Shown here piece after piece: positions 1-64,000 of a stretch of 64,000 bases of DNA (position 1 is its first letter; each line of letters starts with the position of its first letter). The DNA is taken from NCBI GenBank assembly GCA_022563195.1, contig JADFNV010000008.1:1-64000 (forward strand), written 5' to 3'. This DNA is from Pseudomonadota bacterium. GTDB taxonomy: Bacteria; Pseudomonadota; Gammaproteobacteria; Steroidobacterales; Woeseiaceae. The notes beneath the pieces were generated by a model, which was not told where the DNA came from, searched no databases, and saw nothing but the letters and a program-made list of their open reading frames with translations. Both the position numbers and the translations under genes were made by a program.

Positions 1-196
1 AATCGACCAAAGCTGTCGTCGTTATCTCACCGGCGACAATGACCATGCCGGTCTTTATCATTGTTTCGCACGCGACCCGCGCCTTGGTGTCCTGCTCGAT
101 AATTGCATCGAGCACCGCGTCAGATATCTGGTCAGCCATTTTATCCGGGTGCCCCTCGGATACCGATTCTGACGTGAATAAAAAGGCATTAGTCAT
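1..196 (-). CDS. metK: S-adenosylmethionine synthetase, N-terminal part (runs off window edge)
   Basis: Reverse-strand translation from ATG at 196: [65 protein letters not shown], the canonical MetK N-terminus. Confidence 0.95.
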
Positions 197-389
197 CAGG
201 CTTTACTGCAATTGGCTGGCAAGGACGCGCATTGTATCGCAATGTTTGGTCGTTTCAACATCGTGCCAGGAGACGGAACGCGTATTGACTCTTGCGGCAC
301 AACGGTTAAACAGCCAAAATGCGCCGCTGCCGAGGACGCAATTCTCACCAACTTCACCCTAAGGCCTGCGGCCGAATAAAAAAGACCAC

Positions 390-2429
390 ATGTCACAAAA
401 ACCTGAACCAGCCGGGCAGACTGCTCGGCGAGATCTCGCGAACGCCATACGAGCACTTTCCATGGATGCGGTGCAAGCCGCAAATAGCGGTCATCCCGGT
501 GCCCCGATGGGGATGGCCGATATCGCTGAAGTGCTTTGGAATGACTATCTCAAGCACAACCCTGGCAACGCATACTGGGTCGACCGGGACCGCTTTGTAT
601 TGTCAAACGGCCATGGCTCCATGCTGCTCTACAGCTTGCTGTACCTTACCGGGTACGACTTGTCTATGGACGAGATTCGCAATTTTCGGCAGTTCGGTTC
701 CCGGACTGCAGGACACCCGGAGTACGAGCCCGCGTTGTCCATTGAGACGACAACGGGACCGCTTGGGCAAGGTCTCACGAATGCGGTCGGTATGGCGCTG
801 GCCGAAAAAATGCTCGCCGCGCAGTTCAATCGACCGGGTTTGAATGTCGTAGACCACCGGACCTGGGTATTCGTCGGTGACGGTTGCCTCATGGAAGGCA
901 TCTCGCACGAGGCGTGCTCGCTTGCCGGCACCTTGAAGCTCGGCAAGCTGATCACGATATATGATGACAATAATATTTCGATCGACGGTGAGGTTGGTGG
1001 CTGGTTCACTGACGACACTGTCAAGCGGTTCGAGGCGTACGGCTGGCAAGTCATTGCTGACGTCGACGGCCATGATAGCGCAGCGATCGCAGCGGCGATT
1101 GACGAGGCGCAGACCGACAGCAGTCGTCCATCGCTGATCTGCTGCAAGACCGTGATTGGCTTTGGTGCGCCGAACAAGCAGGGCACCGCTGCGACGCATG
1201 GCGCAGCACTGGGAGACGACGAAGTCGCTGCGGCTCGCGCTGAGCTGGGTTGGAATGCGCCACCGTTCGAAGTGCCTGCCGATATTGCCGCGGGCTGGGA
1301 CGGCCGGTTACGCGGTGCGGCAAGTGAAAAGGCGTGGCAGCAGCTGTTCGATGAATATTCGGAACAATACCCTGAACTTGCCAACGAGTTGACGCGGCGT
1401 CTGGACGGCTCGCTGCCTGACAACTGGAGCGATGTTGCCGACAAGGCAATCGCCGAAATCAATGCAGCCGGAGAGTCCATGGCAACGCGACAAGCGTCGC
1501 TCGTTGCGCTCAACGCGTTCTCACCGCTACTGCCAGAGATGGTGGGTGGCTCGGCCGACCTGACAGGATCCAACCTGACCAAGCACTCGGGTTCGTCTGT
1601 CATTACGGGCGACGATGCATCCGGCAATTACATCTACTTCGGCGTTCGCGAGTTCGGTATGTCGGCACTTTGCAATGGCATAGCGTTACACGGCGGATTC
1701 ATGCCTTACTCGGGAACCTTTCTGACATTCTCCGACTACGCACGCAATGCATTGCGTATGGCCGCGTTGATGAAGATTCAAAATATCTTCGTTTACACAC
1801 ACGACTCAATTGGCCTTGGCGAAGATGGACCGACGCACCAGGCGGTTGAACACACGGCTTCGCTGCGGCTCATGCCCAACATGCGCGTCTGGCGTCCTTG
1901 TGACGCCGTGGAGACGGCGGTCGCATGGCGCGATGCCATCGAACGTCGCGATGGGCCCACGAGCCTGATTCTTACCCGGCAGGGCGTGCCGCATCAGCAA
2001 CGCAACAGCGAGCAGATCGCCGCAATAGTGCGCGGTGGATACATTTTGCGAGACGTCGATACGACGCCCGATCTCATATTTATCGCAACGGGATCCGAGG
2101 TCGCACTGGTCGTTGCGGCGGCCGCAACGCTGGCGGGTGAGGGCATCAGGGCGCGCGTTGTATCGATGCCCTGTACGGAGTTGTTTGACTTGCAAGACAA
2201 GGCATATCGAGAGCAGGTTCTGCCGTCCGATGTTACGGCGCGAGTCGTTGTCGAGGCCGGCGTGACGGCCACGTGGTGGCGCTATGCCGGGTTAGACGGG
2301 CGTATTATAGGCCTCGATCAATTTGGTGCGTCGGCGCCGGCGGACAAACTCTTTGAGCACTTTGGTTTTTCGGCCGACAACGTGGTCAAAGTCGCCAGGG
2401 ACATGCTGCAAGGCAAGCAAGCAGAGTGA
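390..2429 (+). CDS. tkt: transketolase
   Basis: 679 aa [50 protein letters not shown] and the C-terminal transketolase domain. Confidence 0.97.
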
Positions 2430-2472
2430 ATACGGTCGGCACCCCGGCCAGTGAAATCTTCGGGAGACCTGT

Positions 2473-3483
2473 ATGACAATCAAGATTGGTATTAACGGCT
2501 ACGGTCGAATTGGCCGAAATATCCTGCGCGCTCTGTATGAGAGTGGCAAGCGCTCGGAAATCGAAATTCTCGCTGTTAACGATCTTGGCGACGCCAATAC
2601 GAACGCGCATCTGACGCGTCGCGACACGGCGCATGGTCGCTTCCCGGGCACGATTGAAGTCGACGGCGATCACATGGTGGTGAATGGTGATCGCATTCGT
2701 GTACTGGCTGAGCGCGATCCGGCCCAATTGCCCTGGGGTGATCTCGGCGTCGATATCGTTCTCGAGTCGACGGGGTTTTTTCGCACGCGTGACACGGCGG
2801 GAAAACACATTGAAGCCGGTGCGAAGAAAGTGATCATCTCGGCACCGGGCGGCAAGGACATCGATGCCACGATCGTTTATGGCGTTAATCACAACGTGCT
2901 CAAGGCGAGCGACACGATTATATCCAATGCGTCGTGCACGACAAATTGCCTCGCACCGCTGGTCAAACCGCTGCTCGATACGATTGGCGTAAAGCACGGC
3001 ATCATGACGACGATTCATGCGTATACGAACGACCAGGTTCTGACAGATGTGTTCCACTCGGATTTGCGCCGCGCGCGCTCCGCCACGATGTCGCAGATTC
3101 CAACAAGCACGGGTGCTGCGACAGCGGTCGGGCTGGTACTGCCTGAGCTCAATGGCCGGCTTGATGGTTTCTCAATGCGTGTGCCGACCATCAATGTATC
3201 GGTGGTCGACCTGACATTTGTCGCCGAGCGCGAGACGAGCATCGAAGAGATCAACACGGTCATGAAAGAAGCCAGCGAAGGCTATCTGAAGGGCGTGCTC
3301 GCCTACAACGATGAACCGCTGGTGTCGATCGACTTCAACCACGATCCGGCATCATCTACCTACGATGCGGGCCTGACCAAGGTCATGCAAGGTACGCTCG
3401 TAAAAGTTTGTTCGTGGTACGACAACGAGTGGGGTTTCTCGAATCGCATGCTCGATACGACGATCGCGTTCCACAACGCCTAG
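2473..3483 (+). CDS. gap: type I glyceraldehyde-3-phosphate dehydrogenase
   Basis: [21 protein letters not shown] and active-site [12 protein letters not shown]. Confidence 0.97.
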
Positions 3484-3521
3484 CACCGTCAGGGAACGCC
3501 TCACAATCGACCGGAGCCGTC

Positions 3522-4700
3522 ATGCCCGTTATTAATATGGTCGATGTCGAACTGTCCGGCAAACGCGTATTGATTCGTGAGGATTTGAACGTGCCGGTGG
3601 CTGACGGGGTCGTGACCAGCGATGCGCGAATTCGTGCGGCGCTGCCGACGATCAGGGCAGCCCTGGATGCGAATGCCGCGGTGATGCTGATGTCCCATCT
3701 CGGTCGGCCGACCGAAGGCGAGCCGGAAGCAGAGCTCTCTCTGCAGCCTGTGGCCACACGGCTGTCGGAACTACTGTGCAGACCGGTGCGGCTCGTTACA
3801 AACTGGATCGACGGCATCGAGATCAAGCCGGACGAGGTCGTGCTTCTGGAGAACGTCCGCTTTCTCGAGGGCGAGCAAGCCTGCGACCAGGATTTGTCCC
3901 GCAAAATGGCGGCGCTGTGTGACGTATTCGTCATGGATGCGTTCGGCACGGCACACCGTGTGCAAGCGAGTACCTATGGGGTCGCCGAACACGCGGCGAT
4001 CGCTTGCGCGGGTCCGTTGCTGGCTGGCGAACTGGCAGCACTGGGCCAGGCACTGACGAATCCGGCGCGACCGATGGTTGCAATCGTTGGTGGATCGAAA
4101 GTTTCGACGAAACTGAAGGTTTTGGTCGCTCTGTGTGACATTGTTGACTGCCTGATCGTTGGTGGTGGCATCGCCAACACTTTCATCGCGGCCGAGGGTC
4201 ACGATGTTGGCAAATCACTGTACGAGCCTGACATGCTGGACACGGCACGCCAATTGGCAGCGCATCAGGATGATCGTGCCGAGATTCCTGTTACCAGCGA
4301 TGTCGTCGTCGCCAACGAGTTTGCGGCCGACGCCGTGCCAACGGTCAAGAGAGTTGACGCCGTTCTTCCTGGTGAATTGATTCTCGACATTGGGCCGGAA
4401 ACCGTGACACGTTTCTGTCGTATTCTCGAGGGCGCTGGCACGATCATATGGAACGGACCGCTCGGCGTATTCGAGTTCGATGCGTTTGGCGAAGGTACGC
4501 GGGCATTAGCCGAAGCCATCGCGGCGAGTGACGCATTTTCTCTGGCCGGCGGTGGAGATACTTTGGCCGCGATCGACAAGTACGGCGTCGCGGAGCGAAT
4601 CTCTTACATATCGACCGGTGGTGGGGCTTTTCTGGAGTTTGTGGAGGGGAAAAAGTTGCCGGCTGTCGCTGTATTGGAGAAACGCGGCAGCGAAGCGTAG
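3522..4700 (+). CDS. pgk: phosphoglycerate kinase
   Basis: In-frame ATG at 3522 inside ORF 3408..4700; [38 protein letters not shown]. Confidence 0.96.
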
Positions 4701-4735
4701 CGGCGGCTGCAGCAGCGATGCAAGTAAAGACCCAC

Positions 4736-6111
4736 CTACATCGGCCAAGGGCCAGTGATGGCCAGCGTCATGCCTGGGTACTGAATATTCACGAACATGA
4801 TAGTGCCGTCGGGCGAAAAGCAGGCGCCCGCCAGCTCTGAATCGGAGTAGGCGTTATCGGCGACCTCGTACATGTTGCCATCCGGATCCACACCAACGAT
4901 GCCGCAGTGAGATGCCGTGTCTTCACAAATCATCAGGTCGCCCCCAGGGGGCCATAATGATGTTGTCTGCATTGTGCAGTAGCGAGTGCGTTGTGCCCTC
5001 GGCGATGAGAGTCAGCTCGCCAGGCTGCTCCTGTTCTCTCTCTGTACCCTCACTCGGGCTGGTTCGGTACGCAAACACCTGACCGGCCCACGACGTGCCG
5101 CCGATCGAACAAACGAAGAATAACTCGTCTCCGGCGGCGCAGAGACCTTCACCTCGAGCAAATCTTGCGGCGCCAAGTGACGCGCCACGCATGCGCAGGT
5201 CATCTCTGTTGCTGTCGACGTCGTCGATATTGATCCAATAGGTCGGCAGGGGCTCCCCGACTCGAATTGGCGCAGCGCGTGACCAGTTATGCGTTGAAAG
5301 TGAGGGCCTGTCGGTGACGGCGAGCGCCTGCAGGCGACCACCTTCATGCAATTTTCCCGGCACGTGCGGAATATAGCGATAAAACAGGCTTTGGTGCTTA
5401 TCCTCGGTCATGTACACGATGCCGGATGCCTCGTGTACCGCGGCGGCTTCGTGTTCGAACCTGCCCATCGCCGTGATCGGTCGTGGCGTGACGAGGCCCG
5501 CTTCGTTTGCCGGTACCTCGAAAACGTAGCCGTGCGGTTGCTCACGAACGATGTTGCGGCGCTTACCGCGTTGGTGAAAACATTCTTCGCAGGACAACCA
5601 CGATCCCCAGGGTGTCGAGCCGCCTGCGCAGTTGAGTTCGGTACCCGCGAGACTCAGGTGCTGTCGTTCGGTGTCGCCGCTGGGCGGGTTATAGATTGTA
5701 GTGGTTGTGCCACCGGCGCCTGGTGTCTTGCCGTAACCGCCATCGTAAAGCTTGTTCCATACATGCCGTGGTAGCCTCCTTACCGACGCGCTGAACGCGT
5801 TGTGATCAAGTTCGCCAGGCTTCGAGTTCGTGATTGCAGACGAGTATGACGCGCCCATCATCACCTGCAAATGCGGCCATGCCGTCGTGAGCATGCGACA
5901 CAACCAGTCCGTCAGCCATGAGATCGCCGGCCCGCGATACGACTCGGTAGCTGAATCCCTCAGGCAAGTTGAGTATTTTATTCGGATCCGGGCGCAACGG
6001 ACCAAGGCATGATTCATTGGTCCGGCCGGAAAGCGGTATGATGGGGCCCGCCGCGATGATCGCGAGGCTCTGTAAAAATCGCCGTCGGTCCAAGACTTTC
6101 CTTCGTGGCAT
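4736..6111 (-). pseudogene. PhoX/DUF839-family Tat-exported phosphatase-like gene split over three frames
   Basis: Tat-type N-terminus MPRRKVLDRRRFLQSLAIIAAGP in ORF 5806..6111; the body continues in ORF 4923..6200 (GELDHNAFSAS...NADNIIMAPWG) and the end in ORF 4736..4972 (DLMICEDTASHCGIVGVDPDG). Two +1 shifts at ~5815-5819 and at the C5/G5 run 4941-4945. Confidence 0.85.
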
Positions 6112-6211
6112 TCACACCGTTCGTGCAGCATATCGTTAATAGAAAGTCTCGGGAAGGCAGCGCAGTGCCTCTCTGATACAGGGTCCTCTGGCGTGTGCAA
6201 TAATCGTCAGC

Positions 6212-7648
6212 ATGCTCAGAAGAACAAAAATCGTCGCGACACTGGGTCCGGCGACCGACGGCAAGAATGTGCTGCACGGAATGATCGAAGCAGGTCTGGA
6301 TGTCGCGCGAATCAATTTCTCACATGGCGATGCGGCAGCAGCTCGCAGACGTGCGGCAAAGTTGCGCGCGGCAGCTACGAAGTGTGGTCGCGACGTTGGA
6401 CTGATGGGAGACCTGCAAGGTCCCAAAATCCGGATTCGGCGGTTCAAGGAGCACAGCGTTGAGCTGCTCGATGGAGACTCTTTCTTTCTCGACAGCACCT
6501 TGGGTGCCGCAGATGGTACCCAAAAGGGTGTCGGGGTCGCACTTGATACCCTGCACGAGGATGTGGTTTCGGGCGACGTCTTGTTACTGAATGACGGCAT
6601 GATCGTGTTGGAGGTTGATCGTGTCGAGGGTACGCGTATCCACACCAATGTTGCCACAGGTGGCATTCTCTCCGATCACAAGGGCATCAATAAGAAGGGC
6701 GGTGGCTTATCTGCCGCCGCGCTGACCGACATCGACCGGCAAAATATCAAGTTGGCGGCAGAGCTCGAAATGGACTTTCTCGCCGTATCCTTTGTACGCA
6801 GCGAAGCAGATGTGCTCGAAGCACGACGCCTGTTCGAGGCAGCCGGTGGGCGCGGTCTGATCGTCGCCAAGGTGGAACGTGCTGAGGCCGTCGAGAACAT
6901 CGATTCGATCATTAATGCTGCGGATGTGATCATGGTCGCGCGCGGCGACCTTGGCGTCGAACTGGGTTACGCCCAGCTGACCGGCATACAGAAAAAGCTG
7001 ATCCGCAAGACTCGCAAAGGCAGCAAGATCGTGATCACGGCGACGCAGATGATGGAGTCGATGATTCAACACCCGATTCCTACGCGCGCCGAAGTGTCGG
7101 ATGTCGCAAATGCTGTGATGGATGGTACCGACGCGGTAATGTTGTCAGGCGAAACGGCCGTTGGCAAATATCCGGTGCATGCTATTCGGGCGATGGGTGA
7201 AGTCTGTACCGGGGCAGAAAAATTTCAGCTCCCGGAGGGTCGAACCCGCCATCGGCTTGGAGATTATTTCGAGAATGTCGATGAAGCCATTGCCATGGCA
7301 GTGATGTACGCCGCCAATCATCTAAAAGTTAGAGCGATCATCGCGTTGACCGAGTCGGGTTCCACGACGCGGTGGATGTCGCGTATTCGATCCGATATTC
7401 CGATCTACGCGTTTACTCCTTATCCTGCAACGAGTCGACGCGTTGCCTTGTACCGTGGTGTATATCCGGTTGCGTTTGCTATTCAGGACACCAGGCAGCA
7501 TCGATTGTATATCGACATCTTCAAAACGCTGCTATCGAACAATCTTGTCGAAGTTGACGACCTTGTCATTTTCACGAAAGGTGACCTCCTGGGCGTCTCC
7601 GGGAGTACCAATTCGATGACGATTCTCAAGGTCACCGAAGAGAAATAG
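6212..7648 (+). CDS. pyk: pyruvate kinase
   Basis: MLRRTKIVATLGPATDGKNVL, FVRSEADV, MVARGDLGVELG, ATQMMESMI. Confidence 0.97.
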   Translation: MLRRTKIVATLGPATDGKNVLHGMIEAGLDVARINFSHGDAAAARRRAAKLRAAATKCGRDVGLMGDLQGPKIRIRRFKEHSVELLDGDSFFLDSTLGAADGTQKGVGVALDTLHEDVVSGDVLLLNDGMIVLEVDRVEGTRIHTNVATGGILSDHKGINKKGGGLSAAALTDIDRQNIKLAAELEMDFLAVSFVRSEADVLEARRLFEAAGGRGLIVAKVERAEAVENIDSIINAADVIMVARGDLGVELGYAQLTGIQKKLIRKTRKGSKIVITATQMMESMIQHPIPTRAEVSDVANAVMDGTDAVMLSGETAVGKYPVHAIRAMGEVCTGAEKFQLPEGRTRHRLGDYFENVDEAIAMAVMYAANHLKVRAIIALTESGSTTRWMSRIRSDIPIYAFTPYPATSRRVALYRGVYPVAFAIQDTRQHRLYIDIFKTLLSNNLVEVDDLVIFTKGDLLGVSGSTNSMTILKVTEEK

Positions 7649-7913
7649 TACTCCGTCAAGGTGATATTGACGGGTTCAGCGAGATGTGAAGCGGTTGAAC
7701 GCAAAGCGCGTCTCGCCGGTAATGGCGCGTCCTTGCCAAGCGGCGCAACGTAGCGAGCGATCGCTTCACATCTCGCCCAAAGGGAGCTATCCAGATGATC
7801 CAATACGGCGTTGCAGCCCTCGAAAAGGACAGGCCATTCCCTTCGGACTGCGCCTTGTCTTGGATCATCTGGGCCGGCTCTGTACCCGTCAATATCACCT
7901 TGACGGAGTACTA
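7646..7913. mobile_element. MITE-like element with perfect 30-bp terminal inverted repeats and two internal stem-loops
   Basis: Left TIR TAGTACTCCGTCAAGGTGATATTGACGGGT (7646-7675) is the exact reverse complement of 7884-7913. Inner inverted repeats: GCGAGATGTGAAGCG 7679-7693 / 7762-7776 and CCAGATGATCCAA 7791-7803 / 7860-7872. Flanked by TA; no convincing ORF inside. Confidence 0.85.
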
Positions 7914-7920
7914 GCTGCTC

Positions 7921-10293
7921 ATGAAGCGATTGTTCCTTCGTCTGTTCGCAGCCGTTCTCCTGGCGGTATTTGTGTTGGCCACTGTCGGCTGGCTGAGGTT
8001 TCGGGCCAGTCTGCCGACGCTGGATGGGACCATGTCGGTGGGCGGGCTGCGTGCGAGCGCCAGCATTGAACGCGATACCGCCGGCGTCGCGACGATAACG
8101 GCGAATAACCGGGCTGATCTCGCGTTTGCGACAGGATTCGCACACAGCCAGGATCGATTTTTTCAAATGGACATGGTGCGACGCCACGCGGCCGGAGAAC
8201 TGGCAGAAGTCATTGGCGAAGCGGCCATAAGTTCCGACCGGCGCTTGCGCTTGCATCGATTCCGTAGCCGGGCGCGAACTGCAGTCACGACCCAGTCAGA
8301 CAACGATTCGGCCGTGTTGCGCAGCTATGCCGACGGTGTCAACGCCGGCCTCGCGAGTCTCGGTGCAAAGCCGTTCGAGTACTTTGTACTTGGCGTGGAT
8401 CCCGAGCCCTGGAAGCCCGAGGACACGGTGCTCGTTGCCTACGCAATGTTCGTTCAACTTAATGATTCGCGCGCGACTCGTGATGTGCAGCGTGGTCTCG
8501 CGAAGCGCATCTTGCCATCTGCGGTGTATGCGTGGATGTATCCGCAAGGCACGTCGTGGGATGCGCCGTTGATGGGCGTTGCGCGTGCGGCGATGGCTAT
8601 GCCTGCACCAGGCACGTATTCCATTCGGCATGTTGGCGATAATTTCCCGCCCGCGGCGGAACGTAGTAGACCGCCTCTTGATGGCAGCAACAACTGGGCA
8701 GTTCGTGGCGCATTGACCAGCACCGGTCGTGCGCTGGTGTCCAATGATATGCATCTGATGTTGAGGACGCCGAATGTCTATTATCGTGCGCGCCTTGTCG
8801 TGAACGGTGCTGTCAGGCGCGATGTTACAGGCGTCACGCTGCCGGGCTCGCCATTCGTCGTGGCGGGCAGCAATGGCAAGGTCGCCTGGGGCTTCACGAA
8901 CAGCTACGGCGATTGGGTCGATGCGGTAATTCTGCGGCCAGGCCAATCTCCGAATACGTACCGGACACCTGCTGGTGATCGATCATTTGATGAGTATCAC
9001 GAGGTTATTCGGGTTAAAGACGGTGCGCCGATCGAATACATCGTGCGTGAGACGATCTGGGGCCCCGTAATTGATGACGTCGATTATCCAGATGGTGAGC
9101 TGGTAGTGAGCTGGATCGCGCACCAGGCTGGCGCCGCGAATCTTCGGCTGATGGACCTGGAGATGGTTGGCTCGGTGGTTGCGGCGCTAGCCGTTGCAAA
9201 TACGATGGGGATTCCGCCGCAAAACTTTGTCACCGGTGACGCCGACGGCAATATCGGCTGGACGATTGCGGGAAAAATTCCGCGCAAGTCATCCTTCGAT
9301 GCGATGGTGCCTGCCGACTGGAGCGAAGCACAGGGCTGGCACGGTTGGCTGGACACCGACGCGTATCCGCGAATCCTGAATCCTGACAGTGGTCGCATCT
9401 GGACCGCGAATGCACGGGTTACCGACGGCGAGTCGCTGAGTCTCATCGGTGACGGTGGCTACGACCTCGGGGCCCGGGCGTCACAGATTCGCGACGCACT
9501 AATGGCCAGGGACGAATTCGAACCAGCCGACATGCTCGCGATTCAAATCGACGACCGTGCCCTGTTTCTCGGCCGTTGGCGTGAGTTGTTGCTCGATATC
9601 CTGGACGAGGAGACGACTGCGTCAGATCCCGACTTGACGGAATACCGACGCCTTGCAGAGAACTGGATCCCACGAGCAACACCCGACTCAGTTGGCTATC
9701 GTTTGGTGCGCGCATTTCGCCTTGAAGTTCAGTCGCGCGTGTTTCATGCGCTGACGGGCCCGGTTCGCGATGCCTACGACGACGATGTCCGGCTGCGCCG
9801 CAGCAGCCAGTTCGAGGCGCCGCTGTGGGCACTACTGAGCGAACAACCACAACATCTTCTGCCTGGTAACTACGATAGCTGGCACGCGCTGTTGCTGGCA
9901 GCAGTTAATGAAAATATTCGCTACTTCAAAGCGGGCTTTGACGGCGATCTTGCCGATCGAAACTGGGGCGAACGCAACATGGCCAGCATCAGGCACCCGC
10001 TGAGCCGGGCATTACCGTTCCTGGCGGGTTTTCTCGACATGCCACGCGAACCGCTGGCTGGCGACAGCAACATGCCAAAGGCCCAGGGTACGAACTGGGG
10101 AGCCTCGCAGCGATTTTCAGTCGCGCCGGGTGACGAAGCCAATGGCCTGATGCACATGCCTGCCGGGCAGAGCGGGCATCCGCTGTCAGAATTTTACAGG
10201 CGTGGTCATCAGGACTGGGTCGAAGGGCGAGCGACGCCTTTCCTGCCTGGGGAAACCCGTCACACACTGACGCTGACGCCGTCCGGCGAATAG
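7921..10293 (+). CDS. penicillin acylase (penicillin amidase) family protein
   Basis: ANNRADLAFATGFAHSQDRFFQMDMVRR; nucleophile region DGSNNWAVRGALTSTGRALVSNDMHL. Confidence 0.92.
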   Translation: MKRLFLRLFAAVLLAVFVLATVGWLRFRASLPTLDGTMSVGGLRASASIERDTAGVATITANNRADLAFATGFAHSQDRFFQMDMVRRHAAGELAEVIGEAAISSDRRLRLHRFRSRARTAVTTQSDNDSAVLRSYADGVNAGLASLGAKPFEYFVLGVDPEPWKPEDTVLVAYAMFVQLNDSRATRDVQRGLAKRILPSAVYAWMYPQGTSWDAPLMGVARAAMAMPAPGTYSIRHVGDNFPPAAERSRPPLDGSNNWAVRGALTSTGRALVSNDMHLMLRTPNVYYRARLVVNGAVRRDVTGVTLPGSPFVVAGSNGKVAWGFTNSYGDWVDAVILRPGQSPNTYRTPAGDRSFDEYHEVIRVKDGAPIEYIVRETIWGPVIDDVDYPDGELVVSWIAHQAGAANLRLMDLEMVGSVVAALAVANTMGIPPQNFVTGDADGNIGWTIAGKIPRKSSFDAMVPADWSEAQGWHGWLDTDAYPRILNPDSGRIWTANARVTDGESLSLIGDGGYDLGARASQIRDALMARDEFEPADMLAIQIDDRALFLGRWRELLLDILDEETTASDPDLTEYRRLAENWIPRATPDSVGYRLVRAFRLEVQSRVFHALTGPVRDAYDDDVRLRRSSQFEAPLWALLSEQPQHLLPGNYDSWHALLLAAVNENIRYFKAGFDGDLADRNWGERNMASIRHPLSRALPFLAGFLDMPREPLAGDSNMPKAQGTNWGASQRFSVAPGDEANGLMHMPAGQSGHPLSEFYRRGHQDWVEGRATPFLPGETRHTLTLTPSGE

Positions 10294-10360
10294 CGGTCCT
10301 TGTGCGCAATACTTCAGACGGTAAGATAGTCGCTGCGTGGCACGATTTCCGGACGAACTA

Positions 10361-11224
10361 ATGGCAGACAAGAAATTCTCAGGCACGAGCACCTACGTTT
10401 CCACTGACGACCTGACACTCGCGGTCAATGCGGCCGTTACGCTACAGCGACCCATACTGATCAAGGGCGAACCTGGCACGGGAAAGACGCAACTGGCGAT
10501 CGAGGTTGCGAAGTCACTCGGCAAGCCATTGTACGAATGGCACATTAAATCGACGACCAAAGCGCAGCAGGGCTTGTACGAGTATGACGCCGTCGCGCGA
10601 CTTCGTGATTCTCAGTTGGGCGACGCGCGTGTGAATGACATTTCCAATTATATCGTGCCCGGCAATATCTGGGAGGCGTTCGACAGCGTTGAGCAACCCG
10701 TATTGCTGATCGACGAGATTGATAAGGCCGACATCGAATTTCCGAATGACTTGCTGCTGGAACTCGATCGGATGGAATTTTTCGTGTACGAAACGAAACA
10801 GCTGATCAAGGCAGTACATCGACCGATCATTATCATTACGAGCAATAACGAGAAAGAGTTGCCTGACGCATTCTTGCGGCGTTGCTTTTTCCATTACATC
10901 AAGTTCCCGGACAGGAACACGATGCAGAAAATCGTCGATGTGCATTTTCCCAAGCTGAAGAAAACATTGCTGGCCGAGGCGCTCAATGCGTTTTACAGAA
11001 TACGGGATGTGCCCGGATTGAGGAAAAAACCGTCAACGTCGGAATTGCTTGACTGGATCAAGTTGTTGCTGGCTGAGGACATTTCACCTGAATTTCTCAG
11101 GGCCGAAGCATCGCGCAAGGCGATTCCGCCTCTTTACGGTGCGCTCTTGAAAAATGAGCAGGATGTGCATTTGTTCGAACAACTGGTTTTTCTGGATCGG
11201 AGAAACAGTACGACGTCGAGCTGA
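10361..11224 (+). CDS. MoxR-type AAA+ ATPase
   Basis: Walker A GEPGTGKTQLA, Walker B LLIDEIDKADIEFPNDLLLELDRMEF; start chosen at MADKKFSG within ORF 10337..11224. Confidence 0.88.
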   Translation: MADKKFSGTSTYVSTDDLTLAVNAAVTLQRPILIKGEPGTGKTQLAIEVAKSLGKPLYEWHIKSTTKAQQGLYEYDAVARLRDSQLGDARVNDISNYIVPGNIWEAFDSVEQPVLLIDEIDKADIEFPNDLLLELDRMEFFVYETKQLIKAVHRPIIIITSNNEKELPDAFLRRCFFHYIKFPDRNTMQKIVDVHFPKLKKTLLAEALNAFYRIRDVPGLRKKPSTSELLDWIKLLLAEDISPEFLRAEASRKAIPPLYGALLKNEQDVHLFEQLVFLDRRNSTTSS

Positions 11225-11230
11225 CTTATC

Positions 11231-12406
11231 ATGTTGATACCGTTTTTCTTTTTGCTTCGTGACGGCGGTATTAGAACGTCGATTACCGAGCTATTGATGT
11301 TGCTCGAGGCGATGAAGAGCGGGCTTGCAGAACAAAGTGTCGAAGATTTCTACTACCTGTCACGCGCCTGCCTCGTGAAGGATGAGGCGCACATCGATCG
11401 TTTCGACCGCATCTTTGCGGTGTATTTCAAAGGTGTGGAAGACTCGCTGGGCGACCTGATGCAGGATGTTCCTGAAGAATGGCTCAGGCTGCAGGCAGAG
11501 CTAATGCTCACAGAGGAGGAGCGCGCGCAGATTGAGGCTTTGGGCGGCTTCGAGGAGTTGATGAAAGCACTCCAGGCGCGCCTGGATGAGCAAGATGAAC
11601 GCCACGAGGGCGGTAGCCGATGGATTGGTACGGCCGGCACGTCGCCGTTTGGTGCATATGGCTACAATCCGGAGGGTGTGCGAATTGGCCAGCCGGGATC
11701 GCGTAATCGCCGTGCCGTCAAAGTCTGGGATCGTCGCGAATACCGCAATCTCGATGACTCGGTCGAACTCGGCACGCGCAATATCAAGGTCGCCTTGCGG
11801 CGGTTGCGCAGGTTTGCTCGCGAAGGTGCTGCCGACGAGCTTGATCTTGTCGATACGATAGACAAGACGGCGCGCAACGCCGGGTTCCTGGACATCCGCA
11901 TGGTCCCCGAGCGGCACAATGCCATCAAAGTACTGTTATTTTTGGATATTGGTGGCTCAATGGACGATCACGTGCGCGTCTGCGAGGAGCTCTTTTCTGC
12001 TGCGCGTAGTGAATTCAAACATCTTGAGTACTTCTATTTTCACAACTTCGTCTATGAAAGCGTATGGAAAGACAATCGACGCCGACATGCCGAACGTATA
12101 CCGACGCTTGATATTACTCACAGGTACGGTAGCGACTACAAACTGATATTTGTTGGCGACGCGACGATGAGTCCGTATGAGATCGTATACGCGGGTGGCA
12201 GCATCGAGCACTGGAACGAGGAGCCCGGCGCCGTTTGGATTAAGCGTTTGTTGAAAACCTATTCAAAGGCGATATGGCTTAATCCCGAACCCAGGCAGCG
12301 CTGGGATTACACGCCGTCGGTGAAAATCGCGCGTGACATCATGGGTCATCGAATGTATCCGTTGACGATCGCAGGCCTCGACGATGGCATCAAGGCTTTA
12401 CGCTAG
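11231..12406 (+). CDS. VWA domain-containing CoxE-like protein
   Basis: C-terminal VWA-like segment with MIDAS-like LFLDIGGSMDDHVRVCEELFSAARSEFKHLEYFYFHN; adjacent to a MoxR ATPase. Confidence 0.85.
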   Translation: MLIPFFFLLRDGGIRTSITELLMLLEAMKSGLAEQSVEDFYYLSRACLVKDEAHIDRFDRIFAVYFKGVEDSLGDLMQDVPEEWLRLQAELMLTEEERAQIEALGGFEELMKALQARLDEQDERHEGGSRWIGTAGTSPFGAYGYNPEGVRIGQPGSRNRRAVKVWDRREYRNLDDSVELGTRNIKVALRRLRRFAREGAADELDLVDTIDKTARNAGFLDIRMVPERHNAIKVLLFLDIGGSMDDHVRVCEELFSAARSEFKHLEYFYFHNFVYESVWKDNRRRHAERIPTLDITHRYGSDYKLIFVGDATMSPYEIVYAGGSIEHWNEEPGAVWIKRLLKTYSKAIWLNPEPRQRWDYTPSVKIARDIMGHRMYPLTIAGLDDGIKALR

Positions 12407-12440
12407 CGTGAAAGCCACAAGTGTTTGACCATACAAGCTG

Positions 12441-12977
12441 TTATTTGCCGGCACCGAGGTCTTTGAGATCCGCGAGTACTTGCGCCGAGTGCGTGGCGGG
12501 CTGCACTTTTTCATAATGTTTGGCGATCTTGCCCTCGGGATCGATCAAAAATGTCTGCCGTTTGGCAAATCTCATGCCCAGCCTTCTTGTTTTGACGCCG
12601 TATGCATCTGCTGCCTGGCCGTCAGTGTCGGCCAGCAATGGAAAGGGGAGGCTATGGTGTTCCGCAAATTTCTGATGTGACTCGACGTCATCAAAACTAA
12701 CGCCGAGAATCTGTGCATTGATCTTGTTGAACTCGAGAATGTTGTCGCGGAATTCGCAAGCTTCGGTGATGCAACCGGGCGTCTCATCCTTTGGGTAGAA
12801 ATACAACACAACCCATCTGTCGCGGTAGTCTTCAAGTGAATGTAGCTGACCGGTCTGATCGGGTAGTTCGAACTCCGGAGCGTCTTGTCCGATTACAATC
12901 GGCCCGGCAGCAAGAGCGAAAAGGCTGACAGCAAAGATCGAGAACATCAGAAAAATAGTCGATTTTCGTAGCATCAT
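12441..12977 (-). CDS. BCP-type peroxiredoxin with N-terminal signal or anchor
   Basis: APEFELPDQTGQLHSLEDYRDRWVVLYFYPKDETPGCITEACEFRDN; hydrophobic N-terminus MMLRKSTIFLMFSIFAVSLFALAAG. Confidence 0.9.
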   Translation of the reverse strand: MMLRKSTIFLMFSIFAVSLFALAAGPIVIGQDAPEFELPDQTGQLHSLEDYRDRWVVLYFYPKDETPGCITEACEFRDNILEFNKINAQILGVSFDDVESHQKFAEHHSLPFPLLADTDGQAADAYGVKTRRLGMRFAKRQTFLIDPEGKIAKHYEKVQPATHSAQVLADLKDLGAGK

Positions 12978-13096
12978 TGGGCCATATCTGTTTTGAACGG
13001 TTGTATATCCGGACGGGATCAAGGCGCGCTGTGCAATGGCCGATACTATAATACGATTATGTTCGAAGCGGGCACTAATTCGCATTTGATCGCACT

Positions 13097-14317
13097 ATGA
13101 GAAAGGCAGAGATGCAAAGCAAAAAGACTGCGCTGGTCTTGCCCGGCGGCGGTGCGCGCGGCGCATTTCAGGTTGGCATTCTCAAGGCGCTGGCCGAGCT
13201 GCTGCCCAAAGGCTCTGCCATTCCATTTGCCGTAGTGAGCGGAACATCGGCAGGGGCAATCAATGCAATTGTCCTCGCGAACAAGGCGCGGCGCTTTAAA
13301 ATCGCAGTGGCCGAACTCGTGCGGGTTTGGGCTAACTTTCGGTGCCACCAGGTGTATCGTACTGACAACCTGACGATGTTGAAGAGCAGCCTGCACTGGA
13401 TGGGCGCAATCGTGTTTGGCGGGTTTCTCGTAGGAATGCCGAAGTCGCTGCTCGATAATGCGCCTTTGCGTGCATTGCTGAGCCGCAATGTTCGCTTCCC
13501 GCGGATACAGGACGGCATTGACGACGGTTTCCTCGAGGCTGTGACCATAACGGCGGCTGGTTATGCGTCGGCACGCTCGACGTCATTTTTCCAGGCAGCG
13601 GCAGGTCGACATGGCTGGTCTCGCACTCGTCGCGTCGGGGTGCGTGGCGATCTGAATCTGGATCATCTGATGGCGAGTATCGCAGTGCCCATGATATTTC
13701 CTCCAGTGCAGATCAATGGCGAGTATTTTGGTGATGGCGCTATGCGCCAGGCAACGCCACTCAGCCCGGCCATTCATCTCGGGGCGGACAGGATCCTCGT
13801 GCTTGGCATAAGAGACGAGACTGCCGACAAGGCTCCAACACTCGAGAATCCACAGGAAATTCCGAGCTTCGCGCAGATTGCCGGCTATATGCTCGATACC
13901 TTGTTCATGGACGGACTGTATACGGACCTCGAACGCATGACGCGCATCAACCAAATAATCGATTCGGTCGATACAGAGCATCGAAAAGGGTCACTGGTCC
14001 GCATGCGCGCGATTGATACAATGCTGATTGTCCCTAGCAAGGACTTGCGCGATATCGCTCACAAACATCGAAAACAACTGCCGTTCGCGATACGCGGTCT
14101 GTTGCGTGGCATTGGCGGTAACCGCGGAGGCGAGAGTCGATTACTGAGTTTCCTGTTGTTCGAACAGGCGTATACACGGGAGCTGATCCAACTTGGCTAC
14201 CACGATGCGATGAAGGTCAAGGATGAGCTGCTGGCTTTCGTAACGGGCGCCGATGTACCGCGCCTTTTCGCGCCTGACTGGATCCAGCGAGATTTAGGCC
14301 AGTTTCACGGCGAATAA
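13097..14317 (+). CDS. patatin-like phospholipase family protein
   Basis: ALVLPGGGARGAFQVGILKAL oxyanion motif, GTSAG nucleophile elbow, FGDGAMRQ. Confidence 0.93.
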   Translation: MRKAEMQSKKTALVLPGGGARGAFQVGILKALAELLPKGSAIPFAVVSGTSAGAINAIVLANKARRFKIAVAELVRVWANFRCHQVYRTDNLTMLKSSLHWMGAIVFGGFLVGMPKSLLDNAPLRALLSRNVRFPRIQDGIDDGFLEAVTITAAGYASARSTSFFQAAAGRHGWSRTRRVGVRGDLNLDHLMASIAVPMIFPPVQINGEYFGDGAMRQATPLSPAIHLGADRILVLGIRDETADKAPTLENPQEIPSFAQIAGYMLDTLFMDGLYTDLERMTRINQIIDSVDTEHRKGSLVRMRAIDTMLIVPSKDLRDIAHKHRKQLPFAIRGLLRGIGGNRGGESRLLSFLLFEQAYTRELIQLGYHDAMKVKDELLAFVTGADVPRLFAPDWIQRDLGQFHGE

Positions 14318-14356
14318 GAACATTAGCAGGAGCGCCCCATGGGCTCTGGCCCGCTA

Positions 14357-15709
14357 CTACAGCAACAGGAAAGCCGCGCCGAGCCCGAGAAATGCCGCAT
14401 AACCAACAACGTCCGTCACGGTCGTTAGCACGACACCCCCGGCCAATGCCGGGTCGATTCGCAATCGACGCAAAGTCATCGGAATGATGAATCCTGCAAG
14501 CGGTGCAACGAACAGGCTAATAATCATCGCCGCCCCGATGACGCCGCCAATACGCCAGTTGCCGAACCAAAGGAATGTGAAAGTCGCGACAACAACGGAC
14601 CAGCCGAGTCCGTTGAGCAATCCTACGAGCAATTCCTTGCGCAATATTCGCTTTGCATTGGTGTGATCGATTTGCCCGAGGGCGAGTGCCCGCGTGATGA
14701 TAATCAACGACTGGCTGCCGGCGACTCCAGCCATGCTGGGTACAACCGGCATCAGCACGGCGAGCAAGACGAAGTTGGCGAGTGTCGTCTGAAAAATGTC
14801 GACAACGGCTGCCGCGAGAAATGCCGTGCACAGATTGACGCCGAGCCAGAGCGCGCGACGCTTTGCACTCTTCATGACGGGCGCGAACATGTCGTCTTCC
14901 TCGTCCAGGCCTGCGGCACTCATCAAAGAGTGCTCAGCATCATCGCGGATTACATCGACAACGTCGTCTACCGTAATGCGGCCAACCACCCGGAATGCTT
15001 CATCAACGACAGGAGCCGACAACAAGTCGCGGTTTTCGAATTCCCAGACGACATCGGCAGACGATGTATGTGCAGGAATGGGCATCACGTCGGTGGACAT
15101 GGCGCTCGAGACAAGAGTATCGGGATCGTTTGAAAGCAAACGCGACAAGTACAAGGAGCCGACGTGCTCGTTATTACGATTGACAACATAGATCGAGTCG
15201 GTGCCATCTGATATATCACCGCGGACGCGCAGGTAACGACAGACGACTTCGAGCGTGACATCCGGACGGACGGTCACGATGTCGACGTTCATCAGGCCGC
15301 CGGCGCTGTCCTCATCATAGGCGAGAACCTGCCGTAGCCGCTCCTCGTCTTGTTGGTCAAGTGATTGCAGTACCTGTTGGGTGACGGTTTCGGGCAAGTC
15401 GGCCAACAGGTCGGCGAGATCGTCAAGCTCCATGCCTTCAGTCGCGGCGATGAGTTCTTCGGTCTGCATGCCCTTGATCAGGCCATCACGAACCTCTTCG
15501 GCTACATCGACGAGGACATCGCCCTCATCATCGGAATCGACCATTTCCCAAAGAACCGCACGCTCGCGCAATGGCACGGATTCGAGCAGGCGAGCGATTT
15601 CGGCCGGGTGGAGGCTATGCAGCATCTGGCGTGCGGCGCGCAGACGGCCACTGTCGAGCTGCTCGCGCAACAGCTGCAGGCTGGCCTGAGTATGCTCTCT
15701 CGCTTCCAT
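14357..15709 (-). CDS. mgtE: magnesium transporter MgtE
   Basis: N-domain HPAEIARLLESVPLRERAVLWEMV, CBS pair, C-terminal TM domain VVPSMAGVAGSQSLIIITRALALG. Confidence 0.95.
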   Translation of the reverse strand: MEAREHTQASLQLLREQLDSGRLRAARQMLHSLHPAEIARLLESVPLRERAVLWEMVDSDDEGDVLVDVAEEVRDGLIKGMQTEELIAATEGMELDDLADLLADLPETVTQQVLQSLDQQDEERLRQVLAYDEDSAGGLMNVDIVTVRPDVTLEVVCRYLRVRGDISDGTDSIYVVNRNNEHVGSLYLSRLLSNDPDTLVSSAMSTDVMPIPAHTSSADVVWEFENRDLLSAPVVDEAFRVVGRITVDDVVDVIRDDAEHSLMSAAGLDEEDDMFAPVMKSAKRRALWLGVNLCTAFLAAAVVDIFQTTLANFVLLAVLMPVVPSMAGVAGSQSLIIITRALALGQIDHTNAKRILRKELLVGLLNGLGWSVVVATFTFLWFGNWRIGGVIGAAMIISLFVAPLAGFIIPMTLRRLRIDPALAGGVVLTTVTDVVGYAAFLGLGAAFLLL

Positions 15710-15745
15710 GGATCCGCCCTTTTTGAGTAGGCGGAGTTTAACTTA

Positions 15746-15828
15746 ATTGGTATTTGGGGACAGTTTACTAATTAGCAGAATCCGTATACCAGACCCTGCT
15801 AATTAGTAAACTGTCCCCAAATACCAAT
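15746..15828. repeat. Perfect 33-bp inverted repeat with 17-nt loop between mgtE and rapZ
   Basis: ATTGGTATTTGGGGACAGTTTACTAATTAGCAG (15746-15778) and its exact reverse complement at 15796-15828. Confidence 0.95.
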
Positions 15829-16715
15829 CAGGCGTTGATCGTGGAATCGCCGAGTTCGTTGTGGCGTGTCAGAACCGGGTCATGTTCCTTGCGCAGCGCC
15901 AGGGCGAGCTTATCGGTCATGTACACAGAGCGATGCTGGCCACCAGTGCAACCTATCGCAACAGTCAGATAGCTACGGTGCACTTCATCGTACTCAGGAA
16001 TCCAACGATTCAGGAAGGCGAGAATATCGTCATACATCGCGATGAAAGTCGGTTGCGCATCGAGAAAATCGGTCACTTCTTTGTCTTGGCCCGTGAGTCC
16101 TCGTAACTCGACAGTCCAGTACGGATTGGGTAAACATCGCAGATCAAAAACGAAGTCTGCGTCGGCCGGAATGCCGTTCTTGAAACCGAAGGACTCGACG
16201 AGAACCGAAAGCACATTTGCCTTGCGGCGATCCACTCGTTCGCGTATTGCGTCTGCAAGTTCGTAAACGCTGGTGCGCGACGTGTCGATGATCAGGTCGG
16301 CCGAATTAATGACTTCCGAGAGCATGGCTCGCTCGTTCGCGATTGCAGCACGCAGCGCAGTTCCGTGCTCGGCGAGTGGGTGCCGACGGCGCGATTCGCC
16401 GAATCGCTTCAGCAACACATCATCGTCAGCCTGGAGCACCAACAACTCTGTCTGAATGTCCTGCTTGCGAAGCTCTTCGATCAGCCTAGGCAGCGCCTCG
16501 AGGTCCTTGCGCCGGTTACGCGCATCGACGCCAACGGCGAGCATTTGCGTGGATTGATCATTGCCGGAGGTCACCTCCGCGACGACCGATTTCAATAGTG
16601 CGGCCGGCATGTTGTCAATACAGTAGTAGCCCAGGTCTTCGAGTACGTGAAGCGCAACTGTCTTGCCGGATCCGGACAGTCCGCTGACGATAATTAGGCG
16701 CATATCATCGGGCAT
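15828..16715 (-). CDS. rapZ: RNase adapter protein RapZ
   Basis: RLIIVSGLSGSGKTVALHVLEDLGYYCIDNMPAALL; C-terminal IGCTGGQHRSVYMTDKLA. Confidence 0.96.
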   Translation of the reverse strand: MPDDMRLIIVSGLSGSGKTVALHVLEDLGYYCIDNMPAALLKSVVAEVTSGNDQSTQMLAVGVDARNRRKDLEALPRLIEELRKQDIQTELLVLQADDDVLLKRFGESRRRHPLAEHGTALRAAIANERAMLSEVINSADLIIDTSRTSVYELADAIRERVDRRKANVLSVLVESFGFKNGIPADADFVFDLRCLPNPYWTVELRGLTGQDKEVTDFLDAQPTFIAMYDDILAFLNRWIPEYDEVHRSYLTVAIGCTGGQHRSVYMTDKLALALRKEHDPVLTRHNELGDSTINA

Positions 16716-16745
16716 GAGTATTTCTCGTGCCGTTGGGATCCGTTG

Positions 16746-17240
16746 TCAGGACCCCTGAATTTCTTTTAAGTTGATTATGACGGTCGATACCGAGGCGTCA
16801 ATCAGGGAATCGTATAACTCGTTGCTGGAATTGGCTTCGCGCATTTTTTGACGCAGTTCAGAATCGCCGAGGAGATCCGCAATACTGCATATGTTGGCCT
16901 GGTGACTCTCATTCATCTCGGCTGGCACCATGAGCCCGAATACGATATCGACCGCTTCGTCATCGGGCGAATCAAAATCCACGGCGTCGCTGAGCTTGAT
17001 TAACGCTGCGACATTGGTGCGCAGGCCATCGACGCGGCAGTGTGGGAAAGCAACGCCTTGATTGAGGCTAGTGCAGCCGAGGCGTTCGCGCTCAATCAGG
17101 CCCTCAAAAACATCCTCACTGGAGACACCAGGGCTGGAGCGAACCAGCAGTTCGCTCATTATTTCGAGACAGTGTTTCTTGCTGCGAGCATGTGCGTTAC
17201 ACAACACACTGTCGGGCTTAATGATTTCTTCGAGCAACAT
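16746..17240 (-). CDS. ptsN: PTS IIA-like nitrogen regulatory protein PtsN
   Basis: LIERERLGCTSLNQGVAFPHCRVDGL EIIA motif; position between hpf and rapZ. Confidence 0.93.
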   Translation of the reverse strand: MLLEEIIKPDSVLCNAHARSKKHCLEIMSELLVRSSPGVSSEDVFEGLIERERLGCTSLNQGVAFPHCRVDGLRTNVAALIKLSDAVDFDSPDDEAVDIVFGLMVPAEMNESHQANICSIADLLGDSELRQKMREANSSNELYDSLIDASVSTVIINLKEIQGS

Positions 17241-17269
17241 TTGTTTTTGTTATTTAGTATGCCGGAACG

Positions 17270-17295
17270 CCCGTGCGGCCGCCCAGCCGCACGGG
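17270..17295 (-). promoter_or_regulatory. Strong intergenic hairpin between hpf and ptsN
   Basis: CCCGTGCGGC-CGCCCA-GCCGCACGGG, 10-bp perfect stem, no U-tract. Confidence 0.7.
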
Positions 17296-17307
17296 TCGAA
17301 TGCGAGG

Positions 17308-17628
17308 TTAGACGAATTTTCTCTTGCGAGATTCTCTTGCATGGTGATCGACCAGCTTTTCCTTGTGTTTTCTTACACGCCGATCGAGTTTGTCAACCAA
17401 GCCATCGATTGCTGCGTACATGTCTTCTTCGGTGGCGTCTGCGTAAATCGTACCACCATTTACGTTAATTGTGGCTTCGGCTTTATGCCGAAGTTTTTCA
17501 ACTGTGAGGATGAAGTTCATGTCTGATACCAGATCAAAATGTCGTTCGATCTTTTCGATCCTGGTTTCGACATAACCTCTGAGTGAATCGGTTACCTCTA
17601 AGTGATGGCCTGAAACGTTCAGCTGCAT
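17308..17628 (-). CDS. hpf: ribosome hibernation promoting factor
   Basis: MQLNVSGHHLEVTDSLRGYVETRIEKIERHFD; start at internal ATG 17628 of ORF 17308..17721. Confidence 0.94.
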   Translation of the reverse strand: MQLNVSGHHLEVTDSLRGYVETRIEKIERHFDLVSDMNFILTVEKLRHKAEATINVNGGTIYADATEEDMYAAIDGLVDKLDRRVRKHKEKLVDHHARESRKRKFV

Positions 17629-17810
17629 AGTTATCTCCCATACATTAGTGTGTTGTATGGGCCCGGCCTTATCGCCCCCCAAAGATAACGGCCTGAGCTC
17701 ATGACGGGTTGACGAGTTCAAATTATCAGTGTTGCGCTCCTCTTTGGGTTGCGTTCGATGCTTATCTCAATTCTGGTATTTTCGTGCAAATTTTGCTTCC
17801 CTAGCCAAGC

Positions 17811-19202
17811 TCACGCGGGCCGTTTCCTGCGCTCGCTCGATGATTCAATATTCATTGACTCACGGTACTTCGCGACCGTTCGTCTCGCAACTGATATTCC
17901 CTGTTCCGCGAGCAGACTGGCAATTTTGCTATCACTTAATGGTTTGACCGGGTTCTCGTCACCCACCAGTTTGCGAATTTTCGCGCGGACCGACGTCGAT
18001 GACTGGTCTTCTCCGCCTACGGATGACAGGTGAGACGAGAAGAAGTACTTAAATTCGAAAATGCCTCGTGGCGTATGCATGTACTTATTGGTGGTCACAC
18101 GAGAAATCGTTGACTCGTGCATGCCAATTTCCTCGGCAATATCTCGCAGGACCATGGGTTTCATCGCCTCATCGCCTTGTTCGAGAAAATCTGTTTGGCG
18201 AAACACAATGCTGGTTGCGACCTTCATCAATGTTTCGTTGCGAATTTCCAGGCTGCGAATTAACCACCGCGCCTCTTGGAGTTGCGTACGCAACACGGCG
18301 TGATCGCCGCTACCACGCAGCAGGCGAGCATATTGCTGGTTGACAGACAAGCGTGGTATGCCCGTCTGGCTGATCTCAATCTGCCAGCGACCATCAACCT
18401 TGCGCACAAAAACATCGGGTATGACATATTGGGCGGCGGCCGGGCTAACGGCCAGACCTGGCTTCGGGTGGCAGCCCTTGACGAGGGCGAGCGCCTCATG
18501 CAGGTCTTCTTCGGATGCTCGCAAGCTACGACGCAACTCCCCGTAATCACGACTACCGACCAGGTCGAGATAACTTGCCGCCATGTCGATCGCAAGTTGT
18601 AGCCCCGGTGTCGCCGCGTCGAGTTGTTTGAGCTGCAAGATGATGCACTCTGAAATCGTACGAGCACTGACACCGACAGGATCCAGGCACTGAACTTTCG
18701 TCAGCGTTTCTTCAATTTCCTCGGCCGAGATCTCGGATTGCCTGTCCAGACTCTCAGCGATTTCATCGAGGTTCGCGCTGAGGTAACCGTCATCATTAAT
18801 TGAGTCAATAATCGCCTCACCGATGATGGTCTGCCGGGGCGTGAAGTCTTCCATCTCAAGCTGCCAGAGCAGGTGTTCGCGAAGAGTCTGTCCCGACTCG
18901 TCTGCGAATTCAGAGACGGGCCGGCCTTCACCGTTCCAGCCGCCATCCTGGATGCGCGATGAAGCGTTGATCTGCCAACTGTCTTCGGCCCGAATGGTTG
19001 CGATCTCGGCCGTGGTCTCGGCGCTCGTCTGCGGGACGTCAGGCAAGTCCTCCATTTCGAGCATGATGTTTTCTTCGAGGGCATCCTGAATCTGCGCGTT
19101 GAGATCCAGAATAGGCAGTTGCAAAAGCCGAATGGCTTGCTGCAGCTGCGGGGTCATCGTCAGCGTTTGTCCAAGTCTTAACTGCAGCGTTTGTTTCAAC
19201 AT
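17811..19202 (-). CDS. rpoN: RNA polymerase sigma-54 factor
   Basis: MLKQTLQLRLGQTLTMTPQLQQAIRLLQL; RpoN box ARRTVAKYRE. Confidence 0.97.
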   Translation of the reverse strand: MLKQTLQLRLGQTLTMTPQLQQAIRLLQLPILDLNAQIQDALEENIMLEMEDLPDVPQTSAETTAEIATIRAEDSWQINASSRIQDGGWNGEGRPVSEFADESGQTLREHLLWQLEMEDFTPRQTIIGEAIIDSINDDGYLSANLDEIAESLDRQSEISAEEIEETLTKVQCLDPVGVSARTISECIILQLKQLDAATPGLQLAIDMAASYLDLVGSRDYGELRRSLRASEEDLHEALALVKGCHPKPGLAVSPAAAQYVIPDVFVRKVDGRWQIEISQTGIPRLSVNQQYARLLRGSGDHAVLRTQLQEARWLIRSLEIRNETLMKVATSIVFRQTDFLEQGDEAMKPMVLRDIAEEIGMHESTISRVTTNKYMHTPRGIFEFKYFFSSHLSSVGGEDQSSTSVRAKIRKLVGDENPVKPLSDSKIASLLAEQGISVARRTVAKYRESMNIESSSERRKRPA

Positions 19203-19211
19203 GGAATATTT

Positions 19212-19937
19212 CTAAAGCTTGAACTCCTGTCCGAGATATACCTCTCGTACATGATGGTTTTCGAGGATGTCCTCTGGCGAGCCCGATGCGATCAGGCTGC
19301 CGTCACTCAGTATATAGGCTCTGCTGCAAATTCCGAGTGTTTCTCGCACATTATGGTCAGTAATCAATACTCCGATATCCCGTTCACACAAGTGTTTGAT
19401 AATGCGTTGAATATCCAGCACCGAAATCGGGTCGACACCAGCGAACGGCTCGTCCAGCAAAATGAAAAGCGGGTTTGCTGCCAGAGCCCGGGCGATCTCC
19501 ACACGTCGCCGTTCTCCGCCCGACAGGCTAATGCCGAGACTGGTCCGAACATGACCGACATGCAGTTCGTCAAGCAGGCTCTCAAGTTTCTCCTCGCGGC
19601 CGGCCTGATCGAGATCGTCGCGGATTTCGAGGATTGCGAGAATGTTTTGTTCGACGCTAAGCTTGCGAAAAATCGACGCTTCCTGTGGCAAATATCCCAG
19701 GCCGAGTTTCGCCCGACGGTGCATCGGCTGCGCGGTCAGATCCTTGCCGTCCAGCAGTATCGTGCCCTTGTCGGCCGAAATTAGACCGACGATCATATAG
19801 AAAGCCGTCGTTTTTCCAGCCCCGTTCGGGCCGAGCAGGCCGACTACTTCGCCGCTTTTTATCTCGAGAGAAAGGCTCTTGACGACTTTGCGGAGTTTAT
19901 AGCTCTTCGATATATCCTGGACACTAAGGATACTCAT
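19212..19937 (-). CDS. lptB: LPS export ABC transporter ATP-binding protein LptB
   Basis: [50 protein letters not shown]. Confidence 0.96.
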
Positions 19938-20587
19938 GGATTCCCGGTCTCGGTGTCCGCGCTATCGGCTGTGTCATCATCGACCGTGTCCGTAGCTGCG
20001 CCGGCACCGATTGCGCCTGATGGGGTATAGATAATCTTAACTTTCTCATCGCCGATTCCCGAGGACTGTGCATGGATGCGTTGTTCACGAATGTTGTAAA
20101 CGAGGAAACTCGAGGAAATTTGATTGCCGCCTTTGGTTATTGTTGCGTCGCCAGAAAATTCGACGACGCCGGTAACGAGGTCGTAGCTCAGTTTTTCCGC
20201 CCGCGCATAGGTGACTTCATCGCTGTCGGCTTGTCTGAATTCGAAAGTCGCTGGTGATCCGTAGATGGTTGCAAGGCGTAGCTGGTGGTCGGAAAATTGC
20301 AGGTCGGCTGAGTCACACTCGATGTGGCCGTCGTCGACATCAATGATGACATTACCCTCGAACCGCCAGACGCTGTCCTGAAAATCGAGCTTGCTGGCGC
20401 GCCCAATATCGGCCTCAACCCCGATGTTTCCCTGCGACAACCTGAGGCCGCGAAACATCAACATAGAACTTTTTCCGTCGTAGCTCGTCGAATCGGCGTC
20501 GAGCGAAATGGGCAGTCTCAGGTCAGAGCTCTGCGCCAACGCAAAGGTCGGCAACAACAACAGAATCGCCAGATAAGGTCGAATCAT
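19934..20587 (-). CDS. lptA: LPS transport periplasmic protein LptA
   Basis: Signal peptide [50 protein letters not shown] OstA-like fold; between lptC and lptB. Confidence 0.88.
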
Positions 20588-20606
20588 CTTCGGAATTGGA
20601 GCGTGG

Positions 20607-21164
20607 CTACGGTACAAATTTCCCACTGACATTGGACTTGAGTTCGAGTCTGTTCTCTTTGAGTGATGCTAGCATGCCGGTCGCCGTGAGGCTGCGGGAA
20701 CCGATGCGAATTTGCACGCGTTCAGTCGTCTCAGCTACGTAGTTTTCGGGATCAAGTTCGAGATATTCAGTCCGAATTTCAGTTTCGTTGCCCGAAAACC
20801 CTTCATTGCTGACGGCTCTGACATGACCACGCAGCAGTACGCGACGCTCATCCTGATGAATTGTCGCGGTGTCGGCACTGATGACCCAGGGCACATCACT
20901 TTGCGGCGAGTACTTGATCGTAACGTTGGTAAACGAGATACGGTCATCGTCTTGTTGTTCGGCCTGTTCGGCCCAAATTTCATACAACAGCTTGCCATTG
21001 GCACCGGTGCCGAGGATACGGGCTGATTTCAGATAGTAACCACGATGCACCGTGTCGTGAGAAGCGACGTCAATATCATCGCTGCGGGTCTGGCGTGCCA
21101 GCAGCCAGCTTGCCAAGGCGCTTGCGATTAGCACGATGAAGACGACTGTGTGCCGCGCGCTCAC
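20607..21164 (-). CDS. lptC: LPS export protein LptC
   Basis: Single N-terminal TM, YYLKSARILGTGANGKLLYEIWAEQAEQ; syntenic with kdsC and lptA. Confidence 0.88.
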   Translation of the reverse strand: MSARHTVVFIVLIASALASWLLARQTRSDDIDVASHDTVHRGYYLKSARILGTGANGKLLYEIWAEQAEQQDDDRISFTNVTIKYSPQSDVPWVISADTATIHQDERRVLLRGHVRAVSNEGFSGNETEIRTEYLELDPENYVAETTERVQIRIGSRSLTATGMLASLKENRLELKSNVSGKFVP

Positions 21165-21670
21165 CGCCCGGCTTTGTCGCGTACGGCCAGGACGAGGTCG
21201 CAGACTTCGCGGACTGCGCCAGAACCACCGTCCGCCACGGTTGTGTAATCACATTGCTCGCGTACGCTACTGACCGCATTTGCAACGGCGATCGCATAAC
21301 CGACTTTCCCCAGCAGTGGCAAGTCGGGGATGTCGTCGCCGACGTAGACGCATTCGTTGTCGGAAATGTCGAGTGACGCCGTCAGTTTGTCAAAGGCGGC
21401 TACCTTACTTGCGCATCCTAAAACAACATGGACCACGCCAAGTTCGCTCATGCGCCGTTCGACTGCGGCAGATTGTCGGCCACTGATTACGGCGACTTCA
21501 ACGCCCGCTTCGAGCAATCGCCGAATGCCGAAACCGTCCTGCGTACAAAAGGCTTTCGACTCGATGCCATCGTCTGATACATAAATGCGGCCATCGGTAA
21601 ATACGCCGTCCACATCGAACGCGACAAGGCGCACATCTCGAAGCGAAAGCTGAAGTGTTGATGTGCTCAC
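21161..21670 (-). CDS. kdsC: KDO-8-phosphate phosphatase
   Basis: VRLVAFDVDGVFTDGRIYVSDDGIESKAF; CVYVGDDIPDLPLL. Confidence 0.95.
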   Translation of the reverse strand: MSTSTLQLSLRDVRLVAFDVDGVFTDGRIYVSDDGIESKAFCTQDGFGIRRLLEAGVEVAVISGRQSAAVERRMSELGVVHVVLGCASKVAAFDKLTASLDISDNECVYVGDDIPDLPLLGKVGYAIAVANAVSSVREQCDYTTVADGGSGAVREVCDLVLAVRDKAGR

Positions 21671-22650
21671 ATGATGCCTGCCCGAAAAAGATCATGAATA
21701 TTCAGGGCGCCAAGCAATCGCATGTCATCATCGGCAACAAGAAGCGCTGTGATCTTGTTCTCTTCCATCAGGTGTACTGCCTCGGCGGCCAGCACGTCGG
21801 GAGCGATCGTTTTGCAGCCAGAATGCATGATATCGCGCATCGCTGTCTCGTGAACATCGACACCGGCATCCAGTGCCCGGCGCAAATCGCCATCGGTAAA
21901 GATGCCGAGAATCCGGTCGTGCTCGTCGACGATGGCCGTCATGCCCAGGCCTTTTTGTGTCATTTCCATCAGGCCGTCCTTGAGCTTGACACCCGGTGAT
22001 ACAACGGGCATGGCCGCATCGGTATGCATGACGTCGGCTACTCGCAGCAACAGGCGCTTGCCAAGGCTGCCGCTTGGGTGCGATCGTGCAAAATCTTCAG
22101 CAGTAAAGCCGCGCAGCTTCAACAGCGCCACGGCCAGCGCATCGCCCATTGCGAGCATGGCCGTTGTGCTTGCCGTCGGCGCGAGATTTAGTGGGCAGGC
22201 TTCCTCGGTCACGCTGATATCCAGATGCGCATCCGCCGCCTTGGCGAGCGTCGATTTTGCATTGCCCGTCATCGATATCAAGCGGGCACCCAAGCGCTTC
22301 ACAAGTGGCAAGATCGTGACGACTTCCTCGGTCTCTCCCGAATAAGACACCGCCAGCAACAGGTCCTGCGCGGTAATCATGCCAAGATCGCCGTGACTTG
22401 CCTCGGCAGGATGCATGAAGAATGCAGGAGTACCGGTGCTGGCCAGGGTTGCGGCGATCTTGCCGCTGATATGGCCCGATTTTCCCATGCCGGTTACCAC
22501 GATACGGCCCGGTGTATCGAGACACAGCTGGCACGCGGTAACAAATGTCTCGTCCAGCCTCGTTCGCAACGCATCGACGGCACGAGACTCGATCTCGAGC
22601 ACTTCGCCGGCGAGTGCGAGTAGTTCGTCGTTAGTCAGATTTTGCGCCAA
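21667..22650 (-). CDS. kdsD: D-arabinose 5-phosphate isomerase (KdsD/KpsF family)
   Basis: GRIVVTGMGKSGHISGKIAATLASTGTPAFFMHPAEASHGDLGMI SIS domain plus two CBS domains. Confidence 0.95.
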   Translation of the reverse strand: MAQNLTNDELLALAGEVLEIESRAVDALRTRLDETFVTACQLCLDTPGRIVVTGMGKSGHISGKIAATLASTGTPAFFMHPAEASHGDLGMITAQDLLLAVSYSGETEEVVTILPLVKRLGARLISMTGNAKSTLAKAADAHLDISVTEEACPLNLAPTASTTAMLAMGDALAVALLKLRGFTAEDFARSHPSGSLGKRLLLRVADVMHTDAAMPVVSPGVKLKDGLMEMTQKGLGMTAIVDEHDRILGIFTDGDLRRALDAGVDVHETAMRDIMHSGCKTIAPDVLAAEAVHLMEENKITALLVADDDMRLLGALNIHDLFRAGIM

Positions 22651-22673
22651 GTCCGGACCTCAGCCTGTCGTCA

Positions 22674-23648
22674 TTAATGCATTCTAACGTTTTGCAGCAC
22701 AACGTAGGTATCGTAAGCGATAAACGCGATAAGCAGGGCCACTCCTTCGATCCTCGAAACTTCGCTTTTACCATCATAGTCATAGGTCATGGCGAACAGC
22801 ACGAGAGTGAATGCCACCATGACGAAAATGTGCAGGGACAATACGGACGGGGGCAGGGCAAACGGCGATATCGTCGCGGCCACGCCGATCACGGCGAGCA
22901 GATTGAAGATATTCGAGCCGACGATGTTGCCGATGGCGAGGCCGTATTCACCCTTCAAGGCGCTGATGAGGGAGACCGCGAGCTCAGGCAGGCTGGTGCC
23001 GAATGCGACGAGCAAAATTCCGATCACGACCTCGCTGACGCCGAAAAATTGTGCGACAGCTATTGCGCCGTCGACAAGCAGGTACGCGCCGATCAGCAAT
23101 GTGCCCAAGCCAAACAGCAACCAGAAAATGGCCATGGGCATGCTGACGTCTTTCGGTATCTCGGCTTCGTATTCTTTTTTAATCGGGTCGCTCGGCGCCG
23201 AGCGCATGCCCAGCCGCACTAGCCATATCATGACGATGACGAGGCCGGTCAGCATGACCAGACCGTCGACACGGCTCAAATATGAGTCGAGGAACAACGA
23301 TACCGTCAGCAAGGTGACGGCGAGCAGCGCCGGCATTTCGCGACGCAACGTTGCCGATTGCAGTTTGATCGGCCGTATGATTGCCACGCAACCCAGTACA
23401 AGGCCGATATTGACGATGTTTGAGCCGATCGCATTACCGATCGCCAGCCCAGGCTCACCCTGAAGAGATGCGACAACAGACACAAGTATCTCGGGCGAGG
23501 AGGTCGCAAAGGCAACCACGGTCAGCCCGATTAGTAGAGGAGCAATGCCCATATTGCGCGCCGCCGCGGCCGCACCGTGGACAAACCGGTCTGCGCCTGC
23601 GATCAGGAGTACGAGGCCGGAAATTACTAGGAGAGCATTACCTGACAT
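22674..23648 (-). CDS. calcium/sodium antiporter (YrbG family)
   Basis: Two Na/Ca exchanger repeats VVAFATSSPEILVSVVASLQGEPGLAIGNAIGSNIVNIGLVLG and LVAFGTSLPELAVSLISALKGEYGLAIGNIVGSNIFNLLAVIG. Confidence 0.94.
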   Translation of the reverse strand: MSGNALLVISGLVLLIAGADRFVHGAAAAARNMGIAPLLIGLTVVAFATSSPEILVSVVASLQGEPGLAIGNAIGSNIVNIGLVLGCVAIIRPIKLQSATLRREMPALLAVTLLTVSLFLDSYLSRVDGLVMLTGLVIVMIWLVRLGMRSAPSDPIKKEYEAEIPKDVSMPMAIFWLLFGLGTLLIGAYLLVDGAIAVAQFFGVSEVVIGILLVAFGTSLPELAVSLISALKGEYGLAIGNIVGSNIFNLLAVIGVAATISPFALPPSVLSLHIFVMVAFTLVLFAMTYDYDGKSEVSRIEGVALLIAFIAYDTYVVLQNVRMH

Positions 23649-23707
23649 AAGTTAACGTTCTGTAGTGTCTCGGGTCTTTGTAAATCGACTTGGGCCGATT
23701 ATCCGTT

Positions 23708-23735
23708 TTTGAGCCCGACTTGGGCGGGCTATAAT
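23708..23735 (+). promoter_or_regulatory. Candidate sigma70-type promoter for bolA-murA with palindrome in the spacer
   Basis: TTTGAG ... 16 nt ... TATAAT (23730-23735); spacer palindrome AGCCCG-ACTTGGG-CGGGCT. Confidence 0.55.
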
Positions 23736-23818
23736 ACACAATCAGCGCGTGGCGTTGGGAAGCTCTGTGCTTTCTGGGTACACTGCGCCCCCCGGGGCTA
23801 ATTGCTGAATCTCACACT

Positions 23819-24061
23819 ATGGATCCAAGCAAGATTACGTGCCTGATCGAGGCCGGATTCGACGATGCTTTCGTCAAGGTTTCCAGCGACGACAACACTC
23901 ATTTCGAGGCGGTCATTGTTGCCCAAGAATTCGACGGCAAATCGTTGCTGGCGCGACACCAACTCGTGTACCAGACGCTCGGTGCGCTTGTAGGTAACGA
24001 GATTCACGCGTTGTCGATTCGAGCGCACACGCCCGATGAGTGGCAGCAACAGAAAGGCTAG
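23819..24061 (+). CDS. BolA family protein (IbaG-like)
   Basis: MDPSKITCLIEAGFDDAFVKVSSDDNTHFEAVIVAQEFDGKSLLARHQLVYQTLG; directly upstream of murA. Confidence 0.92.
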   Translation: MDPSKITCLIEAGFDDAFVKVSSDDNTHFEAVIVAQEFDGKSLLARHQLVYQTLGALVGNEIHALSIRAHTPDEWQQQKG

Positions 24062-25324
<1,263 letters not shown>

Positions 25325-25327
<3 letters not shown>

Positions 25328-25359
25328 TACTCCGTCAATAATACCTTGCCGGAATACTA
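25325..25359. repeat. 35-bp miniature palindrome related to the 7646-7913 TIR; contains the stop codons of murA (+) and the DegS-like gene (-)
   Basis: TAGTACTCCGTCAATAATACCTTGCCGGAATACTA; first 14 nt identical to the TIR at 7646; TAG at both ends. Confidence 0.85.
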
Positions 25360-26520
25360 AATTTCTTCCGGGCGTTCGCCGGCTATGATTGTCGTGTGGA
25401 ATTCGCCACCATCTCGCCACACCAGGATATCGACTTCATCGCCCGGATTCGTCTCGGCGACCAGCAGGAGTGCCTGGAGCTGCGAGAAAATGGGTTCACC
25501 ATTGATCGACAAGATGACGTCGCCGCGATGCAAATTGGCGGCGTCGGCCGGGCTGCCCTCGTAGACGACGACCAGCAGGATACCGACACTCCCTTCAATG
25601 CCCAGCGCCGCTCTCTCGGCTGGCGTGAGATCGTCAGGCTTGAAACCCATCCAACCGCGAATGACACGCCCGTGCTGTTTTATCTCGTCGACCACACCGC
25701 GTACAAGATCGATCGGAATTGCGAATCCGATGCCCTCAGTCCCGGGGTCTTGCTCGAGGATTGCTGAATTGATGCCGATCAATTCGCCCTTGACATTGAT
25801 AAGCGCGCCGCCCGAATTGCCGGCATTGATCGCAGCATCGGTCTGTATGAAATTCTCGAAAGTGCTCAGATGGAGCATGCCACGACCAGTCGCGCTGACG
25901 ATGCCCTGCGTGACGGACTTGCTGAGGCCGTAAGGATTTCCGATCGCCAGTACGACGTCGCCTATGCGCAAACGTGCGGAACTACCGAGGCGAATCGCCG
26001 GCACGGTGCCGAGATCGATTTTTAGCAGGGCGAGATCAGTTTCAGCGTCAACGCCAACGACTTCAGGCTCGGCGATTCGGCCGTCGCTTAGTTGGACGCG
26101 GATCTCGGCTACAGCGTCGACGACATGGAAGTTCGTGACCAGGTAGCCTTCAGGATCGATTATCACGGCCGACCCGAAGCTGGTTTCGACCCGAAAGCGA
26201 GGCCTTTCGTCGTCCGGGGATTTGTATTCCACCAGCCGTTTCGTATAGATATTGGCGACTGCGGGCGCGCTGATATCGACGGCGTCAGCGTAGCTGGCTG
26301 CGGCGCCATTGGATATTGTACCGATGCCCGGCAGCAGTTCAGGACGGATTAGCACGACAAGAAACGCGACCGCCAGACCAACGACGATCGACTGCAAAAC
26401 AAACACCAACGCTGATCTCAATCCGGCCAATCTAGTTTCCTGAGGCAGAGGACGCGCGGCAATACCAGCTAGCCAATACTGCTGAGCCCCGTGTATAATA
26501 CGCCACGGGTTCCGCACCAA
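25357..26520 (-). CDS. DegS-like (AlgW-type) membrane-anchored trypsin-like serine protease with PDZ domain
   Basis: N-terminal TM; SAVIIDPEGYLVTNFHVV, ETDLALLKI, NAGNSGGALIN catalytic triad; C-terminal PDZ. N-terminal start uncertain. Confidence 0.9.
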   Translation of the reverse strand: MVRNPWRIIHGAQQYWLAGIAARPLPQETRLAGLRSALVFVLQSIVVGLAVAFLVVLIRPELLPGIGTISNGAAASYADAVDISAPAVANIYTKRLVEYKSPDDERPRFRVETSFGSAVIIDPEGYLVTNFHVVDAVAEIRVQLSDGRIAEPEVVGVDAETDLALLKIDLGTVPAIRLGSSARLRIGDVVLAIGNPYGLSKSVTQGIVSATGRGMLHLSTFENFIQTDAAINAGNSGGALINVKGELIGINSAILEQDPGTEGIGFAIPIDLVRGVVDEIKQHGRVIRGWMGFKPDDLTPAERAALGIEGSVGILLVVVYEGSPADAANLHRGDVILSINGEPIFSQLQALLLVAETNPGDEVDILVWRDGGEFHTTIIAGERPEEI

Positions 26521-26654
26521 ATCACGGAGCAGTCGTCATCCTGACGCCAATTCGGGGCGGCTGCAAATCTACCAATATCGATACCAGACTAATATGCGCT
26601 GATGAAGAGGCTCTCAAGCAATCTTTTCTCAGCCGGGCATAATGGGAGTGCCTG

Positions 26655-27251
26655 ATGAACGAAGAAGACGTTGATCGCATTGATCGCAATAGACGTCATT
26701 TTCTTACTGTTGCGACCGTAGTGACCGGTGCGGCCGGTATTGGGCTCGCTTCGATTCCGTTCCTGTCTTCGTTTAAACCAAGTGCAAGGGCGCAAGCGCT
26801 TGGGGCGCCTGTCGAAGTTCCGATCGGTACGATGCAACCCGGCGAAATGCTGCGCGTACTATGGCGCGGCAAATTGGTATTCATTTTGCGGCGCACTAAG
26901 GAAATGCTCCGCCGTTTGCCGGAAAACCAGGATCGACTCAAGGATCCGAGCTCGATGATTATCGAACAACAGCCGGACTATGCGGCCAATGCAACCCGAT
27001 CCGTCAACCCTGAGTTCCTGGTCGTCATTGGCTCCTGTACGCATCTCGGATGTGCGCCTCTCGAAGATTTCGAGGTCCGCCCCAGCGACAACTGGAATGG
27101 TGGATTTTTTTGCCCCTGCCACGGATCGAAATTCGACCTTGCGGGACGCGTCTATAAAGGTGTCCCAGCGCCATCAAATCTTCGCATTCCACCACACCGG
27201 TTTGTCCGGGACGATCTGATCCTGATTGGTCTGCACACGGGAGATGCATAA
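26655..27251 (+). CDS. petA: ubiquinol-cytochrome c reductase iron-sulfur (Rieske) subunit
   Basis: CTHLGCAPL and CPCHGSKFD Rieske motifs. Confidence 0.97.
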
Positions 27252-28501
27252 TGTCGAGAATCGAAGCGGAGGTCGGTAAACCGCAAGGCGGCATCATGCA
27301 GTGGATTGACGAACGTTTCCCGTGGACGGAAACGATGAAGTACCACATCACCGAGTACTACGCCGCCAAGAACTTCAATTTTTGGTACGTGTTCGGTGTC
27401 CTGGCAATGGTGGTATTGGTCATTCAACTGGTGACAGGCATTTTCCTGACAATGAACTACAAGCCGTCGGCGCTGGAGGCATTTGCATCGGTCGAGTACA
27501 TCATGCGCGATGTTGAATGGGGCTGGCTCATTCGCTATATGCATTCAACGGGCGCGTCGTTCTTTTTTATCGTGGTGTACTTGCACATGTTTCGCGCCAT
27601 GCTATACGGCTCGTACAAGAAGCCGCGTGAGCTCGTCTGGATTATCGGCATGATAATTTTCTTTGTGCTCATGGCCGAGGCATTCGCTGGCTATTTGCTG
27701 CCCTGGGGGCAAATGTCCTATTGGGGCGCACAAGTGATCATCTCACTGTTCGGTGCGATTCCAGGTATTGGTGAGGCGATAGTGGAGCTTATTCGCGGTG
27801 ACTACTCGATTTCGGATATCACGCTGAATCGGTTCTTCGCATTGCACGTTGTCATATTGCCGCTGATTCTGATTGCGCTGGTGTTCGTGCATATAGTTGC
27901 ACTGCACCAGGTCGGCTCGCTTAACCCGGACGGCGTTGAAATAAAGGAACAGAAAGGGCCTGATGGAATTCCTTTGGACGGCATTGCATTCCACCCGTAT
28001 TACACGACCAAAGATTTGATCGCGATCATCATTTTCATGATGGCTTTCTCTGGCGTCATGTTTTTCGCACCGGACATGGGTGGTTATTTCCTTGAGCATG
28101 CCAATTACGAACCGGCGAATCTTACGGCAACGCCCGAGCATATCGCTCCGGTTTGGTATTTCACACCGTTCTACGCGATTTTGCGCGCCGTACCGGACAA
28201 GCTATGGGGTGCGACCATGATGGCGGCTGCCGTGATGTTGCCCTTATTTTTACCGTGGCTCGACCGGGCGCGCGTTAAATCCATTCGATATCGCGGCTGG
28301 ATTTACAAGTTGGCGCTGACCTGTTTTACGATCAGTTTTGTCGCGCTGGGCTGGCTAGGCACCATGCCGCCCGATACCTTGTATACGATCGCCGCGCGGA
28401 TTTTCTCAGCGGTCTACTTTGCGTTTTTCCTGTTGATGCCGTACTACACAACGATCGACAAAACGAAGCCTGTGCCGGACAGGGTGGTCTACCATGCTTA
28501 G
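27251..28501 (+). CDS. petB: cytochrome b
   Basis: ILVTGIFLTMNYKPS-like TM segments, GYLLPWGQMSYWGAQVI, PEWY-like APVWYFTPFYAILRAVPDK. Confidence 0.97.
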   Translation: MSRIEAEVGKPQGGIMQWIDERFPWTETMKYHITEYYAAKNFNFWYVFGVLAMVVLVIQLVTGIFLTMNYKPSALEAFASVEYIMRDVEWGWLIRYMHSTGASFFFIVVYLHMFRAMLYGSYKKPRELVWIIGMIIFFVLMAEAFAGYLLPWGQMSYWGAQVIISLFGAIPGIGEAIVELIRGDYSISDITLNRFFALHVVILPLILIALVFVHIVALHQVGSLNPDGVEIKEQKGPDGIPLDGIAFHPYYTTKDLIAIIIFMMAFSGVMFFAPDMGGYFLEHANYEPANLTATPEHIAPVWYFTPFYAILRAVPDKLWGATMMAAAVMLPLFLPWLDRARVKSIRYRGWIYKLALTCFTISFVALGWLGTMPPDTLYTIAARIFSAVYFAFFLLMPYYTTIDKTKPVPDRVVYHA

Positions 28502-29249
28502 ATTCGGATCGCTTGCCCGGCTTGCAGTAATGGCGGCGTACTTTGTCATTTTGCCGGTATCTGCTGCGAGTGATGGCGATGAGCAAATGGATGAGGCGTT
28601 TATAGATCCCGACAATATTCCGTCGTTGCAACGAGGTGCGAAGAACTTCATTAATTACTGTTCCGGGTGTCATTCGGCGCAGTACGTGCGTTACAACACG
28701 ATAGGCAAGCACCTGCAACTTTCTGAAGAGCAGCTGGTTAACAACCTGATGTTTAATGCTGTGAAGACGTTTGAGACGATGCGTGCGGCCATGCCGGCGC
28801 AAGATGCTGAGCGCTGGTTTGGTACGGCGCCGCCGGATATGTCATTGATCGCTCGTGCCAAGGGTGCCGATCATATCTATAATTTCCTGAAGGACTTTTA
28901 TATTGACCCCGATAGCCCAACCGGTGTCGATAACCGCGTTCTGGCGGGAACGAGCATGCCGCATGTCCTCTGGGAGTTGCAGGGTTATCAGAAAACGGTT
29001 TTCTCTGAGATTGCTGACGAAAATGGAACGACTTATCACTTCGACGGCTTCGAGCAGGTGACCACGGGCCTGATGAACGCCGAGGAGTACGACGACTTCG
29101 TTCGTGATACTGTGAACTTCCTTGCATACATTGCAGAGCCGATTCGTTCTGATCGGCGCAGGCTGGGGAAATGGGTGCTCATTTATCTCTTCATATTCCT
29201 GATTATCGCATGGATGCTTAAGAACGAAGTCTGGAAAGACGTTAATTGA
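28494..29249 (+). CDS. petC: cytochrome c1
   Basis: NYCSGCHSAQYVRYN heme-binding CXXCH, GTSMPHVLWELQG, C-terminal TM. Confidence 0.96.
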   Translation: MLRFGSLARLAVMAAYFVILPVSAASDGDEQMDEAFIDPDNIPSLQRGAKNFINYCSGCHSAQYVRYNTIGKHLQLSEEQLVNNLMFNAVKTFETMRAAMPAQDAERWFGTAPPDMSLIARAKGADHIYNFLKDFYIDPDSPTGVDNRVLAGTSMPHVLWELQGYQKTVFSEIADENGTTYHFDGFEQVTTGLMNAEEYDDFVRDTVNFLAYIAEPIRSDRRRLGKWVLIYLFIFLIIAWMLKNEVWKDVN

Positions 29250-29299
29250 TCTCGCCCGCTGACCAGAAACAACCACAATAATCTTTAGGAACCAAAAAA

Positions 29300-29929
29300 A
29301 TGGCAGTTATCGCCAACAGACGCTCCGTAATGACCCTGTTTTCCAGGCCGACCGATATTCACAGTCATCGGACACGACTGGTCCTTGCTGAGAAAAATAT
29401 TAATATCGAGATCTCTAACGTTCAGGGCGGTGAGTTGCCTGAGGACTTGCTGGATCTTAATCCCTACCACACGGTTCCAACGCTGGTTGACCGTGATCTG
29501 ACGCTCTACGATTCACGCGTCATCATCGAATATCTGGACGAGCGTTTTCCACATCCACCACTGATGCCTGTCGATCCGGTGATGCGAGCGCAATTCCGAC
29601 TCGCGTTGTTTCGCATTGAGACCGATTGGTACTCACTGGCGGAAGAGGCCGAAGCCAGTGGTGACGGCAGGTTTAGCAGCAAGTCACGCAAGCTGTTGCG
29701 AGAGAGCATCCTGCAAAGCGCCGAGTTGTTTAGCGCGCGAGCGTACTTCCTTAGCGATGATTTTTCGCTTGTCGATGCGAGTATCGCACCGATACTTTGG
29801 CGTTTGCCGAAGTATGGCATCGAACTTGGCAGTCAGGCCGAAGCAATTGAGGGGTACATGACTCGCGTTTTTGCGCGGCGTTCATTCCAGCAGAGCATGA
29901 CTGAACTCGAACAGGAGATGCGCCTGTAG
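29300..29929 (+). CDS. sspA: stringent starvation protein A (GST-fold)
   Basis: MTLFSRPTDIHSHRTRLVLAEKNINIEI, LNPYHTVPTLVDRDLTLYDSRVIIEYLDERFPHPPLMPVDP. Confidence 0.95.
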   Translation: MAVIANRRSVMTLFSRPTDIHSHRTRLVLAEKNINIEISNVQGGELPEDLLDLNPYHTVPTLVDRDLTLYDSRVIIEYLDERFPHPPLMPVDPVMRAQFRLALFRIETDWYSLAEEAEASGDGRFSSKSRKLLRESILQSAELFSARAYFLSDDFSLVDASIAPILWRLPKYGIELGSQAEAIEGYMTRVFARRSFQQSMTELEQEMRL

Positions 29930-30020
29930 CAGCGCTGCCAAGTTATGTCACTTTGGCTTCGAACGCTGCAAACGGTGTTAAACTTGGCGGACTAAAAATG
30001 ACCGCAGGGAATGATTTTCA

Positions 30021-30431
30021 TTGAGTAAGGTCAGCCGATCAAAGAGACCGTATCTGATTCGTGCAATGCATGAATGGATGGGCGATAACGGCAACACGCC
30101 ACACATCGTCGTAGATGCTGCCGTGGACGGAGTGAGTGTGCCCCGCGAGCATGTCAAGGACGGCAAGATTATTCTTAACATCAGCGAAACGGCTGCGCAC
30201 AATCTCAAATTAACCAACGACGCAGTTAGTTTTCGTGCGCGGTTCTCTGGCGTACCTTTCGATGTGTGGGTGCCAATGCGTTCGGTACTGGGTGTCTATG
30301 CCAGGGAGACCGGCCAGGGCATGATCTTTTCGCACGGTTCCGAAACCTCGGACAGCGCGGACCGGCCTGTCCACGCCCGCGAAGACACCGAAGCAACGCG
30401 CTCGCCACCGCACCTCAAAGTCGTCAAATAA
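30021..30431 (+). CDS. sspB: ClpXP protease specificity-enhancing factor SspB
   Basis: SKRPYLIRAMHEWMGDNGNTPHIVVDA, C-terminal LKVVK; TTG start. Confidence 0.94.
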   Translation: MSKVSRSKRPYLIRAMHEWMGDNGNTPHIVVDAAVDGVSVPREHVKDGKIILNISETAAHNLKLTNDAVSFRARFSGVPFDVWVPMRSVLGVYARETGQGMIFSHGSETSDSADRPVHAREDTEATRSPPHLKVVK

Positions 30432-30449
30432 CGTAGTAACCCGCCACAC

Positions 30450-30480
30450 GGGCACGTTACCGGGTATTTGCTCGCGCTTG
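30450..30480. repeat. 31-bp dispersed repeat, copy A (downstream of sspB)
   Basis: CGGGCACGTTACCGGGTATTTGCTCGCGCTT, 30/31 identical to 58451-58481. Confidence 0.85.
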
Positions 30481-30505
30481 ACGGGGGCGGGTCCACACTG
30501 ACCGT

Positions 30506-30892
30506 CTAGAGGGATGCGTCGTTGGGGCGGAACGCGTCCTTGATCCAGTCGATGCTTTGATTGCCCCGCGCGTCGGTATCGATGCCGACGACGTCGAATC
30601 GCACGGGCCTGTTGGCGAACTGTGCATTCCATGCCAGAAACATTGCCGTGGTGCGAATGAGCTTGCGCTGTTTGCGCTTGTCGATCGTCAGCCCGGCTGT
30701 CACGAACGAATTGCTGCCCCGAAACCGTACTTCAACGATAACGAGACATCGGCCGTCCTGCATGATCAGGTCGAGCTCGCCGAGACGGCATTGAAAATTA
30801 CGCCGGACGGGAATCAGGCCTTTTCGTTTCAGGAATTGGAAAGCGAAATTTTCGGCGGCGTTGCCTACAGCTCGTGTGTTGCGTCGAACCAC
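30506..30892 (-). CDS. YraN family protein (UPF0102, endonuclease-like)
   Basis: GNAAENFAFQFLKRKGLIPVRRNFQCRLGELDLIMQDGRCLVIVEVRFR. Confidence 0.93.
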   Translation of the reverse strand: MVRRNTRAVGNAAENFAFQFLKRKGLIPVRRNFQCRLGELDLIMQDGRCLVIVEVRFRGSNSFVTAGLTIDKRKQRKLIRTTAMFLAWNAQFANRPVRFDVVGIDTDARGNQSIDWIKDAFRPNDASL

Positions 30893-32883
30893 GATTCATC
30901 GTCGGCCGCGTCGGGCAACAGCATTTCAGGATCATTGCTAATGTCCTGAATGGGCCTGCCTGCGCTTTCGATCTCAGGCAAAGCGACGGGCTCGCCATTC
31001 TGAAATTGTGCCCAGGCCATTCGCCTGCGTATACGTCCATCGGTGTCGAGATACAATTTGCCTGTTGCGCCATCAATTTCCTGCATTGGATTTGTTCCGG
31101 TCGCGAATAGTGCGGCGATCAGATGATAGGCGTCGTAGCCCATGGCGTGTAACCGCCCAAGCCGACGTTCTTCGGGCCAATGTTCCTGATACAGCGCGGG
31201 TAAATGTGCAATCCAGCTATGCGGCGCAATAATCCAGGGAGTATCAGCAAACATAATGCCATTGAGGTCGCTGTTCGACCTGCCGTCCATCGCGTGGATT
31301 GAGGACGTGGAGTAAACAGGCAAGTCTCCCGAATAGTGAAACTTAAGTTGCGACTTCAGGAGTCTCCCCGCTGGCGCATCGGCCGCGAGGAATATGAACT
31401 CAGAATCCTGGCGGCGCCGAGGGTCGAACTGCAATGGACCGCCAATATTCGCACGCAGTCGCTGGTAGCGACGGACGCTGCCGGACAGTGCCATGAGATC
31501 TTCAATTGTGTTTGAAAAGTCCTGGTTTGCCGGTGTGTAGGTCCGGTAGTCGAGCAATGTGCCGCCCAGTGCCTCAAATTCTGTGGCGAAGCTCGACAAA
31601 ACGCGACGACCCCAGTCGTTATTCGGTACCAGGGCGACACCGCGGGTATAGCCATCGAACAATGCACGCTGTGCTGCTGAGCGGGCTTCGTCTTCAGGAG
31701 CAAGCGCAAACTGGAACAGGCCGGGCGGGGCCAATGTATCGTCGGGCAGGAAATTCAATGTCAGAACCGGCACAGGAACGAGAATGTCATTCGCCAGTGC
31801 GGCAACGTTATTCTTAAGCAGCGGACCGATAACGAACTCTGCGCCGTCAGCGACTGCAACTGTATAGGCCGCACTGGCGCCACCCTCGGCGTCAACGTCA
31901 TACACACGCACAGTCTGGTGCTCATCCAGGCCCGTCACGGTTGAGAAATAAGCGCCCATGAATCCGTTCTGAATGGCTTCGCCGGCAGGTGCTGCGCGCC
32001 CTGACAGTGGTAACAACAATGCTATTTGTTTTGGGTAGTCGAGATTCAGCTCGTCAGGCAGATGCAGTCTGTCGATGATTGCCATCGCCGGGTGCCCGCT
32101 GTTGGCATCGCGCCAATGGATGGCGCCATTCGCCCAGCCGATACCCTGTTGACCGGTTGATGCGGCGAGTGAGCCAAGTGTTAGCCACCCTTTGACATTG
32201 GTGTCGAGTGCTAACTCAGCATTGGCTCGTAGGACTTGTGGATCGCTGATGAGCAGGCCCTGCCACAGTCGCCATCGATTCTGTTCGATGCTGCGACGAT
32301 CGCTCAGCCAGACCTCACGCTGTGTCATCAGCTCGATGGCGCGCAGTGGATCGTCTTTCTGAATCCACGAGTCGGCGCGGAGCGCTTCAACTCGCACACG
32401 ATGTTTTTGCGTCAGCGGCTCGCGACTCATAGGCTCGAGAATCTCGAGCGCGGCGTCGGCTTCGCCTCTGTACAGCAGCAATGCTGCCGAATTGGTACTC
32501 CAGAGCTGCCGCAACTCAGGAATCGTGGGCCTCGGCACGCCTGCGAAGGCTCTGCGTGCTCGTCTTGCGTCGCCTGCATCGAGCCATTGTTCTACGGCGA
32601 GCAGGGTCAGCCGCTCCTGCTCGATCCCTGTCGACGCTGCCGCAAGCTCGATGTAAATCGTGGCGGCAGCGGCGTGTGCGTCATTTCGAACGAGTCGCTC
32701 GGCGCGACCTTCGCCGGGTGCGCCGCCGAAGCCGCCTCCGGTCGTTTGACAAGCACCGAGCATCAGTGTCACGACAAGTAATGCAAATGATCTTGCCACC
32801 GAGCTGCTTTGGCGGGCAGGATGTCTCACAAAATTCATTATTCGTGCACTGAGATGACTATAAAAGGGTAAACGGTGCTTCAT
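30865..32883 (-). CDS. LpoA-like penicillin-binding protein activator (lipoprotein); alternative start at 32838
   Basis: Lipobox LMLGACQTT; C-terminal domain QIALLLPLSGRAAPAGEAIQNGFMGAYF; adjacent to yraN and divergent from rsmI. Confidence 0.88.
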   Translation of the reverse strand: MKHRLPFYSHLSARIMNFVRHPARQSSSVARSFALLVVTLMLGACQTTGGGFGGAPGEGRAERLVRNDAHAAAATIYIELAAASTGIEQERLTLLAVEQWLDAGDARRARRAFAGVPRPTIPELRQLWSTNSAALLLYRGEADAALEILEPMSREPLTQKHRVRVEALRADSWIQKDDPLRAIELMTQREVWLSDRRSIEQNRWRLWQGLLISDPQVLRANAELALDTNVKGWLTLGSLAASTGQQGIGWANGAIHWRDANSGHPAMAIIDRLHLPDELNLDYPKQIALLLPLSGRAAPAGEAIQNGFMGAYFSTVTGLDEHQTVRVYDVDAEGGASAAYTVAVADGAEFVIGPLLKNNVAALANDILVPVPVLTLNFLPDDTLAPPGLFQFALAPEDEARSAAQRALFDGYTRGVALVPNNDWGRRVLSSFATEFEALGGTLLDYRTYTPANQDFSNTIEDLMALSGSVRRYQRLRANIGGPLQFDPRRRQDSEFIFLAADAPAGRLLKSQLKFHYSGDLPVYSTSSIHAMDGRSNSDLNGIMFADTPWIIAPHSWIAHLPALYQEHWPEERRLGRLHAMGYDAYHLIAALFATGTNPMQEIDGATGKLYLDTDGRIRRRMAWAQFQNGEPVALPEIESAGRPIQDISNDPEMLLPDAADDESWFDATHEL

Positions 32884-33718
32884 GACTGCAACACTTTTTG
32901 TGGTGGCAACGCCTATCGGCAACCTCGAAGACCTATCGCCGCGAGCGCGCCGGACGCTCGAGACCGTGGACCTTATCGCCGCTGAGGATACCCGGCACAC
33001 CAGGCGATTACTATCGCATTTCGGCATCAAAACGCCACTATTCGCATTGCACGACCACAACGAGGCCAAAGTCGTCAATCGCTTGATTGCAGATCTTGCC
33101 GATGACAAATCGATCGCACTGGTCAGCGATGCCGGCACACCCCTGATCAGTGATCCGGGTTTTCGCCTCGTTTCCACCGCACACGCCCGCGGTATTCGGG
33201 TCGTGCCTATTGCGGGTACCAGCGCCGTAACTGCGGCCTTATCGGCTGCGGGCCTGCCTACCGAGCGCTTTTGCTTCGAAGGATTTTTGCCGGCCAGGCA
33301 AAAGGCACGCCGGGATCGGCTGGCGAAACTACGCAGCGAAACACGCACGATTGTCCTGTACGAATCGGTGCACCGCATCAGGGCCTGTCTGGCTGACCTC
33401 GTTGCAGAATTTGGGGAGGGGCGCAGCGCGTTTATCGGTCGTGAATTGACCAAGATGCATGAGCAATGCATTCAGGCCTCATTGGGTGAGCTATTGAACC
33501 AGCTCGATGATGGCACCATCGTCGCCAAGGGTGAATTCGTCATCGTTGTCACCGGAACAGAAGATGCACAGACGTCCTCGCTGGACATCGACCGCCTGCT
33601 CAGCGAACTCATCGATCATTTCCCATCGAAAGACGTAGCAAAGATTGCTGCGCGTATAACAGGCCACAAGCGTAATGACCTGTACCGCCGGATCCTCGAA
33701 TTGAAGGATCGAAAATAA
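32882..33718 (+). CDS. rsmI: 16S rRNA (cytidine(1402)-2'-O)-methyltransferase
   Basis: LFVVATPIGNLEDLSPRARRTLETVDLIAAEDTRHTRRLL; SDAGTPLISDPG. Confidence 0.96.
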   Translation: MTATLFVVATPIGNLEDLSPRARRTLETVDLIAAEDTRHTRRLLSHFGIKTPLFALHDHNEAKVVNRLIADLADDKSIALVSDAGTPLISDPGFRLVSTAHARGIRVVPIAGTSAVTAALSAAGLPTERFCFEGFLPARQKARRDRLAKLRSETRTIVLYESVHRIRACLADLVAEFGEGRSAFIGRELTKMHEQCIQASLGELLNQLDDGTIVAKGEFVIVVTGTEDAQTSSLDIDRLLSELIDHFPSKDVAKIAARITGHKRNDLYRRILELKDRK

Positions 33719-33750
33719 CGCGTAGCGTCGCGAACGGGATGGTCTTTGAC

Positions 33751-33855
33751 TGTTGGAGCCCGCCACGCGGGCGATTTCCGCGGTACTGATCAGATCTGGT
33801 GGATATCGCCCGCATGGCGGGCTCCAACAGCGGGTTCCAACAGCGGGCTCCTGCA
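33751..33855. repeat. REP-like inverted pair followed by a 3 x 13-bp tandem
   Basis: TGTTGGAGCCCGCCACGCGGGCGAT (33751-33775) vs reverse complement ATCGCCCGCATGGCGGGCTCCAACA (33805-33829); then GCGGGCTCCAACA / GCGGGTTCCAACA / GCGGGCTCCTGCA. Confidence 0.85.
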
Positions 33856-33894
33856 GAGGAGAATATGCTGTAGAATCCGCCGTCCGAGAACGTC

Positions 33895-34256
33895 GGAGTC
33901 GGCCAGGCAATCGCTGCAGTGCACGCACTGTAGAGGAAAGTCCGGGCTCCTTCGGACAGGGCGCCAGGTAACGCCTGGAGGGCGCAAGCCCATGGAAAGT
34001 GCCACAGAAAAGATACCGCCGGGCAATGCCCGGTAAGGGTGAAAAGGTGCGGTAAGAGCGCACCGCGCGACTGGTAACAGCTCGCGGCACGGTAAACCCC
34101 GCCCGGAGCAAGACCAAATAGGGGAATGCGCGGGCTTTGCTCGCACCGCCGGTTCCGAGCGGATTCCCGGGTAGGTTGCTTGAGGCAGCCGGTGACGGTT
34201 GTCCCAGATGAATGATTGTCCTAGACAGAACCCGGCTTATTGCCGGCTCCGACTTT
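33895..34256 (+). ncRNA. rnpB: RNase P RNA, bacterial class A
   Basis: Conserved GAGGAAAGTCCGGGCTCC, CCACAGAAAA, GGTAAACCCC near CCGGAGCAAGACCAAATAGG, and AGACAGAACCCGGCTTA; terminal GGAGTCGG pairs with CCGACT. Confidence 0.97.
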
Positions 34257-34528
34257 CTCGATAGCCCTGTCAACACCTCTAAAAACAATAAGTTACACAA
34301 GAAACTTAGCGCTTTCGTTGCAAGCTGTGCGCAGGCCGCGCAGTTTCGTGTGTTGACAGCCGAATGTGGTGCCCGGTCGGCGTTCGCCGACTCGATTCTC
34401 AGAATCAGTCGAGGAAGTGTCCACAAGCGCATGATTTTCCTTGCGCCATCATTGCCATAATTCGCCCGAATTGGGCCACCCGAATGTCCCTAAGTGCCTG
34501 TACAACAACAACTAATTGCTAAAGCGTA

Positions 34529-34558
34529 TTGACGCTCCCAAGGCCCCGACCTTATAGT
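34529..34558 (+). promoter_or_regulatory. Candidate sigma70 promoter of mraZ / dcw cluster
   Basis: TTGACG (34529-34534), 18-nt spacer, TATAGT (34553-34558). Confidence 0.65.
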
Positions 34559-34568
34559 GTTGAAAAGT

Positions 34569-34598
34569 GGAAAAAAGTGGGAGGAAATGGGCAACCTG
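34569..34598 (+). promoter_or_regulatory. MraZ-box: three 10-bp phased (G/A)TGG(G/A) repeats
   Basis: GTGGAAAAAA GTGGGAGGAA ATGGGCAACC, matching the described TGGGN5 repeats bound by MraZ, just downstream of the -10. Confidence 0.75.
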
Positions 34599-34645
34599 CC
34601 CAGGGTTCGCGCCAGAAGAGCGGAGCCGGGGCCGTCCGCATCGTC

Positions 34646-35095
34646 GTGTTTCGAGGAGCCACCAAAGTCAGTTTGGACGCCAAAGGGCGTATGGCAATAC
34701 CGACCCGTTATCGGGAGCGGCTGGCCGCCCGTTGCGATGGCAATATCATCATCACCGTGGACAGGGATCGCTGCCTCCTGGTTTATCCGCTGCCCGATTG
34801 GGAAGAACTTGAGCGCAAGCTTGTGCGCCTGCCGAGCATGCACAAGGTGGCGCGCCGAATTGTACGGATTATGGTCGGTTATGCGACCGAGGTCGAGATG
34901 GATGCGAGCGGTCGGGTTCTGGTATCGCGCGAACTCAGGGATTTCGCCGGTCTTGAAAAGCAGGGGATCCTGATCGGACAGGGCAACAAGTTTGAGCTAT
35001 GGAATGAAGAAACCTGGAATGAAAAACGGGATGACTGGCTTAGCGAGGACGACGATGGCGATTTGCCAGCCGATCTCGAGTCAATCTCGTTCTAG
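34646..35095 (+). CDS. mraZ: transcriptional regulator MraZ
   Basis: (V/M)FRGATKVSLDAKGRMAIPTRYRERL; GTG start at 34646. Confidence 0.94.
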   Translation: MFRGATKVSLDAKGRMAIPTRYRERLAARCDGNIIITVDRDRCLLVYPLPDWEELERKLVRLPSMHKVARRIVRIMVGYATEVEMDASGRVLVSRELRDFAGLEKQGILIGQGNKFELWNEETWNEKRDDWLSEDDDGDLPADLESISF

Positions 35096-35141
35096 CGCGA
35101 ACGTATTCATGAATAGTCCGGGCTAGGTTGCGAATTATCGA

Positions 35142-36071
35142 ATGAGCAGCAACGTGCATGTGCCGGTGCTGCTGGGGCCGGTTCTCGAAGGGCTGGATAT
35201 CAAAGCAGACGGTTTATACGTCGACGGAACATTCGGACGCGGAGGACATAGCAAAGCGATATTGGCAGCTTTGGATGCAGGCGGGCAGCTCATTGCGATC
35301 GACCGGGACCCGCATGCGGTCGCATCAGTATCAACATCGTTAATTAACGATCCGCGTTTTGAAATAGTAGGGGGCGAATTTGCAGAACTGGCGACAATCA
35401 TTGGTGAAAGAGGGCAAAGCGGCCAAGTCAATGGATTGCTCTTCGACCTCGGTGTCTCATCACCGCAACTGGACGAAGCCGAACGAGGTTTTAGCTTTTT
35501 ACGCAACGGACCGCTGGACATGCGCATGGACCCGGACTCAGGTGTCACTGCTGCCGACTGGCTCCAAACTGTCAAAGAAAAGGAATTGAGGTCGATCATC
35601 AAGAAATTCGGTGAAGAGCGCTATGCGGCGCGCATTGCTCGCGCAGTTGTAACTAAGCGCGAGAATGCCGCGATTGAAACGACCGGCCAACTCGCCGAGA
35701 TCGTTGCGTCGGTCGTGCCCGCACATACGCGAAAGAGACATCCGGCGACAAAGACGTTTCAGGCGATTCGCCTGTTTATCAACAACGAACTCGGGCAACT
35801 CGAAGCCGCGCTCGCGCAATCGATTGATGTTTTACAGCTCGGTGGTCGTCTTTGTGTAATCAGCTTTCACTCGTTGGAGGACCGCATCGTCAAACGATTC
35901 ATGCGAAATGCCTCGAGGGAGTCTGAGCAGTATCGAGGCATGCCTGAGGTCCCAGAGGAATTTCGCCCTAAGCTGGCGTTGATCGGAAAAGCGATTTCAG
36001 CGACGGTCGAAGAGATTGAAGCCAACGTGCGCGCCCGAAGTGCACGCCTGCGAATTGCGGAGCGGCTCTGA
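35142..36071 (+). CDS. rsmH: 16S rRNA (cytosine(1402)-N4)-methyltransferase
   Basis: HVPVLLGPVLEGLDIKADGLYVDGTFGRGGHSKAIL; FHSLEDRIVKRFMR. Confidence 0.97.
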   Translation: MSSNVHVPVLLGPVLEGLDIKADGLYVDGTFGRGGHSKAILAALDAGGQLIAIDRDPHAVASVSTSLINDPRFEIVGGEFAELATIIGERGQSGQVNGLLFDLGVSSPQLDEAERGFSFLRNGPLDMRMDPDSGVTAADWLQTVKEKELRSIIKKFGEERYAARIARAVVTKRENAAIETTGQLAEIVASVVPAHTRKRHPATKTFQAIRLFINNELGQLEAALAQSIDVLQLGGRLCVISFHSLEDRIVKRFMRNASRESEQYRGMPEVPEEFRPKLALIGKAISATVEEIEANVRARSARLRIAERL

Positions 36072-36358
36072 TGAAGATTACAGCACAGCGCCAACCGATC
36101 TTGCTCATCGTTGTCTTCGGGCTCGTCTGTGTGTTCAGTGCGATGGCGGTGATTTACACGAAACATGAGTCACGCAACCTATTTATCGAACTCGAGGAGC
36201 TGACGCAAGAACGCGACGAACTGAATATCGAATGGAGTCAGCTGCAGATTGAACAGAGCACCTGGGCTGCACATGCCCGCATTGAACAGGTCGCGACGGA
36301 CGACCTGTCACTCGTGCGGCCACAAACAACCGAAATTTACATAGTTGAACGGCGATGA
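36071..36358 (+). CDS. ftsL: cell division protein FtsL
   Basis: Small bitopic protein between rsmH and ftsI; VYTKHESRNLFIELEELTQERDELNIEWSQLQIEQSTWA. Confidence 0.93.
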   Translation: MKITAQRQPILLIVVFGLVCVFSAMAVIYTKHESRNLFIELEELTQERDELNIEWSQLQIEQSTWAAHARIEQVATDDLSLVRPQTTEIYIVERR

Positions 36359-38082
36359 CACGCGGCGTCGAAACAAGACAAAGAACAGCCAGGCGCTGTG
36401 TTGGCAGGCTAACGCTGGTCGCTGTGTTCTTCGCACTCGTTGCATCCACGCTGATCGCTCGTGCAGTGCATTTACAAGTTCTCAGTAAGGACTTTTTGAA
36501 CCAGCAAGCCGATACGCGACACTTGCGCACGGAAAAGATTTTGGCGCACCGCGGCATGATTACCGACCGCAATGGTGAGCCGCTTGCTATCAGCACACCG
36601 GTCGACAGCGTGTGGGCAAACCCGCAAAAACTTGCACCAGCAGCGAACGACGTGCCGAAACTGGCGCTTGTTCTCGGACTCGATGCAGAGCTGCTGATGC
36701 ACAAAATCACGCACAGCATGGACAAGGAGTTTATCTATCTGAAGCGTCATTTGAATCCCGACAAAGCGCAAGCAGTGATGGCGCTGAATTTGCCTGGGGT
36801 CAATGTCCAGCGTGAATACAAACGCTACTATCCGGCGGGCGAGGTCACAGGTCATCTTGTTGGCTTCACCGGCATCAATGACATGGGCCAGGAAGGGCTC
36901 GAGCTTGCATTTAATCATTGGCTCGCTGGTGAGTCGGGTCTGAAGCGTGTGCTCAAGGACCGACTTGGACGCTCCGTTGAAAATGTCGAGAGCATTCGTT
37001 CGCCACGTCAGGGCAGGGAATTGCGCACAAGCATTGATTTGCGCATTCAATACCTTGCCTACCGGACACTCAAAGCAGCGATTCAATCCCACAACGCCGA
37101 GTCAGGATCGGTGGTCGTAATTGACACACAAACGGGCGAAGTTCTGGCGATGGCAAATCAGCCAGCCTTCAACCCGAATGATCGCTCGCAGCTGGTGCCC
37201 GAGCATCATCGCAACCGTGCAATCACCGATATCTTCGAGCCGGGATCAAGCATAAAGCCACTCATTGTAGCGGCGGCCCTGGAAAGCGGCCAGTACCGTC
37301 CCAGCAGCATCATCGACACCGCACCGGGTTATGTGACTGTGGGCGCCAAGACCATCGAGGATGGTCGCAATCTTGGTCGTATCAGCCTGACAACTATTCT
37401 TGCGCGTTCAAGCAATGTCGGCGCGACAATACTTGCAATGTCGTTACAGCCGGATCAGCTCTGGGACACGATGAAGCGATTCGGCCTCGGCTCGTTAACG
37501 TCAAGTGGTTTCCCAGGCGAATCAGCAGGATTGCTGACGCATTACAGCTATTGGCAACCCATCAGCCAGGCAACACTCGCTTACGGCTATGGACTGTCTG
37601 TTACGCCATTGCAGCTTGCCAAAGCCTACAGTGTGATCGGCAGCAACGGAATTTTGCGGCCCATATCTTTAGTCGCGCTGGAGCAGCCGGGCGAAGGCGA
37701 GCAGATTATTTCGCAAGACACGGCCGCCGCAGTGCGACGCATGCTCGAAGAAGTCGTGCGACCGGGTGGAACCGGCATGGGTGCCGCAGTTGCCGGGTAT
37801 CGAGTAGCTGGAAAAACCGGCACCTCGTGGAAGTTTGCGGCAGGAGGTTACTCAAGAGACAAGTACATATCCGTATTCGCTGGACTGGCGCCAGCCAGTG
37901 AACCGCGTCTGGCAGTGGTTGTCGTCATCGACGAGCCCAGCGGTGAACTGTATTACGGCGGCGAAGTCGCGGCGCCGGTGTTTGCTGACATTATGGCGGA
38001 ATCATTACGCTTGCTTGCTGTACCCCCTGATGCGCTGCCGGGCAGAGATCCCAACAGCAACATGCAGGCAATGAGTCGATGA
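36355..38082 (+). CDS. ftsI: peptidoglycan D,D-transpeptidase FtsI (PBP3)
   Basis: HRGMITDRNGEPLAISTPVDSVWANP; EPGSSIKPL (SxxK); SSNVG; KTGTSWK. Confidence 0.96.
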   Translation: MTRGVETRQRTARRCVGRLTLVAVFFALVASTLIARAVHLQVLSKDFLNQQADTRHLRTEKILAHRGMITDRNGEPLAISTPVDSVWANPQKLAPAANDVPKLALVLGLDAELLMHKITHSMDKEFIYLKRHLNPDKAQAVMALNLPGVNVQREYKRYYPAGEVTGHLVGFTGINDMGQEGLELAFNHWLAGESGLKRVLKDRLGRSVENVESIRSPRQGRELRTSIDLRIQYLAYRTLKAAIQSHNAESGSVVVIDTQTGEVLAMANQPAFNPNDRSQLVPEHHRNRAITDIFEPGSSIKPLIVAAALESGQYRPSSIIDTAPGYVTVGAKTIEDGRNLGRISLTTILARSSNVGATILAMSLQPDQLWDTMKRFGLGSLTSSGFPGESAGLLTHYSYWQPISQATLAYGYGLSVTPLQLAKAYSVIGSNGILRPISLVALEQPGEGEQIISQDTAAAVRRMLEEVVRPGGTGMGAAVAGYRVAGKTGTSWKFAAGGYSRDKYISVFAGLAPASEPRLAVVVVIDEPSGELYYGGEVAAPVFADIMAESLRLLAVPPDALPGRDPNSNMQAMSR

Positions 38083-39590
38083 GCATGCCGGCCGAACATC
38101 TGACATTGCCAATGAATCTTGCTGATCTTTTGCAAGGACTTGCCGACGCACCGGCCGTCAGCGTTCATGGTCTTGCAAGTGACAGTCGCTTGATCGAGCG
38201 AGGCGATCTGTTTCTCGCGTGCAGTGGTGAGAGTTGTCACGGACTGGATTTTCTCAAAGATGCCATCGACGCCGGTGTTGCAGCTGTTGCATTCGATGTT
38301 TCGACAGCCGCAATGCCCGCTGAAGACGTCGGTGTGCCGATTATCGCAGTCGTCGATCTGGCAACGCATCTCGGCACCATCGCCAATCGATTTTTTGTAA
38401 CGCCGTCAGAGACAGTGAAAGTCATCGGCGTTACCGGAACGAATGGCAAGACGACAGTAGCGTGGTTGATTGCACAGTGTCTCGAACGGCTCGGTCAAAT
38501 CTGCGGCTATATCGGGACGCTCGGTAGCGGCATCGGCGAATTCGATGGCGTCGAAGGCTTGACGACGCCGGGTGTTGTCGAGTTACAGGGCCGGCTCGCC
38601 GAATTTCGCGATGACGGGGCAGTCTATGCGGTCATCGAGGTGTCATCACACGCGCTGGCACAAAACCGTGTGGATGGAATCGGATTCGATACGGTTTTGT
38701 TCACAAATCTCAGTCGCGATCATCTCGACTATCATGGCGACATGCAGAGCTATGGTGCGGCGAAAGCCCGCCTGTTCGTTGAGTTCGGTGCAAAGTGCTG
38801 CATCATCAACCTCGACACGGAATTCGGGCTGCTGCTCGCGGGACGATGTGGGCAGGCTGTTGTGACCGTGTCGACGAACCTGGAGCGGGCCACTAATGGT
38901 CGGCCCTACGTTTTCGTCCGTTCAGTCGTCGCGCGTGAAAACGGATCTCGGGTCAGGGTGAGTAGCTCTTGGGGTGACGGTGAGTTTACGTTGCCCCTGC
39001 CGGGCGATTTCAATATTGCGAATGCCGTCATCGTGTTGGCAATGCTACTGCAGCAAGATATACCGATCGGGATGGCCTGCGAGGTTCTTGGTGACGTCGA
39101 CGCACCACCCGGGCGCATGCAGCGCGTGGTCTCAGCGGCTGACACGCCATCGGTCTATGTTGACTACGCTCATACACCGGCGGCGATCGATGTCGCACTG
39201 CAGGCACTCAGTAGTCACTGCAGAGGCAAGCTTTGGTGCGTCTTTGGCTGCGGTGGTGATCGTGATTCCGGTAAACGCCCACAGATGGGCCGAATTGCCG
39301 AACGACGCGCCGATCGAATCGTTGTTACGAGTGACAATCCGCGCAGCGAATCACCGGGCGCAATCATTGCGGCGATCGTAGACGGTCTGACGAATGCGCA
39401 AAATGCCACGATCATCGAGGATCGCGCGGCCGCTATTGCGTGGGCCATCAGGGAGGCGCAGCCCGATGATGTCGTATTGATCGCGGGCAAAGGCCACGAG
39501 GATTATCAGCTAATCGGCGACGAGCGCCGCGATTTTTCGGACTATGGCACCGCGATGGCCTGCCTTGCTGCACGAGCGAAGGTGGGCTGA
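38079..39590 (+). CDS. murE: UDP-MurNAc-L-Ala-D-Glu:meso-DAP ligase
   Basis: VTGTNGKTTVAWLIAQ; GCGGDRDSGKRPQMG; DNPRSE motif. Confidence 0.97.
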   Translation: MSMPAEHLTLPMNLADLLQGLADAPAVSVHGLASDSRLIERGDLFLACSGESCHGLDFLKDAIDAGVAAVAFDVSTAAMPAEDVGVPIIAVVDLATHLGTIANRFFVTPSETVKVIGVTGTNGKTTVAWLIAQCLERLGQICGYIGTLGSGIGEFDGVEGLTTPGVVELQGRLAEFRDDGAVYAVIEVSSHALAQNRVDGIGFDTVLFTNLSRDHLDYHGDMQSYGAAKARLFVEFGAKCCIINLDTEFGLLLAGRCGQAVVTVSTNLERATNGRPYVFVRSVVARENGSRVRVSSSWGDGEFTLPLPGDFNIANAVIVLAMLLQQDIPIGMACEVLGDVDAPPGRMQRVVSAADTPSVYVDYAHTPAAIDVALQALSSHCRGKLWCVFGCGGDRDSGKRPQMGRIAERRADRIVVTSDNPRSESPGAIIAAIVDGLTNAQNATIIEDRAAAIAWAIREAQPDDVVLIAGKGHEDYQLIGDERRDFSDYGTAMACLAARAKVG

Positions 39591-40952
39591 GTGAACGCGA
39601 TGCTCTCGTCAGCTGCTCTGTCTATGCGTGGCACGCTGCACGGGGCAGATTGCTCCTTCGACGGCGTAAGTACCGATACGCGCACGCTCAAGAGCGGCGA
39701 ATTGTTCTTCGCCCTGTCCGGGCCGAAATTCGACGGCGGGGAATTTGTCAGTCGGGCCAGTGAAAAAGGTGCCGCGGGTGCTGTCGTGAGATCGATCGGC
39801 AAGGATGACGTTGCGCAGATTACGGTCGATGACACGCGGCTGGCGCTGGGACGGCTTGGTGCGGCCTGGCGTCAAAGCCATACAGCGACCGTAGTTGGTG
39901 TCACCGGCAGCAATGGCAAGACGACGATCAAGGAAATGATCGCGGCGTGCCTGTCACAGATCGCCCCGACTCTTGCAACCGCCGGGAATCTCAACAACGA
40001 CATTGGTATGCCGCTCATGTTGTTGCGGATCGACTCGTCACATCGTTATGCGGTGCTCGAGATGGGTGCCAATCATGCCGGTGAGATCGGCTACCTTACG
40101 TCGCTGGCGCGGCCCGATGTGGTCGTCATCAGTAACGCGGGCATAGCGCACCTCGAAGGATTTGGTTCGATTGCCGGCATTGCTCACGGTAAGGGTGAGA
40201 TTTTGCAAGGCGATACGCGGCCGCAATTCGCCATCTTGAATGTTGAAGATGAGTTCTACCCATATTGGCTGTCACTGGTAGACGACATCGAGACCTTGAG
40301 TTTCGGATTATGCGAAGGCGCCGATGTTCGTGCGAGTCGTATTGTTGCCGAAAAGGGTACAACGTCGTTCCGCCTGCACCTGCCCGAAGCGGTGGTTGAT
40401 CTGACCTTGGCGTTAGCCGGTATTCACAACGTACGCAATGCCTGTGCGGCCGCCGCTGTAGCTACCGCGCTCGGTGTTTCGCCAGAACAGATTCGTAATG
40501 CTTTCGAGTCAATCGAGTCAGTGGCGGGCCGGTTGCATCCGGTTGCAGGCCGCAACGGCGCAGTCGTGTACGACGACAGCTACAACGCAAATCCAGAGTC
40601 GGTCTGTGCCGCCGGTGACTTCCTCGCCACGCTGTCCGGACGCAACTGGCTCGTATTGGGCGACATGTTCGAACTGGGCGAGAACGCTGAGCAATTGCAT
40701 TTCGACATGGGTGAAGCACTTGCCGAAAGCCGCATCGATCGCATGCTCGCGGTCGGTGACCTAAGCAGGCACACGATTAGAGGGTTCGGTAGCGGAGGCG
40801 AATGGTTTGCTTCGATCGACGACCTGACGGCAAGCGTCGTGGCCGATATTTCGGCGGACGTCAACGTACTGATCAAGGGTTCGCGCGGTATGCGCATGGA
40901 ACGCGTGGTCGATGCGCTACGTGCGACAGACGCAATGAGAAGAGAGGCCTGA
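39591..40952 (+). CDS. murF: UDP-MurNAc-tripeptide:D-Ala-D-Ala ligase
   Basis: [39 protein letters not shown]. Confidence 0.97.
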
Positions 40953-40954
40953 CG

Positions 40955-42049
40955 ATGCTGCTCTATCTCACGAATTATCTGACGCAGTTCGAGCCGGGCT
41001 TCGACGTATTCCATTACCTGACGATGCGCGCGATTCTCGGCGCATTGACGGCACTGGTTCTGTCCTTTGTCATCGGTCCGCGCATGATCGCGAAGCTTAG
41101 CGACAATCAGATTGGTCAACCCATTCGCGATGACGGGCCACAGAGCCATATACCCAAGGCCGGCACGCCGACGATGGGTGGCACATTGATTCTGACCTCG
41201 ATCTCAGTCAGCACCGTTTTGTGGGCAGATCTCGAGAACGTGTATATCTGGATTGTCCTGTTCGTCATGTTGTCATTCGGCGTTATCGGCTACGTGGACG
41301 ACTACAAGAAGCTGGTTCAGCAGAGTCCGGCCGGCCTGTCGGCGAAACAAAAGCTGTTCTGGCAGTCGGTCGCGGCGCTGATCGCTGCGGGCGCTCTGTA
41401 TATGTATGCAGTAGAAAGCGGCACGCTGGATACGGCCACGGCACTTCTGATTCCGTATTTCAAGGATCTGACGATTCCTCTAGGGATGTTCCAGATTGTC
41501 GTTACCTATGTGTTTATCGTCGGCTTCAGCAACGCCGTTAACCTGACGGATGGGCTGGATGGCTTGGCCATCATGCCGACCGTACTCGTCGGCGGCACAC
41601 TGGGCCTTTTTGCCTATGTTACCGGTAATGTTAATTTTTCGGCTTACCTGGGCATTCCTTATGTAGCTGGCACTGGCGAGATCATGGTTTTCTGCGCGGC
41701 GCTCGCAGGAGCTGGCCTGGGATTCCTGTGGTTTAACACGTATCCGGCCCAGGTTTTTATGGGCGATATCGGAGCGCTGGCTTTGGGTGCGGTACTCGCC
41801 GTTGTTGCCGTTGTCGTGCGCCAGGAAATTGTGCTCGCAATTATGGGCGGTGTGTTTGTTGTTGAAACCTTATCGGTCATGATTCAAGTCGCGTCTTTCA
41901 AGTTGACCGGTAAACGCGTCTTTCGCATGGCGCCACTGCACCACCACTTCGAACTCAAAGGCTGGGCCGAACCCAAAGTTATCGTCCGATTCTGGATAAT
42001 TACGGTCATCCTTGTGTTGATCGGTTTGGCGAGTCTGAAAGTACGATGA
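40955..42049 (+). CDS. mraY: phospho-MurNAc-pentapeptide transferase
   Basis: Start ATG 40955; [47 protein letters not shown]. Confidence 0.97.
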
Positions 42050-43389
42050 ACGCCGCAGCGAAAACGAAGCCGGCGCGTAAGGATCTGGTCGTTGGCCTGG
42101 GTGTTACGGGGTTGTCGATCGCACGTTATCTGAACCGCAGTGGCCTCGATGCGATCTTCATGGACAGTCGCGAAGAGCCACCCGGTATCGACGAGTTAGG
42201 CGATATCTGGCCCGATGCCAAAGTGTCGCTCGGCAAAATGAAACTACCAAAAAATGTCGGTCGACTCATCGTTTCGCCAGGAGTCTCTGACAGTGACCCG
42301 CTGTTGAAAAGGGCGCGTAAATCGAAACTCGAGATCGTCTCCGATATCGAGTTGTTTGCCCGTGATGCAGAAGCTCCGTTCGTCGCGGTAACCGGCTCGA
42401 ACGGCAAGAGTACGGTTACGACCTTGCTCTATCACATGTGCCGCGCGGCCGGTCGAGAGGTATTGGCGGGCGGCAATCTTGGCGAGCCTGCTCTGGATCT
42501 GCTTGACCAGGATAAGCCGGATCTATACCTGCTTGAGCTGTCGAGTTTTCAACTGCAGCGCACTGAAACATTGCCCGCCGAGGTCGCTGTCCTGCTCAAT
42601 GTCTCTGCGGATCATCTCGACTGGCATGTCGACGAGGACGAGTATCGGCAGTCAAAGTATCGCGTGTACCGCGAGGCCAGGTCTGCGGTGGTCAACAGGG
42701 CCGATGAGCGGGCATGCGAAGTCGTGAAAGACATTGACAGCGTCATCAGCTTCGGCCTCGACGAACCCGCCGATGGCCATTACGGCATAAAACGCGAAGA
42801 TGGTGTCGACTATCTTGCGCGCGGTGACGCGATGCTGATCGCGACATCCGATATGGCGATGTATGGCGTGCATAACCAGGCCAATGCACTGGCGGCGCTC
42901 GCAACTGGCGAACTTCTGGAGCTCGAGATGTCGTCCATGTTGCAAGTGCTCGACGAGTTTCCAGGTCTGCCGCATCGCATGCAGTTCGTCGCACGAAAAG
43001 GTTCGGTCAACTTTATCAACGACTCCAAGGCAACCAATGTTGCCGCCGCCGTGGCATCGGTCCAGTCAGTAGACGGCATGCTCGTCCTACTCGCAGGCGG
43101 CGAAGGCAAAGGCGGCGATTATGGAGAACTTGCAGCAGCGCTTGAAAACAAACTGCGTGCGGCCGTGCTTATCGGGCAGGATGCTGACGCGATATCCGAC
43201 GCTCTGGACACCGTAATGCCGGTTTACTTTGCACAGGATATGCAAGACGCCGTCAGCCAGGCGGCGGCCTACGCCGAGTCAGACGATACAGTCTTGCTCG
43301 CCCCAGCGTGTGCGAGTTTTGATCAATTCGAAAATTACAAAGCGCGCGGTGATGCGTTTCGCGATGCTGTAGAGGCGTTGCCGCGATGA
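42046..43389 (+). CDS. murD: UDP-MurNAc-L-Ala:D-Glu ligase
   Basis: [39 protein letters not shown]. Confidence 0.97.
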
Positions 43390-44570
43390 CGAATCAGAGT
43401 GCGACAATGCCGTACCCGGTGCGTTTGAAGACCGAGCTCAGGATTGACCACGTGATGCTGATGATCGTCCTGGCGCTGTTGTTCGGTGGCCTTGTCATTC
43501 TCACGTCGGCTTCGATCACGATTTCTGACAATATCGCGGGCAGACCTTTTTTCTACGTCGAACGGCAACTCCTTGCTGCGGGAATTGGTGGCGTTGCGGC
43601 ATTCGCGTGTCTCTACATTCCAATGCGCGTCTGGCAGAACTTCAGCCCACTGATGCTGCTGATCGGAATTGCCCTGCTTTGCGTCGTGCTTGTTCCGGGC
43701 ATCGGCTATGAGGTCAACGGGAGCACTCGCTGGATTCGCTTCGGCACCGTGAATCTGCAGGTATCGGAGCCTGCGCGGCTGTGTTTGTTGTTGTATCTGG
43801 CAGGCTACGTCGTAAGACAGCAAAAAGCGCTCAGGGAAAAGTTCGTCGGTTTTCTTCGTCCCATGCTCGTATTGACCTTGAGTTGCGCATTATTGCTTGC
43901 TGAACCGGATTTCGGGGCAGCAATCGTGCTGCTAGCGACGGCACTCATCATCTTGTTCGTGGCCGGCGCGCGCATACGGGATTTTCTGCTGTTTTTTTCG
44001 GCAGCACTAGTCGGCATGACGGCGTTAGCGCTCGCTTCGCCGTATCGCATGAAACGGCTGACAGGATTTCTCGATCCATGGGCGGATCCTTTCGACTCGG
44101 GTTTTCAATTGACGCAATCACTGATCGCAATCGGTCGGGGCGAGTGGTTCGGCGTCGGACTCGGAGACAGTGTGCAAAAACTCTTTTACCTGCCAGAGGC
44201 GCACACGGACTTCGTATTTGCCGTATTCGCCGAAGAGTTTGGATTGCTGGGCTCATTAATTTTGATCGCACTTTTCCTGGCATTGCTGTGGCGCATTTTC
44301 AAGATCGCAATGCGCGCGGTAAACGCAGAGCGATACTTCGAAGCCTATTTTTCGATCGGGCTGGGTACCTGGCTGGGACTGCAAGCGTTCATCAACATCG
44401 GCGTGAACATGGGCATATTGCCGACAAAGGGTTTAACGCTGCCGCTGGTCAGTTACGGGCGCAGTAGTTTGATCGTTACGATGATAACGATCGGTCTTCT
44501 CATGCGTATTCACCATGAACTCGAAGTTGATGCCAGGCCCGTTAACCGCAAACGCAGGAGCCGGCAATGA
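43386..44570 (+). CDS. ftsW: SEDS-family septal glycosyltransferase FtsW
   Basis: Polytopic; LPEAHTDFVFAVFAEEFGLLG; GILPTKGLTLPLVSYG. Confidence 0.96.
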   Translation: MTNQSATMPYPVRLKTELRIDHVMLMIVLALLFGGLVILTSASITISDNIAGRPFFYVERQLLAAGIGGVAAFACLYIPMRVWQNFSPLMLLIGIALLCVVLVPGIGYEVNGSTRWIRFGTVNLQVSEPARLCLLLYLAGYVVRQQKALREKFVGFLRPMLVLTLSCALLLAEPDFGAAIVLLATALIILFVAGARIRDFLLFFSAALVGMTALALASPYRMKRLTGFLDPWADPFDSGFQLTQSLIAIGRGEWFGVGLGDSVQKLFYLPEAHTDFVFAVFAEEFGLLGSLILIALFLALLWRIFKIAMRAVNAERYFEAYFSIGLGTWLGLQAFINIGVNMGILPTKGLTLPLVSYGRSSLIVTMITIGLLMRIHHELEVDARPVNRKRRSRQ

Positions 44571-45655
44571 GCAGGCGGCCGATACTCGTCATGGCAGGCG
44601 GTACAGGCGGACACGTGTACCCGGCACTTGCCGTAGCGCGAGCGCTGGAGGCGCGTTCGCAGGACATCGTGTGGCTCGGAACGCATCGTGGTCTCGAATC
44701 GAAGGTGGTTCCGGCTGCCGGCATCGATATCGAATGGATCAGCGTTCGCGGGCTGCGTCGTAAAGGTTTACTCGCAGTGATCATCGCTCCAATTCAACTC
44801 AGCTGGGCACTATTGCAGTCGCTCAGCGTCATCGCGCGTCGCCGCCCGGTTGCCGTACTCGGCATGGGCGGCTTCGTTAGCGGGCCTGGCGGCCTTGCTG
44901 CCTGGCTCACCGGTCGGCCGCTCGTGATACACGAGCAAAATGCGGCCGCCGGACTTACAAACCGTCTTCTGGCGCGTCTTGCCCGGGTTGTGCTGCAAGC
45001 CTTCCCGGGCAGTTTTAATTCTCATGTCAACGCGGAAACCGTGGGTAACCCGGTTCGTGAGGACATTGCAGCCGTCGCCGATCCCGTCGATCGTTTCAGC
45101 AAGCGAGTCGGACCACTACGCTTGCTGGTGCTGGGCGGAAGTCAGGGTGCATTGGCACTCAACCAGACTGTACCGGCGGCGTTGGCGCTATTACCCGAAG
45201 ACGAGCGACCGATCGTTCGCCACCAGTGCGGCAGTCGCACACTCGATGTGGCACACGCCCTCTACGCCGAACATCGTGTCGATGTTGAACTCGTGCCGTT
45301 TATCGACGATATGGCATCGGCGTACGCGTGGGCGGACTTTGTCGTCTGCCGAGCCGGTGCAATAACCGTCGCAGAACTTTGTGCGGTTGGTTTGCCCGCT
45401 TTGTTCATACCCTATCCGGCGGCCGTGGACGACCACCAGACAGCGAATGCGCGGCCAATGGCCGATGCGGGTGCCGCGGTGATCATCGATGAGAGCATGT
45501 TGAGCGATGCGGTCCTGGCGCGGCAACTGCACGAATGGTTGTCGTCGCGAGATGATTTGCAGGAAAAAGCGGTCAGAGCGCACGGCCTGGCGAAACCCAA
45601 TGCGCTGATGCGGATTACCGAATTGTGCCTCGAGCAAGCGGGAGTCACAGCATGA
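44567..45655 (+). CDS. murG: UDP-GlcNAc-undecaprenyl-PP-MurNAc-pentapeptide transferase
   Basis: [64 protein letters not shown]. Confidence 0.97.
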
Positions 45656-47076
45656 TCAAGCGAATGCGGCGAATAAACTGCGTTCACTTTGTCGGTATCG
45701 GCGGGTCGGGCATGTCCGGCATTGCCGAAGTTATGCTGAGCCTGGACTACAACGTACAGGGTTCGGATCTTAGAGCGAACAAACAGACACGACGTCTTGA
45801 AAAACTGGGCGCCACGATCTATATCGGCCACTCAGCCGACAACATCGAGAATGCCGATGCTGTTGTTGTCTCAAGTGCCGTCGATGATAGCAATGCAGAG
45901 GTTACAGCAGCACGTGAGCGCCTGATGCCGGTTGTGCAACGCGCCGAAATGCTTGCCGAGCTGATGCGCTTTCGTTATTCCATCGCGGTCGCCGGTACGC
46001 ATGGCAAGACGACGACCACGAGCCTTGTTGCCAGTCTGCTCGCGGAAGGCGGTCTGGATCCAACTTTCGTCATCGGCGGTCGCCTGAAGAGTGCGGACGC
46101 GAATGCGCGGCTTGGTCAGGGCGAATACCTTGTGGCCGAGGCGGACGAAAGCGATGCGTCGTTCGTGCACCTAAAGCCTATGCTGGCGGTTGTCACCAAC
46201 ATTGACGCTGATCACATGGCAACCTACGACGGTGACATGGACAAGTTGCGCCAGGGATTCATCGAGTTCCTGCATAACCTGCCATTTTATGGTCTTGCCG
46301 TAGTGTGTAGCGATGACCCCGGAGTCAATGAGATTCTGTCGAGCATCGGGCGATCAGTGGTCACGTATGGCATAAACGATGATGCCGATGTGCGAGCGGA
46401 AAATATTGTATTCCGCGAAGGCCTGTCACGCTTCGACGTCATTCGGTCGGGCAATGGCGCACCACTTGAGGTTTCTCTGCAGTTGCCAGGTTTGCACAAC
46501 GTGCGCAATGCCCTGGCGGCGATCGCGGTTGCGGATGAACTGCAAATTGGCGATGACGCTGTCGTTAGCGCGCTCGAGAAATTTGAAGGAATAGACAGAC
46601 GCTTTCAGATTCTCGGCGAAATTGAAACGAAAACCGGCAAGGTACTGTTGATCGACGACTACGGCCATCACCCGACCGAAATTGCCGCGACGCTGGAAGC
46701 GGCTCGATCGGGCTGGCCGACGCGACGCATTGTTCTCGTGTTTCAGCCGCACCGTTATACGCGTACGCGCGACCTCATGGACGATTTTGCATCAGTTCTT
46801 TCTGAAGCTGACGTCACGATCGTGCTGGAAGTGTACGCGGCGGGTGAGGCAGCGATTGCGGGTGCCGATGGCAGAGCCATTGCGCGCGCGGTGCGGTCGC
46901 GTGGTGCCATTGAGCCCGTTTTCGTCGACACGCTCGATGAATTGTTGCCAGTGCTTGCTGACCTAATTGAGGACGGCGATCTGGTTCTCACGATGGGTGC
47001 AGGCGATATCGGCGCTTACGCGGCCGGGTTGCCGGACCTGTTGCGCAGCAGGCCATCGCTCAAGGTGCACTCATGA
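45652..47076 (+). CDS. murC: UDP-MurNAc:L-alanine ligase
   Basis: [17 protein letters not shown]-like; [29 protein letters not shown]. Confidence 0.97.
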
Positions 47077-47972
47077 TGACAGCGCGGAAAGACAAGGTTG
47101 TCCAGCGTGAGCTGCGCAAGGACGAGCCGATGAGCCGCCACACCTCCTGGCGCGTTGGCGGGCCTGCAGATCTGTTCTTCATTCCGGCGAGCGTTGAGGA
47201 CCTGTCATCGTTCCTGCATGAGCTCGACTCGAAGACACCGATTTTCTGGCACGGTGTCGGCAGCAATCTTCTCGTACGTGATGGTGGTATTCGGGGTGTC
47301 GTGATCTCGGCGGCGCGAATACTCCGCAATCTCGAAAAAGTGGATCAATATAAGGTCAAAGCCGGCAGCGGGGTTCCCTGTACCCAACTCGCTCGACAAT
47401 GTGTCCGCTGGGGGCTAGGGCCGGCGGAATTTTTTGCGGGCATTCCTGGAACAATTGGTGGGGCGCTTGCTATGAATGCAGGCGCGCACGGTGGTGAGAC
47501 ATGGGAACGCATCGAGTCGGTGCGCACCATGGATCGACGCGGCGAAATTCATGAGCGTACGCCAACTGAGTACACAGTCGCGTACCGCAGCGTTACGGGC
47601 CCGGCCAACGAGTGGTTTATTGAAGCTTCATTTCGCTTCGATCCTGAAGCGACGGCAAGCAGGGCAGCAATGGACGACATGCTCGCGCGGCGCAAGTCGA
47701 CACAGCCGCTTGGATTGCCGAGTTGCGGATCGGTGTTTCGAAATCCGCCGGGCGATCATGCTGCACGATTGATTGAGGCCGCAGGCCTCAAAGGGCACAG
47801 GATCGGTGGCGCCGAAGTTTCTCCCAAACATGCCAACTTCATCATCAATCGCGATGACGCGACAGCAGCCGATGTCGAAAAACTGATTGAGCATGTCCGC
47901 CAGGCCGTGATCGATGCGCACGGTATCAAGTTGGTACACGAAGTTCGTATTGTTGGCGAGGTGCAACGATGA
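47073..47972 (+). CDS. murB: UDP-N-acetylenolpyruvoylglucosamine reductase
   Basis: [47 protein letters not shown]. Confidence 0.96.
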
Positions 47973-48970
47973 CGCGCCCGATCGGCATGACCGAGAAACG
48001 CCGCCCTATCGATGACGCTGGCGACTTCGGTCGCGTTGCCGTCATGCTTGGTGGATATTCGAACGAACGCGAGGTATCGCTCGATACCGGCAATGCGGTG
48101 CTCGATGCTTTACGAGCACGTGGTGTTGACGCTCGCGCCTGGGATCCTGCAGAAAAGAACCTCGCGGAGTTCGCGGCAGCGGGATTCGACCGTGCCTGGA
48201 TAGCGCTGCATGGACCCGGAGGCGAAGATGGTGCGCTGCAAGGTGCGCTGCAATGGCTCGATACACCGTTTACAGGCAGTGGCGTCATGGCATCGGCCAT
48301 CGCCATGGACAAAGTGCGCAGCAAGCATCTGTTCGACGCATGCGGAATTCCCACGCCCGACTATGCCGTTGTTCGCCACCATGCTGACGCCGTGATTGCC
48401 GCTGAGAAGTTCGGCTTTCCGCTCATTCTCAAGCCCGCGGAGGAAGGCTCGAGCATCGGCATGAGCAAAGTGTTCGAACATGAAGAACTCAATGATGCTG
48501 TCAGGCTGGCGCTGGATTTTGGCAGGATTGCCTTGGCCGAGCGATGCATTATCGGCGATGAGATGACAGTTGCTGTGCTGCAGGGTGAGGCATTGCCCAG
48601 TATTCGAATCGAAACGCCGCGGGTTTTTTACGATTACCGCGCGAAGTACGAATCAGACCGTACCGTTTATCACTGCCCGGGTACCGCCGACTCTGAAGCC
48701 GAACGACAATACGCCGACCTTGCCGTTGCCGCGTTTGCCGAACTCGGTTGCTCGGGATGGGGGCGTGTCGACTTCATGGCAGGCAGCGACGGTCAGCCCC
48801 AGGTTATCGAAGTCAACACGGTTCCGGGCATGACGAGCCACAGCCTGGTGCCAATGGCGGCTAAACAGGCTGGCATGGACTTCGAAGAACTGTGCTGGCG
48901 CATTCTGGAAACCAGTGTCGGTCAGGATCTGCGGGCAACGCATATCGAGGTGGCAGCCAATGACGCGTAG
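47969..48970 (+). CDS. ddl: D-alanine:D-alanine ligase
   Basis: VAVMLGGYSNEREVSLDTG; FGFPLILKPAEEGSSIGMSKV; VIEVNTVPGMTSHSLVP. Confidence 0.97.
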   Translation: MTRPIGMTEKRRPIDDAGDFGRVAVMLGGYSNEREVSLDTGNAVLDALRARGVDARAWDPAEKNLAEFAAAGFDRAWIALHGPGGEDGALQGALQWLDTPFTGSGVMASAIAMDKVRSKHLFDACGIPTPDYAVVRHHADAVIAAEKFGFPLILKPAEEGSSIGMSKVFEHEELNDAVRLALDFGRIALAERCIIGDEMTVAVLQGEALPSIRIETPRVFYDYRAKYESDRTVYHCPGTADSEAERQYADLAVAAFAELGCSGWGRVDFMAGSDGQPQVIEVNTVPGMTSHSLVPMAAKQAGMDFEELCWRILETSVGQDLRATHIEVAANDA

Positions 48971-49772
48971 GCAGGCGCGAAGGCGTAAGAAACAGAAGGC
49001 GGTGTGGTTTCGGATACCTACGATTCGTACCCGCTTCATTGTTACGCCGATGATCGGTATCACGGCGATCGTCGCTACTTACTACCTCAGCACCAGCGCG
49101 CTTGATCGTCCTATTCGGTCCATCGAAATCAGCGGACCGCTGCAACGAGTCACCGCCATGCAGATTGAAGCGGCAATCAGCGATGAATTGGGCGACGGGT
49201 TTGTCAGCGTGGATCTGGGTGTTGTGCAACAACGCATTGTGGCGCTGCCATGGATCGATCAGGCGACAGTGGCGCGTCGGTGGCCGAGCCGACTGCGGAT
49301 CAGCGTAACTGAGCAGGTGCCAGCTGCCATCTGGGGTGAGCGTGGCTTGCTCAATATACACGGCGAACTATTTGTCAAAAGCGCACACCACGTTCCCGCT
49401 GAGCTGCCAAGGCTAAGCGGACCCGAAGATCGCTCGGCCGATGTCGCGAAGCGCTACATGGCGATGCGTGAACGGCTCATACCCGTCGGTCTTGATGTGC
49501 GAAGGATGCACCTCGACCCGCGCGGCGCATGGCAAATGACCTTGGCCAACGGTATTGAAATCAGGCTGGGTCGCCGTGACATCCAGGCTCGAATTGATCT
49601 GTTCCTGGACATTGTTGCGGCCATCATTACCGGCCGTGCTACCGACATCGACTATGTGGATATGCGTTACAGCAATGGTTTCACGATCGGCTGGAAAAAC
49701 GGCTCGCATACACTCGTGGCAGACCCGCAACAAGATGGTGACGAACTGATGGCACGACGAGGTGCCCACTGA
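48960..49772 (+). CDS. ftsQ: cell division protein FtsQ
   Basis: TM then POTRA-like RSIEISGPLQRVTAMQIEAAIS; between ddl and ftsA; start at MTRRQARRRKKQK overlapping ddl end. Confidence 0.94.
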   Translation: MTRRQARRRKKQKAVWFRIPTIRTRFIVTPMIGITAIVATYYLSTSALDRPIRSIEISGPLQRVTAMQIEAAISDELGDGFVSVDLGVVQQRIVALPWIDQATVARRWPSRLRISVTEQVPAAIWGERGLLNIHGELFVKSAHHVPAELPRLSGPEDRSADVAKRYMAMRERLIPVGLDVRRMHLDPRGAWQMTLANGIEIRLGRRDIQARIDLFLDIVAAIITGRATDIDYVDMRYSNGFTIGWKNGSHTLVADPQQDGDELMARRGAH

Positions 49773-51011
49773 ATGTCCAAACGCGATGACAAGAACCTGA
49801 TCGTAGGGCTCGACATCGGCACATCAAAAGTCGTTGCGATTGTCGGCGAGATCGCCGAGGACGGCCGAATCGAAATTGTTGGTATCGGTTCACACCCATC
49901 GCGAGGTCTCAAGAAAGGTGTTGTCGTCAATATCGAGTCAACCGTGCATTCAATTCAGCGCGCCGTCGAGGAAGCCGAACTCATGGCCGGATGTGATATT
50001 CATTCGGTCTACACAGGCATCGCCGGCAGCCACGTTCGTAGTCTCAATTCTCATGGAATCGTTGCAATTCGCGACAACGAGGTCAGTTCCAGCGATATCG
50101 ATCGAGTCATCGATGCAGCTCGGGCGGTCGCAATACCTGCCGATCAGAAAATTCTGCACATCCTGCCGCAGGAATTCTTAATCGACAGCCAGGGAGGCAT
50201 TCGGGATCCGATCGGCATGTCGGGTGTGCGCCTCGAAGCAAAAGTACACATGGTGACCGGTGCAGAAAGCGCGGCGCAAAACATTGTCAAGTGCGTGCAA
50301 CGATGCGGCCTTGAAGTCGATGATATTGTGCTGCAACAGCTTGCCTCAAGTTATTCGGTTTTGACCGACGATGAGAAGGAACTGGGCGCGTGTATCGTCG
50401 ACATCGGTGGTGGCACCACGGATCTCGCAGTATTTTTTGGTGGTGCGATTCAGCATACCGCCGTGATTCCAATCGCGGGTGACCAGGTCACGAACGATAT
50501 TGCTGTGTCGATGCGTACTCCGACGCAATATGCGGAGGAAATCAAGATCAAGTACGCCTGCGCGCTTTCGCAACTTGCCAATTCCGACGAAACAATTGAA
50601 GTACCCAGTGTCGGGGAGAGGCCGCCCCGGCGCCTGGCGCGTCAGACGCTCGCCGAAATCGTTGAACCCCGTTATGAGGAATTATTCGGCTTGATTCAAG
50701 ACGAGCTGCGCCGCAGTGGTTTTGAGGAATTGATTGCCGCGGGCGTCATCATCACCGGCGGCAGCGCGAAAATGGAAGGCGCTGTTGAACTTGCCGAAGA
50801 AGTTTTCCACATGCCGGTACGGCTTGGTTCGCCGCAGTACGTCGATGGACTGATGGATGTTGTGCGTAACCCGATCCATGCCACCGGTGTCGGGTTGCTC
50901 CTATACGGCTATGAAAGCATGGCACGACGTGCTGCACGCGGCACGCCGATAAGTAGCAACCTGGGCGATGTGTGGGACCGAATGAAAGCCTGGTTTGGTG
51001 GACAGTTTTGA
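49773..51011 (+). CDS. ftsA: cell division protein FtsA
   Basis: LIVGLDIGTSKVVAIVGEI; IVDIGGGTTDLAVF; C-terminal amphipathic WDRMKAWFGGQF. Confidence 0.97.
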   Translation: MSKRDDKNLIVGLDIGTSKVVAIVGEIAEDGRIEIVGIGSHPSRGLKKGVVVNIESTVHSIQRAVEEAELMAGCDIHSVYTGIAGSHVRSLNSHGIVAIRDNEVSSSDIDRVIDAARAVAIPADQKILHILPQEFLIDSQGGIRDPIGMSGVRLEAKVHMVTGAESAAQNIVKCVQRCGLEVDDIVLQQLASSYSVLTDDEKELGACIVDIGGGTTDLAVFFGGAIQHTAVIPIAGDQVTNDIAVSMRTPTQYAEEIKIKYACALSQLANSDETIEVPSVGERPPRRLARQTLAEIVEPRYEELFGLIQDELRRSGFEELIAAGVIITGGSAKMEGAVELAEEVFHMPVRLGSPQYVDGLMDVVRNPIHATGVGLLLYGYESMARRAARGTPISSNLGDVWDRMKAWFGGQF

Positions 51012-51095
51012 GAATTCCGGCGCAGCGTTGCCGGGGAATGAAGCGGGGAGCAATCAGTGCCCCACTTAGAGGTCTGAGAAGCGGAGGAGTTAGAT

Positions 51096-52238
51096 ATGTT
51101 TGAGTTAATGGATGCGCACAGACAGAGCGCGATCATAAAAGTTATCGGCGTCGGTGGCGGCGGAGGTAATGCCGTCGCACACATGGTCGATGCAGGAATA
51201 GAAGGTGTCGATTTCATTTGCGCCAATACAGACGCGCAGGCACTTCAATCTGCGCGCGTACGTACGGCATTGCAGATCGGCTGCAATATTACGAAAGGTC
51301 TTGGTGCGGGCGCCGATCCGGACATCGGTCGACAGGCGGCGATGGAAGATCGTGACAGGATTCAAGAGGTCGTCGAGGGTGCCGACATGCTATTTATTAC
51401 GGCCGGTATGGGCGGTGGAACGGGTACCGGCGCGACGCCAATAGTTGCACAGGTTGCCAAAGAACTTGGCATCCTGACTGTCGCTGTCGTTACGAAGCCG
51501 TTCCTGATGGAAGGCAGCAAACGCATGGCGATAGCCGAGCATGGAATCGCGGAACTTGGCAAATACGTCGACTCGCTGATTACGATTCCGAACGAGAAGT
51601 TGCTGGCCGTTCTTGGCGCCGAAACGACGCTTCTCGATGCGTTTCGTTCGGCCAACCAGGTGCTGCAGGGAGCGGTACAGGGCATTGCCGAACTGATTAC
51701 ACGACCTGGTCTGATTAACGTGGATTTCGCAGACGTAAGAACTGTGATGGCGCAGATGGGTATGGCAATGATGGGGTCCGGAACGGCATCGGGCGAAGAT
51801 CGCGCGCGTGAGGCGGCCGAGGCGGCGATTTCAAGTCCGCTACTCGAAGACATCAACCTTGCGGGGGCCAGCGGAATCCTCGCCAATGTGACGGCTGGAA
51901 TGGATCTCTCCATCGGTGAGTTCCAGGAAGTCGGTAATACGATCAGGGAGTTTGCATCCGAAGACGCGACCGTCGTTGTGGGTACAGTGATTGATCCGGA
52001 CATGACCGACATGATCCGGGTAACGGTAGTTGCGACAGGACTAGGACAAGGCGCCGCAAGCGCTGATTCGCCGATGCGAATCGTACGTCGTCCCACACCG
52101 CCGACTGAGCCTAATTACCACGGGCTCGATAAGCCAACCGTGCAGAGAAAACGCGCAGCAGGTGACGGTCTGGACAACGATGGATCGCAGGACGATTTAC
52201 TGGATATTCCTGCTTTCCTGCGGCGCCAGGCCGACTGA
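51096..52238 (+). CDS. ftsZ: cell division protein FtsZ
   Basis: IKVIGVGGGGGNAVAHMV; GMGGGTGTGATP; C-terminal LDIPAFLRRQAD. Confidence 0.98.
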   Translation: MFELMDAHRQSAIIKVIGVGGGGGNAVAHMVDAGIEGVDFICANTDAQALQSARVRTALQIGCNITKGLGAGADPDIGRQAAMEDRDRIQEVVEGADMLFITAGMGGGTGTGATPIVAQVAKELGILTVAVVTKPFLMEGSKRMAIAEHGIAELGKYVDSLITIPNEKLLAVLGAETTLLDAFRSANQVLQGAVQGIAELITRPGLINVDFADVRTVMAQMGMAMMGSGTASGEDRAREAAEAAISSPLLEDINLAGASGILANVTAGMDLSIGEFQEVGNTIREFASEDATVVVGTVIDPDMTDMIRVTVVATGLGQGAASADSPMRIVRRPTPPTEPNYHGLDKPTVQRKRAAGDGLDNDGSQDDLLDIPAFLRRQAD

Positions 52239-52275
52239 CGACAAGGGATAATCGCCAGAGTAAGAACTCCGCTTC

Positions 52276-52300
52276 GCCGGCCCGGGTCGTCCGGGCCGGC
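52276..52300. promoter_or_regulatory. Strong hairpin between ftsZ and lpxC
   Basis: GCCGGCCCGG-GTCGT-CCGGGCCGGC, 10-bp perfect GC stem, no following U-tract. Confidence 0.7.
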
Positions 52301-52427
52301 AGACTTCCTTCCCGCCACGGCCAGACGCTCGCACATCACCTGATAGCTTAACGCTAAGAGATTGAAATCTTGAAGAGTTTTTCTTCGATGTGGTAGTCTT
52401 GCGGGCGAAATTAATCAATAAGAAAAC

Positions 52428-53342
52428 GTGGCAATGCTACGACAACGAACTTTGAAGACAGCCATACGCGCAACCGGCGTTGGCTTGCATACTGGCGAAA
52501 AGGTCTACATGACCTTGCGGCCGGCCGCGGTAAACGCAGGAATTACCTTCCGACGCGTCGATCTGGACCAACCTGTGGACATTGCAGCGGATGTAAGGCT
52601 CGTTGGCGAAACCATGCTGGGTACGACACTGATCAAGGATGGCGTCAAGGTAGCAACCGTTGAGCACCTGATGTCGGCACTGGCTGGATTGGGAATCGAC
52701 AACGTCAGCGTCGATTTATCGGCCCCCGAGGTACCGATTATGGATGGCAGCGCGGGACCGTTCGTGTTCCTGTTGCAGTCCGCCGGCATCCAGGAGCAAG
52801 ATTCGCCGAAACGCTTCATTCGCATCAAAAAAAGAGTCCGCGTCGAAGATGGTGACAAATGGGCGGAGCTGGTCCCATTCAATGGCTTTAAAGTCAATTT
52901 CGAGGTGTACTTCAATCACCCCGTATTCAACAAACTGACGCAGCACGCGACGATCGATTTTTCGTCAACGTCATTTCTCAAGGAAGTGAGCCGCGCACGC
53001 ACATTCTGTTTTCTGCGTGACGTCGAGGCTCTACGCGAGCGTAATCTGACGCTTGGCGGAAGCATGGATAACGCGATCGTCCTCGACGACTATCGGATTC
53101 TCAATGAAGACGGCCTGCGCTATGCGAATGAGTTCGTTATCCACAAGATCCTTGATGCCATTGGCGACATGTACTTGCTCGGCCATTGCGTGATTGGTGA
53201 GTTTCGCGCCTACAAATCTGGACACGAGCTCAATAACAAGTTGCTGCGGGCATTGCTTGACGAAGAGACGGCCTGGGAAGAGGTAACGTTCGAAGATTCG
53301 CGAAAATCGCCGATTTCCTACGCAACACCGTCTTACGCCTAA
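52428..53342 (+). CDS. lpxC: UDP-3-O-acyl-N-acetylglucosamine deacetylase
   Basis: [56 protein letters not shown]. Confidence 0.97.
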
Positions 53343-53371
53343 TTCCCGCGCACGAGGCGCTAACCGTAAAA

Positions 53372-53671
53372 CTACACTCTGGCGACGCGAACGGTGCAGG
53401 TATTGGCCTCAACGCCTGATGCGCGCGCAGCGGCCATCAGCGTATCGGTTTCGAAGCGCAGTCGCGATGCCCAGGCAGACGAACTGGCCAGAACGATTAG
53501 CTCGCCAGCGCCGCGAATATTGGCGGCGACAATGCTGCCAGCCTCTTCGGCGGGCAGGGAATTCTGCAATATCTGCACTAATTTTCCCATATCGCGCGCA
53601 TGACGGATGATATCGCCTAAACCGCCGTCATCATTTGGATTTAATAAGTTTCCGAGGCGTTTAATTGTCAT
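53372..53671 (-). CDS. DUF721 / DciA-like protein
   Basis: Small protein with LVILASSSAWASRLRFE-like DUF721 core; position next to lpxC. Confidence 0.7.
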   Translation of the reverse strand: MTIKRLGNLLNPNDDGGLGDIIRHARDMGKLVQILQNSLPAEEAGSIVAANIRGAGELIVLASSSAWASRLRFETDTLMAAARASGVEANTCTVRVARV

Positions 53672-53775
53672 AAAAGTGTGACGTGGTTCGCAAATGGGAC
53701 AGTATGCAGCCAGAAAATATCACTGTTCGAGAGCCTGTATCTTGTATTAAAAACTGACATTATGCATATTGTCTG

Positions 53776-53868
53776 TCTCGATAAAGGCAAACTCGCTGAA
53801 AAGTGAGGGCGCAAAACCACCGATCTAAGGGATTCAATCCTAAGATAGCGGGGCTACCGAAGTGAATA
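53776..53868 (+). ncRNA. GEMM / cyclic-di-GMP-I riboswitch
   Basis: GGCAAACTCGCTGAAAAGTGAGGGCGCAAAACCACCGATCTAAGGGATTCAATCCTAAGATAGCGGGGCTACCGAAG closely parallels the GEMM-I consensus as in Vc2 (GGGCAAACC..GAAA..GGGACGCAAAGCC..GGCCUAAACC..GGUAGGUAGCGGGGUUACCGA). Confidence 0.93.
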
Positions 53869-53983
53869 TTGACGGCAGGTCCAGAACAAGAAGAGGTCGC
53901 CAGAAGTGGCGATATGCCTGCACGTCAAGTACAAGCGAGATAAAAAATAACAGTGCGAGTACAGCACACTCGAGGCTTTCTCG

Positions 53984-54916
53984 ATGAATGTAGTCATTTT
54001 CGGCAAGGGCTTTGCTAAGCCCAGGCAGCTGAATCTGTCCGGCCTGTCGGTCGGGGCAATCGCTTTTGTTTTGACCGCGTTTATTTCGCTTATCGGCTTT
54101 GCCGGAGGATACTGGTATTCATCTGTCACCGGTTCAGGCGTTAGCATGACCGAGGCCGCGAACTTGGCGGATGCGCTTGAATGGCAACGCGGCAGTATCG
54201 ATACGATTCGACAGTCGAACGAAGACACGCTCGATGCGTTGGCAATCCGTATAGCACAGCTGAATGCACGGCTTATTCGGCTCGACGCGCTAGGACGCCG
54301 ACTGACCAGCATGGCTGACCTGGAAGATAGTGAATTCGATTTTGATTCTATGCCTGCGCTCGGTGGTCCTGAAGAGCGACTTGCCACAGGTTCCAACGTC
54401 GCAATACCGGACGTTGTTGAAGCTATGCAGTCGCTCGATTATCAGCTTATTAATCGCGAAGCGCAGCTTGGTGTACTCGAGAGCGTGTTGATGACACAGA
54501 ATCTCAGGGACCGGGTGTACCCACAGGGAAGACCGGTAAAGTCCGGGTGGATTTCGTCCTATTTCGGAAAACGGACGGACCCGTTCACAGGCAAGCTCGC
54601 GAATCACACGGGTGTCGACTTCGCCGGTAAGGTCGGCGCGGAAGTCGTCGCCGTCGCGGATGGTGTTGTCACCTGGTCGGCTGACCGTTACGGCTACGGC
54701 ATCATGGTCGAAATCAACCACGGCAGCGGTTATTCGACGCGCTACGCGCATAATTCGGAGAATCTTGTCGCCGTAGGTGACGAAGTCAGGAAAGGCCAGG
54801 CCGTTGCACTCATGGGAGAGACGGGGCGTGCAACCGGGCCGAATCTGCACTTCGAGGTGCTGAAAAATGGCCGCCGAGTCAATCCCGTGAGCTTCATTCG
54901 CGCAGCTGGAAATTAG
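53984..54916 (+). CDS. M23 family metallopeptidase (LytM-type), membrane-anchored
   Basis: N-terminal TM; GWISSYFGKRTDPFTGKLANHTGVDFAG, NHGSGYSTRYAHNSENLVAVGDEVRKGQAVALMGETGRATGPNLHFEVLKNGR. Confidence 0.95.
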   Translation: MNVVIFGKGFAKPRQLNLSGLSVGAIAFVLTAFISLIGFAGGYWYSSVTGSGVSMTEAANLADALEWQRGSIDTIRQSNEDTLDALAIRIAQLNARLIRLDALGRRLTSMADLEDSEFDFDSMPALGGPEERLATGSNVAIPDVVEAMQSLDYQLINREAQLGVLESVLMTQNLRDRVYPQGRPVKSGWISSYFGKRTDPFTGKLANHTGVDFAGKVGAEVVAVADGVVTWSADRYGYGIMVEINHGSGYSTRYAHNSENLVAVGDEVRKGQAVALMGETGRATGPNLHFEVLKNGRRVNPVSFIRAAGN

Positions 54917-55053
54917 GCGCAGAAGCCATCGGGCTTCTTGAGATTTCGGAAATCACCCATAATTCGTTTGCACGGGCTAGTTTCGATAGAATAGCGGGCT
55001 TTGTTCGCCCGGCTTCTGTCCGGCGATAAGCTGAATCTCCTACAGGAGCCCTC

Positions 55054-57975
55054 GTGGCCAATTTTCTGACACGCATCTTTGGCAGTCGCAACCAGCGATT
55101 GTTGCGCCAGTACTCGAAAGTCGTCAGTAAGATTAATCTGCTCGAAGAGGGTTTGCAGGCGCTTGATGATGACGCGTTGCGCGGGCTAACGGGGGAACTC
55201 AAGCAGCGCTACATCGACGGCGAAACGCTCGACGACCTGCTGCCCGAGGCATTTGCAATCGCCCGTGAAGCGGGTCTGCGCACGCTCGGCATGCGGCCCT
55301 TCGATGTCCAGCTCATTGGTGGCATGGTGTTGCACGACGGCAATATTGCCGAGATGCGCACGGGTGAGGGCAAGACGCTGGTCGCGACATTGCCCGCGTA
55401 CCTCAATGCGTTGAGCGGTGATAGCGTCCACATCGTTACGGTCAACGAATATCTGGCGCAACGTGATGCAGACTGGATGCGGCCTGTGTATGAATTTCTT
55501 GGACTGTCCGTCGGCGTCTCCAAGAGCGGCCAGTCGCAAGACGAGAAACGTGAGGCGTACAACAGCGATATCACCTACGCGACCAACAACGAACTCGGCT
55601 TCGATTACTTGCGGGACAACCTGGCTTTCTCTTTGGCTGACAAGGTGCAGCGGAAACTCAATTTTGGGATCGTCGATGAGGTCGACTCGATTCTTATCGA
55701 CGAGGCGCGTACGCCTTTGATCATTTCGGGACCCGCGGAGGCCAGCACTGATCTTTATGCGCAAATCAACAAACTGATCCCGAAGCTTCAGGCACACGAA
55801 GAAACCGAAGCGGCCACAAATTTCGACATCGTGGCGAGAAATGTAACGCTGGTTGATGAGAGTGGCACTGCGCTTACGGTTGTCGATGAGAATGGCGAAA
55901 GTCGCGAAATCATGAGTCTGGAAAATGCCATCGAACTCGGTGAAGAACGCCTGGCGGACGTTGTCGTCGTCGATGACAGCGGCAAAGTGCCGGCGTGCAA
56001 GCTGGTCAGGCGAGGCGATTACACGACAGACGAGAAAGCCAAGCAGGTTCATGTAACTGAAGAAGGGCATCAAAAGGTCGAATCCCTGATGGTGCGCGCA
56101 GGTCTGCTCGAAGAGGGCGATAGCCTTTACGATGCGGCCAATATTCGCTTGCTTCACCATCTCAGCTCGGCGCTACGGGCGCATGCGATTTATCAGCGCG
56201 ACGTAGAATACATCGTTAAAGACGGCGAAGTCGTCATCGTCGACGAGTTCACAGGCCGTACGATGCCGGGCCGACGCTGGTCGGATGGCTTGCATCAGGC
56301 GATCGAGGCCAAGGAAGGCGTCGCGATCAAGCACGAAAACCAGACGGTCGCATCAATAACATTCCAGAACTTTTTTCGCTTGTACGCCAACCTGTCGGGC
56401 ATGACGGGTACGGCAGATACCGAAGCGTTTGAGTTCCAGCAAATCTACGGGCTCGAGGTCGTCGTGATCCCGACCCACCAGCCAATGGTTCGCGCGGATA
56501 ATCCGGACCTTGTTTACCTGACGGAGGAAGACAAGTTCGGCGCGATCGTTGACGACATCATTGACTGCCGAGAACGTGGTCAACCTGTACTTGTCGGCAC
56601 AACGTCGATCGAAACGTCGGAAGTCCTGTCATCATTCCTGCAGAAGCGCAAGATTGATCACGAGGTCCTCAATGCCAAGCAGCATGAGCGCGAGGCTATC
56701 GTCGTTCAGCAAGCCGGGCGGCCAGGCGCTATTACGATTGCAACGAACATGGCAGGTCGTGGTACCGATATCGTACTCGGCGGCAACCTCGACGCTGAGA
56801 TCGCGCGTGGTGGCAAAGATACCGATGTCGAGGCGATCCGCGCGGACTGGCAGGTGCGCCACGACGCTGTAATCGAATCTGGCGGCCTGCACATTGTTGG
56901 AACAGAGCGCCACGAGTCACGACGCATAGACAATCAGCTGAGGGGACGGTCTGGTCGTCAGGGAGACCCAGGATCGAGTCGATTCTACCTGTCAATGGAA
57001 GATACGCTGATGCGCATTTTTGGAGACCCGGACCGGACAAAAAGACTGTTGTCGCGCGCAGGAATGCGCGAGGGCGAAGCGATCGAGAGCAAATTGCTGT
57101 CGCGCCAGATCGAACGTGCGCAACGCAAAGTTGAGGCGCACAACTTTGATATTCGCAAAAATCTGCTTGAATATGACGATGTGGCCAATGATCAGCGCAA
57201 GGTCGTTTACCACCAACGCTCCGAACTCATGGCCGCCGACGAAATCGAGGATTCTGTTGCTGCGATTCGTGACGAAGTTATTTCGATGATCGTTGCACAG
57301 TACATTGCTCCGGGCAGTCTCGAGGAACAGTGGGATCCCGAGGGTCTGGGTAAGGCACTCGAGTCGGAATTTGGTTTGCAGCTGGATATCGCACGCTGGA
57401 TCCGCGAGGACAAGACCCTCAACGACGACGCGATCGTGGAGCGTTGCATCAAAGAAAGCGATGATGCCTACAAGCAAAAGGAAGCTACAGTTGGCAGCCA
57501 GCTTATGCGCAACGTCGAAAAGCAGGTCATGCTGCAGCAGCTCGATCATCACTGGAAAGATCACCTTGCCGGAATGGATTATTTGCGCCAGGGAATCGGT
57601 TTGCGGTCCTATGCACAAAAGAATCCCAAGCAGGAGTACAAGCGCGAGGCGTTCGAAATGTTTGGCGAAATGCTCGATGTAGTAAAACACGACACGATAA
57701 GCATCCTGAGCCGCATACGCATTCAGGGGGAGCAGGATCTTGATGACACCGCGGAACGCCAGCGCGCGGCGAAGGCCATGCAATTCCGCCATGCACAGGC
57801 ATCGGCGCTTGGCGACGACCGGCCCCAGGGCCAGGCGCCCGCGGAAGGGCGGCGGCCTGGCGCCGCGTCACCCGTCGCTCCTTTCGTGCGGGAGTCCCGC
57901 AAAGTCGGCAGGAATGAGCCCTGTCCCTGTGGCTCGGGCAAGAAATTCAAACAGTGTCACGGCAAGCTTACTTAG
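55054..57975 (+). CDS. secA: preprotein translocase subunit SecA
   Basis: [40 protein letters not shown]-terminal zinc-binding [14 protein letters not shown]. Confidence 0.98.
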
Positions 57976-58008
57976 CCCGCATTTCTCATCTCGGCCCCTG
58001 GGTGACAA

Positions 58009-58425
58009 ATGAGGGCCGGGCTTGCTAAAACAGTGAAGCACTTTCATGTCGCTGCCGGCATTCTTCACGATGCGGCTGGCCGCGTTCTGATCGCAGAACG
58101 CCTGTGCGACGGCTCGCTTAATGGTCTATGGGAGTTTCCGGGGGGCAAGATCGGCCCCGGCGAAACTGCGGCCGAGGCGCTGGAACGCGAGCTCGCGGAG
58201 GAACTCGGCATCGATGTGACCGCAAGCCGGCCGTTCATGGATCTGCGTCACGACTACCCCGATTACACGGTTGAACTTGAGTTCTTCCTGGTGACGGGCT
58301 GGCAGGGCGAACCCAGAGGCCTCGAGGGCCAGCAAATCCGCTGGGTCGACACCGCCGATCTCAACGCCGAAGAGCTGCTCCCCGCCGACGCACCACTCGT
58401 CACAGCACTACGCAATCTGTCGTAG
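58009..58425 (+). CDS. mutT: 8-oxo-dGTP diphosphatase MutT (Nudix)
   Basis: LWEFPGGKIGPGETAAEALERELAEELGI Nudix box. Confidence 0.95.
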   Translation: MRAGLAKTVKHFHVAAGILHDAAGRVLIAERLCDGSLNGLWEFPGGKIGPGETAAEALERELAEELGIDVTASRPFMDLRHDYPDYTVELEFFLVTGWQGEPRGLEGQQIRWVDTADLNAEELLPADAPLVTALRNLS

Positions 58426-58450
58426 CCTGCACGGTGGCAATCCCGATGCC

Positions 58451-58481
58451 CGGGCACGTTACCGGGTATTCGCTCGCGCTT
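58451..58481. repeat. 31-bp dispersed repeat, copy B (downstream of mutT)
   Basis: CGGGCACGTTACCGGGTATTCGCTCGCGCTT; one mismatch to 30450-30480. Confidence 0.85.
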
Positions 58482-58861
58482 AAGCTCGCTCGGCGTCCTG
58501 CCTCGCTCGCATCGGCCTGCGTTTGCTTGGGCGTCCTGCGTCGCAGCGCTCCGGACGACGCGCGAGCAAACACACCGATACCGTGCCCCTGCTTAGCTTT
58601 GCGAGGAACGTCCCTCCCACCGACCCTACGTTGATCGGAGGGTGGCCACGATACGGTGGCTCGTCGAGCGTCGTCGAAGCCGAGCGGAGCAGGGACAGCG
58701 AGAGCGAGGGTTCGCGGATTGGAGCGAGACAGGGACGTCGAAGCGACATTAAGCGAGAGGATCTACCGTGTCGGGGCCGCCATTTAGACATCGGGGCAAA
58801 TACCCGTTGGCGTGGCTGTGTGAATCGCTCGCTGGCCATTGGCGGGCTTCTGTAGAACGAA

Positions 58862-59656
58862 TCAGCAGATGCTGAGCTGGAACGGTACGTCCTGGCCGGT
58901 TTGCATCGCGCGGCTGTCGATTGTCGACCACTCGAGGAAGCGCACGGTAAAGCGGAGCTGGCTGCCGCTGATTTCGGGATAGAGCGAGCTGTCTTCGAGC
59001 AGGTTGATGCGCAGCAGGCGGCAATGCTCATCCTTTTGCAAGTTGTGCTTGAACATGCCGTTGATGGCGAGCTTATCCACCGGTAGCGCGCTTTCGCGAA
59101 TCAGCCACAGCACTTCGGTGACTGCGTCGCACAGCGGTCGAATCGCATTGATCCATATCAACAGGTCCTGCTGGCGTCTTGTATAGGGTTGGCGCAGCCA
59201 ATGACTGTACTCGGGAAGATCAAACTCGCAGGTACCACCGGGAATAGTGCTGCGGTTCTTGATTGCGTTGAGGAAATCGGATTCCTTGAGCGGCTGCAGA
59301 AACTGAGTTCCCGCGCCACCGACGTCGTTACGACTCTCGATGAGGTTTCGTATCAGTGTATCGAGTCGACCGGAGTCGACTTCGGGCTGACTCTGGTATC
59401 GCTGCAGAACACCGAGTTGCTGATCAACTTCCTTATGAACCTCGCTGCGAACATCGCCACGAGCCAGGATCGCGGTGATCTCGAGCAGGCTCGTAATGGT
59501 CGCTCGAGTGGCCCAGTCGCTCTCGAGTTCATTGTTGTAGAGCATCTGCTGGTAGAGAAACTCGAGCCTCATAAACGTCCGCATTCGTTCAGAGACGGGT
59601 TGCTCGTAGTACGCTGGCTCAGCGTGAGCGGCAATTTTTCTCGCAGGTTTCGCCAT
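58862..59656 (-). CDS. zapD: cell division protein ZapD (DUF1342)
   Basis: SERMRTFMRLEFLYQQ; GTCEFDLPEYSHWLRQP; neighbours coaE and mutT. Confidence 0.95.
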   Translation of the reverse strand: MAKPARKIAAHAEPAYYEQPVSERMRTFMRLEFLYQQMLYNNELESDWATRATITSLLEITAILARGDVRSEVHKEVDQQLGVLQRYQSQPEVDSGRLDTLIRNLIESRNDVGGAGTQFLQPLKESDFLNAIKNRSTIPGGTCEFDLPEYSHWLRQPYTRRQQDLLIWINAIRPLCDAVTEVLWLIRESALPVDKLAINGMFKHNLQKDEHCRLLRINLLEDSSLYPEISGSQLRFTVRFLEWSTIDSRAMQTGQDVPFQLSIC

Positions 59657-59724
59657 CAGGCTATTTTGCGCTACACCATGCTCTCAGGCAAATGCGTGCA
59701 AGCGTGGACGGCCGCCAGCCCGGG

Positions 59725-60357
59725 CTAGAGAGCCTTTGCCAGTTGGATGTAGGTGTCGTGCAGCGTATCGACCTGGGAGCGTGTCGCATCGAGGCTCGCA
59801 TCGTTGTAGATGACATCGTCAGCGATCGCGAGGCGCTCCTCACGGCTCGCCTGGGCCGCCAGGATACGTTGTGCCTGCTCCGGCGACTCTTCGTCTCGTA
59901 GCAGAAGTCGCTGAATCTGGATTTTTTGGTCACAATCGACCACAAGAATTCGATCGACAAGGTCCTTGAGCGGCGATTCGGTCAGCAGCGGCACGACGAT
60001 CAGCTGATAGTCGCCTCCGGCTGCTTTGGCCTGATAAATCGTTTCCTGCTGAATGCTCGGGTGCATAATCGCCTCGAGCTGGCGCCTCTGCCCTGCGTCG
60101 GCAAAAACCAGCTTACGCAAAGCCGATCGGTCGAGAGCTCCGTCGTCGTCAAAAACATCGTTGCCGAACAATGCGCGGATTGCATCCAGGGCGGGCTCTC
60201 CCGGCATGACGATCTGCCGCGCGATGACGTCGGTGTCGATTACCGGCACGCCGTGGTCTGCGAACATGTCGGCAACGATCGACTTGCCACTCGCGATACC
60301 GCCAGTGAGTCCAACGCGCATCGGTGCAGGAACCGCGATGCGGTCTTCGGAAGTCAC
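59725..60357 (-). CDS. coaE: dephospho-CoA kinase
   Basis: VGLTGGIASGKSIVADMFADHGVPVIDTDVIARQIV. Confidence 0.97.
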   Translation of the reverse strand: MTSEDRIAVPAPMRVGLTGGIASGKSIVADMFADHGVPVIDTDVIARQIVMPGEPALDAIRALFGNDVFDDDGALDRSALRKLVFADAGQRRQLEAIMHPSIQQETIYQAKAAGGDYQLIVVPLLTESPLKDLVDRILVVDCDQKIQIQRLLLRDEESPEQAQRILAAQASREERLAIADDVIYNDASLDATRSQVDTLHDTYIQLAKAL

Positions 60358-61242
60358 TTACAGAAAGGTGTCCAGATAGGTGTTCCTGATGGCCTCGCCG
60401 TAGAGCATTGCGATCCAGCCCGCGGCAGCGAGGTACGGGCCGAACGGAATGGGTAACTGACGATCGCGACCGCGAAAGATGATCATGGCGATGCCGATGA
60501 CCGCACCGACCACAGCCGACATCATGATGATTACCGGCAAGGCCTGCCAGCCGAGCCAGGCACCCAGTGCCGCGAGCAGCTTGAAGTCGCCGAATCCCAT
60601 GCCTTCTTTTCCGGTCACCATCTTGAAGAGCTGGTACACACTCCAGAGGCTCAGGTAGCCGGCTATCGCGCCGACGATGCTGTCCTGCGGCGAAACAAAC
60701 AAGGTCTCGGTGCCCGCCATTGGATGAAAAAGGCTCATCGCCAGGCCGGCCCAAAGCAGCGGCATGACGATGGAGTCGGGGATTAGCTGGTGATCGTAGT
60801 CGATCATGCTGATGGACACGAGTACGCAGCTCAGACCCATTGCCATCAAAGCTTCCCAGCCGAAGCCGAAGTGCCAGGCGCAAACGGCCGCCAGGACCGC
60901 CGTAAGCATTTCGATAAGCGGATAACGCGCAGAGATCTTTTGCTTGCAGCTGGCGCATTTCCGACCGAGCAGAAGATAACTCAACACGGGTATGTTCTGC
61001 CACGTCATGATGGCCTCGCCACACGATGGGCAGTGCGAGCGTGGCACGATGATATTGAATGAACCTTCAGGAAGATCCGCCGCCGGCGTACTGGATATTT
61101 CCAAGCACTGATCCCGCCACTCGCGCTGCATCATTATCGGCAATCGATAGATGACGACATTCAGAAAACTGCCGATTATCAATGCGAACGCGAATACGAC
61201 GGCGATGAATACCGCGGGTGACTGGGTAAATAGTTCAGCCAT
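60358..61242 (-). CDS. pilD: prepilin peptidase
   Basis: GSFLNVVIYRLP; CPSCGEAIMTWQNIPVLSYLLLGRKCASCKQKIS zinc motif; GFGDFKLLAALGAWLGWQALP. Confidence 0.96.
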   Translation of the reverse strand: MAELFTQSPAVFIAVVFAFALIIGSFLNVVIYRLPIMMQREWRDQCLEISSTPAADLPEGSFNIIVPRSHCPSCGEAIMTWQNIPVLSYLLLGRKCASCKQKISARYPLIEMLTAVLAAVCAWHFGFGWEALMAMGLSCVLVSISMIDYDHQLIPDSIVMPLLWAGLAMSLFHPMAGTETLFVSPQDSIVGAIAGYLSLWSVYQLFKMVTGKEGMGFGDFKLLAALGAWLGWQALPVIIMMSAVVGAVIGIAMIIFRGRDRQLPIPFGPYLAAAGWIAMLYGEAIRNTYLDTFL

Positions 61243-61339
61243 CCTGCTCCTCCAGCATCACTGAATAGCTTCCAAAAGAAAACGGCGACCGGAGTTTCCT
61301 CCGAACGCCGTTGCAATGCAAACGTGTGGCTCGTGCCTT

Positions 61340-62560
61340 CTAAATTACTGCTCCCATCTTGAAGATCGGCAGGTACATGGCGACGACGAGGCCGCCGACC
61401 AGCACGCCGAGAATCGCCATAATCATCGGCTCCAGTAAGCTCGAAAGGTTATCAACGGCATTGTCGACATCTTCTTCAAAAAAATCTGCAACCTTGGATG
61501 ACATCTCGTCGAGAGAGCCTGATTCCTCTCCGACTGCAATCATCTGAATTACCATGTTCGGGAACAGGCCGGTATTTTCCATGGATTGCTGTAGTGTTTG
61601 ACCCGTTGATACCTCGTCACGCATTTCGAGAACACCTATCTCGAAGACGATGTTGCCCGTAGCGCCAGCAACTGATTCAAGCGCCTCAACCAATGGCACG
61701 CCGGCCGCGAACATTGTTGACAGCGTACGCGCATAGCGTGCGACGGCCGCCTTCCGCAGGATCGAGCCAATAACTGGCATCTTGAGTGACATGCGATCAA
61801 GAAAGTGTCGCATTTTTCGTGAGCGTTTCTGAAAGTATAAGAATGTGCTGACGCTGCCGCCCATCAGGATGGCTATGAAGATGCCCTTTTCACGGACGAA
61901 TACCGACAAGTCGATAATCATTCGGGTAAAGGATGGCAGGTCTGCGCCAAAGCCCTTGAACAGGTCCTCAAACGCCGGGATCACGAAGATCAATAGAATG
62001 GTTGTCACGACAAATGCGACAACAACTACCGCTGCCGGATAGGTCAGTGCCTTCTTGATTTTCTTTTTCAGTGCCTCGGTTTTTTCCTTGTACGTTGCAA
62101 TCTTCTCGAGAAGGGTCTCGAGTGCGCCAGCTTGCTCGCCAGCCTCAACGAGATTGACAAACAGGTCGTCGAAATAAAGCGGATGTTTCGCTAATGCTTC
62201 GGCGAGCGCGCTGCCACCCTCTACATCGGCTTTGACAGCCATTATTAGCCTCTGCATCGCAGCATTCTCGTGACCATTGCCGACGATTTCGAACGATTGC
62301 ACGAGCGGAATTCCGGCGGCGAGCATTGTCGCTAGCTGGCGGCTGAAGAGGGCGATGTCACCGGGGGTAATGGTGCCGCCACCCGAAAATATCCCGGCTC
62401 TTTGTTTCCTGACGCGAGTCGGTACTACGCCTTTGCGTCGCAGGTCAGCACGCACAGCAGCCTCGTTTGCCGCCATGCTCTTGCCTTTAACTTTATGGCC
62501 CTTTCTGTCGGTACCTTCCCAGACAAAAGGGACGTTGCCCATTACTGCTGATTCAGCCAT
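61340..62560 (-). CDS. pilC: type IV pilus inner membrane platform protein PilC
   Basis: T2SF repeats: FSRQLATMLAAGIPLVQSFEIVGNG; ARTLSTMFAAGVPLVEALESVAGATGN. Confidence 0.96.
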   Translation of the reverse strand: MAESAVMGNVPFVWEGTDRKGHKVKGKSMAANEAAVRADLRRKGVVPTRVRKQRAGIFSGGGTITPGDIALFSRQLATMLAAGIPLVQSFEIVGNGHENAAMQRLIMAVKADVEGGSALAEALAKHPLYFDDLFVNLVEAGEQAGALETLLEKIATYKEKTEALKKKIKKALTYPAAVVVVAFVVTTILLIFVIPAFEDLFKGFGADLPSFTRMIIDLSVFVREKGIFIAILMGGSVSTFLYFQKRSRKMRHFLDRMSLKMPVIGSILRKAAVARYARTLSTMFAAGVPLVEALESVAGATGNIVFEIGVLEMRDEVSTGQTLQQSMENTGLFPNMVIQMIAVGEESGSLDEMSSKVADFFEEDVDNAVDNLSSLLEPMIMAILGVLVGGLVVAMYLPIFKMGAVI

Positions 62561-62588
62561 TTTCTTCGTCCATTAGCGAGGTCGAAAA

Positions 62589-64000
<1,412 letters not shown>

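Follow-up and report, generated by a model that had tools for sequence, protein, structure and literature searches.

A c-di-GMP-I riboswitch and a conserved leader ORF precede a LytM/M23 gene between lpxC and secA in Woeseiaceae

Cyclic di-GMP is usually tied to motility and biofilm formation. Control by a leader ORF through translational coupling is exemplified by mgtL/mgtA, where a sensing RNA is separated from the gene it regulates by a short upstream ORF, and coupled cistrons can show an overlap between the stop codon of the first and the start codon of the second. Among c-di-GMP-I riboswitches, Vc1, in the 5′ UTR of gbpA of V. cholerae, has its aptamer at the 5′ end of the transcript, followed by a leader at least about 200 nt long with no visible terminator; Vc1-dependent expression in V. 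cholerae falls when c-di-GMP is lowered, and how Vc1 and Vc2 act without a visible terminator or anti-Shine–Dalgarno sequence is stated as an open question (PMC4744006). On the protein side, the LmdC clade of LytM proteins is described as having a transmembrane anchor, a long helix or coiled coil and a LytM domain, and the degenerate LytM proteins EnvC and NlpD regulate amidases (PMC8416486).

The riboswitch described here resembles the members of Rfam families RF01051 and RF03167 (c-di-GMP-I-GGC) in having a complete aptamer that shows the conserved ligand contacts as well as P2/P3 and a GNRA loop with its receptor, in a cis-regulatory position in a 5′ leader. It differs from them in its target, a LytM gene beside secA, whereas many other copies in these genomes precede secreted Ig-like lipoproteins, and in that the aptamer is abutted by the start codon of a leader ORF proposed to be coupled to the gene. 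We know of no description of such an aptamer-edge leader ORF for c-di-GMP-I, and none was found in open-licence papers; the same literature yielded nothing relevant on the pairing of a c-di-GMP riboswitch with M23 and no paper joining Woeseiaceae and c-di-GMP, so that the c-di-GMP biology of this family appears unstudied. Unlike in mgtL/mgtA-type systems, a ligand aptamer would here hide the ribosome site of the leader ORF itself, and the peptide sequence looks unimportant. As for Vc1, the available sections of PMC4744006 describe no coupled leader ORF, and its target is the secreted protein GbpA.

In the window (the whole 64-kb stretch of DNA analysed), dciA and M23 are divergent, and the riboswitch occupies part of the 312 nt that separate the dciA start codon (53671, minus strand) from the M23 ATG (53984). 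The gene order is lpxC (+), dciA (−), riboswitch, M23 (+), secA (+):

52428–53342, plus strand: lpxC, left anchor of the conserved locus (Pfam LpxC, E 4.4e-108)
53372–53671, minus strand: dciA-like gene, divergent from the riboswitch transcript (Pfam DciA PF05258, 37.6 bits, cut-off 24)
53742–53770, plus strand: putative promoter, TTGTAT, 17 nt, CATATT (leader alignment; weak sigma-70 match)
53776–53861, plus strand: c-di-GMP-I (GEMM-I) aptamer (RF01051, 83.6 bits, model positions 1–87 complete)
53787, plus strand: G equivalent to Vc2 G20 (hand mapping on the covariance-model alignment and published Vc2 numbering)
53984–54916, plus strand: membrane-anchored coiled-coil LytM/M23 protein of 310 aa (Pfam Peptidase_M23 PF01551, 111 bits)
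55054–57975, plus strand: secA, right anchor of the locus (ORF call; neighbour conserved in relatives)

The gene for the DciA-like replicative helicase loader and the riboswitch share this intergenic region, a divergent layout that is kept in relatives. Only two Rfam matches were returned by cmscan for the window, the c-di-GMP-I aptamer and a class A RNase P RNA (33895–34254, plus strand, 327.7 bits). The window comes from a Woeseiaceae MAG, as named relatives show; this genome (3.03 Mb, 87 contigs, completeness 82.65%) contains six c-di-GMP-I riboswitches and encodes c-di-GMP metabolism, with 17 GGDEF and 11 EAL matches. A PilB-like ATPase is also encoded in the window (62589–63992, minus strand; complete in L203, 90–1823) and gives an MshEN match of 27.9 bits; c-di-GMP binding by this protein is doubtful because the canonical RLG...Q motif looks degenerate.

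The aptamer is an ordinary member of the c-di-GMP-I family. The initial annotation had placed a GEMM-I signature here, and all the motifs that it quoted are present (GGCAAAC, a GAAA loop, GGGCGCAAAACC, ATCTAAGGG and GATAGCGGGGCTACCGA); the covariance model agrees, the RF01051 match standing far above the gathering score of 35 (E 5.4e-15 over the whole 64-kb window, cmscan) and being reproduced on an 801-base segment. The mapping that assigns G53787 to Vc2 G20 assigns C53857 to Vc2 C92. The G is invariant in leader alignments A1–A3 (58 sequences), and since the G20-equivalent is G wherever it was aligned, the predicted ligand is c-di-GMP rather than cGAMP, in keeping with the earlier proposal. 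The GNRA loop and its receptor vary together: GAAA or GAGA loops are found with TCT-type receptors in 64 rows and GUGA, GCGA or GUAA loops with CC-type receptors in 10, with no mixed cases. Such co-change would fit selection on the tertiary contact, and the evolutionary events behind the pattern may be few. No Rfam match beyond chance pointed to a second aptamer in the leader, even at E 10.

Immediately upstream of the aptamer, relatives keep TTGTAAT...GCATATT or GCATAGT in the leader alignment, corresponding in the window to TTGTAT (53742–53747) and CATATT (53765–53770). These elements, which a consensus promoter scan did not call, would form the promoter of the riboswitch transcript; because promoter-like sequence is conserved so close to the aptamer, transcription probably begins no more than about 15 nt away from it.

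Conservation of the riboswitch at this locus was assessed on 80 orthologous M23 loci taken from named genomes, each of which was scanned with Rfam. Either c-di-GMP-I or its sister family c-di-GMP-I-GGC was found just upstream of M23 in 78 of them, the other two being L140 and L145, and the order lpxC, dciA (minus strand), M23, secA is kept in relatives. The proposed link between aptamer and M23 is thus conserved across the family and beyond, with its own promoter-like sequence. Order-wide, the riboswitch was found at M23 in about 9 of the 16 families sampled, those outside Woeseiaceae being f2, f3, f4, f7, f9, f10, f11 and f15; it was not found there in f5, f6, f8, f12, f14 and f16, nor in one of the two f4 genomes. 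A class-wide draw comprised 143 genomes, including our own and one other genome of the same order: of the 77 further M23 orthologs listed for the 142 other genomes, not one lay beside an RF01051 match, although 25 of these genomes have such matches, scans of more than 40 genomes having been run with stricter filters with which weak riboswitch copies could be missed.

On a tree of 91 M23 proteins, the state 'riboswitch present' has to change seven times, and well-supported branches force at least four of these changes, so the presence of the riboswitch changed several times. Searches to E 1 for a hidden or decayed riboswitch in L140, L145, L147, L148, L151, L155, L156 and L159 found none. One of these loci, L140, from an uncultured Woeseia MAG (ERR599156), keeps M23 with neither a riboswitch at E 1 nor a leader ORF frame, and its M23 protein forms a long branch nested inside the riboswitch-bearing Woeseiaceae; it is probably a natural loss of the riboswitch.

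Note that other c-di-GMP-I riboswitches are frequent in the order: some genomes hold 10–17 copies, and many copies precede genes for lipoproteins or secreted proteins (L002, L007–L010, L013, L014, L016, L017, L033 and L035), several of which show He_PIG/Ig-like and Fn3-like sequence (Pfam check on L002 only). One relative has a second c-di-GMP-I riboswitch near the same locus, on the opposite strand (L097, 1016–1129, minus strand).

The M23 ATG lies 122 nt beyond the aptamer, and a leader ORF occupies this interval:

53850–53853, plus strand: GGGG of the 3′ strand of aptamer helix P3, candidate Shine–Dalgarno sequence for the leader ORF, whose GTG follows 8 nt later (from the sequence)
53862–53987, plus strand: leader ORF of 41 codons, beginning with GTG at the aptamer edge and ending with a TGA that overlaps the M23 ATG (ATGA)
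53869–53928, plus strand: strong hairpin inside the leader ORF (folding; equivalent hairpins in relatives with compensatory changes)
53971–53983, plus strand: small CGAG/CTCG hairpin before the M23 start codon, containing the M23 Shine–Dalgarno sequence GAGG (53972–53975)

The frame of this ORF (+1) is free of stop codons over 110 nt in 73 of 75 Woeseiaceae leaders, as opposed to 14 and 8 of the 75 for the other two frames, and 72 of the 75 combine a start codon at the aptamer edge (GTG in 49, ATG in 15, TTG in 8) with a stop codon overlapping the M23 start, although leaders share ancestry and such counts are not independent events. Lengths range from 31 to 41 codons and vary by whole codons, and the start codon lies 14–17 nt from the aptamer GCGG (14 nt in 59 of 72). 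The pattern is broken in L096, L126 and L138. It is also largely specific to the M23-linked riboswitches: 87 of 88 have a start codon at −4 to +8 of the aptamer end, versus 7 of 24 other riboswitches, and in 84 of 88 an ORF of 28 codons or more begins with this start codon, versus 2 of 24 (Fisher p 3e-17, not corrected for kinship). In M23 orthologs without a riboswitch, the frame is open in 2 of 8 cases from the same order and 2 of 20 from other orders, which corresponds to background.

In other families of the order, the overlap recurs as ATGA in L141, L142, L143 and L157 (and in L162 if the second GTG is taken), as GTGA in L153 and L161 and as TAATG in L163. The ORF stops near the M23 start without overlapping it in L144 and L158 and extends a few bases beyond it in L146; in L150, the vicinity of the aptamer lacks a start codon. 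In L154, the leader ORF is apparently fused in frame with M23, so that the M23 protein would start at the aptamer edge. At L006, a 473-aa ORF itself begins with an ATG at the edge of a weaker c-di-GMP-I match (41.5 bits), resembling the M23 leader ORF.

The M23 protein consists of one transmembrane segment (best window residues 21–39), a predicted long helix and, at its C-terminus, the M23 domain; the predicted structure is of low confidence (pLDDT 63, pTM 0.41), and only its helix layout was used. This layout matches the one described for the LmdC clade, with its N-terminal transmembrane segment, coiled coil and LytM domain (PMC8416486). Residues H208, D212, H256 and H289 are kept, as are the HTGVD and YAH motifs and the HxxxD zinc motif of the M23 fold (H208, D212). 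Whereas LmdC, likened here by layout, is described with an active site, the HxH motif of our protein reads N287-L288-H289: its first His is replaced by Asn and the zinc ligands stay. The sequence NLHFE occurs in all Woeseiaceae orthologs read; HxH is found in 29 of 29 orthologs from other orders, and within the order both HxH and Asn occur. According to PMC9662197, zinc is not bound by the first His of HxH, whose role is to activate the water. Since Asn replaces this His, activity is probably impaired, and the protein is probably a degenerate LytM factor rather than a cell-wall hydrolase; by analogy with the factors cited above, it may have an amidase-regulator-like role. The His-to-Asn change is not tied to the switch, since, outside Woeseiaceae, the same riboswitch precedes some orthologs with HxH, and Asn occurs in others that have no riboswitch. 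The interpretation given by the initial annotation thus stands for the aptamer class, the specificity and the M23 link, but its hydrolase label is not supported as it stands, and it had overlooked the conserved leader ORF between the aptamer and M23, which changes the likely mode of control.

Starting from what the sequences display, namely the aptamer, the conservation of the locus and of the leader ORF, and the residue change, we infer ligand binding, coupling, the direction of control and the role of the protein as follows. It is fairly probable that the c-di-GMP aptamer gates the leader ORF and that coupling passes OFF control on to the probably impaired LytM factor. The riboswitch would form the 5′ end of a two-cistron transcript (leader ORF and M23), and the aptamer would gate leader translation by holding the Shine–Dalgarno GGGG within a P3 strand, with the start codon abutting it. 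Without c-di-GMP, the aptamer would breathe and ribosomes would use the GGGG and the edge start codon; their passage would melt the leader hairpins, and the ribosome would restart at the overlapping M23 start (ATGA). Since the leader stop overlaps the M23 start, translation of M23 would, under the proposed coupling, depend on that of the leader: when the leader is untranslated, its hairpins, together with the small CGAG/CTCG hairpin (94% paired in close relatives), would hide the M23 Shine–Dalgarno sequence and start. With c-di-GMP, the aptamer would be locked, the leader untranslated and the M23 start hidden, so that the output of both cistrons would fall, which makes OFF the most likely direction. 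The LytM factor would more likely regulate other wall enzymes than cut the wall itself. In line with translational control, the leader has no intrinsic terminator on the plus strand that could serve as expression platform. On the other side, folding calculations gave no consistent long-range pairing between the aptamer and the M23 Shine–Dalgarno sequence, the partners differing among relatives. Note that the leader Shine–Dalgarno sequence is already dictated by the GEMM fold, in which it is invariant, and was not selected as a ribosome site; moreover, because P3 is stable on paper, the GGGG may be inaccessible whether or not ligand is bound, and leader translation would then be weak in both states. 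The wider proposal, that the aptamer contains the ribosome site for a leader ORF whose sequence is of no consequence, that the signal reaches the LytM factor purely by translational coupling, that this arrangement is kept across much of the order at the secA locus and that in Woeseiaceae c-di-GMP would thereby tune wall remodelling via a non-enzymatic regulator that has lost its catalytic histidine, is put forward tentatively, with slightly less than even confidence.

What the leader ORF itself contributes can be read in two other ways. The riboswitch may be an ordinary translational or Rho-dependent one whose leader acts through RNA structure only, the open frame being incidental or keeping Rho off. 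Conserved hairpins with compensatory changes, counted in relatives with controls, point in this direction, as does Vc1, whose long leader is functional in vivo although neither a terminator nor an anti-Shine–Dalgarno sequence is visible in it (PMC4744006). The codons are compatible with a structural leader too: in a single-difference codon test in the ORF frame, the synonymous fractions were 0.288 observed for 0.272 expected and 0.252 for 0.260, that is without synonymous excess, although a weak signal could be obscured by RNA structure within the ORF. Yet structure alone would hardly keep one of three frames open across families with exchange of GTG, ATG and TTG and length changes by whole codons, nor place the stop over the M23 start across families, and most other riboswitches lack the ORF; we regard this reading as rather improbable. 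The product of the ORF could instead be a functional small protein expressed together with M23 under riboswitch control, as the conserved frame, start and stop of the ORF and a recurrent C-terminal HPGRTR-like ending might suggest. However, the same codon test speaks against it, the peptide matches no Pfam or NCBIfam family, its sequence is hardly alignable between families, and the HPGRTR-like ending overlaps the M23 Shine–Dalgarno sequence, which can explain its conservation; a functional peptide is therefore very unlikely. The frame is thus kept and the peptide not visibly so, and, the peptide showing no synonymous bias, it is translation of the leader itself that seems to be under selection.

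The other two alternatives leave this gating of the leader ORF in place and concern its sign and its target. With an ON switch, c-di-GMP would raise the expression of leader and M23, and Vc1, an experimentally tested case whose leader is also 5′-terminal, loses gbpA reporter expression at lowered c-di-GMP (PMC4744006). The position of the leader Shine–Dalgarno sequence and, in many relatives, of the start codon in or beside helices that the ligand would stabilize argues for the opposite sign, and we hold the ON direction to be somewhat unlikely. As to the target, the M23 protein might be an active endopeptidase despite Asn287, in which case c-di-GMP would directly control a wall hydrolase: the three zinc ligands H208, D212 and H289 are intact, as is H256, and the protein is strongly conserved. 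That Asn occupies the water-activating His position, and is fixed across the Woeseiaceae orthologs read (PMC9662197 for the role of this His), makes activity unlikely in our judgement.

The favoured reading, an aptamer gating a leader ORF coupled to a probably degenerate LytM factor, would have two consequences. For c-di-GMP-I riboswitches, the succession of aptamer, leader ORF and gene would provide a simple answer to the question of how they can act without a visible terminator or anti-Shine–Dalgarno sequence. For the Woeseiaceae, whose MAGs derive from many samples, it would mean that c-di-GMP is wired at the RNA level to a cell-wall factor encoded beside lpxC and secA.
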